Shown one piece after another: positions 1 to 64,000 of a stretch of DNA of 64,000 bases. The notes under the pieces are model-generated. The model saw only the letters and a list, made by a program, of their open reading frames with translations. It searched no databases and had not been told where the DNA came from. Source of the stretch: an uncultured Acidimicrobiaceae bacterium (GTDB taxonomy: Bacteria > Actinomycetota > Acidimicrobiia > Acidimicrobiales > UBA10347); contig CAJJAG010000002.1 in the NCBI GenBank assembly GCA_905182135.1, forward strand, positions 1-64,000, given 5' to 3'. The first letter of the stretch is position 1. Every line of letters begins with the position of its first letter. The position numbers and the translations under genes were made by a program.

Positions 1-75
1 AGGCGGTGGAGGTGGCGCAGGCAGTGGCGCAGGCGGCATAGGCGGTGGAGGCGGTGGAGGTGGCGCAGGCGCTCC
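1..75. repeat. GGC/GGT-rich simple repeat encoding a poly-Pro tract
   Basis: Imperfect repeats of GGCGGTGGAGGTGGCGCA-type units fill the first 75 bases. Read on the minus strand in the frame of the truncated gene they encode Pro-Pro-Pro/Ala-Pro runs. It is a low-complexity coding repeat and continues beyond the window. Confidence 0.7.
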
Positions 76-405
76 GGCTCCATTAGGGATGATCTCGCTC
101 ATACTGGTTGAAGCGGCATTGTTTGCAGCATGCATGCCAGCCCAGCTACCTCGGCCAATGACGCTGCTCAAAGACTCGCCATCGCTCCTCGCAGCGTTAC
201 CAGCGGTGTTGTGCCTAGCGTCGCCGACATCAGCCGTAGCCGCCCTTGATGCAGCAACAACAGCGGCTACACCTACGGCCTCAACAGCATCAGGGGCACC
301 GTCTGTGCCATCGGTGAGGCCATCAAACTTTTGGATGCCATCGACGGAACGGAACGACGGAAGCGGAGGGGGCGGTGGCACCAGAAGAAGGTGGTCATCT
401 GCCAT
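1..405 (-). CDS. Proline-rich protein, N-terminal part (cut by window edge)
   Basis: An open frame on the minus strand runs from ATG (403-405) to base 1 without a stop, so 135 codons are visible and the C-terminus is missing. It starts MADDHLLLVPPPPP, continues with a low-complexity Ala/Gly/Asp-rich stretch of about 90 residues, and ends in a Pro/Ala tract (PAPPPPPPPPMPP-like) encoded by the GGC/GGT-rich repeat at 1-75. No signal peptide or catalytic motif is visible. It lies 36 bp after the glycosylase gene on the same strand and may be co-transcribed with it. No Shine-Dalgarno is clear. The function cannot be told; a cell-envelope or scaffolding role is only a guess from composition. Confidence 0.55.
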   Translation of the reverse strand, partial: MADDHLLLVPPPPPLPSFRSVDGIQKFDGLTDGTDGAPDAVEAVGVAAVVAASRAATADVGDARHNTAGNAARSDGESLSSVIGRGSWAGMHAANNAASTSMSEIIPNGAGAPAPPPPPPPPMPPAPLPAPPPPP

Positions 406-441
406 GATTTCAATCGTACTACAGGATGTAAAATCCCTAAT

Positions 442-1218
442 TCACAGCTGGTGCGCTCGGCACCACCAGGTCGAGCGGCCCCCCACCGTTTGATGACTCA
501 TCTCGCTCGCGTCCTTGGGGCATCGGCCTTCGTTGTGGCGTTCAGTGAAGTGGTCGCCGAAGTTCGAACCGCCTCGAGCGTAAAGCTCATCGAGCATCGG
601 GTTGAGTTCCTCGCCGAGCGCAACGATAGCGCCCTCGGTAACCTCATTCGCTAGGCGCACCGGCGAGATACCTGTGCGCCACAGCAGTTCATCGACCAGC
701 AAGTTGCCCAGTCCAGCGAGGCGCTTCTGGTTGAGCAGCAATGCCTTGGTAACGACCTTGTAACGCCCGAAAATGGATCGCAGTTCGTCAACACCAACAG
801 ACCAGGCATCGGGTCCGAGCTTCGTGAGATCGGGCTCGAGTTCGACGCTCCCCAGACGCCGAGGGTCGTTCATATCCATACGGCCGCCGTCGGCGAAGTG
901 GACGGTGAAACGATTCCAATCTGGGTCGAGTCGCTTGGATGAGTACTCCAGCTCGGCGATCACGGGTTCGTCGTCGATTACGAGAATACCTGTCATACCA
1001 AATCGCAGCCCGACAGTCGCCACAGTTGTTTCAACGAGCATGAGCTTGCCGACACGGCCAAGTGACTCGACTGTTGCGCCCGTGATAGCCACAGCCATAG
1101 CATCAGGACCCACACCCTTCAGGTACCGATCATCCGGCGCCTCAACCGACGTGATCGTGCGCCCCACCAGGCGAGAAGCGCCTCGGCGGTACATCTCGAT
1201 TTCCAGCAGCTCAGGCAT
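442..1218 (-). CDS. Fpg/Nei-family DNA glycosylase with altered zinc finger
   Basis: 258 aa, the usual family length. Base-excision repair enzyme that removes damaged bases and cuts the abasic site. Seen: N-terminus MPELLEIE gives the Pro2 Schiff-base nucleophile and Glu3; Lys58 in LGRVGKL matches the conserved beta-hairpin lysine; a helix-two-turn-helix region around KRLAGLGNLLVDELLW; and the GGRSTWWC signature near the C-terminus. The zinc finger keeps the Fpg spacing, but C-x2-C-x16-C-x2-C has become C233-x2-D236-x16-C253-x2-H256. The N-terminal motif is MPELLE rather than MPELPE. It belongs to the run of minus-strand genes downstream of metX, separated from it by the repeat-like element at about 1240-1475. 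Substrate (8-oxoG or oxidised pyrimidines) cannot be told. Confidence 0.88.
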   Translation of the reverse strand: MPELLEIEMYRRGASRLVGRTITSVEAPDDRYLKGVGPDAMAVAITGATVESLGRVGKLMLVETTVATVGLRFGMTGILVIDDEPVIAELEYSSKRLDPDWNRFTVHFADGGRMDMNDPRRLGSVELEPDLTKLGPDAWSVGVDELRSIFGRYKVVTKALLLNQKRLAGLGNLLVDELLWRTGISPVRLANEVTEGAIVALGEELNPMLDELYARGGSNFGDHFTERHNEGRCPKDASEMSHQTVGGRSTWWCRAHQL

Positions 1219-1239
1219 TCGCTATTAAACGGCTATGGG

Positions 1240-1475
1240 CTTTCCGCATAATGCCGGTGTTGCGGATCAGCGGCCAGGCGTTCCACTCGCAAAGCGTCCA
1301 AGGCCAGCGCTCCTTAGCCTGAAATAACAGCTTTATGGAACGTTCCGAAATCCAGCTAGCCGGGACAGAGAAATTGAGCGATGGGAAACAGCGGCCAGGC
1401 GGCGGAGCACCAGCGAGCGACAATCGAGGGTCACTACGGCGTGCGGCGCATATTGCGAAGCGGCGCCCTAGGCGC
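1240..1475 (+). repeat. Dispersed intergenic element, copy C
   Basis: This 260-bp gap between metX and the glycosylase gene has no convincing gene. On the plus strand, 1253-1280 (starting GCCGGTGTTGCGGATC) matches 24 of 28 bases of copy B, which lies on the minus strand near 37464-37491. Weaker matching blocks follow in the same order: GGGACAGAGAAA, then ACGGCGTGCG, then CGGCGCCCT close to the end. It is longer than copies A and B, so insertions must be assumed. Reading frames are not conserved among the copies. The orientation relative to the downstream gene is opposite to A and B. Confidence 0.45.
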
Positions 1476-1478
1476 CTA

Positions 1479-2675
1479 TCAGCCATCAGCCCGGTCAAGA
1501 AACTTCCCGAGCGCTGCACCGACTGCGTCGGCCTCGAGCAAAAAACCGTCGTGGCCGTGGGGGCTATCGATGATCTGGTATTCGGTCTCGACACCGGCAC
1601 CACGGGCCAGGTCGGCGAGATCGCTCTGCAGACGAGGGTGATAGAGCGTGTCGGTGTTGATACTGATGCTGAGGACCGACGCCTGAAGCATTGAAAAAGC
1701 CCGTTCGGCGCTACCTCGTCCCCGGGCCACGTCGTGCAAGTCCATCGCCCGGTTCAGAATCAGGTAGCTGTTCGCATCAAAACGCCGAGCCAATTTCTCA
1801 CCGTGATGATCGAGATACGACTCGACGGAAAAACGGTCCCAGTGTCCGAACACCTGCGACGGGTCAACCATATTGCGTCCGAAGCGATCCTGGTAGACCT
1901 CGTCACTTCGATAGGTTATTTGGGCGACTGACCGGGCAACGGCCAGCCCGGCATGTGGCCCTTCGCCAGGCTCGCCGTCGTAGTAGTCGCCATTCTTCCA
2001 CTGCGGATCAAGCGTGATCGCAAGCCGCCCGGTTGCACTCCAGCCAATCTGCCATGGCGTAGCAGCCACCGATGTCGCAATAGCAGCAATAGCCTTCACA
2101 CGATCTGCGTACATCAGGCCCCACTCAACGACCTGCATGCCGCCCATAGAGCCACCAACGACGCCATGCCAGGCACCGATCCCTAGCGCATTCGCCAGAC
2201 TCGCCTGCGAGCGAACAATGTCACGGATAGTGACCGTCGGGAATCGCATCCCGTACGGCTTGCCAGTCTCAGGATTGGTCGACGCAGGACCCGTTGACCC
2301 CTGGCATCCACCCAGTACGTTTGCGCAGACGACGAACCAGCGGTCGGTGTCTACCGCTCGGCCAGCGCCAACTAGACCGTCCCACCAGCCGCCATCAGGG
2401 TGAGTTGCACAGACACCACCCGATGCATGGGCATCACCGGTGAGGGCATGGCACACAAGCACGGCGTTATCGCCGGCCTCGTTTAATTCGCCCCACGTCT
2501 CATACGCAATTTCTGCATCGGTGAGCACGCCGCCGCCTTCGAGCACAAACGGACGTTGCGCTGTCAACGAGTGAAACTGTCGGTCACCAACCGGATCGCC
2601 CTGAAGCCATGCGCCGGTCACCGGAATACCTCGTGACCACTGACGCGGCGCCTCGAACGAACCCGATGAAGACAT
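1479..2675 (-). CDS. metX: Homoserine O-acetyltransferase
   Basis: 398 aa alpha/beta-hydrolase that acetylates homoserine with acetyl-CoA in the methionine pathway. Seen: the NAVLVCHALTGD strand and oxyanion region, the nucleophile elbow GGSMGGMQ, an Asp in SINTDTLYHP and the catalytic His in SPHGHDGF, all in family order and spacing. A longer frame begins at 2732 but would overlap the upstream methylase. I prefer ATG 2673-2675 because TACACT lies 7 nt before it, a leaderless-type -10 box seen at many starts here. The methylase gene ends 26 bp upstream. Discrimination from homoserine succinyltransferase-like MetX variants was not possible by eye. Confidence 0.93.
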   Translation of the reverse strand: MSSSGSFEAPRQWSRGIPVTGAWLQGDPVGDRQFHSLTAQRPFVLEGGGVLTDAEIAYETWGELNEAGDNAVLVCHALTGDAHASGGVCATHPDGGWWDGLVGAGRAVDTDRWFVVCANVLGGCQGSTGPASTNPETGKPYGMRFPTVTIRDIVRSQASLANALGIGAWHGVVGGSMGGMQVVEWGLMYADRVKAIAAIATSVAATPWQIGWSATGRLAITLDPQWKNGDYYDGEPGEGPHAGLAVARSVAQITYRSDEVYQDRFGRNMVDPSQVFGHWDRFSVESYLDHHGEKLARRFDANSYLILNRAMDLHDVARGRGSAERAFSMLQASVLSISINTDTLYHPRLQSDLADLARGAGVETEYQIIDSPHGHDGFLLEADAVGAALGKFLDRADG

Positions 2676-2700
2676 CACCTGCAGTGTAGGGCCCCGTTGG

Positions 2701-4401
2701 CTAGCTCTTCGTATGGTTTGTGGCTCGGTCAAGCCACCACGACACCAGCTCGTCGTCTGCAGTTCGATATGCCCGACCCATCAGCATGGCGAAGCCAGCG
2801 TGGTCGACTGGTTTGGACTGCAACAATGCAGCCGCTTCTCGCCACGCGACCTGGTCCGTTGGGAGTGGCGCAGCCAGCACATCTCGGGCTGCAATTTTCA
2901 TCGCGTTAAGTGACATTGCTGTGCCAAAGTTCACAGCCAAGAAGTGAGCACTCAGCGCTGGTGCGCTCAACGCTGCTGCCAGCATCCATAACTGGTCAAG
3001 ATCATCGGTAAACGGTTCGACCGACACAACAGGTGTCGCTGGGATCGCTTCCCCACGCATGTCTATCCAGACTTCGACAACTCGGGTCTGGGTCGCCACA
3101 AGCAGTTTCGGTCGTCTTCGAGCCGCGACCCAGTCGGCGAGTTTCGGGTTCTGATCAGCCAACGCCACGAGATCGACCACCGGACGTTCGAACGGCCGCT
3201 TCGCAAACTTGAACGATCGAGTCCCCCAACCCAAACCCAACACGTCAATCATGCCTACGGTCACCAACTTGGCATGGGTTGCAGGGACCTCTTCTGACGC
3301 ACACTCCGAAACGAACGGCACGAACCCATAGAACTGGTCGCGGAATCCAGCGGTGGCACTCGCCACGTCACCAATGGTGTTGCCCGGCTGGCGGGTCAGG
3401 TTCACCTGCGGGACGTTCATCGTGGCCGCTGCGACACTCCCCCATCCCGACGCATCTGGCTGGGCCGCCAAGGTCGGTGCGGATGAGAAGTCAGCTCCGA
3501 TACATCGCTGGACTTCCTCTGCCCTGTTCTTACCAGTGCCGAGCACGACACCGCACACCTGCACGGCTGCGTCAAAGACCTGGTCCCGGGCCAGCCACAA
3601 TCCGCGCAACGTTGCCTGCTCGCTCACATGACGGCGAACAGGATCCCCATGGCGAGCCGCTAGCACCGAGACCGGCTGCACCATGGCCAGCACGCCGTCG
3701 CGCTCAAGTGCGTCAAGACCCGCAGCAAGGAACAGCCAAGCATCATCGGTGTAGGTACCGACGAGTTCGCCCCACTTCTCACGAAGTGCTGATCGTCGCC
3801 GGGCCGTATGAGCAGATGATGACCGCAGCTGGTTTAAGAAAGGCGGATTACCCACCACCCGAGAGGCCCGTGGCAATGCTTCCAGAAGACCATCGGCTTG
3901 GCCTATGTTCGGCAACCTCTGAGCCCCAACACCATTGTCCAGACCCCAAAGCGTGAGGGCGGCCTCGGCTACAGCAACCGCGCCAGGATCGATATCGACC
4001 CCGAACAATTGGCCCAGAACCGCAGCCGGCGACGCACCAGCGCTGACTAACTGGTCCGCTGCAGCAATCAAGAACGCTGCGCCACCGACCGCCGGATCAA
4101 GAACAGTGTCGCCAAGCGCTGGCGACGGCATCATCGCAACCAGGTTCCGAGCAACATCTTCGGGGGTAAGGTGCGCCCCAGTTTTACGGCGATTCTTTGG
4201 CGTGAGAAGGAGTTCATAGGCCCGCCCAAGAGCGAACGGCGACACCGGCGTCTCGTCGGTTCTGTCCCTGGTGCCGACGGTTATTCGATTCTCGAACAGG
4301 CGCAGATCGGATCCAACAAGGCTCACGCCGCGTTGTTGTGCGGCAGCCTCAGCAAGAGCTGCGACCGCGTCAAGCGCCCTTGTGGTAGTCGAACCTGGCA
4401 T
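2701..4401 (-). CDS. Orphan N6-adenine DNA methylase (HsdM/type II-like)
   Basis: 566 aa predicted SAM-dependent DNA methyltransferase. Seen: an N-terminal helical part (FALGRAYELLLTPKNRRKTGAHLTPEDVA, shortened: the GAHLTP segment is typical before motif I), motif I as DPAVGGAAFL in place of DPxCGSGxFL, an acidic motif II-like GVDIDPGAVAVAEA, and motif IV NPPF (VVGNPPFLNQ), which marks N6-adenine methylases. The C-terminal half would hold target recognition. No restriction subunit, specificity subunit or BREX/DISARM partner is nearby; neighbours are metX and a helicase. A GTG one codon earlier (4404) is an alternative start. Motif I departs from consensus at three positions, so activity is uncertain. 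Confidence 0.8.
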   Translation of the reverse strand: MPGSTTTRALDAVAALAEAAAQQRGVSLVGSDLRLFENRITVGTRDRTDETPVSPFALGRAYELLLTPKNRRKTGAHLTPEDVARNLVAMMPSPALGDTVLDPAVGGAAFLIAAADQLVSAGASPAAVLGQLFGVDIDPGAVAVAEAALTLWGLDNGVGAQRLPNIGQADGLLEALPRASRVVGNPPFLNQLRSSSAHTARRRSALREKWGELVGTYTDDAWLFLAAGLDALERDGVLAMVQPVSVLAARHGDPVRRHVSEQATLRGLWLARDQVFDAAVQVCGVVLGTGKNRAEEVQRCIGADFSSAPTLAAQPDASGWGSVAAATMNVPQVNLTRQPGNTIGDVASATAGFRDQFYGFVPFVSECASEEVPATHAKLVTVGMIDVLGLGWGTRSFKFAKRPFERPVVDLVALADQNPKLADWVAARRRPKLLVATQTRVVEVWIDMRGEAIPATPVVSVEPFTDDLDQLWMLAAALSAPALSAHFLAVNFGTAMSLNAMKIAARDVLAAPLPTDQVAWREAAALLQSKPVDHAGFAMLMGRAYRTADDELVSWWLDRATNHTKS

Positions 4402-4443
4402 CACACCGACTGTTAGCTTTCCGGCCGAGTCGAAAGGCTGCGT

Positions 4444-5601
4444 TTACGCGGTTGGTTCCCAACCGCCGAGGTCTTTCAACCGCTCATCATTCGAGAACAT
4501 CTCGACAACCGGTTGCTCGAGACCCAAACGCTTCTGTAGCCGCTTGACCTCTAGCTCTTCGTTCCAGAGCGACAACGTGACTGCTACGCCGGTGTTACCC
4601 GCACGAGCGGTGCGGCCAGAACGGTGCAGATACGCCTTGTGGTCAGCAGCAGGTTGATAGTGGATGACCATGTCGATGTCGTCGACGTGAATGCCACGAG
4701 CAGCAACATCAGTAGCGACCAACACTTGCAGCTCGCCATTCGAGAAGTCTTCGAGAGCCCGTTCACGGCTCTTCTGGCGGAGATCACCATGAATAGCGCC
4801 GGCGGCAACACCCAGGTCGTTCACGGAACCGACAAGACGGTCAGCACCGTGTTTGGTGCGACTAAATACCAGGGTGCGATTCGATGCAGCGGCGATTGCG
4901 GCAACGACCTTGGGGCGGTCCATCTCGTGGACTAGCAGGAAGCGATGCTCCATCAAGTCGACCGTGGTGGTCGGCGATTCAACCTCGAACCTGGCTGGGT
5001 CGTTCTGATAGCGAGAGATCAGGCGGTCGACAACACCGTCGAGCGTGGCAGAGAACAGAAGTGTCTGGTGATCACCTGGAATATGGCGAAGCAGCCATTC
5101 GACCTGAGGCAGGAAGCCCATGTCAGCCATGCGATCGGCCTCGTCAACAATGACGTGTTCGACTTCGTCAAGCGAGACCTCTTTACGTTCGATCAGGTCG
5201 ATCAGCCGGCCCGGCGTTGCGACCACGAAGTCAACACCCTGGCCAAGACGTTTGATCTGCTTGTCGATGTCAGCGCCACCGTAAATCGCGCAAATATTGC
5301 GGTCCAGTCCGTTGGCGATCGGTTCCAGTTCGTCGTGCACTTGAATAGCGAGTTCACGCGTGGGCACAAGCGCTAGAGCCAAGGGCTTCTTCTTGTGAGC
5401 AATGCCGAGTTGGTGCAGCACCGGCAAACCAAAGGCAAGCGTCTTACCCGAGCCAGTCTTGGCCTTGCCACAGACGTCGCGTCCTGTGATGGCATCAGGG
5501 ATCGACAGCTCCTGGATCGGGAACGGCTCTGTAATACCCTGATCAGCGAGCGCCTTAACGATCGGTTCAGCCAGCCCAAGGTCAGCAAAAGTTACAGCCA
5601 T
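4444..5601 (-). CDS. DEAD-box RNA helicase
   Basis: 385 aa, a compact two-domain helicase without the long C-terminal extension of DeaD or CsdA, close to RhlE/SrmB length. ATP-driven unwinding of RNA duplexes, probably in ribosome assembly or mRNA turnover. Seen: Q motif (TFADLGL ... PFPIQ, Gln30), Walker A AKTGSGKT (47-54), PTRELA, GG, TPGR, DEAD (153-156), SAT, and domain-2 motifs TDVAARGIHV and HRSGRTARAG. The start ATG 5599-5601 has TACCAT 8 nt upstream. The methylase follows 42 bp downstream. The 255 bp between this gene and the alkyltransferase-like gene shows no further gene. Confidence 0.93.
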   Translation of the reverse strand: MAVTFADLGLAEPIVKALADQGITEPFPIQELSIPDAITGRDVCGKAKTGSGKTLAFGLPVLHQLGIAHKKKPLALALVPTRELAIQVHDELEPIANGLDRNICAIYGGADIDKQIKRLGQGVDFVVATPGRLIDLIERKEVSLDEVEHVIVDEADRMADMGFLPQVEWLLRHIPGDHQTLLFSATLDGVVDRLISRYQNDPARFEVESPTTTVDLMEHRFLLVHEMDRPKVVAAIAAASNRTLVFSRTKHGADRLVGSVNDLGVAAGAIHGDLRQKSRERALEDFSNGELQVLVATDVAARGIHVDDIDMVIHYQPAADHKAYLHRSGRTARAGNTGVAVTLSLWNEELEVKRLQKRLGLEQPVVEMFSNDERLKDLGGWEPTA

Positions 5602-5856
5602 TGGCAGCGATGGTACAGCGTCACTGCTTGGCTTCGGTTGCCGATGCGAATCGGTGGCCCCGGGTTCTCGTTGAGAGGAAGGCCTCGACCAAGCCAGTCA
5701 ACCCTATGCCGTGCCGTCGACACGAGTGTCACAGGTCGCTCGAGTAGAGCACCTGGGGTGATTCCAGTCTCGTGTGATTCCGATCTCGCTCACTTCGCCC
5801 ACCGGTCGACAGGCCACGGACTAGCGCCTTTGAAGCTCCATTTCGGCGCCTACCCA

Positions 5857-6162
5857 CTAACCTTTTTCGTCTACCAGTTGACTCATGACGACCCGTCCAT
5901 TTCGTACCGAAACTCCCTCGGCTATGAGCCTCTCGGTCTGACGCAGTTCGCTCCCTGGCACAAGTCGACCATTGGCTGCGACGACCCGCCACCAAGGGAC
6001 CTCGCTTCCGTAACGACGCAGAGTCGACCCAACGGCGCGAGCAGCGCCGGGCTTGCCGACTTCGGCAGCGACCTCGCCGTACGTAACGACCTCACCGGGT
6101 TGCAACGAACCGATTGTGTCCAGCACGTCGGCCTCAAACGTTGTCAGTTCTACATCAGCCAT
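5857..6162 (-). CDS. Alkyltransferase-like (ATL) protein
   Basis: 101 aa, the size of a lone MGMT C-terminal DNA-binding domain. O6-alkylguanine methyltransferases carry PCHRV with the acceptor cysteine. Here the motif is PWWRV (56-60), so the acceptor Cys is Trp57 and the following His is Trp58. ATL proteins use Trp for Cys, bind O6-alkylguanine and hand it to nucleotide excision repair. The Arg-finger region ARAVGSTL (41-48) and GEVVTYGEVA are kept. It is 86 bp downstream of the cyclase on the same strand. The second Trp is unusual compared with the PWHRV that I know from ATLs. Confidence 0.85.
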   Translation of the reverse strand: MADVELTTFEADVLDTIGSLQPGEVVTYGEVAAEVGKPGAARAVGSTLRRYGSEVPWWRVVAANGRLVPGSELRQTERLIAEGVSVRNGRVVMSQLVDEKG

Positions 6163-6247
6163 AACGTGCAGTCTGGCAGGTGGGACATTGCAAATCAGGC
6201 CTGCAGCGCCTGATCAAACCCGACGGCTCAAGGTCAAACCTCACAGC

Positions 6248-6769
6248 TCAAGATTGGACTAACGCCACGACCTCGATTGGTTCGGGGAACCCGTTGACCG
6301 ACACTGGCCCAATCGCAATGGCTTCGGTGTTCACCATAAGTGCGGACATGAAGCCCTTCGGCGCAAGCAGTTGGCCTGGCTCTGCGAGATCAGCGAGTCT
6401 GGACGCAAGGTTCACGATCGATCCGATGTAGTCGTCACCTTCGAACAAGATCACCGGCCCTGTCGCCATGCCCGCCCGAAGGGGCAACGGCGCGTCGCTC
6501 TCGGTAAAGATCTTACGCATCTCGGTCATGGTCTCGGCCAGGTCTTCAGCTTCGACGCCGATCAGCATGGCGCCATCGCCCAGCCACTTAGCGATGCGCA
6601 CACCGTGTCGAGCACAGATCTCGCGAGTCACATCGCGAAAGAATTTAAGGGCCCCGACAGCAGCCTCATCGCCATTGACCTGGGTGAACCGGGTAAAGCC
6701 GGAAAGATCGACGAATCCGATCGTGCGGGTCACTCGGTTCTCGTAGGGATTGCCCGTGATGAACGTCAC
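6248..6769 (-). CDS. Class III adenylate/guanylate cyclase catalytic domain
   Basis: 173 aa, essentially a lone cyclase homology domain with no sensor or membrane segment. It should make cAMP or cGMP from the triphosphate. Seen: FVDLSGFTRF with metal Asp21, KWLGDGAMLIG with Lys61 and metal Asp65, then DDYIGSIVNLASR with Asn120 and Arg124 of the transition-state pair. The Lys/Asp substrate-selecting positions look adenylate-like, but this is an inference. The start is 15 bp after lgt, so an lgt-cyclase operon is likely. A cyclic-nucleotide-binding protein is at 59.5 kb, too far away to claim a direct link. Confidence 0.87.
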   Translation of the reverse strand: MTFITGNPYENRVTRTIGFVDLSGFTRFTQVNGDEAAVGALKFFRDVTREICARHGVRIAKWLGDGAMLIGVEAEDLAETMTEMRKIFTESDAPLPLRAGMATGPVILFEGDDYIGSIVNLASRLADLAEPGQLLAPKGFMSALMVNTEAIAIGPVSVNGFPEPIEVVALVQS

Positions 6770-6784
6770 AGCTTGAGGCTACCG

Positions 6785-7717
6785 CTATTCCTCTTCGTCA
6801 GATAAGCCAATTTTACGAAAGGCCGACCCTGACGGCGAACTGGCGTCTTCGCCATCGCCCCATTCACGCTCTGTCGCTCCGCGACCAACGAAACTACGGG
6901 TGAGCATCGCTAGAGAAACGGCTAACACGATGCCCATCGTCCACAGGTTGACACGGACCCCGAATATCTCGGTGGCTCTATCGATACGAACTGCCTCGAT
7001 CCACAATCGACCAATGCCGTACCCTGCGGTATACACCCAGATCAGACGGCCGGGCTTGAGCACGCGTCGACGATCGACCCAGATCAAGAACCCAACGAGG
7101 GCCAAGTTCCACAGTGATTCGTACAGAAAGGTCGGGTGGAAAGTCTCGACGGTTGACGTCAACGCATGCCCGTCGGCATCAAAGGTCGCTGGCACATCGA
7201 TTTCGAGCGCCCACGGCACATTGGTTGCCCTGCCATAGAGCTCCTGGTTCCACCAGTTGCCCCATCGCCCAATCGCTTGGCCCAGTGGCACGCCAACAAT
7301 CAACGCATCAAAGACTTTTGATCGTGGCAGGTTGCGATGGCGGATGAACAACGCCGCACCTGCGATACCGAAGAGAACGCCGCCGGGGATTCCAAGGCCA
7401 CCTTCCCAGATCTTGTGCCACTCAGAGATCGGCACCCAATCAGTGATCAGGTGGTAGATCCTGGCCCCGACGATTCCTGCCGGAATTATCCACATCAATA
7501 TTTCGACGGGTATGTCTGGATGAAGACCCCGTTCGACCGAGCGCTGCCGCGAAATCATCGTTGCAGCGATAATGCCGAGCCCGATCATGAGCCCGTACAG
7601 CGTGAAGCTAAGCGGGCCGATGTCAATTGTGTTGAAGGACGGGCTCGGGATGGACCCAATCCACGATGGGCTAAGCGATGATGTCAACAATGGTGCCGAT
7701 CGGGACCGACTCGGCAA
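6785..7717 (-). CDS. lgt: Prolipoprotein diacylglyceryl transferase
   Basis: 310 aa multi-pass membrane enzyme that adds diacylglycerol from phosphatidylglycerol to the lipobox cysteine of prelipoproteins. Seen: about seven hydrophobic segments, the YGLMIGLG first-helix motif, and the Lgt signature GRWGNWWNQELYG (150-162; E. coli-type is GRIGNFINGELYG). A C-terminal tail of about 35 polar residues (GATEREWGDGEDASSPSGS) is extra. The chosen ATG overlaps the end of the L,D-transpeptidase gene by 47 bp; TTG codons about 9 residues later are alternatives that would shorten the overlap. The cyclase gene follows. Confidence 0.93.
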   Translation of the reverse strand: MPSRSRSAPLLTSSLSPSWIGSIPSPSFNTIDIGPLSFTLYGLMIGLGIIAATMISRQRSVERGLHPDIPVEILMWIIPAGIVGARIYHLITDWVPISEWHKIWEGGLGIPGGVLFGIAGAALFIRHRNLPRSKVFDALIVGVPLGQAIGRWGNWWNQELYGRATNVPWALEIDVPATFDADGHALTSTVETFHPTFLYESLWNLALVGFLIWVDRRRVLKPGRLIWVYTAGYGIGRLWIEAVRIDRATEIFGVRVNLWTMGIVLAVSLAMLTRSFVGRGATEREWGDGEDASSPSGSAFRKIGLSDEEE

Positions 7718-8570
7718 TCAAGGAAACAACTTCGTTCGGGACACGTACGCAGCCTGACGATACGTACTGGCCCATCAGCTCTGGCTGGTTCGTGCCGTGG
7801 AGCGCAAGCTTCGGCATACCACCCCCGCCGAAGGTGCCCAGTGTCTCGCTAAAGGCCGCAATGCTCAGAACCCAGTCGCCATAGGCGGGGCTCAGGCTTG
7901 GACCTGGAATTTTCTCATCGATGTACGAACGAACGATAGGAGTCGGGCGACTCTCGCGACCACTCACTGAAATCTGCTCGATGAGTAATTCTTCGCCCTT
8001 GTACACGTTGACCTTGTTCTCGGACAGGTCGATCGTGATGTGATAATTGTGCGTTTCTGCGCTGAAGAAGGCCGTCTGGACCCAGACCGTGGTCCCGTTT
8101 GGACGAACCGGCACCTCGACCTTTGCCCATGCACCGCCTGGGCTGTACTCAACGACCAGCAGCGCCAGACGGTTTCCAAACACTGTCGTGGCAAGAAGCG
8201 GGTACTCAAGTTCAATGCCGTCGATCGCGTTCTTGTCAAAAAGCTTGACGTTATTGCCGTTTGGAGCGTCGAAGACAGGGATGATTTGTACGTCGTCGTT
8301 CACGTAAAGCACGGTGACTTCCCACGGGTCTTCCTCGTCTGCGGCGTCGGAGACCTCGCCGTCGGTACTGGTGATCGCACCGTCATCAGTCGATGGCACC
8401 GTGACCGGCGCTGTCGTTGGGATCTCACCCACCACAGTCGGCCCATCTGTGTTAACGGCTCCGTCGCCGCTAGTCGCCTCGTTTGCGCTGCTACCACCGC
8501 ATGACGCCGCGATAAACACAAATAGCGTCGCTACCGCAAGTGCCTTCGCTGTCGATCGCCGTATCCGCAT
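7671..8570 (-). CDS. L,D-transpeptidase (YkuD) lipoprotein
   Basis: 299 aa. The frame extends to 8942, but ATG 8568-8570 begins a signal peptide (MRIRRSTAKALAVATLFVF) ending in IAASC, a lipobox. A Ser/Thr/Asp-rich linker of about 60 residues follows, then an SH3-like or beta-rich part, then the YkuD domain with HGTNQPELMG and the catalytic SSGCVRVPN. Such enzymes make 3-3 peptidoglycan cross-links, common in Actinobacteria. The usual His before GC in SHGC is Ser here, as in other YkuD variants. It is followed with overlap by lgt, the enzyme that would lipidate it. Confidence 0.9.
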   Translation of the reverse strand: MRIRRSTAKALAVATLFVFIAASCGGSSANEATSGDGAVNTDGPTVVGEIPTTAPVTVPSTDDGAITSTDGEVSDAADEEDPWEVTVLYVNDDVQIIPVFDAPNGNNVKLFDKNAIDGIELEYPLLATTVFGNRLALLVVEYSPGGAWAKVEVPVRPNGTTVWVQTAFFSAETHNYHITIDLSENKVNVYKGEELLIEQISVSGRESRPTPIVRSYIDEKIPGPSLSPAYGDWVLSIAAFSETLGTFGGGGMPKLALHGTNQPELMGQYVSSGCVRVPNEVVSLIAESVPIGTIVDIIA

Positions 8571-8727
8571 GTCTTTGGTCTGCCTTTGACTGTTAAGCGC
8601 CGAGGCGCTGCTACTCAGGGGGAAAGTATCGACCTCGCGGCCTAAGACTGACGTAAAGCAAACATTTTTATAGTGTGACTCTGGCCCTGCGTCAGTATCA
8701 ATGCCATCATACGCGGGACGATAACGT

Positions 8728-9555
8728 GTGGATATGGGCCAATTACTCGATCTTGGAACGACCCACGCATGGCTGAGCGACGAACTTCGCCCCGGCGCCA
8801 CAAACAGCGGTGTTGTCGTTGACGATGACGGCATCACCGTTATCGATGCCCAACTCACGCCTGCTCGCGGAGCCGAACTCTTCGCTGCGATCGACGCCCT
8901 AGGACTACCGATTCGGCGGCTGGCGCTCACGAGCTCACACATGCCCTTTGTCGGTGGTTCCGCAGCCTTTGTCCTGCCTGCCGTCTACGGCACAGCCCAG
9001 GTGAGTACCCATATGGACCAGGAACCCAACATTGAAGGCTGCTGCGCGTTGTACCCCGACGACGCCAACGAGCTTCACACCCTGTTGGATCAACCTTGCC
9101 GACGCGTCACGCACACTGTGAACGAACCCGCCTGGTTAACCCCATCAATCGTGGCCGCCCCACTCGCAGGTGAACTTGACCAGAACCTGATCGTGCAGGT
9201 GCCTGAGTCCCAGATCGTCTTTGCTGGCGCTATGTGCTCGTTCGGCGTCACACCAATGGCTGGGCTTGGCAGCCCAGCGACATGGGCCGACTCGCTCGAC
9301 ACCCTGTTGGGATGGGGAGAGATCTTTGTTCCCGGCCATGGCCCAATCGGCGGGAACGAAGAAGTTTTGGCACAGCAGGCGTACCTGCGGGCGTGTGTCG
9401 AAGCCCAGGGTGACCCTTCTGCATTGGGTGATGGACCTTGGCGCGAATGGTCTGGGCAGGAATACCACACCATCAATGTCGAACGGGCAGCACTGCTTGC
9501 ACAAGGCAAGGACGAACCCCCCGCCGCATTACTCCGCCTCCTCGGTGTCAGCTAG
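8728..9555 (+). CDS. Metallo-beta-lactamase-fold protein with degenerate metal site
   Basis: 275 aa, divergent from the L,D-transpeptidase. The fold is recognisable: GVVVDDDGITVIDAQL, then TSSHMPFVGG at 68-77 where a normal enzyme has THWHGDHVGG, then VFAGAM (165-170) where GD is expected, then VPGHGP (201-206). Aligned to the HxHxDH motif only one His remains; the first His, the Asp and the last His are Ser, Pro and Phe, and the GD Asp is Ala. Only the late GHG His is otherwise kept. It probably does not bind two metals and may have a binding or structural role. Start is GTG 8728, with ATG 8734 as the alternative. Confidence 0.75.
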   Translation: MDMGQLLDLGTTHAWLSDELRPGATNSGVVVDDDGITVIDAQLTPARGAELFAAIDALGLPIRRLALTSSHMPFVGGSAAFVLPAVYGTAQVSTHMDQEPNIEGCCALYPDDANELHTLLDQPCRRVTHTVNEPAWLTPSIVAAPLAGELDQNLIVQVPESQIVFAGAMCSFGVTPMAGLGSPATWADSLDTLLGWGEIFVPGHGPIGGNEEVLAQQAYLRACVEAQGDPSALGDGPWREWSGQEYHTINVERAALLAQGKDEPPAALLRLLGVS

Positions 9556-9700
9556 CCAGAGCATCCCACTGTTGGCTGTGATCTAGGGCCTGGAAGCAGT
9601 GACCTTTCGTTCGCAGGTACGTCAATACGAAATAGTTAGTTGGCACATACAAACGACTCCTAGCGATCTCGTTGCTGTCCCGAACCCAGGCACTTGACCA

Positions 9701-11386
9701 TTAGGAGCAGGTCGTAAGCCAAGCGGCACGCCAAGGGTCCAGCGTCAGCATGCGTTTAACCCGTTCACCCGTGATCAGGTCGTCGACGCCGAAGACATCG
9801 GGCACGGTCACCGTGACCGACTCACCGGACACATTGTGAAGCGCGAAGATGACCTGCTCTTCGCAGCGTCGCTCTATCGCCACTATCCGATCGTCCACTA
9901 CATGCATTAACTGCGCTGCCTCGGGGGCGAACGCCGGCTGTGCCCGCCGTCGCTGGATCAGCGCCGCTAACTGGTGAAACACATCGGCTCGCCATCCGGC
10001 AGTGAGTCTTTGGTTCGCTTGCTCGACCGTGACCTTGCCCCGATTTATATCCCGCTTGTGGCCTGACTCGGTCGCAGCTTGGACCTCGCCCGGTGAGACG
10101 AGCATCGAATGGACATAGATCGCCGGGATTCCCTGCACAGCCAGCATAAGCGCATGTGCCAAAACGAAGCGTTGGGCAGTTTCGCCGTCGACCCCTGCCA
10201 GAAGATCAGCCAGACTCACATTGAGCTCATATGGCCGTGGCCCGCCCGGAGCGCTATAGGCCGAGAACGACCCGCCGACCTCAAGCGCAGCGTCGATCAT
10301 CGGCTCTAGCTCTCTCGGCGAGATCAGGTCTTCGATCGGCCGCAATCCGAGTCCGTCATGACTGGCGATGAAGTTTAGAAAGGTACATCCAACAGGAGCA
10401 GGATCGAGGCGACCGAGCCAACTCGTGAGCGTGTCAGCCTGGCCCGTAATCAGCGTCCACACGATGAGTGGCGCCAGCGTGAAGTTGTAGACGACATGCG
10501 CCTCATCGCCAGCACCAAAGTACGACGTGTTGTCGCCGTGAGGCACATTGGTCTCGGTGATCAACAGCGTTGTTGTGTCCCGCAACTCGACGAGCGTGCG
10601 CATGAGCTTCACGATCTGATGTGTCTCGGGCAAGTGGATGCAGCGAGTACCGATCTGCTTCCACAGGTACGCGATTGCATCAAGCCGTATCCGAGTCGCA
10701 CCCTGAGAAAGGTAAAAGCCCAGGATTGAACAGAACTCGACAAGAACGTCAGGATTCGAGAAGTCAAAGTCGATCTGGTCATGGCTAAAAGTCGCCCACA
10801 CATGGCGGGTCCCCGCAGTGGTCTCGACCTCTCGCAATAGCGGGTGGGTTCGAGGCCTGGTCACCATCGACAAGTCCGCCTGGGGGTCAGCCGTCAGGTA
10901 GTACCCACGCCCCGGCGCTTCGTCGTTCAAGAACTGAACGAACCATTCGCTTTGTGCTGATCCGTGATTGCATATCAAATCAATCATGAGTCGGCCATCA
11001 CCGACAGCGCTAGCCAGATCAGACCAGTCGCCGAGCTCTTCAGCGATCACACGGTAATCAACAACAGCGAAACCGCCGTCACTGCTGGATGGAAAGAACG
11101 GCAGCACGTGCACAGTGCTGAACACCTGTGCCAGGTGGTCATCCCAAACAGAACGCAACGACTGCAAGTGCGGCTGCAACTCGTCAGTGAATGTGTCGCC
11201 ATAGGTAATCAGCACAACCTCGTCGCTGCCAGGTAGGCCATGAGTCTTCGACGCTTGGCCATCATCAACAACGTCGACAGCTTTCAGAATCCGCTCAGCA
11301 AGACCGTCGAGTGCCGGTTCATCGAGATCTGTATAGATCCGGTCGATGTATTGACGCACTCGAGTTCGAGCGCTTTGAGCAATCAT
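9701..11386 (-). CDS. GH13_18 sugar phosphorylase (sucrose/glucosylglycerate phosphorylase-like)
   Basis: 561 aa. Cytoplasmic retaining alpha-glucoside phosphorylase. The open frame continues upstream to 11803, but ATG 11384-11386 overlaps the stop of the preceding gene as ATGA and begins a family-like N-terminus. Seen: LITYGDTF, the VLPFFPSSSDGGFAVVDY segment shared by sucrose and glucosylglycerate phosphorylases, nucleophile Asp236 in RIRLDAIAY, acid/base Glu278 in LITETN, and transition-state Asp344 in NFIASHDGLG. Substrate cannot be fixed from the sequence; glucosylglycerate or sucrose are both possible. It is translationally coupled to the AI-2E-type transporter. Confidence 0.87.
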   Translation of the reverse strand: MIAQSARTRVRQYIDRIYTDLDEPALDGLAERILKAVDVVDDGQASKTHGLPGSDEVVLITYGDTFTDELQPHLQSLRSVWDDHLAQVFSTVHVLPFFPSSSDGGFAVVDYRVIAEELGDWSDLASAVGDGRLMIDLICNHGSAQSEWFVQFLNDEAPGRGYYLTADPQADLSMVTRPRTHPLLREVETTAGTRHVWATFSHDQIDFDFSNPDVLVEFCSILGFYLSQGATRIRLDAIAYLWKQIGTRCIHLPETHQIVKLMRTLVELRDTTTLLITETNVPHGDNTSYFGAGDEAHVVYNFTLAPLIVWTLITGQADTLTSWLGRLDPAPVGCTFLNFIASHDGLGLRPIEDLISPRELEPMIDAALEVGGSFSAYSAPGGPRPYELNVSLADLLAGVDGETAQRFVLAHALMLAVQGIPAIYVHSMLVSPGEVQAATESGHKRDINRGKVTVEQANQRLTAGWRADVFHQLAALIQRRRAQPAFAPEAAQLMHVVDDRIVAIERRCEEQVIFALHNVSGESVTVTVPDVFGVDDLITGERVKRMLTLDPWRAAWLTTCS

Positions 11387-12576
11387 GGTTCGGCGAGATC
11401 CTCGGGACCTTCGGGACCGGCAGCCACAACCGCAGTAGGACTCGCAGCGCTTTCCACAGAGGCATGGTTCCCGACGTCGGCCTCGATGCTGTACCGAGAT
11501 GCGTATGTCGAGATAAAACCTTGGAAGGTCGCAGACACTGGCAGCGCCAATATCGCACCCACAGGACCCAGGATTGCTGTGCCAGCAATCACAGACCCAA
11601 ACGCGACAGCAGGGTGCACTTCCATCGTCTGGGCAGTGACGCGCGGTGAGATCAGATAATTTTCGATCTGCTGCCAAACAACCATGAACAGCACCACCCA
11701 GACGGCACTGATCGGTCGGTCCGCCAGTGCAATCAACACGGGCAACACCGCAGCTACGTAGGTGCCGACCACCGGAACGAACTGGCTGACGAGGCCGACC
11801 CAAATCGCTAGAACGATAGCGAACCTCACATCGAGCATCTCGAAAGCAAGCCAGTGCACGATGAACGCAATGATCACCAGGATGACGCGGGACACGATGT
11901 AGCCGCCGGTCTTGGCGGTGCCGATATCCCAGATCTCAAGCACGGTCTTCTGTCGTCGCGGCGGCAGCAGCGAACAGATGGTGCGCCGGAATTTTGGTCC
12001 CTCGGCCACCAGGTAAAATGTAAACAGCGCGATGGTAAAGATGTCGAACAACGCAAAAACAATTGCGCCGCCAAGGTCCACGAGACCCCCAGCAAAGTCG
12101 GTGGCACGTCCTCGGAATTCGCCCGATTCGGACACAGTTCGCCGAAGCTCATTCAGGTCGATCGACTCGTCGACGTTGTCCTGCAGCCATGTTTCCAACG
12201 AGCTGACTCGTTCGGGGGCCTCGTTCACCAGATCGGTGATCTGCTCGGCAACGACCTGGCCCATTGCAATGCCGAAGCTTGCAGTGCCAGCGATGATCAA
12301 CAAGAAGACCAACCCTGTGCCGAACCCTCGCCGCACGCCTCGGCGTTCGAGCAAGTTGACAACTGGCTCGATCGCAAACGATAGGAAGATCGAAATGAAG
12401 ACGATGAGCAGCAACGAGCTCAGCCGCAGTGCCAACCACCAAACAATGACGAGCCCGGCCACAGCAGAAACCAGCCGAACGATCGCGCCGTTGACCCAGC
12501 TTGGAGTCGCGTTACGGGTCGCAAACCAACCCTCGTTTGCAGAGGTATTTGGGATATCAGGAAGTGCCTGGTTCAC
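11383..12576 (-). CDS. AI-2E family transporter (PerM/TqsA-like)
   Basis: 397 aa integral membrane protein. Two N-terminal transmembrane helices (VSAVAGLVIVWWLALRL and LLLIVFISIFLSFAIEP) are followed by a periplasmic or cytosolic helical part of about 70 residues and then five or more helices, with FVPVVGTYVAAVLP and GPVGAILALPV motifs typical of the family. These proteins export small molecules, or in other cases exchange Na+/H+. A 40-residue Ala/Glu-rich tail closes it. Its stop codon overlaps the start of the sugar phosphorylase, so the two are co-expressed. The transported substrate is unknown. Confidence 0.88.
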   Translation of the reverse strand: MNQALPDIPNTSANEGWFATRNATPSWVNGAIVRLVSAVAGLVIVWWLALRLSSLLLIVFISIFLSFAIEPVVNLLERRGVRRGFGTGLVFLLIIAGTASFGIAMGQVVAEQITDLVNEAPERVSSLETWLQDNVDESIDLNELRRTVSESGEFRGRATDFAGGLVDLGGAIVFALFDIFTIALFTFYLVAEGPKFRRTICSLLPPRRQKTVLEIWDIGTAKTGGYIVSRVILVIIAFIVHWLAFEMLDVRFAIVLAIWVGLVSQFVPVVGTYVAAVLPVLIALADRPISAVWVVLFMVVWQQIENYLISPRVTAQTMEVHPAVAFGSVIAGTAILGPVGAILALPVSATFQGFISTYASRYSIEADVGNHASVESAASPTAVVAAGPEGPEDLAEP

Positions 12577-12600
12577 GTGGCTCCGGTTAGAGAAATGGGG

Positions 12601-15339
12601 CTAGCTACAGCCGCTTGTACTTCCGCAACCTTGGCACGCATAACAGCTTCCTGCGCGGACCATAATCGTGCCGCAGTCCATACACAACGGTGCATCGCTG
12701 TTGCTTAGTCCCAGGTCCAGCTGTGACAACAGCGGAACCGATGCTGGCTCGGGGATCAGATCAAGACCCGGCGACGACATAGTCGCTGCCTCGGCGACAC
12801 CAGGGAGTGTCGGCTGGGTGCGCTCATCAACAGTGAAGATGTTCAGTGCTGACCGTTCTTCGGGGCTTAAGTAGTCGATAGCGAGGCGGCGGAACAGGTA
12901 GTCGATCAGGCTGCTGGCAATGCGCAGATCTGGGTCATCGGTCATCCCTGCTGGCTCGAACCGCATCCCAACAAAGGCTTGCACGAACGCGCTCAGTGGC
13001 ACGCCATATTGCAGGCCATGGCTCAGTGAGATTGCAAAGCCATCCATGATGCCGGCCAGAGTCGAGCCCTGTTTGGAAACCCGCACAAAGATCTCGCCGG
13101 GACGGCCATCGTCATACTCGCCAACGGTTACGAAACCCTTGCAGTCAGCGACGCGGAAGTCGAACGTGCGAGACCTGCGAGATCGTGGCATCCGTCGTCG
13201 CACAGGAACCTGCTGGTCAGGTAGCGGCGCTTCGACAGCTTCGTCCTTTGACGCAGAATTTCCAGCTGACAACGGCTGGGCGACCTTGCAGTTATCGCGA
13301 TACACAGCAACTGCCTTGACGCCCGTGCGCCAGGCCTCGATCAGCAGCGTTTCGATGTCATCAGCCGAAGCAGTCTCAGGCAGGTTGACCGTCTTGGAGA
13401 TTCCACCGGACAGGAAGGGTTGAGCTGCCGCCATCATGGCGACATGGCCCGAAGCGCTAATCGAGTTCTCGCCCACCGAGCATGCGAACACGTCCAAGTG
13501 TTCGGAACTCAGATCAGGTGCTCCTTCGATACTTCCCGAAGATTCCAGGTGCTCAACGATTGCGTCGATGCGTGACGGTGCATAACCCAGGCGACGCAGC
13601 GCCCGTGGCACAGTCCGGTTCACCATTGCGAGGAAACCGCCGCCAACCAGTTGTTTGTGCTTGACCAGGGAAAAGTCAGGCTCGATGCCCGTGGTATCGC
13701 AGTCCATCATGAAACTGATCGTGCCGGTCGGAGCGAGCACCGTGGTCTGCGCATTACGCACACCACTCTGCTCTGCCAGTTCGCAAGCTTCAGTCCACGA
13801 TTCGACAACGGCGTTGGCCATCTCCTCGTCGATTGTCGAGCGATCGAGCGCTTCGGCTGCGTCGCGGTGCATGCCGAGAACACGCAACATGGCATCGCGG
13901 TCATCGGCGTATCCGGCATAGGGGCCCATTCGCCGGGCGATGCGAGCCGAGGTGCGATAAGCCTCGCCACACATGAGGGCCGTAATAGCCCCCGCTGTGC
14001 TTCGACCCTCAGGACTGTCATAGGCCTTACCAGTCGCCATCAGCAACGCACCGAGGTTCGTATACCCCAGACCTAGTTGGCGATAGCGCCGAGTGTTCTT
14101 GCCGATCTCCTCGGTCGGATAGGACGAGTGCCCAACCAGGATCTCTTGCGCCGTAATCATGACCTGAGACGCCGCACGAAAGCCTTCGACATCGAACTGG
14201 TCGTCGTCGCCCAGGAAACTCAGCAGGTTCAGGCTGGCCAAGTTGCAGGCGCTGTTGTCTATGTGCAGATACTCGCTGCACGGATTGCTGGCGTTGATCG
14301 GCCCCGCTGTTGGCGAGGTGTGCCATGCATTAATCGTGGTCTCAAACTGCACGCCGGGATCAGCACATTGCCATGCCGCCTCGGCCATATCGGAGAAGAT
14401 CTCGCGAGCGGGGCGCGTCTCGACCACAGACCCACTGGTACGAGCGATCAGATCCCATGAGGCATCGTCGACAACTGCCTGCATGAAGGCATCGGACAAA
14501 CGGACAGAGTTATTCGCGTTCTGATATTGCAGCGAATGAATGTCATCACCGTCAAGTGACATATCGAAGCCAGCCGCTGAAAGCGCATGTGCCTTTTTTT
14601 CCTCTTTGGCCTTACACCAAATGAACTCGCCTATATCGGGGTGGTCGACGTCGAGTACAACCATCTTTGCGGCGCGGCGCGTCTTGCCACCACTTTTGAT
14701 AGTTCCTGCCGAAGCATCGGCGCCACGCATGAAGCTCACCGGGCCGCTTGGATGGCCTCCACCGTTCATCTTCTCTTTCGATGACCGGATACGGCTGAGA
14801 TTCACACCTGAACCGCTGCCGCCCTTGAAGATGCGTCCTTCTTCGACGTACCAATTCAGAATTGAGTCCATGTCGTCATCGACCGACAATATGAAACAAG
14901 CCGAAGACTGCTGCGGCACATCGGCGACGCCAATGTTGAACCACACAGGCGAATTAAATGCAGCGCGCTGGTTCAACAGCAGCCAGGTCAGTTCAGCGCG
15001 GAACGTGGCAGCTTCGGCAAGGTCAGCAAAATAGCCATCAGCCTCACCCCAATCGGCAATGGTCGTGACGACGCGGTCGATGACCTGCCGTAGGGACCAC
15101 TCGCGGTCATCGGTGCCCTGTTGGCCCCGAAAGTACTTCTGCGCCACGATCTTGCCGGCCGTCTCGGACCAGTTGACGGGGAACTCGACATCTTCCTGGG
15201 CGAACACAGTCGAACCATCGAGCGCATTCGTGATCTGGATCGACCGGCGCTCCCATTCGAGTTCGTCGTCGGGGTGCACACCTTCGATGGTGAACCATCG
15301 ACGCAAACCAATGCGAGTCTGTTCCGGAGCAAGGGACAT
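12601..15339 (-). CDS. nrdJ: Vitamin B12-dependent ribonucleotide reductase, class II
   Basis: 912 aa from ATG 15337-15339; the frame could begin 19 codons earlier (15396). Reduces ribonucleotides to deoxyribonucleotides with adenosylcobalamin. Seen: AFNSPVWFNIGV, the N-terminal active-site Cys in SSACFILSV, GGSGSGVNLS, the NPCSEY motif with catalytic Asn/Cys/Glu, the APTGTISF phosphate loop, a second domain containing DCKGFVTVGEYDDGRPGE, and a C-terminal zinc-ribbon-like tail (CMDC ... CYACQGC). No class I or III reductase is seen in the window. The upstream gap holds DnaA-box-like 9-mers and an 8-bp long-range stem; I did not find a convincing cobalamin riboswitch. Confidence 0.95.
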   Translation of the reverse strand: MSLAPEQTRIGLRRWFTIEGVHPDDELEWERRSIQITNALDGSTVFAQEDVEFPVNWSETAGKIVAQKYFRGQQGTDDREWSLRQVIDRVVTTIADWGEADGYFADLAEAATFRAELTWLLLNQRAAFNSPVWFNIGVADVPQQSSACFILSVDDDMDSILNWYVEEGRIFKGGSGSGVNLSRIRSSKEKMNGGGHPSGPVSFMRGADASAGTIKSGGKTRRAAKMVVLDVDHPDIGEFIWCKAKEEKKAHALSAAGFDMSLDGDDIHSLQYQNANNSVRLSDAFMQAVVDDASWDLIARTSGSVVETRPAREIFSDMAEAAWQCADPGVQFETTINAWHTSPTAGPINASNPCSEYLHIDNSACNLASLNLLSFLGDDDQFDVEGFRAASQVMITAQEILVGHSSYPTEEIGKNTRRYRQLGLGYTNLGALLMATGKAYDSPEGRSTAGAITALMCGEAYRTSARIARRMGPYAGYADDRDAMLRVLGMHRDAAEALDRSTIDEEMANAVVESWTEACELAEQSGVRNAQTTVLAPTGTISFMMDCDTTGIEPDFSLVKHKQLVGGGFLAMVNRTVPRALRRLGYAPSRIDAIVEHLESSGSIEGAPDLSSEHLDVFACSVGENSISASGHVAMMAAAQPFLSGGISKTVNLPETASADDIETLLIEAWRTGVKAVAVYRDNCKVAQPLSAGNSASKDEAVEAPLPDQQVPVRRRMPRSRRSRTFDFRVADCKGFVTVGEYDDGRPGEIFVRVSKQGSTLAGIMDGFAISLSHGLQYGVPLSAFVQAFVGMRFEPAGMTDDPDLRIASSLIDYLFRRLAIDYLSPEERSALNIFTVDERTQPTLPGVAEAATMSSPGLDLIPEPASVPLLSQLDLGLSNSDAPLCMDCGTIMVRAGSCYACQGCGSTSGCS

Positions 15340-15399
15340 GAGATTAAGTCTGCCAGTCAGTCGAACGGGTGCGCTATCACCTTGGAAAGCCACCAAAGA

Positions 15400-15459
15400 A
15401 GGCGGGGTACATCGCAGCCTTTGCAGAGTTCAGGTCACAGACGGTGAATTGCCCCGCCT
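15400..15459 (-). promoter_or_regulatory. Candidate structured leader of nrdJ
   Basis: AGGCGGGG at 15400-15407 and CCCCGCCT at 15452-15459 are perfect 8-bp complements enclosing 44 nt, ending 61 bp before the nrdJ start. In the nrdJ transcript this would close a multi-branch structure containing CTGTGACCTGAA-type inner pairs. No known riboswitch consensus (B12 box, NrdR box) was recognised, so its role is open. Confidence 0.3.
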
Positions 15460-15561
15460 GAAGGTTTCACTCTCGACCCACCACGGTCTCAGAACTTGCC
15501 ACAGGCCGAACTGCGAAATGCTGCGATGCACCCACGACTGGTGACCTTAGAGACTTTCACC

Positions 15562-15609
15562 TGTGGATAGCTAGGGGATTTGTTGTGGATTTCGCGGAGC
15601 TTTTCCACA
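15562..15609. promoter_or_regulatory. Cluster of three DnaA-box-like 9-mers
   Basis: Within 48 bp of the nrdJ / flavoprotein gap are TGTGGATAG (15562-15570), TGTGGATTT (15584-15592) and TTTTCCACA (15601-15609). Against TTATCCACA they have one, two and one mismatches. DnaA control of ribonucleotide reductase genes is known in E. coli (nrdAB). Three sites could still arise by chance, and neither an AT-rich unwinding region nor dnaA/dnaN is present, so this is not called an origin. The surrounding gap, 15340-15829, holds no other gene. Confidence 0.4.
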
Positions 15610-15829
15610 GCCTCACTAATTTGCTGGGTAATGCAGGCTCCAGCCTTGTGGCCGCCACCCAAAAACAACACAAACAGCTACCCACCAGCGTTCATTCCCA
15701 AGTCAATTTTACTAGGCGCTTCGTGTCGGTCGCCGTTGATGACGCTGATCTTGAATTTCATATGATCAATGGCAGCCTCAACACTGATTGGACTGCATAA
15801 CCGTCGTTGACCGGCTCTACGCTCGGTAC

Positions 15830-17029
15830 GTGGCTAGGTCAGTGATAATCGTTGGAGCGGGTCCCGCTGGCAGTGCGGCGGCGATCGAACTCGCACGGGC
15901 TGGCGCTGACGTGACCCTGATCGATAAGGCTGTCTTTCCTCGCGACAAATGTTGCGGCGATGGCCTGACTGCGGGAGCACTCCGCCATTTAGACCATTTG
16001 GGTCTCGATCCGGCCAACGTGCCAACGTGGCAATCTTTGACCGACGTGTGGGTCACGCTGCCATCGGGCGACCCCATGTTGTTCCCCCTCCCCAAGGGGC
16101 CGGGACAATTTGCCGCTACTGCCGCCCGCCAGGACCTAGATATGGCACTGGTAAACCTCGCGGCCAAGGAAGGCGCCGACATCCGCCAAGGCGTGGCGCT
16201 CGAGTCCGTGGCGCTGTTCGATGACCGGGTCCGTCTCGAGACAACTGCCGGAACCTTCACCGCAGACTGGTTGATCGCTGCAGATGGGATGTGGTCTCCC
16301 ACGCGAAAAGCGCTCGGTCTGAACCAGGGCAGCTACCGAGGTGAATGGCACGCCTCCCGCCAATACTTCAACAACGTTTCGCCTCGCGCCGCGAAAGACC
16401 TCTTCGTATGGTTCGAACGCGACATCCTTCCCGGCTATGTCTGGTGCTTTCCGTTACCTGACAATCGTGCCAACATCGGCTTCGGGGTCGTGCGAGGCGG
16501 CGGACACCGCACCAAAGACATGGGCGACCTATGGCGCAACCTTCTCGAACGCCCCCATATTCGCGAAATCATCGGTGACCAGGCCGAACCTGAAGGCAGC
16601 TACAAGACCTGGCCCATCCCAGCCCGTATCGGCGAACTGCCATTGACGGCGCATCGCACGTTTTTCGTGGGCGATGCCACCGGCGCCTGCGACCCTATGA
16701 CGGGCGAAGGAATCGGCCAGGCATTGCAGACCGGCATGGCCGCAGCCGAGGCGATCCTGTCGACACTGGCGCCAGCTTCGGCTGCAGCCAAGTATGAGCT
16801 CGACACTGACCGCGAGCTTGGCGTCGACATGCGCTTCGCCGCCATGCTCGGGCCAGTCTTGGGAAGCGAGTTCGGCGCCGAATGGGCGTTAAAGACGGCG
16901 GGCATGACCGCATGGACCAGTCGTAACTTCGCCCGCTGGCTCTTCGAGGACTACCCCCGAGCGATGTTGGGAACCCCACGACGCTGGACCAAGGACATGT
17001 TCACCAAGCCCGGCGCATTCTCTGGCTAA
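15830..17029 (+). CDS. Geranylgeranyl reductase family FAD-dependent oxidoreductase
   Basis: 399 aa flavoprotein that probably saturates isoprenoid double bonds, for example in menaquinone side chains or polyprenols. Seen: Rossmann motif IIVGAGPAGSAAA right at the N-terminus, the family motif FPRDKCCGDGLT, the ADGMWSPTRK segment, and the second FAD motif FVGDATGACDPMTGEGIGQA. A longer ATG start at 15788 exists, but GTG 15830 is preferred because TACGCT lies 6 nt upstream and because it places the Rossmann fold directly at the N-terminus, as usual. It is divergent from nrdJ and followed 72 bp later by a PAP2 gene, which could act on polyprenyl phosphates. Confidence 0.88.
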   Translation: MARSVIIVGAGPAGSAAAIELARAGADVTLIDKAVFPRDKCCGDGLTAGALRHLDHLGLDPANVPTWQSLTDVWVTLPSGDPMLFPLPKGPGQFAATAARQDLDMALVNLAAKEGADIRQGVALESVALFDDRVRLETTAGTFTADWLIAADGMWSPTRKALGLNQGSYRGEWHASRQYFNNVSPRAAKDLFVWFERDILPGYVWCFPLPDNRANIGFGVVRGGGHRTKDMGDLWRNLLERPHIREIIGDQAEPEGSYKTWPIPARIGELPLTAHRTFFVGDATGACDPMTGEGIGQALQTGMAAAEAILSTLAPASAAAKYELDTDRELGVDMRFAAMLGPVLGSEFGAEWALKTAGMTAWTSRNFARWLFEDYPRAMLGTPRRWTKDMFTKPGAFSG

Positions 17030-17101
17030 GACAGCAATTTCGTGGGTGTGTCATGGGCTTGCTGAGTCCGGGCAGCGAACAGGCAGGTCTAGGATTATGG
17101 C

Positions 17102-17641
17102 GTGACGGACGCAGGCTCGCTACTGGCAATGGTCGACGAGTGGGACGACCGAGTCGACGAATGGTTCGATCAGATCCGTGGCAACCCGGCATTTGACCGA
17201 CTTTTCTATGCGGCGTCCGAGCTCGCTGATCACAGCAGGATCTGGCACTTGCTAGCAACCGGACGAGCGGCTGCATCGCTACGCGCCGAACCTGCAGCAC
17301 TGCGGGTTGTGCTTGCACTCGCCGTCGAGTCTGGTCTCGTCAACGGCGTAGTCAAGTCGATGTTCAATAGATCGCGCCCGACCATTACCGCTGAGAGACC
17401 TCTCCGGCTTCGTATTCCTCGCACTAGTAGCTTCCCAAGCGGGCATGCCAGCGCCGCCGCAATGTCGGCTGTCCTTCTTGCCGATAAGAGCCGCTTTGGG
17501 CCTGTCTACATCGCTGCAGCAGCTGTGGTCTCAGCCAGCCGAGTCCATGTGCGTATCCACCACGCCTCAGATATCGCCGGAGGCGCCGCTGTCGGCGCCG
17601 CCCTGGGCTTCCTCATCAAACGTCTCGTGCCTCTGCGTTAA
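17102..17641 (+). CDS. PAP2-family membrane phosphatase
   Basis: 179 aa. Lipid or polyprenyl phosphate phosphatase of the PAP2 superfamily with the full catalytic set: K85-x6-RP (KSMFNRSRP), PSGH (112-115) and SR-x5-H-x3-D (SRVHVRIHHASD, 146-157). Helices at about 66-84, 118-128 and 134-146, and a C-terminal GAAVGAALGFLI. GTG 17102 has TAGGAT 6 nt upstream, fitting leaderless expression. The preceding flavoprotein acts on isoprenoids, so a linked role in polyprenol or phospholipid metabolism is reasonable but inferred. The stop codon lies in the first unit of a 15-bp tandem repeat. Confidence 0.88.
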   Translation: MTDAGSLLAMVDEWDDRVDEWFDQIRGNPAFDRLFYAASELADHSRIWHLLATGRAAASLRAEPAALRVVLALAVESGLVNGVVKSMFNRSRPTITAERPLRLRIPRTSSFPSGHASAAAMSAVLLADKSRFGPVYIAAAAVVSASRVHVRIHHASDIAGGAAVGAALGFLIKRLVPLR

Positions 17642-17679
17642 TCAGAACGTCGTTAATCAGAACGTCGTTAATCAGAGCA
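17636..17679. repeat. 15-bp tandem repeat over the PAP2 stop codon
   Basis: CGTTAATCAGAACGT is repeated at 17636, 17651 and (partly, to AGAGC) 17666. The stop TAA of the PAP2 gene (17639-17641) is part of the first unit, so each unit repeats the stop triplet. It looks like a recent slippage duplication. Confidence 0.85.
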
Positions 17680-17822
17680 TCCATAACCGGAACTCCAGCT
17701 GAGAACCCGCCGTTGCCCCCGTTATGGATGTTGTTACCGGGTCCACAGGCGTTTAAAAGGCTCGAAGGTGGCGCGACGCTACGTCTCGGCATTTCGTAGC
17801 AACCTCAGTTGTGGCGACAGCC

Positions 17823-18005
17823 TTAGGCCAGAAGTGGCTCTGGACTCTTGGCCGCAGCAGTTGGAGCAAGCAGGAGACGTAAGTCGAGCAGTAAGTTGGT
17901 CACGTCGCTAGCAGTCACCATGTCACGGGCAGCTAGGTGAAGCAGCTCGTTATCGATCACGGCAAGCGCCTGATCGACCACGTTCATTTCGCTCGTTTCA
18001 GTCAC
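17823..18005 (-). CDS. Small hypothetical protein (60 aa)
   Basis: 60 aa, mostly helical: an acidic N-terminus, ALAVIDNELLHLAARDMV, then SDVTNLLLDLRLLL and an Ala/Pro-rich tail. No known domain was recognised. The GTG start (18003-18005) has TAGGGT 6 nt upstream, the same leaderless arrangement as clear genes nearby. It lies 43 bp downstream of the LLM oxidoreductase on the same strand. Short length keeps confidence modest. Confidence 0.5.
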   Translation of the reverse strand: MTETSEMNVVDQALAVIDNELLHLAARDMVTASDVTNLLLDLRLLLAPTAAAKSPEPLLA

Positions 18006-18048
18006 AGGATCACCCTAACGCGGAATAACCAACGCAGTAGCTCTCGCG

Positions 18049-19020
18049 TCAAGACTGCGGCGCAAGACCTTCGATTGCCTCGTGCACGTTCACACCTGGA
18101 AACGGCATGATCGACAGAGCGGCAGTTGTGACACCGTTGTCGAAATAGCGATCTAGATGCTCGCGGCACTGGTCAACCGACCCGCTGATGATCAGCTCGT
18201 CGACGACCGTTTCAGGAATAGCTGCGAGTGCGCCCTTACGGTCACCTTCGGCCCACAAACCCCAGCTCTCCTCCATGGCCTCTGTCCGTCCCATCCATTC
18301 ATGGAACGCCTTGTACACCGGTACGTTCAGGTACGCGGCGATCGCTCGCCGGCCTTGCTCAAGCACCGCGGCACGGTCTTCGGTTGGAGCGACGAACAGA
18401 CGGGCCACCATTTCGCGCGGCTCGCCTTCGGCGGCTTCGTCCACGATCGCGGTGACCTTGACGACATCCTCGGCGGACAGCCAATTGACGATGGCACCGT
18501 CGCCAAGACGCCCGGCGAGTCGCAACATGCCTTCGCGAAGTGCCGCAATCATGATCGGGGGCTGCTCTTCGAGCCGCACGCCCAGTCTGAATCCCTTGAC
18601 ACTAAACGTGTCGTAATCGTTGGTGACCTTCTCACCGGTGAGGGCAACTCGCAGAAATGCAACCGTGTCTCGAACCCGTTTGTAGGGCTCGTCAAAGGGA
18701 ATGCCATTCCAATTTTCAACGATGACATTCGACGAGCTGCCAACACCGAGCACGAATCGCCCCGGTGCGGCATCGACCATGGAGGCAACAGTTGAGGCCA
18801 TCAACGCTGGACCACGGGTATAGGCCGGGATGATCGCCGTACCGAGACGCATAGACGGTGCCCACTGCGACGCCAGAACCAAAGGGGTGAATGCATCGTG
18901 ACCCATAGCCTCAGCGGTCCACAGGTCGGTGTAGCCCAGCTTCTCGAGCCGCTGGATTACATCCTTCTGTGCATGTAGAGGGCCATCGAGGGGCACGGTC
19001 ATTCCAACACGTTTGGTCAT
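18049..19020 (-). CDS. LLM-class (F420-dependent type) oxidoreductase
   Basis: 323 aa TIM-barrel protein of the luciferase-like monooxygenase family, in Actinobacteria usually using reduced coenzyme F420. Seen: GYTDLWTAEA early strand, RLGTAIIPAYTRGPALMA, GRFVLGVGSSSNVIVENWNG, PPIMIAALREGMLRLAGRLGDGAIVNWL, and a C-terminal SGSVDQCREHLDRYFDNGV, all typical. Substrate unknown. cofC, a F420 biosynthesis gene, is at 41.3 kb. Upstream 19021-19324 (about 300 bp) contains the P450 promoter region and no further gene that I can support. Confidence 0.88.
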   Translation of the reverse strand: MTKRVGMTVPLDGPLHAQKDVIQRLEKLGYTDLWTAEAMGHDAFTPLVLASQWAPSMRLGTAIIPAYTRGPALMASTVASMVDAAPGRFVLGVGSSSNVIVENWNGIPFDEPYKRVRDTVAFLRVALTGEKVTNDYDTFSVKGFRLGVRLEEQPPIMIAALREGMLRLAGRLGDGAIVNWLSAEDVVKVTAIVDEAAEGEPREMVARLFVAPTEDRAAVLEQGRRAIAAYLNVPVYKAFHEWMGRTEAMEESWGLWAEGDRKGALAAIPETVVDELIISGSVDQCREHLDRYFDNGVTTAALSIMPFPGVNVHEAIEGLAPQS

Positions 19021-19324
19021 GGCCTAAGCCTCGCAGGCCGCGCGCCCTACCCCAAAACGCAGCCAGCAAACTTCATCTAGGGTCTCCCAAAGTGGCCTCG
19101 AGCCGGACCACCCGAATGGTCGGCGGTTTGATCACAGATGCGTGGCGATCCGAGCGTGGTGACGATGACAAGCATTGCCGGTCGACCGAGATCCTCACGG
19201 GCCCTCGGCTGATCCCTGATCTGCGAGAAATTGCGAAGCGCCGCGTCACGGAATACAAGCGCCGTGGGGTCCGCTACGGCAATTGGCCTTGGACACACAG
19301 CGTTCGGCCGCGTAGCGTCGTGAT

Positions 19325-20521
19325 ATGGCGAGCGAACCGGTGACCGATTGGGCTAGAGACTTCGACCTGGGTGATCCCCAATACGAGGCAGACCCCTACG
19401 TCATCTGGGATGAGCTTCGCGAGTCGTGTCCTATTGCCCACACCGAACGGCGTGGCGGTGCGTTCCTGCCCACCACCTATGACGATGTGGCCGCCATTGC
19501 CTATGACACCGAGCACTTCTCGTCGCGCCGCACCAGCGTGCTCCCTGATCCACCGGGAGCGACGCTGCTCGTAGCCCCTCCAATCACGTCGGACCCACCG
19601 TTTCACACCAAGGCTCGCCGTGTCCTGCTCGGCTATTTCAGCCCAAAGAACATCACTCACCTCGAAGCTCACACCCGCCAGGTGTGCACCGAGCTACTCG
19701 ACGCGATCGAAGCCACTGGCGAACCGACCGCTGATGCTGCGGGTGACTTTGCCCAGCACATTCCGGTGCGAGTCATCGCCCACATGTTGGGCATCCCTGA
19801 AGCAGACGAAGCCATATTCACTGGCTGGGCCGTAGCCGTCTTTCAAGACGGTGTCGACGACCCCGACATAGTCCGCGATGCCATCAAAGAGATTCTGGCC
19901 TACTTCGAGGTTCAGATTCGAGAACGCAGGATCGAGGGCAAGGACGACCTGCTCACCGGTCTGCTCGAAGCGGAGATGGACGGCGATCCGCTAACCGACA
20001 AGCATCTGCTCGGCACCTGCTTTCTGTTGTTGATGGCCGGCATCGACACCACATGGTCTGGCATCGGCTCTAGCCTTTGGCATCTCGCTACGACACCAAG
20101 CGACCGTGATCGACTTGTGACCGAACCGGCGCTTATGGACAGCGCTGTCGAAGAGTTCCTCCGTGCGTACTCCCCCGTCACGATGGCCCGGGAGGTCATC
20201 GCCGACGTCGAGGTCAATGGCTGTCCAATGCATGCCGGTGACAAGGTCCTGCTGAACTTCCCCGCTGGTAATCGTGACCCGGCTAAGTTCGAGCGTCCCG
20301 ACGAAATTCTCATCGACCGAGAGAAGAACCGGCATTTTGCCTTTGGCATTGGTATCCACCGTTGCTTGGGGTCGAACGTGGCTCGTATGGAAATGCGGGT
20401 CGCCCTCGAAACCTGGCTCGAACGCTTTCCTTCTTTCGCGCTTATACCCGATGCCCAGGTGCGTTGGGGAGGCGCCCAAGTTCGAGGTCCGCGCGAAGTA
20501 CCGGTCACCCTCGTCTCCTAG
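19325..20521 (+). CDS. Cytochrome P450
   Basis: 398 aa soluble bacterial P450 monooxygenase. Seen: I-helix MAGIDTTWS (237-245), ExxR as EFLR (277-280), PERF-equivalent region around NFPAGNRDPAKFERPDE, and the heme-binding FGIGIHRCLG with Cys347. Length is that of class I bacterial P450s, so separate ferredoxin and reductase partners are needed; none is adjacent. TAGCGT lies 6 nt before the ATG. It converges on the molybdopterin oxidoreductase. Substrate (sterol, fatty acid or terpenoid) cannot be told. Confidence 0.93.
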   Translation: MASEPVTDWARDFDLGDPQYEADPYVIWDELRESCPIAHTERRGGAFLPTTYDDVAAIAYDTEHFSSRRTSVLPDPPGATLLVAPPITSDPPFHTKARRVLLGYFSPKNITHLEAHTRQVCTELLDAIEATGEPTADAAGDFAQHIPVRVIAHMLGIPEADEAIFTGWAVAVFQDGVDDPDIVRDAIKEILAYFEVQIRERRIEGKDDLLTGLLEAEMDGDPLTDKHLLGTCFLLLMAGIDTTWSGIGSSLWHLATTPSDRDRLVTEPALMDSAVEEFLRAYSPVTMAREVIADVEVNGCPMHAGDKVLLNFPAGNRDPAKFERPDEILIDREKNRHFAFGIGIHRCLGSNVARMEMRVALETWLERFPSFALIPDAQVRWGGAQVRGPREVPVTLVS

Positions 20522-20649
20522 CCATTTCTGTTCACATCGACATGAGCAGAAAGCCAGCGTTGGCCACGGGCGGAGGGGCCGACGTGGCGATGCTCATCCA
20601 GACACCCCGCTAGTGCAGTGGAATGCCAGGGTCCAGCCCCAGCGTTGCT

Positions 20650-22914
20650 CTAACTGGCCGTGACTTCGACAGGGATTGCATTCAGAGCGCAGTTACCCGA
20701 CAAGACATCGAGCGCAGCATCGTCGGTCAGCGCGTTGGAATTCACACCCGGCTTTGTCTTGGCCGTGTACATCTCGATGCCTGCCTCGTCGTAGCCCCAA
20801 CCATGTGGCAGACACACCACGCCCGGCATGACCTCGTCAGTCACCTCGACCGGAGCGACGACCATGCCGACTCGCGACTGCACCTGCGCTGAGCGACCAT
20901 CGATAAGGCCCAATCGGCTTGCGTCGTCAGGGTGGACCTGCAAGGTGCAGTCGGTCTTACCTTTGATCAGGACATTCAGATTGTGCATCCATGAGTTAAC
21001 CGTCTTCAGTTGTCGACGCCCGATGAGTAGAAGTTGCTCATTCGCCTGTCCGAGCGCCTCGAAAGCTGCAGTGTGACGAGCCAGGTCGTCGATGATCGGC
21101 TGCGGAGCCAGCTCGACCGTGCCTGACACGGTCTTGATCGCATCAGGGAAGCGCTGCACCAGCGGACCGAAGTCTGCACCGCTTGGATACTCGTCGATGA
21201 GTTTGCGCAACGTGAGACCCGCTGGGTTGGCGCCGAAGCCGTCGCCGTGCTGCCCGACGCGAAGTCGGAAATCGATGATCTGCTCGGACCACTCCCATGG
21301 TGCGAGCTCCTCGAAAATTTCGGCTTTGTCGCGGCCGTGTATTGGCGACGAATCGCGACTGAGCTCCTGGTCCACGATCTGGCCCATCATCATGTTGTGC
21401 ACGACGACAGGATCAGTATCGATGGGCTGGCCTTGGATGACAAGCGCCAAACGGCTCAGGATCTGCTCTTCGCTCAGCCCGTCGGTTTCAAAGATCGCCG
21501 GCGAATACTTTGCGAACGATCGGATCATGTTGGCTTCGAACCCGAAGTCATAGTGGCTACGTTCGAGGGCGGATGTCGGTGGCAGGATGACGTGTGCATG
21601 GCGGGCCGTTGCGGTCACGTACGGGTCTACGACTACCAGCAGGTCAAGTTCTTGCATTGCCTGATCGATACGGTTGCTATTTGGGAAGGACCGAACCGGG
21701 TTGCATGCCAACACGAAGAGCGCCTTGATGGCACCCTCGCCGGGCGTAGTTATTTCTTCGGCCAGTGTTGCCGCTGGCAGTTCGCCCTTTGCTTCGGGTC
21801 GACCTGAAGCACGCCCTGTCCAACGACCCAGCTTGAACCCCCGTCCACCAGGGGACGATGGTGTCAAATTCTGCGTTGGTGCGCAGTTAAACATGATGCC
21901 GCCCGGCTTATCCAGATTGCCGGTCAACACGTTGAGCACGTCGGTGGCCCAGCTCGTAATAGTGCCGAACTCGACGGTGTGTGTCCCCATACGGCCGTAG
22001 ACCGCAGCGGTAGGGGCGGCTGCTAGTTCACGAGCGATGCGTCGAGTGGTCGCTGCGTCGATACCGCAACGATCAGCCACGCTCTCGGGCGTGTAGACAG
22101 CTGTCAGTTCTTGCACCTGGTCGACGCCGCTGACGTGTGGCGCTAGCCGTCCGACGTCCACCAGACCTTCGGCAAACAACGTGTTGATCAAGGCCATCAG
22201 CCAGTACGAATCGGTGCCGGGAACGATGGTCAAGTGTTCGGTTGCATTCTCGGCGGTCTTGGTGCGTCGCGGGTCGACGACCACGAACGTGCCCCGCTTG
22301 CGTAGCGCTTCGAGACGTCCGGGAAAGTCGGGCACGGTGAGCAAGCTGCCATTGGACACATACGGGTTGGCCCCGAGCATGAGCAGATAGTCGGTGCGGT
22401 CAAGGTCCGGCAGCGGGAAGAGATCCGGGCGGCCCCACATCAGGCCAGCGCTGACGTGTTTTGGCATCTGATCAACGGTCGAGGCGGAGAAAATATTGGT
22501 GCTGCCGACCGCGTTAAGCACCGATCGGCCATAAAGCAACCCACCAAGATTGTGGACAGTCGGATTACCAAGCACAGTGCCGAGTGCTTGTCGACCGTGC
22601 TGACCAACGATGGGGCCGAGACGTCGTTCTATCTCTTCAAACGCCTCGTCCCAGGTTGCTTCCTTCCAACCGTCCTCAGTGCGGATGCGAGGTGACGTCA
22701 GCCGGTCAGGGTCTTCGTGCAGTTGCTTCAAGGCGGATCCCTTGGGACAGATGAAGCCTTTGGAGTACGGATCGTTCATGTCGCCGCGGATTCGGACGAC
22801 CTTGTCGCCTTTGGTCGTAATTTCCAGCCCACAGCACGCTTCACAGAGTGGGCACGCCCGATGGTGTGTTTTCGTGTCGTCGGTGGCTGTTGTTCCCGCT
22901 GCATCGGTTCCCAT
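20650..22914 (-). CDS. Molybdopterin oxidoreductase with N-terminal [4Fe-4S] site
   Basis: 754 aa, DMSO-reductase superfamily, similar to formate dehydrogenase or assimilatory nitrate reductase subunits. Seen: the iron-sulfur cluster motif CPLCEACC (21-28) with the fourth ligand in FICPKG (Cys56), the Mo-pterin domains (GANPYVSNGS, VVDPRRTKTAE, ALFVLACNPVRSFPN, VVVDPYVTATARHAHVILPP), and a C-terminal dinucleotide-binding part (LQVHPDDASRLGL ... CLPHGWGY). No TAT signal, so probably cytoplasmic. No electron-transfer subunit or Mo-cofactor gene is adjacent. Substrate cannot be assigned; the region that would carry a Mo-ligand Cys/Sec shows neither clearly. Confidence 0.87.
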   Translation of the reverse strand: MGTDAAGTTATDDTKTHHRACPLCEACCGLEITTKGDKVVRIRGDMNDPYSKGFICPKGSALKQLHEDPDRLTSPRIRTEDGWKEATWDEAFEEIERRLGPIVGQHGRQALGTVLGNPTVHNLGGLLYGRSVLNAVGSTNIFSASTVDQMPKHVSAGLMWGRPDLFPLPDLDRTDYLLMLGANPYVSNGSLLTVPDFPGRLEALRKRGTFVVVDPRRTKTAENATEHLTIVPGTDSYWLMALINTLFAEGLVDVGRLAPHVSGVDQVQELTAVYTPESVADRCGIDAATTRRIARELAAAPTAAVYGRMGTHTVEFGTITSWATDVLNVLTGNLDKPGGIMFNCAPTQNLTPSSPGGRGFKLGRWTGRASGRPEAKGELPAATLAEEITTPGEGAIKALFVLACNPVRSFPNSNRIDQAMQELDLLVVVDPYVTATARHAHVILPPTSALERSHYDFGFEANMIRSFAKYSPAIFETDGLSEEQILSRLALVIQGQPIDTDPVVVHNMMMGQIVDQELSRDSSPIHGRDKAEIFEELAPWEWSEQIIDFRLRVGQHGDGFGANPAGLTLRKLIDEYPSGADFGPLVQRFPDAIKTVSGTVELAPQPIIDDLARHTAAFEALGQANEQLLLIGRRQLKTVNSWMHNLNVLIKGKTDCTLQVHPDDASRLGLIDGRSAQVQSRVGMVVAPVEVTDEVMPGVVCLPHGWGYDEAGIEMYTAKTKPGVNSNALTDDAALDVLSGNCALNAIPVEVTAS

Positions 22915-23042
22915 GGCGCCACGGTACGCGACGGCGCCTAACAGCTGCTAGAAATGCTTTAATAACGCTAAATTCAGGTGCCTCGCCCATCTCCTGTGGG
23001 CCCGAAATCGAGACTGTCACACCCCCTGGTCATGATGTATCT

Positions 23043-23306
23043 ATGACTCAGTTGTTTGACACCCACACCTATGCAGACCCCGACGGCCCAACCGGACTCG
23101 CTGACCCTGCCACCACCGCCATCGCCACTGCTCGACATCTGCGCAGCATGCCAGCTGGCGATGACCTCCCACTGCGTTCAACACAGTGGCGCCTCGACGA
23201 CCAGACAATCGAAGTTGGCCGCAAAGGCATTCAGGCCGCACGCCAAGCGCTGCAAGACGCTGCCCGGGTCGGTGTTGCCTCGAACCAGGCCCGCAAGGCC
23301 GCCTGA
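23043..23306 (+). CDS. Small hypothetical protein (87 aa)
   Basis: 87 aa starting MTQLFDTHTYADPDG. The frame is open upstream to 22848, but the ATG at 23043 is favoured by the intergenic position. An Ala-rich helix (GLADPATTAIATARHLRSM) is followed by a basic helical half ending QARKAA. No known domain was recognised. It ends 7 bp before the nuclease lipoprotein start, so the two are likely in one transcript. A different overlapping frame (the upstream extension of the nuclease frame) is less plausible. Confidence 0.5.
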   Translation: MTQLFDTHTYADPDGPTGLADPATTAIATARHLRSMPAGDDLPLRSTQWRLDDQTIEVGRKGIQAARQALQDAARVGVASNQARKAA

Positions 23307-23313
23307 CCAATCA

Positions 23314-24021
23314 GTGAAGCCTGACTGGTTTACACCCAAGGCAACCAGCCTTGTTTCTCCAACCAGCCTTGTTTCTCCAACCAGCCTTGTTTCGCGTTTC
23401 GTCCTTGTTGCCCGTTTCGTCCGTGTAGCAGCAGTCGCTGTCACTTCGCTGTGGTTGCTCGCTGCGTGCGTCGCATCACCTCCAAAAGACAGCTCCTCCC
23501 TTGAGTCAGGCGGAGCATCACCTCTGGACCCAACAACCCGTACCTCGACAAATTTGCAGTCGACAAACCCCTCTCTTGTCTCACCCGGGTTATCTGCTGT
23601 CGTGCAACGAGTCGTCGACGGCGACACCATCATCGTCCGGGCGCAGGACAAGACTGAAACAATCCGGCTGTTGGGCATCGACACACCAGAGAAAGCTGGC
23701 GGACCCCGACCCGCCGAGTGTTTCGGCGCCCAGGCCTCGGCCCGGCTGGCTGAATTGTTACCGCCACGCACCCAGGTTCTCTTGAGCCGCGATATCGAAT
23801 CACGCGATCAATACAGCCGACTGTTGGCCTTCGTGCACCGCTCCGACGATGGCCTTTTCATCAATTTAGCCATGCTCGAAGACGGGTTTGCCTCACCATT
23901 GTTCTTCGCACCCAACCGGTCTGCAGAAGAACTCTTTACCGCTGCAGCGGACACGGCTCGGCGCGAGTGGGTTGGTTTTTGGCCTGGCTGCGGCGCAGCC
24001 AACATTGTGCTCGACAACTAA
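23314..24021 (+). CDS. Thermonuclease-family (SNase) lipoprotein
   Basis: 235 aa. GTG 23314 is the only start between the preceding small gene and the lipobox LLAAC. The n-region is unusually long and contains three ATSLVSPTSLVS-type repeats before the hydrophobic core VRVAAVAVTSLWLLAAC. After a Ser-rich linker comes the nuclease domain: VVDGDTIIVRA, TIRLLGIDTPEK (catalytic Arg, Asp and Glu of staphylococcal-nuclease type), and QYSRLLAFV with the second Arg. Probable cell-surface Ca2+-dependent nuclease. A ribosome-binding site is not clear, so the start stays tentative. Confidence 0.82.
   Translation: MKPDWFTPKATSLVSPTSLVSPTSLVSRFVLVARFVRVAAVAVTSLWLLAACVASPPKDSSSLESGGASPLDPTTRTSTNLQSTNPSLVSPGLSAVVQRVVDGDTIIVRAQDKTETIRLLGIDTPEKAGGPRPAECFGAQASARLAELLPPRTQVLLSRDIESRDQYSRLLAFVHRSDDGLFINLAMLEDGFASPLFFAPNRSAEELFTAAADTARREWVGFWPGCGAANIVLDN
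23343..23396. repeat. 18-bp tandem repeat, three copies
   Basis: AACCAGCCTTGTTTCTCC is present at 23343-23360 and 23361-23378, and with a changed end at 23379-23396. It encodes the repeated Thr-Ser-Leu-Val-Ser-Pro of the nuclease leader region and keeps frame. Confidence 0.9.
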
Positions 24022-24072
24022 GCCTCGCTCTCAGGTCACTTCGTCTCAAAGAGCAGCGCTAGCCTGGCACCC

Positions 24073-24897
24073 ATGACTCTTGCTGAGCGGCTTGGCTACG
24101 ACGCTGACGCACGCCTTCTGATCATTACCAGCGACAACCTCGGCATGTATCACGCAGCAAATGTCGCTTGCTACGAGTCATTGCGCGAAGGCATCGCAAC
24201 GAATGCCTCACTTATGGTCCCCGCACCTTGGGCGCAAGAAGCGGTTCGCGGTTATCGAGATGCTGACGTTGGTGTGCACCTAACCCTGAATGCCAACTTC
24301 AGCTGTTATCGCTGGAACTCGATAACTCATGCCCCCACGTTGCACAGCGGCGAGGGGGGCTTTCCTCGCACCACCGCAGACCTCTGGGAACACGCCGACA
24401 GCGACGAAGTCAGACGAGAATGTCGCGCCCAGATCGAACGAGCTGTGGCGTGGGGGTTCGACCCCACCCATCTCGACAGTCATCTCAACGCGCTGGTGCT
24501 GCGACCCGAACTTTTCGACATCTACATCGATCTTGCCTGCGAGTTCCAGTTGCCTATCCGGCTGGCCGATCAGGCAACCGAAGACACAGCCGGTTTCCCT
24601 CTGCGAACGCTCGCGGAGCAAGAAGGAATCCTGTCCCCAGACCGTACGGCGCAACTCCATGGCGAGGACCGCACGAAAGCTTTCGCTGACTTCGTAGCGT
24701 CTTTGACCGCAGGGGTCACCGAACTCAGTATGCAGCCTGCGGTCGACACGCCCGAACTCCACGCGCTGCTTGGCGACACGCAAGCACGCATTGGTGACCA
24801 CAAGGTTCTTACGCACCCAACCAGCCGCGCCGCTCTTGTGCAGGCCGACGTCGAGCTAATCAGCTGGGCGGCAATCCGGAACCTGCAACGTTCTTAG
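24073..24897 (+). CDS. ChbG/HpnK (YdjC) family carbohydrate deacetylase
   Basis: 274 aa. Family members remove acetyl groups from chitooligosaccharides or hopanoid sugars. Seen: the metal-site strand IITSDNLGM (usually NADDFG), GVHLTLNANF, and HLDSHLNA, matching the HxDSHxH metal motif except that the last His is Asn/Ala here. Two of the classic ligands therefore differ, so activity is uncertain. TAGCCT lies 7 nt before the ATG. The SCP2-like gene converges 34 bp downstream. Confidence 0.82.
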   Translation: MTLAERLGYDADARLLIITSDNLGMYHAANVACYESLREGIATNASLMVPAPWAQEAVRGYRDADVGVHLTLNANFSCYRWNSITHAPTLHSGEGGFPRTTADLWEHADSDEVRRECRAQIERAVAWGFDPTHLDSHLNALVLRPELFDIYIDLACEFQLPIRLADQATEDTAGFPLRTLAEQEGILSPDRTAQLHGEDRTKAFADFVASLTAGVTELSMQPAVDTPELHALLGDTQARIGDHKVLTHPTSRAALVQADVELISWAAIRNLQRS

Positions 24898-24931
24898 CAC
24901 CGCGCACCCAGGATCAGACCCTCGATACGTG

Positions 24932-25336
24932 TCAGCCAGTGGCGGCGGCCACTAAAGCCCGGAAGGATTCGAGGGCGCTGTGATCACTCTGGTTTACCAA
25001 GTTGTCGACAACGAGTTGGTACTCACCCTCGATCTTCAGTTCACCCAGCATGTAGGCAACGAGCGGTGGTTGCTCGCCGGTAATGATCGGCATCAACCGC
25101 TTGGCCTTGCCGATGAATGACACGTTGGCCTTCTTGCCTTTGGTCTCGGGCACGAACTTGCCCGACACGAACGAACTGAGCTGACCATCGGTTACATAGC
25201 CGTGTGCTCGCACCTTGCCATTCGCAGACTCGGCCACTTCGACATCGAAGCTGAACGACAATCCGTCGATTGTTCGCAACGAACCCGCTGCTTCGTTGAC
25301 GGCGTCGAACCATTCGTCGCTCCAAAATTCAGCCAT
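24932..25336 (-). CDS. SCP2 sterol-binding-like protein
   Basis: 134 aa from ATG 25334-25336; the frame is open to 25447, but that would overlap mca much more. Begins MAEFWSDEWFDAVNEAA, followed by alternating strands (LSFSFDVEVAES, KVRAHGYVTDG, KANVSFIGKAK) and a C-terminal LMPIITGEQPPLVAYMLGELKIEGEYQLV, which resembles the SCP2 lipid-pocket end. Lipid carrier is inferred. The start overlaps the end of mca by 8 bp, so translation is coupled. Confidence 0.65.
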   Translation of the reverse strand: MAEFWSDEWFDAVNEAAGSLRTIDGLSFSFDVEVAESANGKVRAHGYVTDGQLSSFVSGKFVPETKGKKANVSFIGKAKRLMPIITGEQPPLVAYMLGELKIEGEYQLVVDNLVNQSDHSALESFRALVAAATG

Positions 25337-26195
25337 GTGTCGCGACCTCGATGCCTGCAAACATATCGATTTCAGGTGAGGCGGTCTCGACCTTGGACCA
25401 GACTCGCTCAAAACACTCTTCGTTGTTAAGTGACGCCATGACGTCATCGGGAAGCCCGAACCAGAATGGCGACGTTGGGTCTACTTGTGTGGCGTGCGCC
25501 AGCAGCGCGTCTGATCGGCGTTGATACCAACCTTGGACGTCGATGCGGGTAGTAATCATGTGGTCGTGATCGGGTCGTTCGAGCCAACGCTTGTCAAATG
25601 GTGATTCGAGACCAAGTTCTTCGTATTTCTCGTGGGTCGCGACCATGCGGGCCTTGGACCACATGGAGTTGTACAACTTCAGTACCTGCCATGGCTCGCC
25701 GTCGAGATCGGCTGTCGGGTCAGCAGCCAGCACAATCGCCGGATCGGTGATTTCCCACACGCGCACGTGATCAGGATGGTCATAGCCGCCCATTGGATCG
25801 CCATAGCTAATAACAACGTGGGGACGGAACCTACGAAGCATGGTTGCGAAACGGGCAATGGACTCGGTCATCGGAGCGGCCCAGAAACAGTCGGGGTGTT
25901 CGTTGGCCTCGCTGTCCTTCATGCCAGAGTCCCGATATCCAAGCATCTCAACGATGTCGTAGCCAATGATGTCGGTCGCAGCCTTGAGCTCGGCCATACG
26001 AACGTTGAATAAGTCGGCAAGAACCTCGGGCGTATTCACCGCCGGGTTCAAAATATCGCCTTCCTCGCCACCAGTGGCACACACCAACGTGGCATGAGCG
26101 CCGTTGTCGGTGTACTTGGCGGTTGTTGCCGCGCCCTTCGAAGACTCGTCGTCGGGGTGGGCGTGAATCGAGAGCATTCTTAGCTGATCCATCAT
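25329..26195 (-). CDS. mca: Mycothiol S-conjugate amidase
   Basis: 288 aa LmbE/PIG-L zinc hydrolase that cleaves mycothiol adducts of toxins to release mercapturic acids. Seen: SIHAHPDDESSKGAAT with the HPDD zinc motif, GGEEGDILNP, and GGYDHPDHVRVWEI with the third His. The length and the long C-terminal part (FWFGLPDD) fit Mca better than MshB. TAGCGT lies 8 nt before the ATG at 26195; a TTG one codon earlier and an ATG one codon later are alternatives. Presence implies mycothiol-based thiol chemistry, an actinobacterial trait. Coupled with the SCP2-like gene. Confidence 0.88.
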   Translation of the reverse strand: MMDQLRMLSIHAHPDDESSKGAATTAKYTDNGAHATLVCATGGEEGDILNPAVNTPEVLADLFNVRMAELKAATDIIGYDIVEMLGYRDSGMKDSEANEHPDCFWAAPMTESIARFATMLRRFRPHVVISYGDPMGGYDHPDHVRVWEITDPAIVLAADPTADLDGEPWQVLKLYNSMWSKARMVATHEKYEELGLESPFDKRWLERPDHDHMITTRIDVQGWYQRRSDALLAHATQVDPTSPFWFGLPDDVMASLNNEECFERVWSKVETASPEIDMFAGIEVATHG

Positions 26196-26428
26196 CAACG
26201 CAAACGCTATCTGCTCGATTGGGACTGCAAGGACCCTGGCAAGCGAATTTGCAGCGAGTCTTCTGCCGGTGCTCTGTCCACAAATATTTGCTCAGTTGCA
26301 AGGACCGAGCCAACAAGGCAAATCGTTTGGCTCTGTAACAAAGCAAATCTGAACTAACTGGTAACCAACAAGTTGCTGGCCGAGCCAAACGCTTCCAGAG
26401 CGGAGCCACAGATCTCAAAGGCGAGCGC

Positions 26429-27649
26429 CTAGATCGGCACCAGCTCGTCGTCACCAGTTTCATTGTCACGAAGCAGCTGCCATCCAAAACGGGCCGCGAG
26501 ATACTCTCGCCCTTCGTCCGGGCCACTCGCGATAATCTCATCGCCGGCATACAGGACCTGGGCCCCGCGAGGTCGGTAGATGTACTTCTGACCTCGCCGA
26601 AGCGCAAGCACCGTGAATCCAGGCTCGAGGTTGAGCTGTAGTTCAGCAAGCGTGCGACCGTCGGCGGCACAGCCAGAAGCGATAGGGAGTTCGACTACGA
26701 CCTCGTCGCTTTCGCCCAGTGCTATCTCCAAGATCGGGTGCACTGATTCACCCTGCTCGACGACCCACGTCATCTGTTTCGCTTGTTTGCCCAGATCTTC
26801 AGCTGCCTTGCCAAGATGCAACAAGCCTCGAAGCGGTGATGGGTCTAGATCTTCTTTTGCCGAACGCAGAACCCAAACTTCGAGACGATCATTCATGTCG
26901 TCAAGTCGGCTCTCGAGCTGATGTACTTCGGCTGCTAGACCGCGATTGCCCAGCACCAGGGCGCTGTAGGCCAACCCGACAGCAGCCTCGCTCAGGTCTT
27001 TCATCTCAACGAGCACGTCAACCGCTCGATCCAGATCCGAAACCCGCGGGTCTTCGGGTTGGCGAGGTGGTTGCCACATGGGCGCTCCGGCAAGCTCACG
27101 CAGACGGACAATACCGGCAGGAGAACCACGTAAAAACAGCACATCGCCTGACAACATGATGAAGTCGCCATCAACGTTGGTTACCCATTGGCGACCGCGC
27201 CGAATAGCGAAGATCCGCATGCCGGTCGCCACCGGTAACTCGAAGTCAGCCACTGGCCGGCTCGCCATGTGCGATCCATCACTCACCAACACTCGGTGCG
27301 AGACCTCGGCGGCCTCACTCAGGTCAGCAATGAGCTCGGCCGGGATCCCGAGGCGATGGGTCACAATGCGAGAAATTGCAACGGCGGCATTACCAATGCG
27401 TTCGATCGCGCTCACAACCTGCAGAACCGAGGACATGCCTTCGGCCTCGCGCGGTTTGCGCACGGCCAGCACACATCGTTGTCTCATATCGTGCACCAGC
27501 TCACTCATCTGGTCTTCGAGCTCGCTAACTTCGCCGGCCATTTCGACATCATCGAAATAGACCGACGCATACGCCAGGTCCACCATGAGCTCGCTGAGGT
27601 TCTTCGCCTCCGCCAGCATCTCGCGCAGGTTGTTCGGTCTGTCATCCAT
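26429..27649 (-). CDS. Duplicated PhoU / RCK_C (TrkA-C) regulatory protein
   Basis: 406 aa soluble protein built of two similar halves. Each half has a PhoU-like helical segment (about 1-110 and 205-300: LAEAKNLSELMVDLAYASVYF versus VEMKDLSEAAVGLAYSALVLG, shown in part) followed by a TrkA-C/RCK_C beta domain (about 118-190, VATGMRIFAIRRG ... GDVLFLRG; and 310-395, LEPGFTVLALRRGQKYIYRP ... GDEIIASG). RCK_C domains bind ligands that gate cation channels. The MgtE-type carrier lies 38 bp upstream in the same direction, so this is probably its regulatory partner. Confidence 0.82.
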   Translation of the reverse strand: MDDRPNNLREMLAEAKNLSELMVDLAYASVYFDDVEMAGEVSELEDQMSELVHDMRQRCVLAVRKPREAEGMSSVLQVVSAIERIGNAAVAISRIVTHRLGIPAELIADLSEAAEVSHRVLVSDGSHMASRPVADFELPVATGMRIFAIRRGRQWVTNVDGDFIMLSGDVLFLRGSPAGIVRLRELAGAPMWQPPRQPEDPRVSDLDRAVDVLVEMKDLSEAAVGLAYSALVLGNRGLAAEVHQLESRLDDMNDRLEVWVLRSAKEDLDPSPLRGLLHLGKAAEDLGKQAKQMTWVVEQGESVHPILEIALGESDEVVVELPIASGCAADGRTLAELQLNLEPGFTVLALRRGQKYIYRPRGAQVLYAGDEIIASGPDEGREYLAARFGWQLLRDNETGDDELVPI

Positions 27650-27686
27650 GAGGTGCTTTCAACATAGTTCTGTGGACGTGCTCACT

Positions 27687-28952
27687 TCAGGTGAACGCAA
27701 GCAAGTCAACGGCAAGGATCAGGGTGAATACCCCAAGCAGGTCCATGACGCTGGTAACGAGGGGGATGCCATAGGTGTCCGGATCAAGACCAATTCGGAC
27801 CGACGCGATGGTGCTGTAGTACGCAACTATTGAAGCCATCAGCGTGGCAACTACCCCGCCCAATAATGCGGCTGCAACCAGCCAACCCCCACCGGGACTG
27901 TCCAGATCCGAAACGCTCGAGAAGGTATGGGCCAACAAACCACAAACGGTAAACACAGGGAATGCTAGCCCCACCGACATCATGATGTCGGCTCGGGCTC
28001 GGGCTTCAGGCACTCGGTTTGGGGCAATGGTTCCCAGATGCAACTGACTAGCTAGCCGGCTGGACAACGTCCCACCAATCCCTCCCGCCACTGCAAGGAA
28101 TGCCGGCAGCATTACCAGCAACGCGGGAAAAAGGGCGAACGATTCGAGCTGACGTTCAACCGTTACGCCTGCAACCAGGTCGAGCAAGATGCCGATGATT
28201 AGCACGGGGGTCGACTCGCGCAGGATCGTCCTCAGCCCTGGCCTCCCTGCTCGGATGACGGCGATTACAGCAACCGGAATAGCTATAACCGATACCGCCG
28301 TAACGCCAAGGACAGGCCATTGTTGGCCGACAAGAGTCGATGCCAGCACCAGAGCAGGGACGGTCGCTACATCGCCAACTGCGGTCACTAGCGGTGCCGT
28401 CACGTTGTCGGGGTCCCAGCCGAAACGAACCGATCCAGAGGTGAGCCCAAGGCCTGCAACCAGCACAGCGGCCGACGACAGAACACCGCCCACGACACTG
28501 ATCATGATGAAGTCAGCCAGGTCGATTGAACCAGCCACACCAAAGACCAGAGCGGCACCCTTGGCCAGAACTGCCAAGGCAACCGAAGTCCCCAACGTCA
28601 ACACCAGTGAGGCCAACACGTTTTCGCCGACAACCGACGACGGCCGAAGAGTCAACCGGAACGTACCCGCATGGATCGCGGTACCGAGCCGAGATCCCAA
28701 CGCTCCGAAAATATTGCCACGAAGCGCAACCGCTGCTGGCACCATCAGTAACAGGCCGGGCAGTTCTTCAAGCCGGTCGGTGTTGTGTCCCAGCGTCAAT
28801 CCAGCCAGCAACGCCACCACAACCAGCATGATCAGTGCGGCTAGCCGTTCCCCAAGATCGCCGAGTGTCGACATGGTGGCGCGACGCGATCTTGTCCGTC
28901 GCGAGGCCAATCCGAGAAAGGATGCCCCCGAAGCAGTTCTTGATTCAGTCAC
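27687..28952 (-). CDS. MgtE-type divalent cation transporter, two integral membrane domains
   Basis: About 421 aa with ten or so helices in two MgtE-like halves. Seen twice: MVPAAVALRGNIFGALGSRLGTAIH in the first and MLPAFLAVAGGIGGTLSSRLASQLH in the second, with SSAAVLVAGL and GVVATLMASIVAYYS later. It lacks the cytosolic N-domain and CBS pair of classical MgtE, so regulation probably comes from the adjacent PhoU/RCK_C protein. Probably carries Mg2+ or a related ion. Start is uncertain: GTG 28994, GTG 28952 or ATG 28874 are all in frame. I chose 28952 because repeat element A covers the area above about 28980. Confidence 0.82.
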   Translation of the reverse strand: MTESRTASGASFLGLASRRTRSRRATMSTLGDLGERLAALIMLVVVALLAGLTLGHNTDRLEELPGLLLMVPAAVALRGNIFGALGSRLGTAIHAGTFRLTLRPSSVVGENVLASLVLTLGTSVALAVLAKGAALVFGVAGSIDLADFIMISVVGGVLSSAAVLVAGLGLTSGSVRFGWDPDNVTAPLVTAVGDVATVPALVLASTLVGQQWPVLGVTAVSVIAIPVAVIAVIRAGRPGLRTILRESTPVLIIGILLDLVAGVTVERQLESFALFPALLVMLPAFLAVAGGIGGTLSSRLASQLHLGTIAPNRVPEARARADIMMSVGLAFPVFTVCGLLAHTFSSVSDLDSPGGGWLVAAALLGGVVATLMASIVAYYSTIASVRIGLDPDTYGIPLVTSVMDLLGVFTLILAVDLLAFT

Positions 28953-28980
28953 GACGCTGGCTGATAGTAGCCCCGAACAG

Positions 28981-29135
28981 CGTGCGGAGAACACATGCCG
29001 TAGCTCTCAACAACTGTTCCTCACCGTTCACAAGTAACCCGCTGATTCGTCACTGTTTTCGAACGTCCTGATTTGCGATTTCGGCCAGCCTGCGTTCTGA
29101 GCGGGCGACTTGTCGCCGACACACAACACCGATGT
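28981..29135 (-). repeat. Dispersed intergenic element, copy A
   Basis: Reading the minus strand, it shares ordered blocks with copy B: CGGTGTT, TCGGCG, AGTCG, CAGGCT, ATCAGGACG, GAAAAC-x-G-x-GACGAA, GTTGTTGAG and ACGGCATGTGTT, over about 150 bp. No reading frame is kept between the two. It lies just upstream of the MgtE-type gene. Function unknown: mobile-element remnant, regulatory region or noncoding RNA are all possible. Confidence 0.6.
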
Positions 29136-29484
29136 TTTCCTTACCCCGCTAACGCTACTGCCACAGCCCTGAGGACCTAGACCATCTTGTTCGCAAGGCG
29201 AGCCAAACTTTCTCCCTAGCTCTTTGTGCGCAACCAGAGTCGCTGTCAACCAACGCACACCGGCTGGCACGGTTCGTGTTCAACCAGATACCTGGTCGCT
29301 CCTTGCGTGATTGCCAAGGCCATCATCGATCCGGCGCATACCTTGGCTATGACAACCGTCGTCGAGGGTGCCAGGACCCTGCTATGAGTCGAAGCGCCGA
29401 ACACGATGAACCGCTATATCGCACAAGGTTTCTACCGGCAGGCCCGAACCTCAGCAGACAAGGCCGGCGTCGCTGCATGCAGCC
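29136..29484. other. Gap without a supported gene
   Basis: About 350 bp between element A and dnaE2. Short open frames exist (for example a 47-codon plus-strand frame beginning at 29406 that runs into dnaE2), but none has a start signal or recognisable product. No tRNA or terminator was seen. Confidence 0.4.
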
Positions 29485-32400
29485 TTAGCGAAAATTTCGG
29501 CTCTTCGTATGCATCTGCAACAACAACGGGTCAATACGTTCAGCAATAACGTTTACGACCCCTTCGCTGCGTTCGAGACGCCCTCGGACGTAGAGCGCAG
29601 GAGCTGTCCCTGCGACCATGCGATGTCGTATCCAACAGCCTTTGGATACGACGACATTGATGAGCCCCGTTTCGTCTTCGATATTTAGGAAGGTCGTGCC
29701 ACCAGCTGTTGATGGACGTTGGCGATGCGTCACCACGCCAGCGATAGTCACCTTGTTGTGGGGATGAGTTGGGAGTTCGTTGGCGGTGACCACACCCTCG
29801 TCCCGGAGGCGGTCCCGGATGAACCGGGTGGGATGACCGTCAGCTGCCACACCGGTTGCCCACATGTCAGCCTGGGCAAGTTCACGCTCAGACATACCCG
29901 GCAGCTGCGGCGCATCGACCCCAGTCACGATGCCTGGCAACTGCCCTGGTCCGGTTGCTGCTACTGCGCCTGCGGTCCACAATGCCTGCCTGCGATCTCC
30001 CACTGTCTGGTTATTACTATCCGTGTCGCCCTGTTCATGAATACGATCGAATGCACCCGCGGTGGCCAAGGATTCGAGTACTCGACGGTCCACTCCGGTG
30101 CGATACCGGATGTCTTCGATGCTGACAAAGAGACCGTTCGCGTCACGTTCGGCCACGATGGCTTCGGCCACGCCATCACCGACATGGCGAACCGACGAAA
30201 TCCCCATGCGCATGACCGAATCAGTAACCGAGCCTTCGAGCGTGGCCCCAACAGCACTGGCATTAACACACGGCTTGTACACCTTGACCCCATGACGCCG
30301 TGCGTCTTGGACCAGCGTATGGGGGCTGTAAAAACCCATTGGTTGGGCATTTAGTAACGAGGCGCAGAAGGCCGCTGGGTAGTGATACTTGATCCATGAA
30401 CTCGAATAGACGAGATAGGCAAAGCTGACCGAATGACTTTCGGGGAAGCCGAAGTTTGCGAACGCTGCCAGTTTCTCCCAGATCAGATCGGCGGTTTCAC
30501 CAACGATCCCTCGTTCCTTCATCCCGTCGTAGAACCGAGCCTGCAGCCTTTCCATACGGGCCTCGCTGCGTTTTGATCCCATGGCTTGGCGAAGCTCATC
30601 GGCTTCGGTCGCAGTGAATCCTGCGACATCGATAGCCATCTGCATGAGCTGCTCTTGAAACAACGGAATACCAAGTGTCTTGGCCAGCGCGTTCTCGAGC
30701 AGAGGGTGAAGATAGGTGACTTCTTCGCGACCATTACGCCGCCTTATATAGGGATGGACCGAGCCACCCTGGATCGGCCCCGGGCGGATCAATGCGACTT
30801 CGACAACCAGGTCATAGAACCTGCGGGGTTTGAGCCGAGGAAGGGTTGCCATCTGAGCTCGGCTCTCGACCTGGAACACGCCGATCGAGTCGGCCTTGCA
30901 CAACATGTCATAGACACCATCTTCTTGGGGGATGGCCGCAAGATCGATGTCGATGCCATAGCGATCGGCAATTAGGTCTACCGCTATATGTAAGGCGCTG
31001 AGCATGCCCAATCCCAGCAAGTCAAACTTGACCAGCCCTACTGCGGCACAATCTTCCTTGTCCCATTGCAACACGCTTCGGTCGGCCATACGGGCCCATT
31101 CCACTGGGCAAACCTCGATGATGGGACGGTCGCAGATCACCATGCCACCCGAGTGGACACCTAAATGCCGTGGTGCGTCTTCGAGTTCGGCCGCCAAAGC
31201 GATGACATCTTCGGGAATAGCGGACTCGCCCTGCATCTCGTCTTGGTTAGTTAACCCGGTCCAACGGCTCAGGTTCTTGGCGAAGCCATCTTGCTGGCCC
31301 GGTGCGTATCCCAGTGCTCGAGCCATGTCGCGCACTGAGGAACGAGCCCGGTACGTGATGACATTGGCGACCTGTGCCGCATGGTGGCGGCCATACCGTT
31401 CATAGACGTACTGAATGACTTCTTCGCGACGACCGCTCTCGATATCGATATCGATGTCAGGTGGGCCATCGCGTTCGGGCGATAGGAAACGCTCGAATAG
31501 TAGGCCTAGCGAGACGGCATCAGCCTTGGTGATCCCCAGGGCGAAACACACCGCAGAGTTGGCAGCAGACCCGCGGCCCTGGCAATAAATATCGCTACGT
31601 CGACAGAAGTCGACAATGTCGTGCACGACCAGGAAATACCCCGGGAAACCCAACTGTTCAATGGTTTCGAGTTCATGATCGATCTGTTGCCATGCACCCG
31701 GAACCTGCTCGTCGTGGCGGGTGCCGTACCAGCGAATTGCATGCCGCTCAGTGAGTTCACGCAGCCAACTAATCTCGTCGAACCCTTCAGGACAAGGAAA
31801 CGGAGGAAGCTCTGGTGCCACTAGGGCAAGGTCGAACGCGCAGGCCTTGGCAATCTCAGCGCTGCGCTCGACCACACCCGGATACCGCCGGAACCAGTGC
31901 GCCTGCTCGGTACCTGAACGCAGGTGCGCTGCCCCGGCCGCAGGTAGCTGAGCATCGATGACGTCCATGCTGGTTCGCTCGGCGACTGCCGCAAGAGCCG
32001 CTGCCAATAGCCGTCGTTGGGGCGAGTGGTACTGCACCGCGTTGGTGGCAACTATCTGCACTCCAACCGCTGCTGCGACCTTGACTAATTCGTCATTGCG
32101 AGCCGAGTCAAGGGGATGTCCATGGTCCCAGATTTCGACCAAAACCTGATCGCGCCCAAAGGTTTCGACTAGCCGCTCGAGTTCTCGCCGCGCCGCCGCT
32201 GGGCCTTCATCAACCAGTGCCTGCGGAACCACTCCACGAGCCGTTCCTGTCAGCACCACCCACGGCGCAGGGGTAACAGCACGGGCCAACTCTCCCAGCG
32301 CTGCCACAGTGATACGTGGATCGCCTTTGGCGCCAGCGAGTTGCGCCTGGCTGATAGCACGAGCTAGCTGGGCATACCCGTGGGGGCCTCGGGCCAGCAC

Positions 32401-32832
32401 CACCAGTTCAGATGGACCTCGCCCAGGGCCACGATGATCAAATAAGTCCAACTCGACGCCAAACACGGTCGGCAATTGGTGTGCACGGGCGGCTTCGGCG
32501 AACCGTACAACCCCGTAGAAGCCATTTCGGTCGGTGATAGCCAGCGCTGTGAGCCCGAGTCGGACGGCCTCTTGCACTAGCTCTTCGGGGTCTGATGCCC
32601 CTTCAGAGAAGCTGAAATTTGAGTGGCAATGCAGTTCGGCATAGGGCACCACATTGGCTGCCGGTTCGATTGTTGGAGGCTCGTACTCGTTGCGTTTGCG
32701 AGACCATGCTGGCGAATCGCCACCATCACCTGGTGCCCAGGTATCGGGTTTCCCTGAAGGCGCGCGTCCCGAACGGCCCGACAGTTGTCGTTCAAGTTCG
32801 TGCCAGGGAACTGGAGGATTACGCCAGCCCAT
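29485..32832 (-). CDS. dnaE2: Error-prone DNA polymerase III alpha subunit
   Basis: 1115 aa. Translesion polymerase of the ImuA/ImuB/DnaE2 mutasome responsible for SOS mutagenesis. Seen: an N-terminal extension of about 65 residues, the PHP domain (YAELHCHSNFSFSEGAS, ALAITDRNGFYG), the polymerase core CQGRGSAANSAVCFALGI with catalytic aspartates in PPDIDIDIE, a helix-hairpin-helix part, and the C-terminal OB domain (VTIAGVVTHRQRP, TFLNIEDETGLINVVV). ATG 32830-32832 is preferred to TTG 32838. A LexA-type operator sits about 90 bp upstream. It is separated from imuAB by a membrane protein gene. Confidence 0.95.
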   Translation of the reverse strand: MGWRNPPVPWHELERQLSGRSGRAPSGKPDTWAPGDGGDSPAWSRKRNEYEPPTIEPAANVVPYAELHCHSNFSFSEGASDPEELVQEAVRLGLTALAITDRNGFYGVVRFAEAARAHQLPTVFGVELDLFDHRGPGRGPSELVVLARGPHGYAQLARAISQAQLAGAKGDPRITVAALGELARAVTPAPWVVLTGTARGVVPQALVDEGPAAARRELERLVETFGRDQVLVEIWDHGHPLDSARNDELVKVAAAVGVQIVATNAVQYHSPQRRLLAAALAAVAERTSMDVIDAQLPAAGAAHLRSGTEQAHWFRRYPGVVERSAEIAKACAFDLALVAPELPPFPCPEGFDEISWLRELTERHAIRWYGTRHDEQVPGAWQQIDHELETIEQLGFPGYFLVVHDIVDFCRRSDIYCQGRGSAANSAVCFALGITKADAVSLGLLFERFLSPERDGPPDIDIDIESGRREEVIQYVYERYGRHHAAQVANVITYRARSSVRDMARALGYAPGQQDGFAKNLSRWTGLTNQDEMQGESAIPEDVIALAAELEDAPRHLGVHSGGMVICDRPIIEVCPVEWARMADRSVLQWDKEDCAAVGLVKFDLLGLGMLSALHIAVDLIADRYGIDIDLAAIPQEDGVYDMLCKADSIGVFQVESRAQMATLPRLKPRRFYDLVVEVALIRPGPIQGGSVHPYIRRRNGREEVTYLHPLLENALAKTLGIPLFQEQLMQMAIDVAGFTATEADELRQAMGSKRSEARMERLQARFYDGMKERGIVGETADLIWEKLAAFANFGFPESHSVSFAYLVYSSSWIKYHYPAAFCASLLNAQPMGFYSPHTLVQDARRHGVKVYKPCVNASAVGATLEGSVTDSVMRMGISSVRHVGDGVAEAIVAERDANGLFVSIEDIRYRTGVDRRVLESLATAGAFDRIHEQGDTDSNNQTVGDRRQALWTAGAVAATGPGQLPGIVTGVDAPQLPGMSERELAQADMWATGVAADGHPTRFIRDRLRDEGVVTANELPTHPHNKVTIAGVVTHRQRPSTAGGTTFLNIEDETGLINVVVSKGCWIRHRMVAGTAPALYVRGRLERSEGVVNVIAERIDPLLLQMHTKSRNFR

Positions 32833-33187
32833 AGACAACTACATATTTGATTGCACCAAACTTGATCGCACCGAGTTGCAGCGCGCCGGATTGTGGCAAA
32901 TAACAAGCTCCACTCACCCTAAGAACATACGTTCGATTTTAAGGTCGCGCAACCTGATCTAGGTCATAGAGCGCGTTAACTAAGAACGGCGCCAGATCTT
33001 GCACAAGGCCGAATCGTTCGCCATTCCAGAATCCAATAACCCAGCTAAATTTCAATGGATAACTGAGATTCAGCGCCAGCGGGTGTACCAAAAACAGTGG
33101 TTCTCAGCGGCCAGTAACGGCGTAGAAACGAGACGCCAACGATCAAGTATGCGCTCAGCCGTGGGTCCTAGGCTGGCTTCTTAATCT
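32833..33187. other. Gap upstream of dnaE2
   Basis: About 350 bp without a supported gene. It contains the dnaE2 promoter region and the LexA-type operator at 32921-32936. The remaining part towards 33187 shows no hairpin with a T-run and no conserved open frame. Confidence 0.5.
32921..32936. promoter_or_regulatory. LexA (SOS) operator of dnaE2
   Basis: AAGAACATACGTTCGA fits TCGAAC-N4-GTTCGA with a perfect right half and two mismatches in the left half. The position, about 90 bp upstream of dnaE2, and the known LexA control of dnaE2 in Actinobacteria support it. Confidence 0.75.
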
Positions 33188-34390
33188 CTACGTGGCGCCG
33201 GTCGTCAGCACTTTTTGGACCATCGGGTAGAGATAACGAGCCCGCACCGCCAGCACCTCGCGAATCTCGCGCTCGAGCGATGCGTAGAACTGTTTTCGAT
33301 ACGTGGCGTCGCTGTTCAGCGACACAGCGAACTGCAAGGCAGATATTGCTGCAATAAAGCCAGAGACGGCAAACAGTTCGGGGGTGATTACGACTTCGGC
33401 CCCAAATAGGGTGAGACGGGCGAGCGGGTCGAAGTTCGCAGCAGAGATTTCGGTCCATTGCAATAATGTCTCTTCGCGGACGGTGAACAGGCCGAAGGCC
33501 ACGAAGAACAAGCCAATACCCAATGCGACTAGCAAGGTCTGCACGAGCTGAGCTGCCAGCATCAGCAGTGCCAGATTGCGACGTTCACCTTCGTCAAGCG
33601 GCACGAGCTGAGGTTTCTCTTTTGGCAGGTCGGCTCGTTTCCAGAGGGGTGCGTCGGTTGCGTGGCAGATCTCATCAATCTCTGCCCAGCTGCTGAAAGA
33701 GTGGAGGTTCGTGATCTCATCAGGTGATCGCAACGCCAGAAACAACACTGCCGGCACGAGCACCATCGCAATAACAATGATGTAGAACTGCCAGGTCAGC
33801 CCATGAGCGACCTGCCACACTTCGGCATTAAGGAACAGGAATGTCGCAAACAGCAGCAAGAGCGGAAGTAACCGTGACAGCACGTTCAGCACGCCCCGCA
33901 CCTGCACCCCGACCTCGCGCACACCCCACCGGAGCATGGGCACAGCCCCATAGGTCGTGGCGACATACCCGAGACCGAGCATCACCAGATTCAGCAGTAG
34001 CAACCAAACTGGTTGCCATGGAAGATCGCCAAAGAGTACGGCTACGAACGGCGCTCCTAGAAGGAAAAGGGCTATCTCGATTCGACCGAGGTTGTCGGGG
34101 AGTTCAAAATTGCGACGCCCACGTAAACGGTTACTAGCAACGGCGAGTGCCATCAGAATCCCAAACGCCGCTAACGCAACACCGAATTGCCCTCGGCCCG
34201 TGAACTTATCCCCGAACCCTGCCAAGGCGCCCAATAAGAACACGGCGGTCAGATACGGGACCATACGTGTCAGGACATCTTCGGCAGCGTTGTAGTGAAA
34301 GATGGCCTGAGGTACACCCCGCTGCACGAACCACCGTTCAACCGCATCTGCATCGAACTCGACAGCCTGTGCAGCTTCCCCGGTCGTCAT
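33188..34390 (-). CDS. Multi-pass membrane protein between imuB and dnaE2
   Basis: 400 aa from ATG 34388-34390 (a longer start at 34447 would overlap imuB). A cytosolic N-terminus of about 45 residues (EFDADAVERWFVQRGV) precedes about nine hydrophobic segments. A polar loop of about 60 residues (SFSSWAEIDEICHATDAPLWKRADLPKEKP) lies in the middle, and a basic tail (YRKQFYASLEREIREVLAVRARYLYP) ends it. No transporter or enzyme motif was recognised. The start is 29 bp after imuB and in the same direction, so it should be in the SOS-controlled imuA-imuB transcript. Its role in the damage response is unknown. Confidence 0.7.
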   Translation of the reverse strand: MTTGEAAQAVEFDADAVERWFVQRGVPQAIFHYNAAEDVLTRMVPYLTAVFLLGALAGFGDKFTGRGQFGVALAAFGILMALAVASNRLRGRRNFELPDNLGRIEIALFLLGAPFVAVLFGDLPWQPVWLLLLNLVMLGLGYVATTYGAVPMLRWGVREVGVQVRGVLNVLSRLLPLLLLFATFLFLNAEVWQVAHGLTWQFYIIVIAMVLVPAVLFLALRSPDEITNLHSFSSWAEIDEICHATDAPLWKRADLPKEKPQLVPLDEGERRNLALLMLAAQLVQTLLVALGIGLFFVAFGLFTVREETLLQWTEISAANFDPLARLTLFGAEVVITPELFAVSGFIAAISALQFAVSLNSDATYRKQFYASLEREIREVLAVRARYLYPMVQKVLTTGAT

Positions 34391-34419
34391 CACCAGTGAT
34401 CGTAGTAGCGAATCGGCGT

Positions 34420-36093
34420 TCAGTCGTAGCTGGCAACGATGGCCCACTGGCCTTGCTGGCAGGTAGCAACGATGGCCCGACCGTCGGCCAAGACCAGCTG
34501 CATGCGGACCTGACGCCGACGGCGCTCAGGCTGCCACCAACATTCGTCGAGCAGCCATGGGCCTGACCAACCTTGGATCGCCAAAGGTGCTTGTCGGGCT
34601 AAAACGAGCCAAGCCGGTTCGGCAATCATGATGCCGCGACCGCTCACCATCACAGGCTGTTCGTTCGCATCTAGAACGTCGATCATGATCGACGGGCTAT
34701 GCACCGTGGTCGGCGCCGGGGCCGGCAGTTCACCAATCCACCGCTGCGTAACACCGTCGACAAGCAGTCCCTCGGCGACCACGCCAGCAATTGCACTGGC
34801 CACTTGGCCTCCCGCCTTACGATCTGGGGCGGTCGACCGCTCGACGAGGTCGACCGATTCGACAGCGATCGAGACAACTCGATCGCTAGGGCTTCGGCCA
34901 CCACGAACCTCGGGAACTCTGGCCACGCCAACACCGATGATGCCCTGCACTCGGGCAATCGAGCGAGCGGCCCGCTCGGCGAGCCCTGTCTGTTCGCCCC
35001 AGAAACCGAGCTGTCGACCAGCAGCAACGCTGATGTCGTCGGGACGAACTACGAGCCGAGAAAGCCCTCCTGTTGGCCGCAAACGAACCGGTCCTGACAA
35101 CCATCCATCAAGCTGCCAGCGCATGCGATCAGAGATCGCTGATGCGCTGAAGGCTTCTTCAGATCGCCATAACCGAAGCTGAGACTCGCCGTGTTCGGTT
35201 TCTACTCCTATGGCAACCCGAGCGCAGCTGATGCCTCGGGCGTTCAACTTGCGGATGAATTCTTCGGCCAGTGCCTTGGCAACAAAGGCTGCCTGGTCGA
35301 CTCGTAGCACCGGCGGATCAAGATCAATAGCCACTTCGAGTTCAGCCGGTGGGTCTTCGGGTGAACCAGGACGGTCATCAAGCCCCCGAGCCCACAGATG
35401 AGCCCGCACGCCAGCTGCACCAAAGCGAGCAATGACGTCGCCGGCTTCGAGGTCAGCAAAGGCACCCAGTGAGCTCAGCCCAAGTCGCGACAGCACATCG
35501 ACCATGTCTTCGAGTTGCTTCCGCTTCGCTGGATCCTGGTCGCCACCAGCCAGCAGGCCGATCGGCAATGGCGATAAGAAGGCCGCACTGGCCCCCGCCG
35601 GCACCACTCGCGCTCGGTTCGGTTCGGCTAGCGCCGCTGCTCGTAGCGCAGCGAACCTGCCATCGGCAGTGCCAACATGCACGCTGGTGCTGCCCCCGAT
35701 TGCATCGGAGATGACACGGGCCGCACGTTCGCTCATGGCCTGGTCGCCACCGAAGTACCGGCTGGGGCCACGGGTTAAGAACGAGCACTGTCCTGGTTTA
35801 TCAATCTCGATGCGAGGCGTCAGATCATCGAGTACTCGTAACACTGGTTCGAATGCCCGGGCTTCGGCTGCTAGGTCTGGTGACAAAATAATTAAGCCCG
35901 GGGCGCGCCGTTGTGCTTCTCGACGACGAAGCCCGGCCACAACACCGAGCTGCTCGGCAACCAGCGAGGAAGCAATCACTCGATTCGCCACCACCACGGC
36001 GGCGACATCATGTGGCTGGTATCCACAACCGACCACCGGCCAGCTTCGACACGAAACAACAGTAAGCCGTTCGGCCATCTCAGGCAATGGCAT
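34420..36093 (-). CDS. imuB: ImuB, non-catalytic Y-family polymerase homologue
   Basis: 557 aa. Hub protein that links DnaE2 to the sliding clamp in actinobacterial SOS mutagenesis. Seen: Y-family fold with ERLTVVSCRSWPVV where catalytic polymerases have the DxD-type strand, and SFLTRGPSRYFGG in place of the SxDE motif, so the metal-binding acidic residues are absent, as is usual for ImuB. The polymerase-like domain is followed by a little-finger region and a C-terminal beta domain (RRRQVRMQLVLADGRAIVATCQ). It overlaps imuA by 14 bp. Confidence 0.9.
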   Translation of the reverse strand: MPLPEMAERLTVVSCRSWPVVGCGYQPHDVAAVVVANRVIASSLVAEQLGVVAGLRRREAQRRAPGLIILSPDLAAEARAFEPVLRVLDDLTPRIEIDKPGQCSFLTRGPSRYFGGDQAMSERAARVISDAIGGSTSVHVGTADGRFAALRAAALAEPNRARVVPAGASAAFLSPLPIGLLAGGDQDPAKRKQLEDMVDVLSRLGLSSLGAFADLEAGDVIARFGAAGVRAHLWARGLDDRPGSPEDPPAELEVAIDLDPPVLRVDQAAFVAKALAEEFIRKLNARGISCARVAIGVETEHGESQLRLWRSEEAFSASAISDRMRWQLDGWLSGPVRLRPTGGLSRLVVRPDDISVAAGRQLGFWGEQTGLAERAARSIARVQGIIGVGVARVPEVRGGRSPSDRVVSIAVESVDLVERSTAPDRKAGGQVASAIAGVVAEGLLVDGVTQRWIGELPAPAPTTVHSPSIMIDVLDANEQPVMVSGRGIMIAEPAWLVLARQAPLAIQGWSGPWLLDECWWQPERRRRQVRMQLVLADGRAIVATCQQGQWAIVASYD

Positions 36094-36898
36094 CTAACCC
36101 TGCGGCATCTTCGCCAGTGTGGCCAGTGTCGGCCACATCGAGCATGGCGTCGATATCGGCGCCGGCGAACCGACCAACTACCGCTGGCGCCGTTGCTACT
36201 AGAGATGTTGGCCCTGAAGCAAGATGTGTCACTGGTGCCGGTAGCGCCGGGGCTGGGGCCACCCCACCCTGATGAGCCGGCAGCATGATCTCGTGAACTC
36301 GCTGGCGGCCGTGATAACGACGGCCTGCAACCTGCACCGCCACCTTGCGGGCAAGTAGGTGCCCATGACCCTGCCCCAAGCCGGACCATTCGGGCGAACT
36401 CACATCGAAGCGAAGATCGGCGGCGTCCGGCCATGCCGGCCCCTCAACTCGGATCAAGATGGAACCACGTTCACGGTTGCGGGCAAGGAGTTGGCGCGCT
36501 TGTGAGTTGCTAACGCGATGCCGATCAGCCAGTAAGACGACGTCAAAACCGTCAACGACAGCTGCGACCGCCTGAGCCCAGTTTTCGACGTTGGAAGGAA
36601 GAACGAATTGCACGACTCGCCGTAAAGGAATATCGAAATCAAGACATGCCGCCAACCCAAAGGACGGCGGAGCGATCACGGCCATGAACGAGCCTTCACG
36701 AACGGCTTGACCCGCTAGGGCCAACGCAAACGATGTTGCCCCCACTCCATGTACCGCAAGTGTGCTTCCACGCTGCAACGCCCCCGAGGGGACCATGGCG
36801 GCCAAGTCCGGCAGGATTGGCAAGGTTCGCTCGTGGGCAAGATTTGCTGCGGTCGTAACCGACTCGCGGACAAGTTCAAGGTGGGCTGCACTCCGCAT
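36080..36898 (-). CDS. imuA: ImuA, RecA-like mutasome accessory protein
   Basis: 272 aa. The frame opens at 36940, but that start would place the LexA operator inside the gene; ATG 36896-36898 leaves the operator 10 bp upstream. The RecA-like core shows GSTLAVHGVGATSFALALAGQ at the Walker A position, where the usual GK[ST] is lacking (GVGATS), so ATP hydrolysis is doubtful. VVDGFDVVLLADRHRVS is Walker B-like and ARQLLARNRERGSILIRV follows. The C-terminal 60 residues are Ala/Pro/Asp-rich. Partner of ImuB and DnaE2. Confidence 0.87.
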   Translation of the reverse strand: MRSAAHLELVRESVTTAANLAHERTLPILPDLAAMVPSGALQRGSTLAVHGVGATSFALALAGQAVREGSFMAVIAPPSFGLAACLDFDIPLRRVVQFVLPSNVENWAQAVAAVVDGFDVVLLADRHRVSNSQARQLLARNRERGSILIRVEGPAWPDAADLRFDVSSPEWSGLGQGHGHLLARKVAVQVAGRRYHGRQRVHEIMLPAHQGGVAPAPALPAPVTHLASGPTSLVATAPAVVGRFAGADIDAMLDVADTGHTGEDAAGLDAIA

Positions 36899-36904
36899 GT
36901 TCCC

Positions 36905-36928
36905 AGTATCGAACAAGTGTTCGATACT
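36905..36928. promoter_or_regulatory. LexA (SOS) operator of imuAB
   Basis: The core TCGAACAAGTGTTCGA at 36909-36924 is a perfect match to TCGAAC-N4-GTTCGA. The symmetry extends to AGTATCGAAC / GTTCGATACT over 24 bp. A GATACT -10-like box overlaps its gene-proximal half, 6 nt before the imuA ATG, so bound LexA would block transcription directly. Confidence 0.93.
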
Positions 36929-37002
36929 GTCAACTCTCAAAAGGGCAGCAAGTCAGATGACCCTTCAGGGATCGCCCAGACTGACCCAGCCGCTACGAGG
37001 GT

Positions 37003-37314
37003 CTACTCGAAAGAGGGAACCTCGACACCAGGCCGGTAATAGGTGAACAGATGCTCGATGGTCTCGCCAAGAGCTGAGTCATCTGTGCCGAACGCCATAG
37101 TTACCGTGATCACGTTGCTGTTCACATGCACGTATTCAACACCGTGGTGGGCGAAGAGACGCCGGGCGAGCTCGTCGCACGGCCGGTCCATTTCTGGTCC
37201 CGGGGCGCCACCATAACGCTCGTGTCCCATACCTGTGATCGAACGGTTAATTTCAAACCGAACAATACCTGGATTCGATGATGGCTTTTTTACAACTGTG
37301 ACTGGCTGTCCCAC
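37003..37314 (-). CDS. Nfu N-terminal-domain-like scaffold protein
   Basis: 103 aa. Resembles the N-terminal domain of Nfu iron-sulfur scaffold proteins: the opening SSNPGIVRFEINRSITG corresponds to TPNP-x-LKF, then LARRLFAHHGVEYVHVNSNVITVTM matches LARRLF-x-IEGV-x-VFF-x-DFITVT, and GETIEHLFTYYRPG ends it. The C-terminal NifU domain with CxxC is absent, so it cannot bind a cluster by itself. GTG 37312-37314 has TAGCAT 7 nt upstream. The frame is open further but runs into repeat element B. Role inferred from resemblance only. Confidence 0.6.
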   Translation of the reverse strand: MGQPVTVVKKPSSNPGIVRFEINRSITGMGHERYGGAPGPEMDRPCDELARRLFAHHGVEYVHVNSNVITVTMAFGTDDSALGETIEHLFTYYRPGVEVPSFE

Positions 37315-37330
37315 ATCCTTGATGCTAGCA

Positions 37331-37490
37331 GGGCGCCGAAAAACACATGCCGTGCGACTCAACAACCATCCTTCGCTGCTCGATGACGGGCCGTTGCTTC
37401 GTCGCAGTTTTCTGTCGTCCTGATCTCTGATCTCAACAAGCCTGAGACCTTGCGGGAAATCCCGACTGACCGCCGATCCGTAACACCGGC
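37331..37490 (-). repeat. Dispersed intergenic element, copy B
   Basis: About 160 bp upstream of the Nfu-like gene, sharing ordered blocks with copy A (among them ATCAGGACG, GTTGTTGAG and ACGGCATGTGTT) and its first 28 bases with copy C (24 identities). It ends 4 bp before the TAGCAT -10 box of the Nfu-like gene. On the minus strand it holds a 46-codon frame (MKNAGVTDRRSVG ...), but this frame is not kept in A. Confidence 0.6.
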
Positions 37491-37506
37491 GTTCTTCATC
37501 TCTCGG

Positions 37507-37878
37507 TTAGTGACGCAGCCGCAACTGACGTGCAGCAAGGATCGACAAGGTGAGCGAAACAGTCATCAACACGGTGTGAACGACTTTAAACCCCACGGAA
37601 TACTCGCTGTCGGCCAGAATCCCGATCCCTCGTACCAGCCAGTAGCCAACGGTCCAGGCCAGGAAAAGCGCCACTACCTTGGTGCGTCGACGCCGCACGG
37701 CCCCAACTGCTACAACCGCAAGCGTCACGAAGACAACAACGACACCGATGCGAATAGCGCGACCTGCACTAGAGAGTTCGTCGTTGTTCACCACATTACG
37801 CAGCCGTGACAGCCACAGGAACAACGTCCAGCCGATCAGGACCCAGATCCAGGAGATGCGGGCAAGAAGCTGCTTCAT
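37507..37878 (-). CDS. Small membrane protein downstream of rnhB
   Basis: 123 aa with four hydrophobic stretches: ISWIWVLIGWTLFLWLS, AIRIGVVVVFVTLAVVAVGAV, VVALFLAWTVGYWLV and VVHTVLMTVSLTLSILAA, with charged loops (RRRRTK). No known family recognised. The ATG overlaps the rnhB stop as ATGA, so it is translationally coupled and real. It is the last gene of the gpsA-unknown-rnhB operon. Confidence 0.75.
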   Translation of the reverse strand: MKQLLARISWIWVLIGWTLFLWLSRLRNVVNNDELSSAGRAIRIGVVVVFVTLAVVAVGAVRRRRTKVVALFLAWTVGYWLVRGIGILADSEYSVGFKVVHTVLMTVSLTLSILAARQLRLRH

Positions 37879-38597
37879 ACCGGCGCCCTCTCATTAAACA
37901 GGTGCTGTTGGTTCCTGCGGAGTTCGATCCCCGAGTCAGGCAAGGCGTCCATGAACGACCACGAATGCCGATGGACCACCGAAGCGCCGACCTGAGCCAA
38001 TGCTGCTCGATGTCGCGGGCAGGGATAGCCCTTGTTGTCCTGGAAGAAATAAGTCGGGTACTGCTCGGCCATAGCACGCATCAGCCGATCACGAGTGACC
38101 TTGGCGAGCACAGATGCTGCCGCTATTGAAAGGCACTTCGCGTCACCCTTGACGATCTTGGTTATTGAGCCGCCAACGAAGTCCCAGTTACCGTCGATCA
38201 GGACATGATCAAGGTCAACACCGGTCGCATCGAGCGCCCGCCGGGCAGCCAACTTCTGCGCCGCGGACATGCCCAATTCGTCGCACTCAACTTCGGACGC
38301 ATGTCCGACACCCCATGCATCAACCCAGTCAATTATTCGGTCATACAAAAGTTCGCGCTCGGGCTCTTTGAGCATCTTGGAGTCGCGCACCTTGTAGATA
38401 CGTCGGTCACGCGGGATCACAACCGCTGCCACGGTAAGGGGTCCGGCCCACGAGCCGCGACCGACTTCGTCTACACCCGCGACCCATTGTTTGCCTTCGC
38501 TCCAGTACTGCTTTTCGAAGTGGATGCTGGGCGACGAGGCCTTTAGCGCCTTGCGCAATTTTGGCACCGTGTTGCGACTCACGAAGTGCTGGCCCAA
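37875..38597 (-). CDS. rnhB: Ribonuclease HII
   Basis: 240 aa. Cleaves RNA in RNA-DNA hybrids and single ribonucleotides in DNA. Seen: VAGVDEVGRGSWAGPLTVAAVV with the catalytic Asp-Glu pair, RDSKML, LIDGNWDF with the third Asp, and SIAAASVLAKVTRD with the fourth. A 40-residue N-terminal extension precedes the core. It overlaps the upstream unknown gene by 19 bp and the downstream membrane gene by 4 bp. Confidence 0.95.
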   Translation of the reverse strand: MGQHFVSRNTVPKLRKALKASSPSIHFEKQYWSEGKQWVAGVDEVGRGSWAGPLTVAAVVIPRDRRIYKVRDSKMLKEPERELLYDRIIDWVDAWGVGHASEVECDELGMSAAQKLAARRALDATGVDLDHVLIDGNWDFVGGSITKIVKGDAKCLSIAAASVLAKVTRDRLMRAMAEQYPTYFFQDNKGYPCPRHRAALAQVGASVVHRHSWSFMDALPDSGIELRRNQQHLFNERAPV

Positions 38598-40156
38598 CCC
38601 GGGTCAGCAAGTAGCGTTTCGCCTTGGCGTTCGTGTGACTCGAAATCGGCGTCGATGCCTGGTGCCCGCAGTACAAATGGGGCTTCAGGAGCAAGAATTG
38701 CTTCCCACAGAAGTGCCGGGCGCGGACCATGCCACCGCAGCCCAAACGACAACGAGCCGTTGGCTATTGGCAATCCGAACACATCAAGTGTGCGGCCTCG
38801 CCACAGTTTGGGCATCTCAGGAATCACATGCACCTGGGTACCGGAGTCTTCGACAACCAGCGCACGGACCGCTCGCGCATACTGCGCCGAATTACGCATC
38901 TGAGAAGTGGGCCATACGCCGCGTTTATCGATCTCTTTGGTCAGCTCGGCAAGCAGATCAGCTGCGCCATCCACGGGCTGCACAGTCGCAGAGAACCCCT
39001 GCACTCGTTCGGCCACGTCGGGTTGGTCGATCTGGTGGAGGCGACCGCCCAGAGTCACAAAGGCGTCATCGAGCCAGGTCGCCCCTGCCAAGGTTCCCCC
39101 TTGTTTGGCAACCGCGTGAGCTGCTTGCGCGAGGCGACCAAGGATGCGGTCCAAATCTTCGAGTTGATGGTGCTGTTCGCCTAGTTGTGACCACCGGGCC
39201 AAACAGCGCAGGACGGCGCCATCGTCGTCGCATCGCTCTAGCTGTTCGAATAGGCGGCCTGCGTCACGCCCAAAACCCATCTCGCTCATCGCAAGGATCG
39301 CGGACGGTGTGTCAGCAATATCGGGCCACATTGTGAGCACAGTTCGACCAGCGGTGCTCAAATGTTTGGCGATGTCGATCTCATCGACATCGACGCGCAT
39401 GCCTTGGTTCAGGTGCGCTTCCCAGCCACGATTTATGTCGCTGGTCGAAGGAACTGCTGCATGGGGGGACGTTACGTTGACTAACTCGACGACGATGCGC
39501 AGGATTGCGGTGTGCGGCAGGGGCCACACTGCGGCAGCTTGTGCCCCGCCAGAGCGGCATTTGGACGCTGACGATGTCGTGCCGTCGTCAGCGTTCGGGA
39601 GTTGTTGTAGAAGGTCGCCTGCAGCTCCATCTGAGGTTGCAACTGCCGCGGCAACCGTCTCGAATCGCACCCGGTGGTGGCCGTCGATCGTAATGCCTGA
39701 TGCGTCTGCGCTGGCCTCACCAATGAAACCTCGGCCGTCGAGACGAAGCGGCCGCGCCACAACGCCTGCAGCGATAGCGACACCACCGGTGTTCTCGACC
39801 TCGATAATGATGACAGGTTCGCCGTCAACGACCCCGGCGGCTACCCGTTGGACCACTGGCCCTGAAGGCGTTTGCACCGTCGTCTCGACCACGCCAGGGC
39901 CAACTATGACTTGGGACACCCGGTCCGCTGCAGATACAGCGACCCAACGGGCACCAGCGGCAAGCGTCAGATCGAGAGTCCAAGTTTCGCCATCGATCTG
40001 CACACGCCCGTACTGGTCGACCAGACATGATGCTGCGCCTTCGCGGGGCGCCAATTCAATGCTGCTTCGTTTCGGCTGAGGGACATGCCAACTGTCGATG
40101 AGTGCAACCGGCACAGACTGCTGAAAGCCCAACCGACGAGCGAGCTTATTGATCAT
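38579..40156 (-). CDS. Unknown 525-aa protein of the gpsA-rnhB operon
   Basis: 525 aa, no family confidently recognised. The N-terminal 210 residues are mostly predicted beta (WTLDLTLAAGARWVAVSA, PVIIIEVENTGGVAIAAGVVARPL) with an Ala/Ser-rich low-complexity part. The middle 230 residues are helical with repeated Trp/Leu/Asp (LTMWPDIADTPSAILAM, LEDLDRILGRLAQAAHAVAKQGG), and the end is LPIANGSLSFGLRWHGPRPALLWE, reminiscent of the closing beta part of helical-barrel glycoside hydrolases. No signal peptide. The start overlaps the gpsA stop as ATGA. A glycan-related role is a guess. Confidence 0.75.
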   Translation of the reverse strand: MINKLARRLGFQQSVPVALIDSWHVPQPKRSSIELAPREGAASCLVDQYGRVQIDGETWTLDLTLAAGARWVAVSAADRVSQVIVGPGVVETTVQTPSGPVVQRVAAGVVDGEPVIIIEVENTGGVAIAAGVVARPLRLDGRGFIGEASADASGITIDGHHRVRFETVAAAVATSDGAAGDLLQQLPNADDGTTSSASKCRSGGAQAAAVWPLPHTAILRIVVELVNVTSPHAAVPSTSDINRGWEAHLNQGMRVDVDEIDIAKHLSTAGRTVLTMWPDIADTPSAILAMSEMGFGRDAGRLFEQLERCDDDGAVLRCLARWSQLGEQHHQLEDLDRILGRLAQAAHAVAKQGGTLAGATWLDDAFVTLGGRLHQIDQPDVAERVQGFSATVQPVDGAADLLAELTKEIDKRGVWPTSQMRNSAQYARAVRALVVEDSGTQVHVIPEMPKLWRGRTLDVFGLPIANGSLSFGLRWHGPRPALLWEAILAPEAPFVLRAPGIDADFESHERQGETLLADPGWASTS

Positions 40157-41208
40157 GGCGCGAGCCTATTGACCTTTTGCGGTGCCTGACTCTGCGGCGC
40201 ATCGGTTTCTCGACGAACAGAACGGCTAAGAAGCCCGCGATATGCCTCTTGAGCGGTTTGCTGGCCGCTAATAACCCGGTTCATTTCAGACGCGATTGGC
40301 ATAACGACACCGGCGTCGTCGGCCAGCATGCACACGACTGGCGTCGTCTTTACGCCTTCAGCAACCTGGTCCATATCGGCGGCGACCTGGGCCACGGTTT
40401 TGCCTTTTCCTAGCTGCTCGCCAAAGAAACGATTTCGGCTCTGTGGGCTACTACAGGTAGCGATCAGGTCACCCATTCCGGTGAGGCCGGCAAAGGTCTC
40501 GGGACGTCCGCCCAGTGCCTGCCCGAGCCTGCTGATCTCGGCTAATCCGCGAGTGATCACGGCCGCACGAGTGTTATCACCAGTGCCCAGGCCATCAGCC
40601 ATGCCAGAGGCCAATGCAATCACGTTCTTCAACGCGCCACCCAGCTCACAGCCAATCACATCGTCGTTCACATAGACACGGAATAGGTCGGTCGAAAAGA
40701 CGGCTTGTAACGCTTCGGCAACAACCTCGTCGGCGATCGCTACAACCGATGCTGCTGCCCCGCCTGCCAGAATTTCCTTGGCCAGGTTCGGTCCAGTTAA
40801 CGCTCCTGCGAGATGGCCGGGCAGCACCTCGTTGGTGACTTGAGACATCCGCAATCTGGTGCCTTGTTCAAGCCCTTTTGTCAAACTTAGGACCGGTACC
40901 CGTGGCCGCACGAATGGTGCAGCGGCAGCGAGGGTCTCTCGATACGAATCTGAAGGGATGCCCATTACCAGCAGGTCGGCTCGGCGAACCGCCTGCTCGA
41001 GGTCGCCGGTGGCCTGCAGGTTCAGATGGAGTTCATACCCTTCGAGGTATCTGCTGTTGATGTGGCGTTCGTTGATGTCGGTGACGGTTTGTTCGTCGCG
41101 ACACCAGATCGTTGTTGCGGTGTTGTGCGAAGCCAACGAAGCAACGGTTGTTCCCCAGGACCCGCCTCCAAGCACGCACACGTGCATTTCTGTATGAAGT
41201 AGGGCCAT
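40153..41208 (-). CDS. gpsA: Glycerol-3-phosphate dehydrogenase [NAD(P)+]
   Basis: 351 aa. Makes sn-glycerol 3-phosphate for phospholipids. Seen: dinucleotide motif VCVLGGGSWGTTVA, LTKGLEQGT, GPNLAKEIL, catalytic lysine in GGALKNVIALASGMADG and the NTRAAVITRGLAEISRLG signature. The frame is open to 41283; ATG 41206-41208 is chosen because TAAGGT lies 7 nt before it and the N-terminus then fits the family. First gene of the operon gpsA / unknown / rnhB / membrane protein, joined by short overlaps. Divergent from cofC. Confidence 0.95.
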   Translation of the reverse strand: MALLHTEMHVCVLGGGSWGTTVASLASHNTATTIWCRDEQTVTDINERHINSRYLEGYELHLNLQATGDLEQAVRRADLLVMGIPSDSYRETLAAAAPFVRPRVPVLSLTKGLEQGTRLRMSQVTNEVLPGHLAGALTGPNLAKEILAGGAAASVVAIADEVVAEALQAVFSTDLFRVYVNDDVIGCELGGALKNVIALASGMADGLGTGDNTRAAVITRGLAEISRLGQALGGRPETFAGLTGMGDLIATCSSPQSRNRFFGEQLGKGKTVAQVAADMDQVAEGVKTTPVVCMLADDAGVVMPIASEMNRVISGQQTAQEAYRGLLSRSVRRETDAPQSQAPQKVNRLAP

Positions 41209-41318
41209 TGAAATGACCTTACGCGATTGGTGTGTGGTCGACATGGGCGTCTGTGCGCGCATCGACGGCGCAACCAGTTGCACACGGTGGTTGCAGTCAA
41301 CGTTCTAAGCTGATGTTG

Positions 41319-41954
41319 ATGGCCTCTCATTCGACGCAACTGGAACCGGCGTCGCACATCACAGGCGCTGTTCTGATACCTATCAAAGCATTTGGGGAAG
41401 CCAAGGGCCGACTCAGCGGCGCTCTCGATCAGCCAACCCGCGCTGCGCTGGCCCAACAGATGGCAACCCACTTAGTGGAGGTTCAACAAAACGTGACCGT
41501 CGCGGTGTGTTGCGACGATGAAGGGGTCGCCGACTGGGCTGCATCTGTCGGAGCCTCAACAATTTGGTGTCCCAATACTGGATTAAACGGAGCGGTGCAG
41601 CAGGGCTTCGCCGAGCTACGAGATGCTGGTTATAGGTCTGTGGCTGTTGCCCACAGCGACCTGCCGCTTGCGACGAACCTGGATCGGCTTCTGGGCTGGA
41701 GCGGCGTGACGCTGGTACCTGATCGTCATCGGACAGGTTCAAACGTGATCGCTATGCCGACCTCGATCGATTTCCGTTTCGCCTACGGGCCAGGCTCGTT
41801 CCATCGCCATGTCGCCGAGGCTGTGCGCCATGGCAACGGGCTGCGGATCGTGCACGACGCTCGGCTCGGCTGGGATGTTGACGATCCAGACGACCTGGCC
41901 CTTCCAGAACCGTCTTTTCTGACCGATCTTCTCAAAAATAGTCCAACAGTATGA
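41319..41954 (+). CDS. cofC: 2-phospho-L-lactate / phosphoenolpyruvate guanylyltransferase
   Basis: 211 aa. Activates phospholactate or phosphoenolpyruvate with GTP in coenzyme F420 synthesis (CofC/FbiD). Seen: VLIPIKAFGEAKGRLSGAL at the nucleotide site, the AHSDLPLA metal motif, LVPDRHRTGSNVIAMP, and FAYGPGSFHRHVAEA, all in family order. ATG 41319 has TAAGCT 7 nt upstream; the frame is open to 41232 and ATG 41313 is an alternative. It ends in an ATGA overlap with a PIG-L deacetylase. Confidence 0.9.
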   Translation: MASHSTQLEPASHITGAVLIPIKAFGEAKGRLSGALDQPTRAALAQQMATHLVEVQQNVTVAVCCDDEGVADWAASVGASTIWCPNTGLNGAVQQGFAELRDAGYRSVAVAHSDLPLATNLDRLLGWSGVTLVPDRHRTGSNVIAMPTSIDFRFAYGPGSFHRHVAEAVRHGNGLRIVHDARLGWDVDDPDDLALPEPSFLTDLLKNSPTV

Positions 41955-42685
41955 CTGTGTTCACTACAGATCGAGCGACGCCCGCCAGGGTTCTCGCCAT
42001 ATCGGCCCATCCCGATGACAGCGAGTTGCAGGCGGGTGGCACGCTGTCAAAATGGGCTGCGGCAGGCTGCGAAGTCAGCATCGTGGTGTGCACAGACGGC
42101 TCAAAGGGCAGCTGGAACCCTGACGCTAACCTGGATGAGTTAATCGCGGCCCGTCAGTCTGAGCAACATAATGCTGCGGCTGCTTTAGGGGCGACTGGCA
42201 CGGTCGGATTCTGCGGATGGGTCGACGGCGAGCTTGTTCAGAGCCCAGCGAACGTCCGGGCGTTAACCGAATGGATTCGCAAGCTTCGGCCCACCATCGT
42301 GATCACCCACGACCCATGGAAGCGGTATCGGCTGCATCCTGACCATCGGGCTGCAGGCTTCCTTGTCTCTGATGCTGTCGTAGCGTCACGAGATCCTCAT
42401 TTTTTTCCCGAAATGAGATACCCGCATCATCGCCCTGACGAGATCTGGTACTTCGAAGCTGACGAACCAAACCATGTCGAAGCGGTAGATGGCTGGCTCG
42501 AAACCAAAATCTATTCGCTAGAACAACATGTGAGCCAGCTCGAGTCGACTATGGGAATCGCTTCAGATATTGATACCGATGGCCATGCCAAGTTTGTGGG
42601 CGATATTCACAATGCAGCCAAACGTGGCGGCGCGTTGGTCGGCATCGACGCCGGTGAATCTTTTTATCGCCTGACCGACGTCTAG
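41951..42685 (+). CDS. PIG-L family deacetylase
   Basis: 244 aa LmbE-like zinc-dependent N-deacetylase. Seen: AISAHPDDSELQAGGTL with the HPDD motif, VVCTDGSKGSW, LRPTIVITHDPWKRY, and LHPDHRAAGFLVSDAV with the third zinc ligand. Shorter than mca or MshB, and the HDPWKRYRLHPDH pattern resembles BshB-type or cobalamin-tail-independent members. Translationally coupled to cofC. Substrate unknown; an amino-sugar conjugate is likely. The following 300 bp to the terminator show no supported gene. Confidence 0.85.
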   Translation: MTVFTTDRATPARVLAISAHPDDSELQAGGTLSKWAAAGCEVSIVVCTDGSKGSWNPDANLDELIAARQSEQHNAAAALGATGTVGFCGWVDGELVQSPANVRALTEWIRKLRPTIVITHDPWKRYRLHPDHRAAGFLVSDAVVASRDPHFFPEMRYPHHRPDEIWYFEADEPNHVEAVDGWLETKIYSLEQHVSQLESTMGIASDIDTDGHAKFVGDIHNAAKRGGALVGIDAGESFYRLTDV

Positions 42686-42989
42686 AACAGTCACCGGGGT
42701 GTGCCCGTTTCGGTACTGCTCAGGTGTGGGTTAGTTAGGTTTCGGCTACGCGGACCCCGCGGCACGACCAACAAAGGGTGCAGGGTTTCTGGCGGCAGGA
42801 ACGTGTTCTTCTTGTTCAGATACAGGACCGATTCGCTAGTGAGCCCTTTTGCGGCCGCGTTTTTTGATTTCGACACGGTGCGCCGGGCGCCCGTGCACTC
42901 TTTAGCGAAGCTATGACTCTTGTGTTGGTCACGCCAGGCGTCGTCGCTGACGCTGTAAAAGAACCGAACATGTTGTGTGCTGCAAAACG

Positions 42990-43027
42990 GCGGAAGCCGC
43001 CAACCCCGGAGGGCTGGCGGCTTCCGC
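42990..43027. terminator. Strong bidirectional rho-independent terminator
   Basis: A perfect 13-bp stem (GCGGAAGCCGCCA 42990-43002 with TGGCGGCTTCCGC 43015-43027) encloses a 12-nt GC-rich loop. TTTT follows on the plus strand, and TTTTG follows on the minus strand. It ends the secreted Cys-repeat gene 36 bp after its stop and could also stop read-through from the PIG-L gene. Confidence 0.92.
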
Positions 43028-43062
43028 TTTTCGTACGTTATGTACGTTGCTAGTTAGGTTGA

Positions 43063-44187
43063 TCAGCCAGTGAAAGCTGGAACCGGAGCAGCTACTGCAG
43101 CAGCAACGGCCACGACGCAGCTTGCAGCGTCAGCTGAAAGCACACCCTGGGCGCAGGATGGACCAGTAGTTACGCCTGATGTTGCAGCGCCGAGGTCACA
43201 GAGTACATCGGTACCAACAGCAGCGGGAGTACCAGCTGCACACGAGTACAAGATGCCACCAGCGGTAGCTGAGAAGCCAGAGGTCGTATCGCAGGTGTAA
43301 ACCGCTGGTGTGGCAGCTGACACGTTAAGGGTGCCAGCGGCACATGAGTAAGTAGTGGCAGCGTTAGCTACAGGCGAGTAGCAGCCACCAGCAGGTATTG
43401 CAGTTGTGCCAGCTGCACACGCTGTCGTGACGACAACGGCGGAGGCTGCTGCGTACGTTACACAGGTAGCGCCAACGAGAGCCCCAGTAGCGCAAGCGTA
43501 AGCCGTGGTTGAAGTAGTAATGGTTCCGGTCACCGTGCAGAACGCAGGAGTGGTGCCGACGATGGCAGTGAAGACACCTGCGGGGCATGCAAGAAGAGTG
43601 GCGTCTGGTGGCGTGACGTTCTGGCAGGTAGTCGCTGTGTACTGGTTGTAGGCAGGGACCGTTGTAATAGAGCAGGTCTTAAGAGCGTCTGCAGCGACGG
43701 CTGTTTGACAGCCGAGGGCTGTAAGAGTGGCCGATACCAAGCAGGTGCCTCCGGTAGATGTCGAGGTCGCAGCTACGGCGTTGTAACAAGCTCCAGCAGT
43801 GCCAGAGGCGCCGGCTGGGCAAGCGGCAACTGACGCTGTTGCGGGCCCATTTGCGGCGCACACGTTGCTAGCATTTGCCGAGAAGCCAGCGGGACAGGCG
43901 GTGGTGCCAGCTTGAGCCGTAGCCGTTGCTGCGACCCAGCAGTTCGCCCCACTTGGGGACAAGAAAGCGGGAGCAACGCAAGAGTTACCAGCGTCAAAGG
44001 TTGTAACAGAAGATGCTTGTGAGCATTCCGTACCAGCTGCGTTGAGTGTGAAGCCAGCTGGGCAAGATGCGTCCTGCGCGTCTGAACTTGAAGCAGTCGC
44101 AATGAACAAGCCCGAAAGCAGCATTGAAAGTGCCGCAAGAACCAAGAGCGCAGCCTTGGTTGTTGAGGTCTTCTTGGTTGTTTCCAC
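43063..44187 (-). CDS. Secreted cysteine-pair repeat protein
   Basis: 374 aa. GTG 44185-44187 follows the Shine-Dalgarno AAGGAAG at 6 nt. A signal peptide (AALLVLAALSMLLSGLFIATASSSDA) leads to a mature part rich in Ala and Thr with 24 Cys in 12 pairs. Each pair follows C-P/A-x-G, then 8-14 residues, then C: for instance CPAGFTLNAAGTEC, CPAGASGTAGAC, CAAGTTAIPAGGC. Linkers of about 10-17 Thr/Ala/Val residues lie between. Each pair probably forms a small disulfide loop. No membrane anchor, no enzyme motif. A structural cell-surface protein is likely. A hairpin-rich leader and the strong terminator suggest high, controlled expression. Confidence 0.82.
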   Translation of the reverse strand: METTKKTSTTKAALLVLAALSMLLSGLFIATASSSDAQDASCPAGFTLNAAGTECSQASSVTTFDAGNSCVAPAFLSPSGANCWVAATATAQAGTTACPAGFSANASNVCAANGPATASVAACPAGASGTAGACYNAVAATSTSTGGTCLVSATLTALGCQTAVAADALKTCSITTVPAYNQYTATTCQNVTPPDATLLACPAGVFTAIVGTTPAFCTVTGTITTSTTAYACATGALVGATCVTYAAASAVVVTTACAAGTTAIPAGGCYSPVANAATTYSCAAGTLNVSAATPAVYTCDTTSGFSATAGGILYSCAAGTPAAVGTDVLCDLGAATSGVTTGPSCAQGVLSADAASCVVAVAAAVAAPVPAFTG

Positions 44188-44673
44188 GGAAACTTCCTTT
44201 TCTTAGAGATACCGACGCGACCACTTTGTGGCGCATACACCAGGAGTTTCCTGGGTGCCGCCCCCTAGCTACACAAAACACGCAGCTCGGACTAACGACG
44301 AGCAGACCATAACACCACCAACACAACCTGAGAAGCCCCCACACCAACCTGTCACACATACGTAAACAAACCCCCAATAATCGTTACAAAGACGCGGAAG
44401 TTGATTATTGGCACGTGCAGGTCAAGGCATTTCGCTTTCAGGCCCGAACGCCAACTTCTAACAGGAACGGCGCCTCGATCCCACCGGTTGCAACGATCGA
44501 GGTGTCGATGCGCGACCCGCAGCCACAGAACCCGGACGCTCAAATATTGCAATTACGTGACAGGCCGGGTGTCGCTGTCGACATATTTGTCGGTAGCGAA
44601 TCCTAAGAATCGCCGGAAACGCAACGTTGTTCATAGAGAACCCGCCGTAGAGACACGGCGATACGGTGACGTT
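44188..44673. other. Divergent promoter region
   Basis: About 485 bp between the secreted Cys-repeat gene and the membrane protein. It holds the leader hairpins (44217-44257) on one side and the TACGGT box (44662-44667) of the membrane gene on the other. No further gene can be supported; the plus-strand frame from 44401 is an upstream extension of the membrane gene frame. Confidence 0.5.
44217..44257 (-). promoter_or_regulatory. Hairpin pair in leader of Cys-repeat gene
   Basis: Two adjacent hairpins in the transcript: CCAC-AAA-GTGG flanked by GCG/CGC (44217-44234), and CACCCAGGA-AAC-TCCTGGTG (44238-44257, one bulge). They end about 30 nt before the GTG start codon and leave AAGGAAG free. 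No known riboswitch was recognised. Confidence 0.5.
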
Positions 44674-45447
44674 GTGATTCAAAATGGCCGCGCGTCTAGC
44701 TCGGCGACACCTTCGCAATTCTCGCTCCAATCCGCGGTTCCGGTCCTGGCGTTCCTGGCAGTCAACCGCATTGCTGGACTGCGCTGGGCGGTGCTAGCAG
44801 CAACGCTTGGCTCTGTTGGGGTAGCCGTGGACCGGCGACGCAGAGGCCAACCCCTGGGAAAATTCATGCCGGTCGTTACTGCCGCGGTGGTTATCCGCGG
44901 CGTGATCGGTATCGCCACGGGTAGCGAAACGGTTTATTTCGGCCTCGGGATCGCAACCAAATACTTGATTGCTGCGGTCCTGATCGGTTCTGCAGTCATT
45001 GGGGTTCCCCTTGCTGAGCGGGGCGCCCCATTTGTTATGCGCATCCCTCAAGAAATGGCTGAACATCGGCTATTTCGATCAACGATGGCGATAATCACTG
45101 CTATTGCCGGGCTGTATTATGTGACCAGCGCGTCGTTCGACATCTGGTTGTTTCGCCGAAACAGCGTCGAAGGCTTTGTTTTGTTGCGTTTCTTTGCGAA
45201 TTGGCCGTTGAGCGCAGTGACATTGCTCGCCATCTTGATCGTCCTGCAGGTTCGACTACAGAAAATTCCCGGCATACCACCTGTCGCTACCTTGGTAGAA
45301 GAACGCCGAAGCCTGGTCACCAATGACCATGACAGCACTGCTACTGACAGCACTGCTACTGACAGCCCTGCTACTGACAGCCCTGCTACTGACAGCCCTG
45401 TTGTTGGCGGCTCTGCTGCGGACACGAAGCCCCAGGCCGATGACTAG
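44674..45447 (+). CDS. Multi-pass membrane protein (DUF3159-like)
   Basis: 257 aa from GTG 44674, 6 nt after TACGGT; the frame is open to 44401. About six helices: SAVPVLAFLAVNRIAGL, AVLAATLGSVGVAVD, FMPVVTAAVVIRGVIGIA, YLIAAVLIGSAVIGVPL, STMAIITAIAGLYYVTS, LSAVTLLAILIVLQV. The layout and the RxRGQPLG, GSETVYFGLGI and LRFFANWPLS motifs resemble DUF3159 proteins. The tail is a 5-residue repeat (ATDSP/T). Function unknown. Confidence 0.72.
   Translation: MIQNGRASSSATPSQFSLQSAVPVLAFLAVNRIAGLRWAVLAATLGSVGVAVDRRRRGQPLGKFMPVVTAAVVIRGVIGIATGSETVYFGLGIATKYLIAAVLIGSAVIGVPLAERGAPFVMRIPQEMAEHRLFRSTMAIITAIAGLYYVTSASFDIWLFRRNSVEGFVLLRFFANWPLSAVTLLAILIVLQVRLQKIPGIPPVATLVEERRSLVTNDHDSTATDSTATDSPATDSPATDSPVVGGSAADTKPQADD
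45331..45405. repeat. 15-bp tandem repeat, five copies
   Basis: GACAGCACTGCTACT (with later units GACAGCCCTGCTACT) occurs five times, the last only partly, encoding Asp-Ser-Thr/Pro-Ala-Thr at the tail of the membrane protein. In another frame the same bases read LLLTA repeats, which create a spurious hydrophobic open frame. Confidence 0.9.
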
Positions 45448-46201
45448 TACGGGGCCAAGTAATGGCGGTGCGGACCAATCAGAGGCCGAGCGCTGCACGT
45501 GTATGACCTCAGATGTGGCGCGATTACACACGTGTAAACAGCAAGAAAGCCCAAGTCGGGCTAACCGCAAGGCACTCGAAATAGGCGTTCGTTGGCCTGG
45601 AACAACAGTTTTTGGGCTTGTTCGGAAGGTTCCACTCGTTGGGACAGGTGGATTTGGCGCTAGAAACCAGCGTCGAAAGAGTCGCCAGCGAGCGAGCGGC
45701 GACAAAAGGCAGAAGAGCCACGCTGTAGGTAAGAGCCACGCTGTATGTATTGGCCTGCAACGTACCGGGCGTTTCACATGCTGTCTCGCCACTATCGCTG
45801 CTGCAGCGCTGCTCTTTTCGGCTTGTACTGGCGGTTTACGACCAACGCTGATCGAAGATGAGGCTCCAACTAGTCAACCTGTACTAGAGATTGCTCTGCC
45901 CGCTGCGCCTGTCGGTACGCCGCCGCTGCCGTCATCGAGCCCGGATTTCCCGCTTGAGGCTTCAGTCGACGACGCATTACTTGCCTGGGCCGCAGATCGA
46001 GCGATCCCCTACATCGACTCTTGCGGCCTATCAGACCCTGAGCCCGGCCAGTTGTGCGATGTTGGAACCCAACGCGACACCGTTCGACTGTTAGGGCCCT
46101 CAGCCGACGAGATCTGGTACGTCGTTACGATTCTTGAAACTGATTCATTCGACTTTGGCATTGGTTACCGCGTCGCATCGGTGGAAATAGCGGGCCAGTA
46201 G
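45440..46201 (+). CDS. Putative lipoprotein
   Basis: Up to 253 aa. A hydrophobic signal with lipobox-like LLFSAC lies about 125 residues into the frame; after it comes a Pro/Ser-rich linker and a domain of about 85 residues containing SVDDALLAWAADRAIPYIDSCGLSDPEPGQLCDVG and WYVVTILETDSFDFGIGYRVASVEI, a small alpha/beta unit with a conserved Cys pair. No family recognised. The start is unclear: ATG 45440 overlaps the previous gene by 8 bp, ATG 45503 is next, and no good start lies close to the lipobox. An 18-bp duplication (AAGAGCCACGCTGTAGGT / AAGAGCCACGCTGTATGT) at about 45713-45748 precedes the signal. Confidence 0.6.
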   Translation: MTSTGPSNGGADQSEAERCTCMTSDVARLHTCKQQESPSRANRKALEIGVRWPGTTVFGLVRKVPLVGTGGFGARNQRRKSRQRASGDKRQKSHAVGKSHAVCIGLQRTGRFTCCLATIAAAALLFSACTGGLRPTLIEDEAPTSQPVLEIALPAAPVGTPPLPSSSPDFPLEASVDDALLAWAADRAIPYIDSCGLSDPEPGQLCDVGTQRDTVRLLGPSADEIWYVVTILETDSFDFGIGYRVASVEIAGQ

Positions 46202-46216
46202 GGCCGCAGCCACCAT

Positions 46217-46924
46217 TCAACCATCGCTATGCAGATGCTGGGAAGCCCAAGCGAACATCGCAATGCCTGATGCAACACCTGCGTTCATCGAACGAGTTGA
46301 GCCATATTGTGTAATCGCGCATGTCACTTCGACGACAGATTGCGCCTGTTCAGTCAGTCCTGGTCCCTCTTGGCCGAACAACAGGATGCAGGCTCGCGGT
46401 AGCGGCGTTGATTCAATGGGGACTGATCCCTCGATGTTATCTATGCCCACAATGGGAAGACTGGCCTGTGCCGCCCATTCAACGAACGCATCAAAATCGG
46501 GATGATGATGCACATGCTGATAACGGTCAGTCACCATGGCGCCGCGCCGATTCCACCGCTTCTTTCCGACAATATGCACCGCGGACGCTAGGAAAGCATT
46601 CGCATTACGGACAACGGTGCCAATATTGAAGTCGTGTTCCCAATTCTCGATGGCCACGTGAAACGGATGACGCCGCGTGTCGAGCTCGGCCACAATGGCC
46701 TCTCGCTTCCAGTAGCGATACTGATCGAGCACGTTTCGACGATCACCCTGGCCGAGTAGTTCTGGATCTAGATGGTCACCGACCGGCCAAGGCTCAGGGT
46801 GAGGGCCAACGCCAACCTCGACGCTGGGCCCACGTTCAACACGAGCAGCATCCGCGTTAACCTCGATATCTGGTTTAGCCGGCCCTTCAGGTTCACGAGG
46901 CAAGCCGTTTTGGCTAGATTCCAA
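46217..46924 (-). CDS. SpoU/TrmH-family RNA 2'-O-methyltransferase
   Basis: About 235 aa. SPOUT-fold methyltransferase acting on rRNA or tRNA ribose. Seen: motif 1 NIGTVVRNANAF, motif 2 ILLFGQEGPGL and motif 3 STRSMNAGVASGIAMFAW forming the knotted SAM site. The open frame reaches 47083, which would overlap the hemolysin III gene, so a TTG start at 46922-46924 (or 46901-46903) just after its stop is chosen. The first 70 residues are a Pro/Glu-rich extension. Exact target unknown. Confidence 0.83.
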   Translation of the reverse strand: MESSQNGLPREPEGPAKPDIEVNADAARVERGPSVEVGVGPHPEPWPVGDHLDPELLGQGDRRNVLDQYRYWKREAIVAELDTRRHPFHVAIENWEHDFNIGTVVRNANAFLASAVHIVGKKRWNRRGAMVTDRYQHVHHHPDFDAFVEWAAQASLPIVGIDNIEGSVPIESTPLPRACILLFGQEGPGLTEQAQSVVEVTCAITQYGSTRSMNAGVASGIAMFAWASQHLHSDG

Positions 46925-46928
46925 CGGT

Positions 46929-47636
46929 TTACGCCATCTCTCGGGCAGCCGGGATGGCGTAAGCAACCACCACGATGTACTGCAACACCGAACAGAGCAC
47001 CACGACGACGTGCCATACCTCGTGATACCCAAAGACCCGAGGTGAAAGGTCCGGCACACGAGCGCCAAGCGCCAGAGCGCCAAAAAAGTAGATAGCGCAG
47101 CTCACCAGCAAGACGCTGACGCCGCCGGTGCCTAACGCATCGCCAAGATCAGGCAAAAACGGCACAAACAGGGCCGTTAGGAGTACATAAAGTACAGTTG
47201 TAAGGCCAAATGGCGGCACAACAGGCAACCAGCGATACGCAATGCCAGCTGCGGCGATCGCCCAAACAGCAACAAGTAGACCAACGCGGGCAGTGCCCTG
47301 CAAGCTCAAGCCTGCGATTGCAGTGAATGAGCCAGCAATGACGAGATAGATACCCGTGTGATCGAGTTGACGCATCCGCCACCAACTGTCATCGGTCCAA
47401 CGAACCCGGTGAAAGAGCGCACTAAAGGACAACATTGCAACCAACGTCGCGCCATACACCGCCACCAACAGGCTCGGAACCAACCCAGGGGCTGCAACGG
47501 TTGCGACAATGCCGCCAATCACCGCAACGGGGACGCTCCATGTGTGCAGCACCCCGCGGTAACGGGGCGGATTAAGCGAGTTCTTGCGGCGAATATCGCC
47601 GCTCAGGTCAGGTACCGGCACAGTTTTCTGCAGCAA
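46929..47636 (-). CDS. Hemolysin III / PAQR family membrane protein
   Basis: 235 aa, seven helices. Seen: SALFHRVRW after helix 2-3, LDHTGIYLVIAGSFT and the C-terminal FGYHEVWHVVVV, giving the Ser/His/Asp/His-His pattern proposed as a metal-dependent hydrolase site (ceramidase-like). Overlaps the phosphatase gene by 29 bp. Biological role in bacteria is unsettled. Confidence 0.9.
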   Translation of the reverse strand: MLQKTVPVPDLSGDIRRKNSLNPPRYRGVLHTWSVPVAVIGGIVATVAAPGLVPSLLVAVYGATLVAMLSFSALFHRVRWTDDSWWRMRQLDHTGIYLVIAGSFTAIAGLSLQGTARVGLLVAVWAIAAAGIAYRWLPVVPPFGLTTVLYVLLTALFVPFLPDLGDALGTGGVSVLLVSCAIYFFGALALGARVPDLSPRVFGYHEVWHVVVVLCSVLQYIVVVAYAIPAAREMA

Positions 47637-48150
47637 TTTTTGCAGAGAAAGTGGCGATCAGAGCGTGAATCTCGGCCGCAGAGTTCTCAAAAACCGGCAG
47701 ATCGCCGCCTGCGGGGTCAATCACTTCTTCCCAGCCCTCGAACACGTGGCCCTCAAGAGCAAGCGCAGCCAGTCGGTGATCAAGCGTGTCAGCCGCTCCG
47801 GCGGCCAAGTCGCGGGCCAATCGTGGTAACGATGCGACCTTAGAGCTCGCATCCGGATGCTTCTTGCGCATATAGCTCAGATGCATCGGCTCAAAGATGG
47901 CAATCACCGAGGCCTGATCCACCATTGTCTGCTCGAGCTGCGCGCTCAAATGTTGCTTATCAACAACATCGAAACCCGCCAATGCGGTGCGAGTCCGGGC
48001 ACTCATTGGCAGGCCAGGGATCGAGTGGGTGCCCGCCGACGCGATCTGCACGGCATTGGTCGCAGCCCGAAGCATGGCTGCAGCCATGACAGAACGAGCA
48101 GCATTACCGGTACAGACAAAGAGCACGGTTGGCACCAGATTGGTCATCAT
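47608..48150 (-). CDS. Low-molecular-weight protein tyrosine phosphatase family
   Basis: 180 aa. Seen: P-loop VLFVCTGNAARS (Cys13-x5-Arg19-Ser20) at the N-terminus and a DPAGGD segment near residue 145 carrying the general-acid Asp, as in the LMW-PTP/arsenate-reductase family. The P-loop differs from CxGNxCRS by Ala for the second Cys, so arsenate reductase chemistry is less likely than phosphatase activity. Overlaps the hemolysin III gene. Confidence 0.85.
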   Translation of the reverse strand: MMTNLVPTVLFVCTGNAARSVMAAAMLRAATNAVQIASAGTHSIPGLPMSARTRTALAGFDVVDKQHLSAQLEQTMVDQASVIAIFEPMHLSYMRKKHPDASSKVASLPRLARDLAAGAADTLDHRLAALALEGHVFEGWEEVIDPAGGDLPVFENSAAEIHALIATFSAKIAAENCAGT

Positions 48151-48278
48151 CGCGCTGCTCCGCCCATAAAATGCACCTACTAAGACTACTACTCAAAGCC
48201 CTGGGCGCCCACGTGACTGACTCACTGACCGACTGGCTGGTTACCGATCGCAGACCGGACCCGAACTAGTCTCAGACG

Positions 48279-49280
48279 ATGGCTCCAGGACCACAGTTCA
48301 ACCTCGACCACGACGTTACCTACGGGACCGTAGATCAGATCACCCCGCTGGTGCAGCGAGTCACCTGCGAAAACCCGAGCAAGTTCACCTTTACCGGCAC
48401 AGGCACCTACATCGTCGGCGATGAAGAGGTCGCTATTATTGACCCTGGGCCCCCAGAAGACGCCCATGTCGACGCGCTACTGGCTGCTATCGATGGTCGC
48501 ACCGTGACGCACCTGCTGATCACCCACACCCATGGCGACCACTCCCCTGCTGCAGGGCTTCTCCAACACCATATCGACGCCCCGACCTACGCCTTTGGAC
48601 CTCACCCGTTGGACCGTCCTGACCCAAAGGCCAGCAATGACGCCAACAATGACGACGCAGGTTTCGGGTTCGACCCCATCGAAGAAGACGAAACCGAAGC
48701 CAACAACGACGAGGACGACGGCTACAAGTCAGAACATGCCCACGACTGGGACTTTGCCCCTGACGTAACTGTTGCCCACGGTGACATCATCCAAGGCACT
48801 GGCTTCAGCTTCGAAGCCCTACACACACCGGGCCACATTTCGAACCATCTATGTTTTGCATTACGCGAAGAACAATCGGTGTTCAGCGGCGACCACGTGA
48901 TGGGCTGGTCAACAACCATTATTCCGCCACCGGACGGCAGCCTAAACAGCTATTTGGCTAGCTTGCGATTGTTGTTGCCTCGATCCGAGCAGACCTACTA
49001 CCCCACCCATGGAGCGCCGATCACCGACCCAGCGACACTCCTTCCGGCACTACTTGCCCACCGCGAAGCAAGAACCGGCCAGATTCTGGCGTGTATGAGC
49101 GACGGGATCGACACCATCAAAGAGATGGTGCTCCGGATGTACACCCATGTGCCGCCCCAGCTCTACAACGCCGCCGCCGCCAGCGTCATGAGCCATCTCG
49201 TGGCGCTACACGAGATCGATGAGATCAGTTGCAGCGACGCGAAACCAAAACCGCGTAGCCTCTACAACCTCGCGGGGTAA
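48279..49280 (+). CDS. MBL-fold metallo-hydrolase with acidic insertion
   Basis: 333 aa. Complete metal site: THTHGDHSPAAG (HxHxDH), TPGHISNHL, FSGDHVMGW with the bridging Asp, and YPTHGAPI with the last His. The C-terminal HREARTGQILACMSDG is LACTB2/RNase-Z-like hydrolase-type. An acidic insertion of about 45 residues (EEDETEANNDEDDG) interrupts the domain between residues 115 and 160. TAGTCT lies 6 nt before the ATG. It differs from the degenerate paralogue-like protein at 8.7 kb. Substrate unknown. Confidence 0.87.
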   Translation: MAPGPQFNLDHDVTYGTVDQITPLVQRVTCENPSKFTFTGTGTYIVGDEEVAIIDPGPPEDAHVDALLAAIDGRTVTHLLITHTHGDHSPAAGLLQHHIDAPTYAFGPHPLDRPDPKASNDANNDDAGFGFDPIEEDETEANNDEDDGYKSEHAHDWDFAPDVTVAHGDIIQGTGFSFEALHTPGHISNHLCFALREEQSVFSGDHVMGWSTTIIPPPDGSLNSYLASLRLLLPRSEQTYYPTHGAPITDPATLLPALLAHREARTGQILACMSDGIDTIKEMVLRMYTHVPPQLYNAAAASVMSHLVALHEIDEISCSDAKPKPRSLYNLAG

Positions 49281-49351
49281 AGACACACTCGTTTTTCCAG
49301 CAAGTGTCCACTGGCCGCGTGAGAACAGTCAGAGCATTGCGCACTAACCAG

Positions 49352-50500
49352 TCAGGAACCGTCAGTGAGCGGGAAATGACAGGCGACCCATTGGTCACCC
49401 GTTCCGACTTGGGTGATCTGTGGTTCTTGTTCGGCGCAGATGGCCTCGGCCCGGGGGCACCTGGTGCGGAAACGACAACCACTTGGCGGATTGATCGGAG
49501 ACGGCAACTCGAAATTGAGTGCATCGACGACTCCCGCGTGCAGGTTCGTCGGATCAGGCAACGCTGCCAACAGAACCTGGGTGTAGGGGTGTGCTGGCTT
49601 GGCATACACCAGGTCGCCGTCGCCGATCTCACACATCTTGCCCAGATACATGACAGCCAGGCGATCGCTTACGTTCCGCACGACGGAAAGGTCGTGACTA
49701 ATGAAGACGAGCGTAAGTCCATAGCGCTCTTTCATGTCTTCGAGCATGTTCAGGATCTGGGCCTGCACCGAAACGTCGAGGGCAGAGACTGGTTCGTCAC
49801 ATATCACGATCTGTGGGTCGAGCACCAGAGTCCGTGCAACCGACACTCGCTGACACTGGCCACCTGAGTATTCGTGGGGTCGCCGCTTGGCCGCCTCGAC
49901 CGGGTCAAGACCCACAGCCTTGATGATCTCGTCGACACGCTCGAAGCTCGAGTCGCCAATGTTGGGGCGAAAAACACCCTTCAGGATCGTGAACCCACCA
50001 GCCAGGCCGGCGACCAGTGCAACAAAAAGAACCAGCGGTGACGTAAACACAGTGATGACAGCGAGCACGACGGCGAGCCCCAGCAACGCCCAGCCTGGCC
50101 GAGAGACAGTGGTATTGGACACGACTAAGCCTTCGCTGACGATGCGTCGCACGGTCCGACGAGGGTTCAACGATGCAATCGGATCTTGAAAGATCATCTG
50201 GATCTGTGACCGTATGTCGCGCAGTTCGGCGTCGTTGAGTGAATGCAGCTCTGTGCCCTGAAATTCAACGGTTCCCGATGTGGGCCGCGGAATCTGGATG
50301 ATGGCCTTGGCGGTAGTGGATTTGCCACAGCCAGACTCGCCCACCAGGCCGAGCGTCTCGCCCTTGACGACATCGAAGCTGATACCGGACACTGCATGAA
50401 CAACCGAATGCCGGTCGATAGGAAATTCGACGACCAGATCTTCGACTCTCAACAAAACGTCGCTAGTGGAACGCAAATGCGCCTTACCGGTGCCAGCCAT
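49352..50500 (-). CDS. Oligopeptide ABC transporter ATPase (OppF-like) with transmembrane-like insertion
   Basis: 382 aa. Seen: Walker A GESGCGKS (54-61), Q-loop at Gln105, signature YSGGQ (211-215), Walker B IVICDEP (231-237), SALD, and switch His in FISHDLS. The C-terminal oligopeptide extension GCRFRTRCP...C is present. Between Q-loop and signature about 60 residues (127-186) are inserted, including two hydrophobic runs, WALLGLAVVLAVITVF and LVLFVALVAGLAGGF, each long enough to cross a membrane. Ordinary OppF has only a short helical subdomain here. Start overlaps the oppD stop (TGATG). Last gene of the operon. Confidence 0.9.
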   Translation of the reverse strand: MAGTGKAHLRSTSDVLLRVEDLVVEFPIDRHSVVHAVSGISFDVVKGETLGLVGESGCGKSTTAKAIIQIPRPTSGTVEFQGTELHSLNDAELRDIRSQIQMIFQDPIASLNPRRTVRRIVSEGLVVSNTTVSRPGWALLGLAVVLAVITVFTSPLVLFVALVAGLAGGFTILKGVFRPNIGDSSFERVDEIIKAVGLDPVEAAKRRPHEYSGGQCQRVSVARTLVLDPQIVICDEPVSALDVSVQAQILNMLEDMKERYGLTLVFISHDLSVVRNVSDRLAVMYLGKMCEIGDGDLVYAKPAHPYTQVLLAALPDPTNLHAGVVDALNFELPSPINPPSGCRFRTRCPRAEAICAEQEPQITQVGTGDQWVACHFPLTDGS

Positions 50501-51561
50501 CAGTTGGTTCCTACCGCTTTAATCTTGAGGCCAGTGGCAGTATGGCCTCGCTCGATGTTCGTCGCTCGCGCCTGAACCGACGCAGCCGTGCCAACAGGAT
50601 AGAAGCACGCGAACTGGTGCCCGTCTGGCCCCTCGACTTCGGGCAGCGTGGTTGTGCAATCGTCTTGGGCATACACACAGCGAGGGCTGAAGCGGCACCC
50701 CGTTGGCGGTTCGACAGGATCAGGCGAGGCTCCCGCAATTGGAGTAAGCCGGGTGTGTTTTGGCTGATCGACCCGCGGAATCGCCGAGAACAAGGCTTGG
50801 GTATAGGGATGACTCATGTCGGTGAACAGCTTTTCGGACGGAGCCAGCTCCATTGTCCGCCCTCCGTACATCACCATGATGTCATCGGTCCGACCGCGGG
50901 CGACGCCCAAATCGTGCGTAATCAGAACGACCGCCATACCAATATCGGCCTGCAACTCAGCCAGCAAGTCGAGAATGTATTTCTGGACGGTCACATCGAG
51001 TGCCGTGGTTGGTTCGTCAGCAATCAGAAGCTCAGGCTCGCCAGCCAACGCTATTGCGATCATCACACGCTGGCGCATACCGCCAGAGAGCTCGTGTGGG
51101 TACTGGCGCAGACGACGCTTTGGTTCAGGAATACCAACTTGGGTAAGGAGCTCAATGGCCCGTTCGGTCGCCTGCTGCTTGTTCAAAGACAGATGCTGCT
51201 GAAGTGGCTCGAGAAGCTGACGACCGATACGCATAACAGGATTGAGCGACGTCATTGGATCTTGGAAGATCATGCCGATGCGTTTGCCCCAGAAGCTTTG
51301 ACGATCGCTGCCTACGAGCTGTTCGCCATCGAACAACGCCGACCCTTCTTCGATCTGTCGATTACTAGAGAGCAACCCCATCAACGACCGATTAAGTACC
51401 GACTTGCCTGACCCAGACTCGCCGACGATGCCCAACGTGCTGCCCCGCTCGAGCTGAAACGACACCTTGTCGACCACCTGGGCCAGGCCCCTTTCGGTTC
51501 GAAAGCCAACCGAATAGTCACTGACGTCAAGCAGAATGCCGCTTCTCTTTGCATCATTCAC
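50500..51561 (-). CDS. Oligopeptide ABC transporter ATPase (OppD-like)
   Basis: 353 aa, normal length. Seen: Walker A GESGSGKS, MIFQDPMTSLNP, signature ELSGGMRQRV, Walker B LLIADEPTTALDVT, switch His in LITHDLG, and the C-terminal GCRFSPRCVYAQDDC iron-sulfur-type Cys cluster. No insertion between Q-loop and signature, unlike OppF. Overlaps oppC by 4 bp and oppF by 1 bp. Confidence 0.93.
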   Translation of the reverse strand: MNDAKRSGILLDVSDYSVGFRTERGLAQVVDKVSFQLERGSTLGIVGESGSGKSVLNRSLMGLLSSNRQIEEGSALFDGEQLVGSDRQSFWGKRIGMIFQDPMTSLNPVMRIGRQLLEPLQQHLSLNKQQATERAIELLTQVGIPEPKRRLRQYPHELSGGMRQRVMIAIALAGEPELLIADEPTTALDVTVQKYILDLLAELQADIGMAVVLITHDLGVARGRTDDIMVMYGGRTMELAPSEKLFTDMSHPYTQALFSAIPRVDQPKHTRLTPIAGASPDPVEPPTGCRFSPRCVYAQDDCTTTLPEVEGPDGHQFACFYPVGTAASVQARATNIERGHTATGLKIKAVGTN

Positions 51562-52466
51562 AACGAGAGCTCACGAACGTCGAAGTACTCACGAAGTCGG
51601 TCGCCAGCAAAGTTCAACGCCATCACTGTTAAGAAAAGCGCAGCGATCGGCACAAAAGCTATCCAGGGAGCTTCCTCGAGTTGGCGCGAATTCGCACCAG
51701 TCAAGATCAATTTTCCCCAGGTGCTTCCCTTTTCAACCGACAAGCCCAGGAATGCCAGGCCACCTTCAGCCACGATGGCGACCGCAGTGCCAAGCAACGC
51801 AAGCGCCGACATTGGAATCAGCACATTGGGCAACAACTCGCGCAGCATGATGTGCGACGGTTTGGCGCCCATAGTGCGGGCCGCCAACACGAACTCGCGC
51901 TCGGCGAACACAAGGCTTGCGGCGCGGGCCAAACGCCCGACAGGCGCGACCGCCAAGATGCCGAGCGTGAGAGCAATCGTCCACAGGCTGCGCTCCATGA
52001 GTGACGTGATCAAGATAGCCAAGATCAAAGCGGGGAACGACAGCAACACCAACATGATGAACGATGAGATCTTGTCGAAGACGCCTCGCACGAAACCACT
52101 TACCAGGCCAACCGTGCCACCGATGAGGAACCCAAACGACACAGCGACAAACCCAACAACCAACGACACGCGTGCCCCATAGATCGTCCGACTGAGCATG
52201 TCGCGAGCGTCCTGATCGCTGCCAAGCCAGTGATCGGCCGACGGCCCATACGGCGGGCGACCCTTGCCCTGGATATCGATGAAGTTCTGGTTCGGGTCCT
52301 TAAGCGGCAGCCATGGCGCAAACAGAGCTAGAAGCACAATCAGTGCAATCCAGCCAACAGCAAGCCAGAAGCCCAGACCCAACGTCTTTTGGGCCAGACC
52401 GGCCTCCTGTGCAGCTTCGGGCTCAGCGGCCTCGATCACACCGTCAGTTGAAACAACTTGACTCAT
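51558..52466 (-). CDS. Oligopeptide ABC transporter permease (OppC-like)
   Basis: 302 aa, six helices, of usual length. Seen: GFWLAVGWIALIVLLALFAPWL first helix after a 28-residue cytosolic extension, the WLGSDQDARDMLSRTIYG periplasmic motif, and the EAA coupling loop EREFVLAARTMGAKPSHIMLRELLPN. Inner-membrane partner of OppB. Start overlaps the oppB stop as ATGA. Confidence 0.93.
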   Translation of the reverse strand: MSQVVSTDGVIEAAEPEAAQEAGLAQKTLGLGFWLAVGWIALIVLLALFAPWLPLKDPNQNFIDIQGKGRPPYGPSADHWLGSDQDARDMLSRTIYGARVSLVVGFVAVSFGFLIGGTVGLVSGFVRGVFDKISSFIMLVLLSFPALILAILITSLMERSLWTIALTLGILAVAPVGRLARAASLVFAEREFVLAARTMGAKPSHIMLRELLPNVLIPMSALALLGTAVAIVAEGGLAFLGLSVEKGSTWGKLILTGANSRQLEEAPWIAFVPIAALFLTVMALNFAGDRLREYFDVRELSL

Positions 52467-53620
52467 GAGCGCACCCGAGGGTCAAGGACCGAATACAACA
52501 GATCAACTAGGAAGTTGAGGATTACAAAACCAGCAGCCACGATCATCACGATGGCCAGGACAACTGGGAAGTCTTCTCGCAAAATGGCCTCGACAATCGC
52601 AGTGCCGATGCCAGGAATCCCAAAGAATGTTTCGACGACCAATGCACCGCCCACCAGCGCGCCTGCGTTGATACCAAAAACCGTGACCACCGAGAACATC
52701 GACGGGCGCAGCGCATGACGAAAGAGAACTCGGCGTTTGCTCACGCCTTTAGCGCGAGCCGTCATAATGAAATCTTCTTGCAACGTGGTGATCAGATCGG
52801 TGCGAAGTAGTCGCTGATAGACCGCTGCGCCAGGCAGCGCCAACGTAAGCGCAGGCAGAAACAGCTGCCACATGCGGGTGAAGAACTGGTCAGAGGCGTC
52901 ATAGCGCAGCGGGAACAAGCCAAGTCTGAGGGCAAACACGTAATACAACGACACCGCAAGGGCGAAGTTCGGCATTGAGATAAACCCGAACGACAAGCCA
53001 GAAGAAAAGTTCTGGCCCAGCCGTTTGACAAAGTCCACAAATCGTTTCGCAACCGAGTTCGTTCCCGCGAATTGATGCGCGCCTAACAGCACGACAAACC
53101 AGCAGGTAACCCCGACGGTGACCGTGCGCCCAAATAGCAGGGCGGCAAAGGCACCGACAACGGTCGCCTTCAGGAAGAACGAAATCAGGAAGCGTGGCGA
53201 TCGAGGGCCCTTGGATTCGCCGCCCAACGAGCCGGCAGCCGACGCCACACCCCACGGAATTGCAATGACCAACGCCATGACTTGGGCCATACCCATCAGC
53301 AAGAGTGACCGGGGAAGGCGTTCCTTGATCAGACCAGTGACAGGCGGTTGACCGTCGGACCCAAATCGCACACCCATGTCGCCAGTTACAAAATCGCCTA
53401 GCCAACGCACATAACGCTCGGGCAGTGGCTTGTCGAGGTAATACTGCGCCTTGGCTGCCTCGATCTTGATGACGCTCTCAGGGTTTTCGGTATCGCCTGC
53501 GATCGGCCCAAGGATGTTGAACAACGGGTCGCCGAGCACGTTCATTGCAACGAACGTCAGCATGCTCACTGCTAGAAGCAGCAGCAGTACCATCGCTAGT
53601 CGTTGCAATGAACGTCTCAT
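52463..53620 (-). CDS. Oligopeptide ABC transporter permease (OppB-like) with extra helices
   Basis: 385 aa, against roughly 305-340 for typical OppB/DppB. Seen: LQRLAMVLLLLLAVSMLTFV first helix, YLDKPLPERYVRWLGDFVTGDMGVRF, and the EAA coupling loop DFIMTARAKGVSKRRVLFRHALRP. After helix 2 (VMALVIAIPWGVAS) about 78 residues (131-208) are inserted, containing two further hydrophobic segments (FLISFFLKATVVGAFAALLFG and TVTVGVTCWFVVLLGAHQF), before the usual SFGFISMPNFALAVSLYYVFA. It thus has about eight helices. First permease, 36 bp after the binding protein gene. Confidence 0.9.
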   Translation of the reverse strand: MRRSLQRLAMVLLLLLAVSMLTFVAMNVLGDPLFNILGPIAGDTENPESVIKIEAAKAQYYLDKPLPERYVRWLGDFVTGDMGVRFGSDGQPPVTGLIKERLPRSLLLMGMAQVMALVIAIPWGVASAAGSLGGESKGPRSPRFLISFFLKATVVGAFAALLFGRTVTVGVTCWFVVLLGAHQFAGTNSVAKRFVDFVKRLGQNFSSGLSFGFISMPNFALAVSLYYVFALRLGLFPLRYDASDQFFTRMWQLFLPALTLALPGAAVYQRLLRTDLITTLQEDFIMTARAKGVSKRRVLFRHALRPSMFSVVTVFGINAGALVGGALVVETFFGIPGIGTAIVEAILREDFPVVLAIVMIVAAGFVILNFLVDLLYSVLDPRVRS

Positions 53621-53656
53621 CGGCTGTCGTTGATCATCCTGTTAGCGGCCGGGCGA

Positions 53657-55420
53657 CTATTCCGCTAGCCATACGTTGCTCAGCCAGGTTCGGCCATTCA
53701 GAACGCAACGCATATCGTCACCACTAGGTGTCTTGTGACCGCACATACCGCGCACATTCTCTGCGAAGGAGTGATCCCACAGCGTGTGCAACATGAAGAC
53801 GTACAGGTAGTCCTGCTGGATCTTCTCGCTGAGCTCAGCCAGAAGCGGCTGACGGGCTTCAACAGTGGTCGCTAGTGCGAGTTCATTGAGGATCGCATCG
53901 CGGTCTTCGTCGCAGAATCGCGGCCAGTTCAGCGAAAGGCCGCCAATGGTGGCGCATTCGATCCAGACACGGTCATCAGCAGGGTTCGCTGCACCGAATT
54001 GACGCCAGCTCACAACGTCGAATACACCGAAGGCGACCTCTTGGATGTGCGCATCCTGGGGTAGTTCCTGGAACTTCACGTTGAAGCCGACACTCCAGCC
54101 TTCGTCAAGCAGTTCAGCGATGCGAGTCTGCACCACGCTGGGGCCTGACCATTGGAATTCCATGTCGATCTTGCCGTCGGTGCAGTTGTCGGGGAACTCA
54201 CCGCAGTATGAAGCGACAAGGTCAGCAACGAGCTCAGGCTGGTCAGCTTCTTGCTGAACATCTGCGTTGTAGTACGGGCTCGCCGGTGTAAACATCTGGT
54301 CGGCTGGCTGCTGGATGCCTAGACCGATCAGATCGATGTAGTTCTGGCGAGGTGTTGCAAAGGTCAGCGCCTTACGAGCTCGAATATCATCGAACGGCGT
54401 ACCCGCCGAGTTGACCATGATGAAACTCTCGTCGCCCGAATCGTCGATCAGGTTCTGGAGGCCTTCTTCGTTCCTCAGATCGTCGACCGACGCAGCGTTT
54501 GTGGTCTGCAATGCCTGGATCTCACCTTGGAACAACAGGTCGTTGCGTGTGTCGGGATCGGTCACGGTCACGAACTCGACAGCGTCGAGGTAGACGTCGC
54601 CGTTCCACCAAGTCTCGTTACGAACCATACGAGTCACGCTGTCTTCGCTGCGGCTCTCAAATACGAATGGACCGGTACCGACTGGCGCCTGGTTCAGCGT
54701 CGGGTCTAGGAGCGCTGCCTCAAGCCATGCCGGTGATGCGACCATGCCGAGCTGGCCGGTCTGGCTCGTTGGCCAGCTGGCATTCGCACCAGACAGATTG
54801 AACCGGACGGTCAGGTCATCGACGATCTCGATTGGATTATCAAGGTTGTAGAACGGGCGCACCGCCAGACCCACGAGTGGATCTTTAAGCACCGTGCCAA
54901 AGTTCACGGCGATCGCCGCTGCGTTAAGCGGCGTGCCGTCGTGGAAGGAGACACCTGCACGTAGTTTCATTGTCCACACGGTGAAGTCATTGTTTGGCGT
55001 GAAGGATTCGGCCAAGTATGGCTGCCACTGGTCGGCATCGTCGAACACCGCAAGGGTGTCAAACACTGCCACGCCCATAAGCAAACCCGGCGCCGACAAC
55101 GCTGAACTGACAGGGTTAAGGCCATCGACATCGGCCTCGAGCGCGTAGCGCAACGTGCCACCAAAGACTGGGTCTTCGCTTTCGTCAACCTCGACAAGTT
55201 CGACGGTGTCTTCTGTTTCAGCTGGTTGATCGGCAGGCTCGTCGTCGGCCGGCTGCTCATCAGCTGGTTCGTCGTCTGCGCCGCCGCCATCGCTGGTCTC
55301 GGCCTCTGTAGCGTCACCACCGGACACGGTGTCTGCTGCATCGCTACCGCCGCCGCAGGCTGATGCAATCATTGCCAGTGCCAACAGCACCGATATGAGT
55401 CGAACAAGACGTGAATTCAT
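53657..55420 (-). CDS. Oligopeptide ABC transporter substrate-binding lipoprotein (OppA-like)
   Basis: 587 aa from ATG 55418-55420, with GAGGGG 7 nt upstream; the frame opens at 55474. Signal peptide SRLVRLISVLLALAMIASAC with lipobox IASAC. A linker rich in Asp, Glu, Pro and Ala (DEPADEQPADDEPADQPAE, about 60 residues) tethers the SBP_bac_5 domain: FGGTLRYALEADVDGLNP, WTMKLRAGVSFHDGTPLNA, GTGPFVFES and PFDDIRARKALTFATPR. Captures peptides or similar solutes outside the membrane. First gene of the five-gene transporter operon. Confidence 0.93.
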   Translation of the reverse strand: MNSRLVRLISVLLALAMIASACGGGSDAADTVSGGDATEAETSDGGGADDEPADEQPADDEPADQPAETEDTVELVEVDESEDPVFGGTLRYALEADVDGLNPVSSALSAPGLLMGVAVFDTLAVFDDADQWQPYLAESFTPNNDFTVWTMKLRAGVSFHDGTPLNAAAIAVNFGTVLKDPLVGLAVRPFYNLDNPIEIVDDLTVRFNLSGANASWPTSQTGQLGMVASPAWLEAALLDPTLNQAPVGTGPFVFESRSEDSVTRMVRNETWWNGDVYLDAVEFVTVTDPDTRNDLLFQGEIQALQTTNAASVDDLRNEEGLQNLIDDSGDESFIMVNSAGTPFDDIRARKALTFATPRQNYIDLIGLGIQQPADQMFTPASPYYNADVQQEADQPELVADLVASYCGEFPDNCTDGKIDMEFQWSGPSVVQTRIAELLDEGWSVGFNVKFQELPQDAHIQEVAFGVFDVVSWRQFGAANPADDRVWIECATIGGLSLNWPRFCDEDRDAILNELALATTVEARQPLLAELSEKIQQDYLYVFMLHTLWDHSFAENVRGMCGHKTPSGDDMRCVLNGRTWLSNVWLAE

Positions 55421-55551
55421 GAAGATCCCCTCTTCCACGCGAACCCTCGCCCGCGTGTGCGAGACACTAGCCACTCTTGACGGCGTTGGCTCGTCCAGTG
55501 AGGCAAGATTGGGTTGGGCGCTTCTTAGCGAACGACTTCGATTTTCACTTC

Positions 55552-55577
55552 TAGCTTTAACGAATAGCTTTAACGAA
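55552..55577. repeat. 13-bp tandem duplication over the acetoacetyl-CoA synthetase stop
   Basis: TAGCTTTAACGAA at 55552-55564 is repeated at 55565-55577. Read on the minus strand, each unit contains CGTTAA, and the stop TAA of the synthetase (55570-55572) lies in the gene-proximal copy. The arrangement recalls the 15-bp repeat over the PAP2 stop. Confidence 0.85.
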
Positions 55578-57540
55578 GTTCGACAAGACCGTCGAATAGC
55601 TGCAGTGTTTCGGGATTAGCCAAAGCAGAATGGTTATTCACCGACCGGCCATGCACAATCTCTCGCACCGCTATCTCGGCAATCTTTCCGCTGCGAGTCC
55701 GCGGCAAATCGTCGACGGCCACTACGACAGCAGGCACATGCCGTGGTGTCGCTCCGTGTCGAATGGTCAAGCGGATTTGCTCGGTGAGCTTTTCATCGAG
55801 TTCGACCCCTTCGCGCATGCGTACAAAAAGCACAATGCGGGTGTCGGCCTCATACGTCTGCCCGATCACCAACCCCTCAAGCACCTCGGGGATCTTCTCG
55901 AGTTGTGCGTAGATTTCTGCAGTGCCGATCCGAACGCCACCGGGATTCAGGGTTGCATCACTGCGGCCGTGAATGACGATGCCCCCCTGTTTCGTCCATT
56001 CCGCGAAGTCGCCCTGGTGCCACACGTTTTCGAATCGTTCAAAGTAGGCAGCTAGGTAGCGGTCTCGGCCACCGTCACCAAGAAAAGTCAGAGGCATTGA
56101 CGGGAAAGGCTTGGTGCACACCAGTTCGCCTTGCACTCCAGGCGCTACGGCTCGACCGAGATCGTCAAAGACGTCGATGGCCATTCCAAGAACGGGCCGT
56201 TGGATCTGCCCGGTGAAGACCGGACCGTTCGGGTCACCAGATACCAGGCACCCGCACAGGTCGGTTCCACCAGACATAGACAGCAGATGCACGTCAGAGG
56301 CAACTTTGTCGTAGATGTAAGCGAACCCTTCGGACGACAGTGGTGACCCGGTGCTCGCAAGAGTGCGCATCGACGCCAAACTGTGACGTTCTGAGACGCT
56401 CGCATCGGACTTGAGCAGCGTTTCAATAAACTTGGCCGACGTACCAAAGAATGTGATGCCGATGTCATCGATCAGCCTGAACAGGCGCGTCACTGCCGGA
56501 TGAGCTGGATTGCCGTCGTAGACGATAATGGCGGCCTGATTGGCCATGACGGTTGCTAGCCAGTTCCACATCATCCAGCCAGTGGTCGTGAAGTAAAAGA
56601 CCCTGTCCCCTGGCCGGATGTCGCAGGCCAGCTGCTGTTCTTTCATATGAGTCAGCAGCACGCCGCCAGCGCGGTGCACGATCGGCTTCGGTTTGCCGGT
56701 GGTACCCGATGAGAACAGCACGTAAAGCGGATGGTCAAACGGCAACCGAGTAAAGATCGGTTCAGCAGGTTCGACCTGATCCAGCGCGTCCTCGAGAGAA
56801 ACGCCATGAATAGTTGGGTCCAGGTCTTTTTGTGGCTCGATATTTTGATGGACGTAGACCGCGCCAAGGCTTGGCAAGGCCTCCCGGACCATCGCCAAAC
56901 GATCCAGACAGTCGAAGGCCCGCCCGCCATACACGTACCCATTCGCAGCGATGAGCACCTTGGGATCGACTTGGCCGAAACGGTCCAGCACGCCATCGAC
57001 CCCGAAGTCAGGCGATGTCGACACGAAGGTCGCGCCCAACCCAGCAGCAGCGAGCATCACCACATAACTAGCAGCAGTGTTCGGGAGCCACGCGGCGACA
57101 ACATCACCGGCTCCCACATCGTGGCGCAGAAGCAACTGCTGCATGTGACCAACACGATTCAGCATCTCACCACGAGAGAGTCGTTCTTTGACACCACTTT
57201 CGTCGCACGCAACGAGCAACAAGTCACCCGCATCGCCTTTGGGACGAAGGATGTTCTCCGCAATATTCAGTTCTGCATTAGGGAAGAAGCGTGCGTCAGC
57301 GATGTGTGCAGCGTGTTCGATGACCACATCGCCCTTGGTACCAATCACGCCGGTGAAATCCCAGACAGCATCCCAGAACTCTTCAGCTTGATTGATTGAG
57401 AACCAGTGCAGGCCCTCGAAGTCGGCGAAAGGGCCGTGGCCCCGCTTTTTAAGAAAGGCTTGGAACTCTGTCAGCCGAGTTGCGTTGACCCGCCGTTCAG
57501 CTGGCGTCCACAAAGGTTCAAGATCAATTTCGTTAGTCAT
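55570..57540 (-). CDS. aacS: Acetoacetyl-CoA synthetase
   Basis: 656 aa adenylate-forming enzyme that activates acetoacetate with CoA and ATP for lipid or polyhydroxybutyrate metabolism. Seen: the long N-terminal ACS-type domain (FSINQAEEFWDAVWDF, NAELNIAENIL), P-loop YVLFSSGTTGKPK, TTTGWMMWNW, the A8 region FAEWTKQGGIVIHGRSDATLNPGGVRIG, and the catalytic Lys in PRTRSGKIAEIAV. Distinguished from acetyl-CoA synthetase by the AACS-type N-terminus and DFTGVIG/GTKGD pattern. Overlap-free, 42 bp before the GGDEF gene in the same direction. Confidence 0.92.
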   Translation of the reverse strand: MTNEIDLEPLWTPAERRVNATRLTEFQAFLKKRGHGPFADFEGLHWFSINQAEEFWDAVWDFTGVIGTKGDVVIEHAAHIADARFFPNAELNIAENILRPKGDAGDLLLVACDESGVKERLSRGEMLNRVGHMQQLLLRHDVGAGDVVAAWLPNTAASYVVMLAAAGLGATFVSTSPDFGVDGVLDRFGQVDPKVLIAANGYVYGGRAFDCLDRLAMVREALPSLGAVYVHQNIEPQKDLDPTIHGVSLEDALDQVEPAEPIFTRLPFDHPLYVLFSSGTTGKPKPIVHRAGGVLLTHMKEQQLACDIRPGDRVFYFTTTGWMMWNWLATVMANQAAIIVYDGNPAHPAVTRLFRLIDDIGITFFGTSAKFIETLLKSDASVSERHSLASMRTLASTGSPLSSEGFAYIYDKVASDVHLLSMSGGTDLCGCLVSGDPNGPVFTGQIQRPVLGMAIDVFDDLGRAVAPGVQGELVCTKPFPSMPLTFLGDGGRDRYLAAYFERFENVWHQGDFAEWTKQGGIVIHGRSDATLNPGGVRIGTAEIYAQLEKIPEVLEGLVIGQTYEADTRIVLFVRMREGVELDEKLTEQIRLTIRHGATPRHVPAVVVAVDDLPRTRSGKIAEIAVREIVHGRSVNNHSALANPETLQLFDGLVELR

Positions 57541-57582
57541 TCTGCGATCTCAGTCCTTTCTGAAAGCTGTTGACCCATTGAC

Positions 57583-59280
57583 CTAAGCCATGGCGACCAG
57601 CGTTGGTTCCGGCCGTTGCACGGCTCTTGCGAATCCAAGGTTGGCTCGTTTGACGAATTGTGCTGCATCTTCACTTTCATAACACTGGGCCACGCCCGCC
57701 ACGACGTCGATCTTGTCGCCGAGCGAGCCGCCTTCCACGGGGCAACGCAGTTGTAGCAGGACTCGCGTCAGCCATTGGGTTGTTTCGGCCACGTTTGATC
57801 TATCGCCGACAATTACGACGGCATAGGCCGCACGAGAAAATCGGGCACCCGCGCCTTCGGGCAATAAGCAACCAACACGATCTGCGACTTCGCGTGTAAC
57901 CATATTTGATGCCAGTCGGCCGTGCTCTTGTTCTATACGGTCGAGGTCGCGGATCATGAACATGAACATGGTGACGTGACCGGCATGGCGGGGAACTTCA
58001 AATGTCTGGGCGATGACGTGTTGCAGCCCTGCGGCTGAGAGCAACCCAGTCGATGGGTCAAAATAGTGAGCCTGAGCTAACGGCGCCAGAGCGTATCGTT
58101 CACTTTGTGGTGCGTTGCGAACTGCGGCCGCTGCCTGAGCTGACGCCACCAAACCTGGGTCAGACAATGGAACCTGTGGAGCCTGTGGAGCCTGGTGAAC
58201 CTGTGGAGCCTGTGGGACCACTAGATCAGGCGAGCTCGGTACAACCACCGACCTAAGCTCATCGAAAAATTGATCGGGCTGCAACACAGGCTCAACTCGC
58301 AGCACAGGCTCAACTCGCAACACAGGCTCAACTGGGTCGACATCATTGCCTCGTAACCCGAGCAACTTTAGTGCCTGGTTATCGAGCGGTTCGTTAACCA
58401 TGACCAAGGCAAACATCGCCAGCGACGTCATGCCAAGCAGCACCCATCCTGAGGCCCAGGCCGTGCCATCATTCCATGCCCATACGGCGCTTGCAGCAGC
58501 AACAAGCCCGACTGCCAACGCAACAACTACAGCCACGTTGGAGTGGCGATCTCGTTCGATTCGCTCACCCAACGCTCCGTCGACAACAACGGCAACAACG
58601 GCAGTTGCGGCAAAAAGCGAAGCCCACCAGCCCGCATCAATCTCTCGACCAGAGACCGTCAAGGTCAGCAGCCCAGCGGTGACACACGCTATCGACAACA
58701 CCCCGACCAGACCGAACGACAGGCTACGGACGTGACCTGCAGCAATGGCTGACGCTGCGAGGATGCCCGACAGCACGAACCATGTGGGTGTCTCGATTAG
58801 CTGCCCGGAGGCTACGAGCCCCGCGCCATTATCGAGTAGAAACCCGACCGAGCCACCCGCAATCGCGCCTGTGACTGCAGACCCAATAACAACCGCCGCA
58901 TCGAATCTGACGGTCGATCGCGCGAGACGCTCAGCGGGCCGAGCCAACAGTAGAACGGCCGCAAAGATACTTAGGCCAAACAGCAGCGACCCGACCAGGT
59001 CATAACGCTCGAACTGCAATCCGCTCTCTGGCCGCAACTCGAACCAAACCGTCGGAACGGTCTTAAGTGCTGGAGCGACGCTCAAGAAGGCCCACGGGCC
59101 AAAACTTTGGAGCCGCCGTTCCATCGCTGTGTCGAAGCACACGAGCCCCGAGATCACGGCGGCTACCATCAAAAAGACGACTTCGACATCGCCATCGACC
59201 AGTACTGCTCCGATCGCAGCAAACGCTGCTATCGCCACCGCTACAAAACGGGTGATTCGTGCTGTGGCTAGTTCGCTCAC
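57583..59280 (-). CDS. Membrane protein with degenerate GGDEF domain
   Basis: 565 aa. About nine to ten hydrophobic segments in the first 300 residues form a membrane sensor-like part, then a repeat linker (VEPVLR x3, QAPQV repeats), then a C-terminal GGDEF-type domain (about 400-560): DPSTGLLSAAGL for the first motif, MIRDLDRIEQEHGRLASNMVTREVADRV for the iDxDxFK region, and RFSRAAYAVVIVG where the GG(D/E)EF loop belongs. The catalytic GGDEF residues are SRAAY, so it probably does not make c-di-GMP. A sensing or binding role is likely. GTG start. Confidence 0.83.
   Translation of the reverse strand: MSELATARITRFVAVAIAAFAAIGAVLVDGDVEVVFLMVAAVISGLVCFDTAMERRLQSFGPWAFLSVAPALKTVPTVWFELRPESGLQFERYDLVGSLLFGLSIFAAVLLLARPAERLARSTVRFDAAVVIGSAVTGAIAGGSVGFLLDNGAGLVASGQLIETPTWFVLSGILAASAIAAGHVRSLSFGLVGVLSIACVTAGLLTLTVSGREIDAGWWASLFAATAVVAVVVDGALGERIERDRHSNVAVVVALAVGLVAAASAVWAWNDGTAWASGWVLLGMTSLAMFALVMVNEPLDNQALKLLGLRGNDVDPVEPVLRVEPVLRVEPVLQPDQFFDELRSVVVPSSPDLVVPQAPQVHQAPQAPQVPLSDPGLVASAQAAAAVRNAPQSERYALAPLAQAHYFDPSTGLLSAAGLQHVIAQTFEVPRHAGHVTMFMFMIRDLDRIEQEHGRLASNMVTREVADRVGCLLPEGAGARFSRAAYAVVIVGDRSNVAETTQWLTRVLLQLRCPVEGGSLGDKIDVVAGVAQCYESEDAAQFVKRANLGFARAVQRPEPTLVAMA
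58171..58335. repeat. Two in-frame tandem repeats in the linker of the GGDEF protein
   Basis: Near 58171-58216, CCTGTGGAG-type 9-bp units recur and encode the QAPQV/Pro repeats. At 58282-58335 an 18-bp unit (CAACACAGGCTCAACTCG) is repeated three times and encodes VEPVLR. Both keep frame and so vary linker length without breaking the gene. Confidence 0.85.
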
Positions 59281-59539
59281 GACATTAGTAACGCAATGAA
59301 CGGTCGAAGAAGCACAACCAGATCGACCTCGCTACGACGCGCCAAGACCGACTGCGTTGTTGCGTCCGCTGCTCTGTATTCGCTCGGCGCCATCGGTACA
59401 TCCTGAATCGACATGAACCCACCAAAGGTACGCCAGGAAACAATCAAGCGGGTGCCATCGCTCTGGCATAGACGGACCGACGCAGCACAAATTTTGCTCG
59501 ACCACTATGATTTCGACGCGATCGCCACGAGGAGTATCT

Positions 59540-59962
59540 GTGACTAAGACAAACAGCGGTGTCCGCCTCGCCGGAATTGGAATCTTCTCCGAACTCTCAA
59601 AGCGAGAGCTCAAATCAGTGGGACGGCTCATGACCGAACTTGACGTCAAGGAAGGAGCCACGCTGACCAAGCAGGGTGAACCCGGCCGCGAATTCATGAT
59701 TATCAGTGCAGGAACCGCCAAGGTGGAAATCGACGGTCAAACCGTCGCTCACCTTGCGTCTGGCGACTTTTTGGGCGAGCTAGCGGTCATCAGCGGCACC
59801 CCGCGAACTGCAACGGTCACCGCTACTTCGGCCATGGTCATCGAAGTCTTGAACCGTCGAGAATTCATGTCGTTACTCGACGAAAGTGCAAGTCTTGGTC
59901 GCAAGGTTCTGGTTGGTGCCGTGAAACGGTTGCAGATCAACGAACGCACCAAAACCAACTAG
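59540..59962 (+). CDS. Cyclic-nucleotide-binding domain protein
   Basis: 140 aa from GTG 59540, with GGAG 6 nt upstream. It is a lone cNMP-binding domain: GIGIFSELSKRELKSVGRL, then EGATLTKQGEPGREFMIISAGTAKVEI, and the phosphate-binding cassette GDFLGELAVISGTPRTATVTA (GExA and R-T-A). No DNA-binding helix-turn-helix follows, so it is not a CRP-type regulator. It may relay cAMP or another nucleotide to a partner; a possible link to the cyclase at 6.3 kb is speculative. Divergent from the GGDEF protein. Confidence 0.88.
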   Translation: MTKTNSGVRLAGIGIFSELSKRELKSVGRLMTELDVKEGATLTKQGEPGREFMIISAGTAKVEIDGQTVAHLASGDFLGELAVISGTPRTATVTATSAMVIEVLNRREFMSLLDESASLGRKVLVGAVKRLQINERTKTN

Positions 59963-59982
59963 CCCTCAGCCGGGCTAGTGAA

Positions 59983-60198
59983 TCAGCCCGCTAGTTGTTG
60001 ACCCCGCATCGCATTGGGTCCGTGTCCATTGCTGGTCGTCGTGGACAACATCGCTAGGTGCACCACGTTGGTCACGGCCCACTTGATGTTGTCGGCAACC
60101 CCCAAGACGTTGACGGAATACGCCAGCGCGTCCAGAACGACACCGCGTGGGAAGACGTCAGGGCTCTGACAGTTCGCTTCGAAACCGACGATGGTCAT
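59983..60198 (-). CDS. Small hypothetical protein
   Basis: 71 aa from ATG 60196-60198 (a start 4 codons earlier is possible). MTIVGFEANCQSPDVFPRG, then an amphipathic middle LDALAYSVNVLGVADNIKWAVTNVVHLA, then a polar tail. No family recognised and no ribosome-binding site. Could be noncoding. Confidence 0.35.
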   Translation of the reverse strand: MTIVGFEANCQSPDVFPRGVVLDALAYSVNVLGVADNIKWAVTNVVHLAMLSTTTSNGHGPNAMRGQQLAG

Positions 60199-60236
60199 AG
60201 CCGCTTCCACTTAATCGAAATAATCGAATAGGTGCT

Positions 60237-60671
60237 GTGGGACGAGAAGCAGGGGGCGTAGACAGCGATCGTGCAGATCAATTCAACCAATGCCGATCAA
60301 CCAATGCGGAGGGCGGCCCTGCCCAAGTATTCGCGATTGGGCTTCCGGTGGGGTTCGTCGCCGATCCTGGCACTGGCGTGATTAGCGGCGTCCCCATCGA
60401 GGGCGGCATCTTCAACGTTTCATTAGTGGCCGTTGGCCCATCCCCGTCCCACATGGCCAGACTTGACGTCATCTGGATTGCCAACCCGTCTTGCTCTCTG
60501 CGCGGTTTAAGCGATGTGGCCGACCAGTCGAGCCCCCGAGGTGAACTCTCGCGTAGCCGCCTTGGTACGAATGCACTTGGGCTGCGGTTTGAAGCCAACG
60601 GCCTGCCGCCAGGTCTTTCTGTCGTTGAGACCGAGTTCACCTGGACGATCCGTGCAACTACCGATACCTAA
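60237..60671 (+). pseudogene. Remnant of an Ig-like (He_PIG) repeat protein
   Basis: 144-codon frame whose middle reads GLPVGFVADPGTGVISGVPIEGGIFNV, the pattern of putative Ig (He_PIG) domains (GLPxGL-x-DxxTGxIxGTPxxxG), and whose end reads FEANGLPPGLSVVE, the beginning of a second repeat. No signal peptide, no clear start, and the second domain is cut. It looks like a piece of a large surface protein gene. It overlaps the frame extension of the next gene. Called a fragment rather than a functional gene. Confidence 0.5.
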
Positions 60672-60831
60672 GTGTCGTGGTAATCGCTCGTCGCAACGCC
60701 GGGTTGGCACGCACCTGTCACACCCAGTTGTCATACTCGACTTATGTCGCCGTGAGGTCCGTCCCACTCGGCTGATCGGCTTGCGACGCCGAGGCATAAA
60801 CCGTCGCCGTTCTGCAAACAGCGAGGTCTCC

Positions 60832-61701
60832 ATGGCCACTGATTCGCCCGTCCCCCAGCCTGAAGCACTACCCGTCACTCCTGCGCTTATCACCGTTGCG
60901 TCAACGTCAAACAACCAGCTGAGACGGCATCTTCGTTCCCGTCTTGAGCGCCATGTGTGCACCGAAAATTTTCGACCTGCACTCACCATTGTTGGTGTTC
61001 ACTGCGATGTCGTCGACGTATTACACCACGGCACCGGCCGACCAGAAAATGCCTTACTCGAGCTGGTACTACCTTCAAAATATTCCGCTATTGGAGTGCT
61101 GGCATCCTCGGTCATCTCCACCCCACCGGGCAGAGCCCACAGCGATGCAGCCTTGGCGGTTGGTGTCCCCCGATCCGGAAGCGTCGTGTCGTTACTGGCG
61201 ACCAACGACACGATCGTCCACACCAAGGAACCCCAAGGCTGGCTCATCGACGCGTGCTTACGATCTGTGCTGCGTCCCACAGCGCCCTGTCAGATCCCGG
61301 CACTCGAGTTCCCGATAGCGCTCTGGCTCGACCGGCTGATGGTCGCTATTTTGAACACACCGGCAAGCGAATTAATCAGTTGGGCCACCGCAGTGAAGCT
61401 ATGCCCCATCCCGCAACGGTCGCGTTCTGATGACCCTGTACATCTGGGCGGAACGCTCGGCTCTACGACCCAGCGGTGGGGCGCGCTTCGGTCTGCCTCG
61501 GTCCAAGGGCTCCGGGCAACCGTTGACATGACACCTGATCGGGCCCGCTGGATGGACGATGCCATGTTTGCTCGCTGGTGCATGGGCTCGTTCCCTGACG
61601 TAGCGAGTCTTCGAGGTGACGTCGAATTCTTGGCACCAGCCCAAGTCGCCGAGGGTGTCGAAATCGCTCTTCGGTCGGCGTGGTTAGCCTTCGCCGGCTA
61701 A
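60832..61701 (+). CDS. Hypothetical protein (289 aa)
   Basis: 289 aa from ATG 60832, with GAGG 5 nt upstream; the frame is open to 60514, but the earlier part overlaps the Ig-domain fragment. Pro/Ala/Thr-rich first 30 residues, then a mixed alpha/beta region (RPALTIVGVHCDVVDVLHH, ALLELVLPSKYSAIGVLASS, GSVVSLLATNDTIVHT), a His-rich LHHGTG, and a C-terminal helical part (MTPDRARWMDDAMFARWCMG, AQVAEGVEIALRSAWLAF). No motif tied to a known enzyme. Probably real; function unknown. Confidence 0.65.
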   Translation: MATDSPVPQPEALPVTPALITVASTSNNQLRRHLRSRLERHVCTENFRPALTIVGVHCDVVDVLHHGTGRPENALLELVLPSKYSAIGVLASSVISTPPGRAHSDAALAVGVPRSGSVVSLLATNDTIVHTKEPQGWLIDACLRSVLRPTAPCQIPALEFPIALWLDRLMVAILNTPASELISWATAVKLCPIPQRSRSDDPVHLGGTLGSTTQRWGALRSASVQGLRATVDMTPDRARWMDDAMFARWCMGSFPDVASLRGDVEFLAPAQVAEGVEIALRSAWLAFAG

Positions 61702-61723
61702 ACCAACCACTGGCCTCGCCACA

Positions 61724-62797
61724 TCACTGGTCCGGGATTTCGCCAATACTCGCAGCAATGCCACTGTCGAATAGTTCAGTCATCTTCGCCCGACCGTCGG
61801 CATCCAAGGTCAGCCAGTCATAAATCGAGCCGCCTATTGACTTTGTGTCAACCAACGACTGGGCGAATCCATCGAGTTGGTCAACACGTGCGATGTAGGG
61901 CTTGGTGCCCGACGGAGGAGCGTCGACCTCGGCCCCGATGCCACCGATCGGGTGCACGAGTGCGTCAGGGTCTCCGAGATTTTCACGAAGCCGCTGCACA
62001 CTTTCGGTGTTGTAGGAGTACCCGTCGCCGTAAGGATCAACCCGGAACGACCAGTAGCTCATCGGCATCCACACGTCGTAAAGATTATCGATATCGGCCC
62101 ACGGGAAGTCGGGCCAGAACGCGGGGTTAATGACTTCGGTCTGCACCGGCGGGAGCACGATCGCCCCAAGTGGGTCAGCACCGGTCTGGATGCTTAAAAG
62201 GCGAGATAGCCGGACCAAGCGCTGGTTGCGCTCTTGGACTTCGAGGCCATCCTGATTCCATTCGATGTCCACAGCTACACCGTCGAACCGGTAACCGAGC
62301 ACGTCGAAATTATGTGCTGCCATCAAATGGTCAAGGTCGGTTGTGTCATCGCCCCATTTTGGCAAGTACCACGCAACCACATCGATATCGTGCTGCTCAG
62401 CGCGCATCAGAAACTCGGCTAGCAGCCAGCGATCCTCGAGCAGATCAGGCGATCGATCGTCACGGCGCCCGGACTGGATATACAACGTCTGCACACCGGC
62501 TGCGGCCATGTCGTCAAGCGCTGCCGGCGACAACGGCGGCACCCCGTTGTTGGCGTACGGTGGCGAGTAGTCAAAGCCGTCAACCCAGGCACCCTGACCT
62601 CGATAGGCATCTACGGTTCGCTGTGTTTGCGGCTGGACCTGCACCGACCTAGGGCTGACGAGCTCAACCTCCAACCTCTGAAGTGGCGCGGCTTCCGCGA
62701 CCGATCGTGTTCGGAAGAAGAACAGGCTGGCAGCGACAGCGATCGCAACCACACCAGCCCCCAGAGCAACACGGCGAAGGAGTTGGGTTGACGCCAC
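61724..62797 (-). CDS. Secreted or membrane-anchored TIM-barrel-like hydrolase
   Basis: 357 aa. N-terminal hydrophobic segment LGAGVVAIAVAASLFFF acts as a signal peptide or anchor. The mature part has GAWVDGFDYSPPYANNG, GVQTLYIQSGRRDD, IDVVAWYLPKWGDD, DGVAVDIEWNQ with two acidic residues at the end of a strand, and YDVWMPMSYWSFRV, an order typical of putative TIM-barrel glycoside-hydrolase-like proteins. The acidic DIEW pair could be catalytic. Substrate unknown, perhaps cell-wall glycan. Divergent from carD. Confidence 0.7.
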   Translation of the reverse strand: MASTQLLRRVALGAGVVAIAVAASLFFFRTRSVAEAAPLQRLEVELVSPRSVQVQPQTQRTVDAYRGQGAWVDGFDYSPPYANNGVPPLSPAALDDMAAAGVQTLYIQSGRRDDRSPDLLEDRWLLAEFLMRAEQHDIDVVAWYLPKWGDDTTDLDHLMAAHNFDVLGYRFDGVAVDIEWNQDGLEVQERNQRLVRLSRLLSIQTGADPLGAIVLPPVQTEVINPAFWPDFPWADIDNLYDVWMPMSYWSFRVDPYGDGYSYNTESVQRLRENLGDPDALVHPIGGIGAEVDAPPSGTKPYIARVDQLDGFAQSLVDTKSIGGSIYDWLTLDADGRAKMTELFDSGIAASIGEIPDQ

Positions 62798-62905
62798 CTT
62801 GAGAAGCTACTTGCCGTGAACCCTGAAAATCTGTCACGTATGGGTGCAATCGTCCTCAGTGTCGGGCATTGTTACGTGTTCGCTTTGTAATAACAATGGA
62901 GCACT

Positions 62906-63388
62906 ATGTCCTTCAAAGCCGGAGATCGCGTCGTTTACCCTCATCACGGCGCTGCCGTGGTTGAGAAAAAAGAGAAGATCGCGGCATTCGGTCACGAAGA
63001 ACGCGAATACCTAGTTCTTCGTATGGCCCATGGCGAGATGACACTCCGAGTACCCGTAGACAGCGTCGACGATGTCGGCATGCGTTGGCCGATCAGCGGT
63101 GACGACGTCGACGACCTTTTCGATGTGCTCAGGAAGCGCGACGTTCGCGAGCCCTCGAACTGGAGCCGCCGCTTCAAGAACCACCAAGAGAAGCTCAAGT
63201 CTGGTGACGTTTACCAGGTAGCCGAAGTTGTTCGGAACCTGGCACTGCGTGATCGAGACAAGGGATTATCGGCTGGCGAGAAGACCTTGTACCAAAAAGC
63301 ACGTTCTGTTCTGGTCAGCGAACTCAGTTTCGCACTCGACGTCAGTGAAGATGACGCCATGGACAAGGTCGACGGCGCGCTCGAGTAA
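62906..63388 (+). CDS. carD: CarD-family RNA polymerase-binding regulator
   Basis: 160 aa, the size of mycobacterial CarD. Binds the RNA polymerase beta subunit and stabilises open promoter complexes. Seen: the N-terminal Tudor-like domain SFKAGDRVVYPHHGAAVVEKKE and EREYLVLRMAHGEMTLRVPVDSVDDVGMR, followed by the all-helical DNA-binding part including WSRRFKNHQEKLKSGDVYQVAEVVRNLALRD. GGAG lies 7 nt before ATG 62906. Two tRNA genes follow. Confidence 0.95.
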   Translation: MSFKAGDRVVYPHHGAAVVEKKEKIAAFGHEEREYLVLRMAHGEMTLRVPVDSVDDVGMRWPISGDDVDDLFDVLRKRDVREPSNWSRRFKNHQEKLKSGDVYQVAEVVRNLALRDRDKGLSAGEKTLYQKARSVLVSELSFALDVSEDDAMDKVDGALE

Positions 63389-63472
63389 ATCAAGCGAATA
63401 GGCTGAACAGCCGAATAGCCACTCGATCAGTGTGGGCGATCCGTTTCAGGACGTTACGCTAAGCGGTCGCAA

Positions 63473-63544
63473 TCGGGCGTGGTGTAATTGGTAACACAGC
63501 TGGTTCTGGTCCAGTCGTTGGGGGTTCAAGTCCTCCCGCCCGAG
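63473..63544 (+). tRNA. tRNA-Gln (CTG anticodon)
   Basis: 72 nt. Acceptor TCGGGCG (63473-63479) pairs with CGCCCGA (63537-63543), discriminator G. Anticodon loop TTCTGGT gives anticodon CTG (glutamine, CAG). T-arm stem GGGGG/CCTCC with loop TTCAAGT. Only CA follows the discriminator directly, so CCA is probably added after transcription. Confidence 0.95.
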
Positions 63545-63547
63545 CAA

Positions 63548-63574
63548 ATATCTTAGACACTTCGTCTGAGATAT
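63548..63574. other. Hairpin between the tRNA genes
   Basis: ATATCTTAGAC (63548-63558) and GTCTGAGATAT (63564-63574) form an 11-bp stem with one mismatch and a 5-nt loop. No T-run follows, so it is more likely a processing or attenuating structure than a terminator. Confidence 0.6.
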
Positions 63575-63633
63575 CGCGTCGCCTTACGGCGGCGGCCACG
63601 CCGGTGAAAACCAGTGTGACAATTGAAAGTCCG

Positions 63634-63706
63634 GCCCCGTTCGTCTAGCGGCCTAGGACGCCACCCTCTCAAGGTGGTAGCACGGGTTCAAATCCCGTAC
63701 GGGGTA
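63634..63706 (+). tRNA. tRNA-Glu (CTC anticodon)
   Basis: 73 nt. Acceptor GCCCCGT (63634-63640) pairs with ACGGGGT (63699-63705; first pair G-U), discriminator A. Anticodon arm CCACC-CTCTCAA-GGTGG gives CTC (glutamate, GAG). T-arm ACGGG-TTCAAAT-CCCGT. The tRNAGln-tRNAGlu order is a common actinobacterial pair. Confidence 0.95.
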
Positions 63707-63943
63707 CAAAAGTGTTGTGGGTTAAACAACATGTTGGAATAGCGAATGGCTTCCTGTCCATAATCGGCGCAGACGGTCCGTTCGAGGCATCGCTTCGAAC
63801 GACCAGGACTGGAGATGTCGGCTCGGCCTAGACCTGGGTCGCGGTTACTCGCGCCGGGCTCGGCAGAGGTCGATCTGGTCTGTGATCGTGCGGGCAACGT
63901 TGGTCAGCTGATCAGCCCAGGACCTCGGTCATAAGCTGTCGCT

Positions 63944-64000
63944 ATGCATGTAACTCGTACCGACGAGCAGTGGAAGCTGCTCAACGAAGCCGCCCCCGAT
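63944..64000 (+). CDS. Start of a gene cut by the window end
   Basis: ATG 63944 opens a frame of 19 codons, MHVTRTDEQWKLLNEAAPD, to the last base. TAAGCT lies 6 nt before the ATG, the leaderless arrangement seen elsewhere. No family can be named from 19 residues. The 237 bp between tRNA-Glu and this start show no other gene. Confidence 0.55.
   Translation, partial: MHVTRTDEQWKLLNEAAPD

Follow-up and report, generated by a model that had tools for sequence, protein, structure and literature searches.

The 64,000-nt window analysed here (positions 1 to 64,000 of contig CAJJAG010000002.1 from an uncultured Acidimicrobiaceae bacterium) carries on its minus strand the open reading frame that an earlier note had placed at 43063..44187, read from 44187 to 43063 with a GTG start and a TGA stop. 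The frame encodes a secreted Cys-pair repeat protein of 374 aa, which is kept in two other species of the genus. Because the orthologs of these two species are conserved at the protein level, sequence comparison identifies the frame as a real gene. The protein occurs as a single copy in its own genome, which is 60% complete. Neighbouring genes in the window match the SpoU methylase and DUF3159 families of Pfam, and the orthologs in genomes G001 and G005 both adjoin TrmH-, hemolysin III-, and phosphatase-like genes, as in the window (names given by eye). A 15-bp tandem repeat at 45330-45400 (4.7 copies, 98%) encodes the TATDS/PATDS repeat that ends the neighbouring DUF3159 protein.

The protein begins with the hydrophobic N-terminal signal sequence proposed earlier (residues 1-38, 44074..44187, minus strand; cleavage site placed by eye), which is conserved in the G001 ortholog. 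Identity to this ortholog amounts to 31 of the first 37 residues in the signal region vs. 119 of 312 (38%) in the mature part. Only 17 of 31 third bases in the signal region are the same as in G001, and since the third bases are not conserved, the constraint acts on the protein. Such a distribution, with the signal peptide far better kept across species than the mature protein, is the reverse of the usual one.

The Shine-Dalgarno sequence AAGGAAG, described before as strong, is located at 44193..44199 on the minus strand, 5 nt upstream of the GTG, and is identical in all three orthologs. It is preceded by a 5′ leader at 44206..44263 (minus strand), in which the previously noticed hairpins appear as two hairpins and a short closing stem. 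These 58 nt are conserved among the three orthologs, and when the base pairs were compared by eye in a hand alignment, one pair showed a double change (G-C to A-U) and two others a change of a single partner. The fold z-scores in the three orthologs were -1.4, -2.6, and -0.8, and no Rfam family reached the gathering score. Given the modest z-scores and the silence of Rfam, a structured leader is no more than plausible. The leader pattern was found solely upstream of the three orthologs when 298 genomes of the order were searched. A riboswitch was considered and rejected on the same grounds, namely the missing Rfam match, the restriction of the pattern to the three orthologs, and the modest fold z-scores. 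On the other side of the gene, approximately 35 nt beyond the stop codon, begins the terminator-like inverted repeat (42990..43027) that had been taken for a bidirectional terminator, and its properties agree with that description. It has 17-nt arms that are 94% complementary, a folding energy of -43.6 kcal/mol (z -9.0), and short T runs on each strand.

Cysteine pairs and predicted fold

The mature protein contains 24 Cys in 12 pairs, the count given before, between residues 42 and 357 (43117..44064, minus strand). Analysis of the Cys spacing gave successive gaps of 9-16 residues. When 24 Cys were placed at random 20,000 times, the variance was never as low and the minimum gap never as large as observed, so the Cys residues are periodic as judged from the sequence. 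The pairing as such stands, although closure occurs after 9-16 residues and not after 8-14, and the proposed C-[PA]-x-G opening holds for 9 of the 12 pairs rather than for all. The linkers between the pairs are Thr/Ala-rich, as claimed. Alignment of 20 two-pair segments without overlap, taken out of those available, showed all four Cys to be invariant in 20/20. The earlier note had recognized no described family, and sequence searches of the repeats against Pfam, NCBIfam, and PDB likewise gave no match above the cut-off.

Structure prediction, which had been suggested as a check, was informative for the small unit and not for the whole. The AlphaFold model of one two-pair unit (46 aa) consists of two beta-hairpins, one per pair, with a mean pLDDT of 70, i.e., moderate confidence, whereas the model of the whole protein (pLDDT 37) is useless. 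A Foldseek search returned nothing at E ≤ 0.001. We infer one disulfide per hairpin, formed within the pair. The signal sequence and the Cys pairs together support the view of an exported disulfide-type repeat protein.

Relatives of the protein

A search with the window protein matched 3 of 59 genomes including its own, all of one genus. With a three-row profile, 7 of 298 genomes of the order matched, and 6 of these are members of the genus. The profile search for the repeat that the earlier note had advised was run over 296 genomes of the phylum, where the own genome was the sole match. A scan of genome contigs with the single protein yielded no relatives outside the genus. When relatives outside the genus were sought by an alignment scan, only MAGs corresponding to G001 and G005 were obtained (records CALDYC010000026.1 and CALLPT010000324.1/288.1, uncultured Acidimicrobiales MAGs). 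By these searches, the Cys-repeat family appears to be limited to its own genus.

Genome G001 encodes a full ortholog of 443 aa, counted from the aligned start, with 28 Cys, and G005 encodes the N-terminal part of an ortholog at a contig end. A much longer relative in G005 (G005:C288, 189-3737 of its locus) has 1182 aa and 76 Cys in 38 pairs, together with a Pro-Thr linker and a carboxypeptidase-regulatory-like domain match below the cut-off. Small paralogs of two pairs are present in all five other genomes of the genus (G001:C101, G002:C435, G003:C140, G004:C151, and G005:C67). The length of the chain across the relatives is thus 2, 12, 14, and 38 pairs.

Another Cys-rich exported repeat protein, G151:C23, belongs to another family of the order and matches the profile weakly (E 9.7e-4). 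It has no FTG end, and by eye its neighbour is integrase-like. A Tad pilus-like cluster lies after the ortholog in G001 (G001:C26, 9358-18016; names by eye) and includes a 1112-aa protein with a LysM match below the cut-off, a CpaF-like ATPase, and TadB/TadC-, TadE-, and CpaB-like proteins. A general link between the Cys-repeat family and this cluster was rejected because the cluster is found solely in G001 and is absent at the window.

The C-terminal PxFTG tail

The earlier note had described the protein as lacking an anchor. This is correct with regard to a membrane helix, but a conserved C-terminal PxFTG tail had been overlooked. Comparison of the ortholog, the paralogs, and the pattern matches delimits a pentapeptide P-A-F-T-G at 43066..43080 (minus strand), directly before the stop codon. 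The window protein ends in ...AAPVPAFTG and the G001 ortholog in ...AAPTPAFTG, while the small paralogs end in PTFTG (three), PSFTG (one), and VVFTG (one, in G003, without the P). The 76-Cys protein of G005 does not end in FTG.

The tail was sought in DNA as [VAGED]-P-x-F-T-G followed by TAA or TGA, with the reversed pattern as a control. The counts are undercounts because the pattern covers neither TAG stops nor tails with a different residue in the sixth position, and the control is imperfect, reaching about half of the forward count outside the order. Within the genus there were nine matches in five of six genomes, against none for the reversed pattern. Seven of the nine end real frames, and the other two end frames of 28 and 13 codons. 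Four of the seven real frames encode Cys proteins. The other three encode unrelated proteins in which an internal membrane segment is combined with a Pro-Thr linker; two of these three were scanned, and one has a BON domain. The window protein is the single convincing carrier in its own genome, at 60% completeness. In the order, 85 matches occurred in 33 of 198 genomes vs. 18 control matches in 18 genomes. The matches were bunched in a few genomes (25, 9, 7, 5, and 4), and no genome had more than one control match. Family f53 gave 237 matches in 34 of 37 genomes and four with the reversed pattern; the genomes without any match were G580, G591, and G598. G580 (genus g53) is 100% complete, and with up to 25 matches in its relatives it represents a natural loss. 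In the phylum outside the order, after 22 rows of the same order were set aside, 36 matches vs. 17 for the control were found in 274 genomes, never more than two per genome.

Proteins carrying the tail

Carriers in family f53 were sampled by taking one locus per newly seen genome (the first listed match), which gave 27 loci with 28 tails. Frames of at least 189 codons are ended by 25 of these tails, and the other three end frames of less than 90 codons that are open to the contig edge. A Sec or Tat export signal was recognized by eye in 20 of the 25 frames and is lacking in two (L216 and L218), while three (L225, L226, and L228) start beyond the sequence covered. Among loci of the order, which were partly chosen as rich in matches, 42 of the 62 distinct tails belong to frames of at least 90 codons, compared with 3 of 16 at loci outside the order. 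Pfam matches of 19 carriers included GH10 (two), GH30, PhoD (two), secretory lipase, PI-PLC, subtilase, and metallophosphoesterase, as well as kumamolisin propeptide, WD40-like and lactonase-like propellers, BON, and Ig-like domains; three of the 19 had no Pfam match at 1e-4. The enzyme carriers (GH10, GH30, PhoD, lipase, PI-PLC, and protease) are from other Acidimicrobiales families.

The motif also emerged without any constraint when all gapped tripeptides within six residues of the C-terminus were counted for 335 ORFs in 356 kb of G583 (contigs with matches). Combinations of P(-5), F(-3), T(-2), and G(-1) ranked first, with counts of 11, 11, 10, and 10. FTG ends were found in 8 of 99 ORFs with a hydrophobic N-terminal segment vs. 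2 of 236 others, and there was one near variant ending in VFAG. The 400 kb examined in G057 contain 369 ORFs, of which 4 have an FTG end, always as PKFTG; three of the 4 belong to the 80 ORFs whose N-terminus is hydrophobic. For G180 (247 kb), one of 237 ORFs ends in FTG, with none among the 55 exported according to the start calls used. The carriers are therefore a small part of the exported proteins and are unevenly spread, as seen in G057 and G180.

The consensus of 78 distinct tails is [ED]-P-[VIL]-[VA]-P-[ASKT]-F-T-G, in which P, F, T, and G were fixed by the pattern, and in 50 of the 78 a run of at least eight T/S/P/A/G/D/E/N residues stands shortly before the motif. No membrane helix follows PxFTG; the proteins stop at the G. 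The window protein combines the two features by which a tagged protein would be defined, i.e., an export signal and P-x-F-T-G as the last five residues. On the sequences compared, this tail is common to unrelated exported proteins.

Proposed function

When exported proteins of unrelated folds share one fixed, free C-terminus preceded by a flexible linker, they show the pattern expected of an address label, and the occurrence of the PxFTG tail on unrelated exported proteins suggests addressing or retention and not simple release. We hypothesize, with about even confidence, that the window encodes a disulfide-stapled surface or matrix protein with a new C-terminal sorting or retention tag. The protein would be exported as a chain of small beta-hairpins, each with one disulfide staple and separated by flexible Thr/Ala-rich linkers, and the length of the chain would be free to vary among relatives. 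Its role would be structural, as a stalk or matrix. The free tag, with the consensus [VA]-P-x-F-T-G-COOH and usually located behind a Thr/Ser/Pro/Ala-rich stretch, would mark unrelated exported proteins in several Acidimicrobiales families. The most likely function of the tag is to send these proteins to the cell envelope or to hold them there, for which a dedicated machinery may read it. Alternatively, the tag could affect stability or be recognized by a protease.

A more specific proposal, to which we lean less than to its opposite, is a new sorting system of the Acidimicrobiales. Its substrates could be of any fold and would end exactly in P-x-F-T-G-COOH, with neither a helix nor a C-terminal domain. 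A specialised sortase or a transpeptidase/ligase would read the free C-terminus and thereby attach both secreted enzymes and the chain of Cys hairpins to the envelope. To our knowledge, a membrane helix or a folded domain is part of all known C-terminal sorting signals. In the PEP-CTERM and MYXO-CTERM families, a short C-terminal signal is likewise common to unrelated exported proteins of one genome, but these signals carry a transmembrane helix and a basic tail, neither of which is found in the PxFTG proteins. The C-terminal domain of Type IX secretion is likewise a helix-free tag on many exported enzymes, but it is a folded domain of Bacteroidota, whereas the tag in Acidimicrobiales has five residues. 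In the open-licence PMC literature, we found no published description of a PxFTG C-terminal tail, and searches there for C-terminal sorting signals in Acidimicrobi- and actinobacteria and for a C-terminal motif of secreted Ilumatobacter proteins gave nothing. If the proposal is true, enzymes such as GH10, GH30, lipase, phosphatase, and protease would carry their address in nothing but five C-terminal residues, a compact label to which current annotation is blind because HMMs cannot capture so short a motif. From sequence, one could then list the cell-bound secretome of a rarely cultured order. The Cys-hairpin protein itself would be a new length-variable disulfide scaffold and an entry point to the tag.

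Alternative explanations

As defined in PMC5148588, a cell wall sorting signal consists of a pentapeptide, a hydrophobic segment, and a basic tail. Substrates with LPXTG or, in class E, LAXTG resemble the tagged proteins in that they are exported and have a T-G-ending C-terminal pentapeptide, often after a Pro/Thr-rich region. In contrast, the tag reads P-x-F-T-G and not L-[PA]-x-T-G and ends at the G. The window protein, with PAFTG, has neither an LPXTG/LAXTG pentapeptide nor the hydrophobic segment with basic tail. Judged by its sequence, PxFTG is not a canonical sortase signal.

It might still be a sortase signal without a membrane tail, such that the T-G bond is cut at the emerging C-terminus, the glycine is released, and the Thr is joined to the cell wall. 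We regard this as unlikely, though it is the strongest of the rival readings. The scissile pair would be the same as in LPXTG, and the Thr/Pro-rich region before the tag is like wall-spanning linkers. Sortases (PF04203) are encoded in all 21 genomes comprising the own genome, with two matches, and its relatives, and 11 more were positive among 13 further genomes; the two exceptions are G038, which has no pattern match, and G205, which is absent from the pattern table. G156 has sortases and five tails and no credible LPXTG match, the best being an NhaA-like membrane protein (by eye). In G057, the sole sortase gene contains an in-frame TAG, and a frameshift or stop separates five of nine tails from their genes (three are intact in the sequence covered and one is ambiguous), while none of the tails examined in G180 is detached. 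Among 16 genomes, G057 alone had no TIGR01167 match above the cut-off. However, this co-decay concerns one genome and was partly judged by eye. Moreover, many sortase-bearing genomes have no tags, and the L of sortase signals is replaced by P in the tag, followed by a variable residue (A, S, K, T, R, or Q). Both kinds of signal also coexist, since the same genus and G180 have their own L[PA]xTG substrates of the ordinary kind, with a helix and an Arg tail (LAQTG, LAYTG, LPETG, and LAETG in the genus; LPYTG in G180 and G129).

The TAG codon in the sole sortase match of G057 (G057:C41:128410-131802) stands where the sister genome G180 has Glu. Among 73 ortholog-like pairs of G057 and G180, six were flagged, which by eye look like mis-set starts or antisense frames, and the genes of G057 do not seem to be broken in general. 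Recoding of stop codons in G057 was rejected; the flagged stops are TGA or TAA, mostly near such mis-set starts or in antisense frames, and the stop in the sortase is TAG.

The other rivals to a tagged, disulfide-stapled envelope protein are improbable. Following the earlier note, the protein could be an unanchored, freely secreted disulfide-laddered filament or adhesin, for which the tail would be incidental. The export signal, the regular Cys pairs, and the lack of a membrane helix agree with this, but the ortholog keeps the tail up to its final residue and the paralogs keep almost all of it, whereas the mature part is much less conserved, and the tail recurs on unrelated exported proteins. 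Equally improbable is that the tail serves quality control or turnover instead of sorting; C-terminus-specific proteases and PDZ-type factors do read fixed free C-termini, but a tail mostly on exported proteins and usually behind a long flexible linker is more typical of envelope attachment.

It is likewise doubtful that the repeats have a known fold, as divergent members of the EGF-like domains. The repeat signature C-x-x-G-[FY]-x-L-x-x-D-x-x-x-C resembles the C5-C6 hairpin of EGF, and the form CPxG[FY]xLxxDGxxC is common to the repeats and complement-type EGF (Pfam cEGF, PF12662). Weak matches to cEGF were obtained for 3 of the 20 segments (best E 1.5e-4) and to FXa_inhibition for 2 of 20. 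An EGF domain has six Cys, paired 1-3, 2-4, and 5-6, whereas the repeats have two evenly spaced Cys per unit and no Foldseek counterpart. The full-length proteins score 13.1 bits (window) and 17.2 bits (G001 ortholog) with cEGF, against a gathering cut-off of 26.6.
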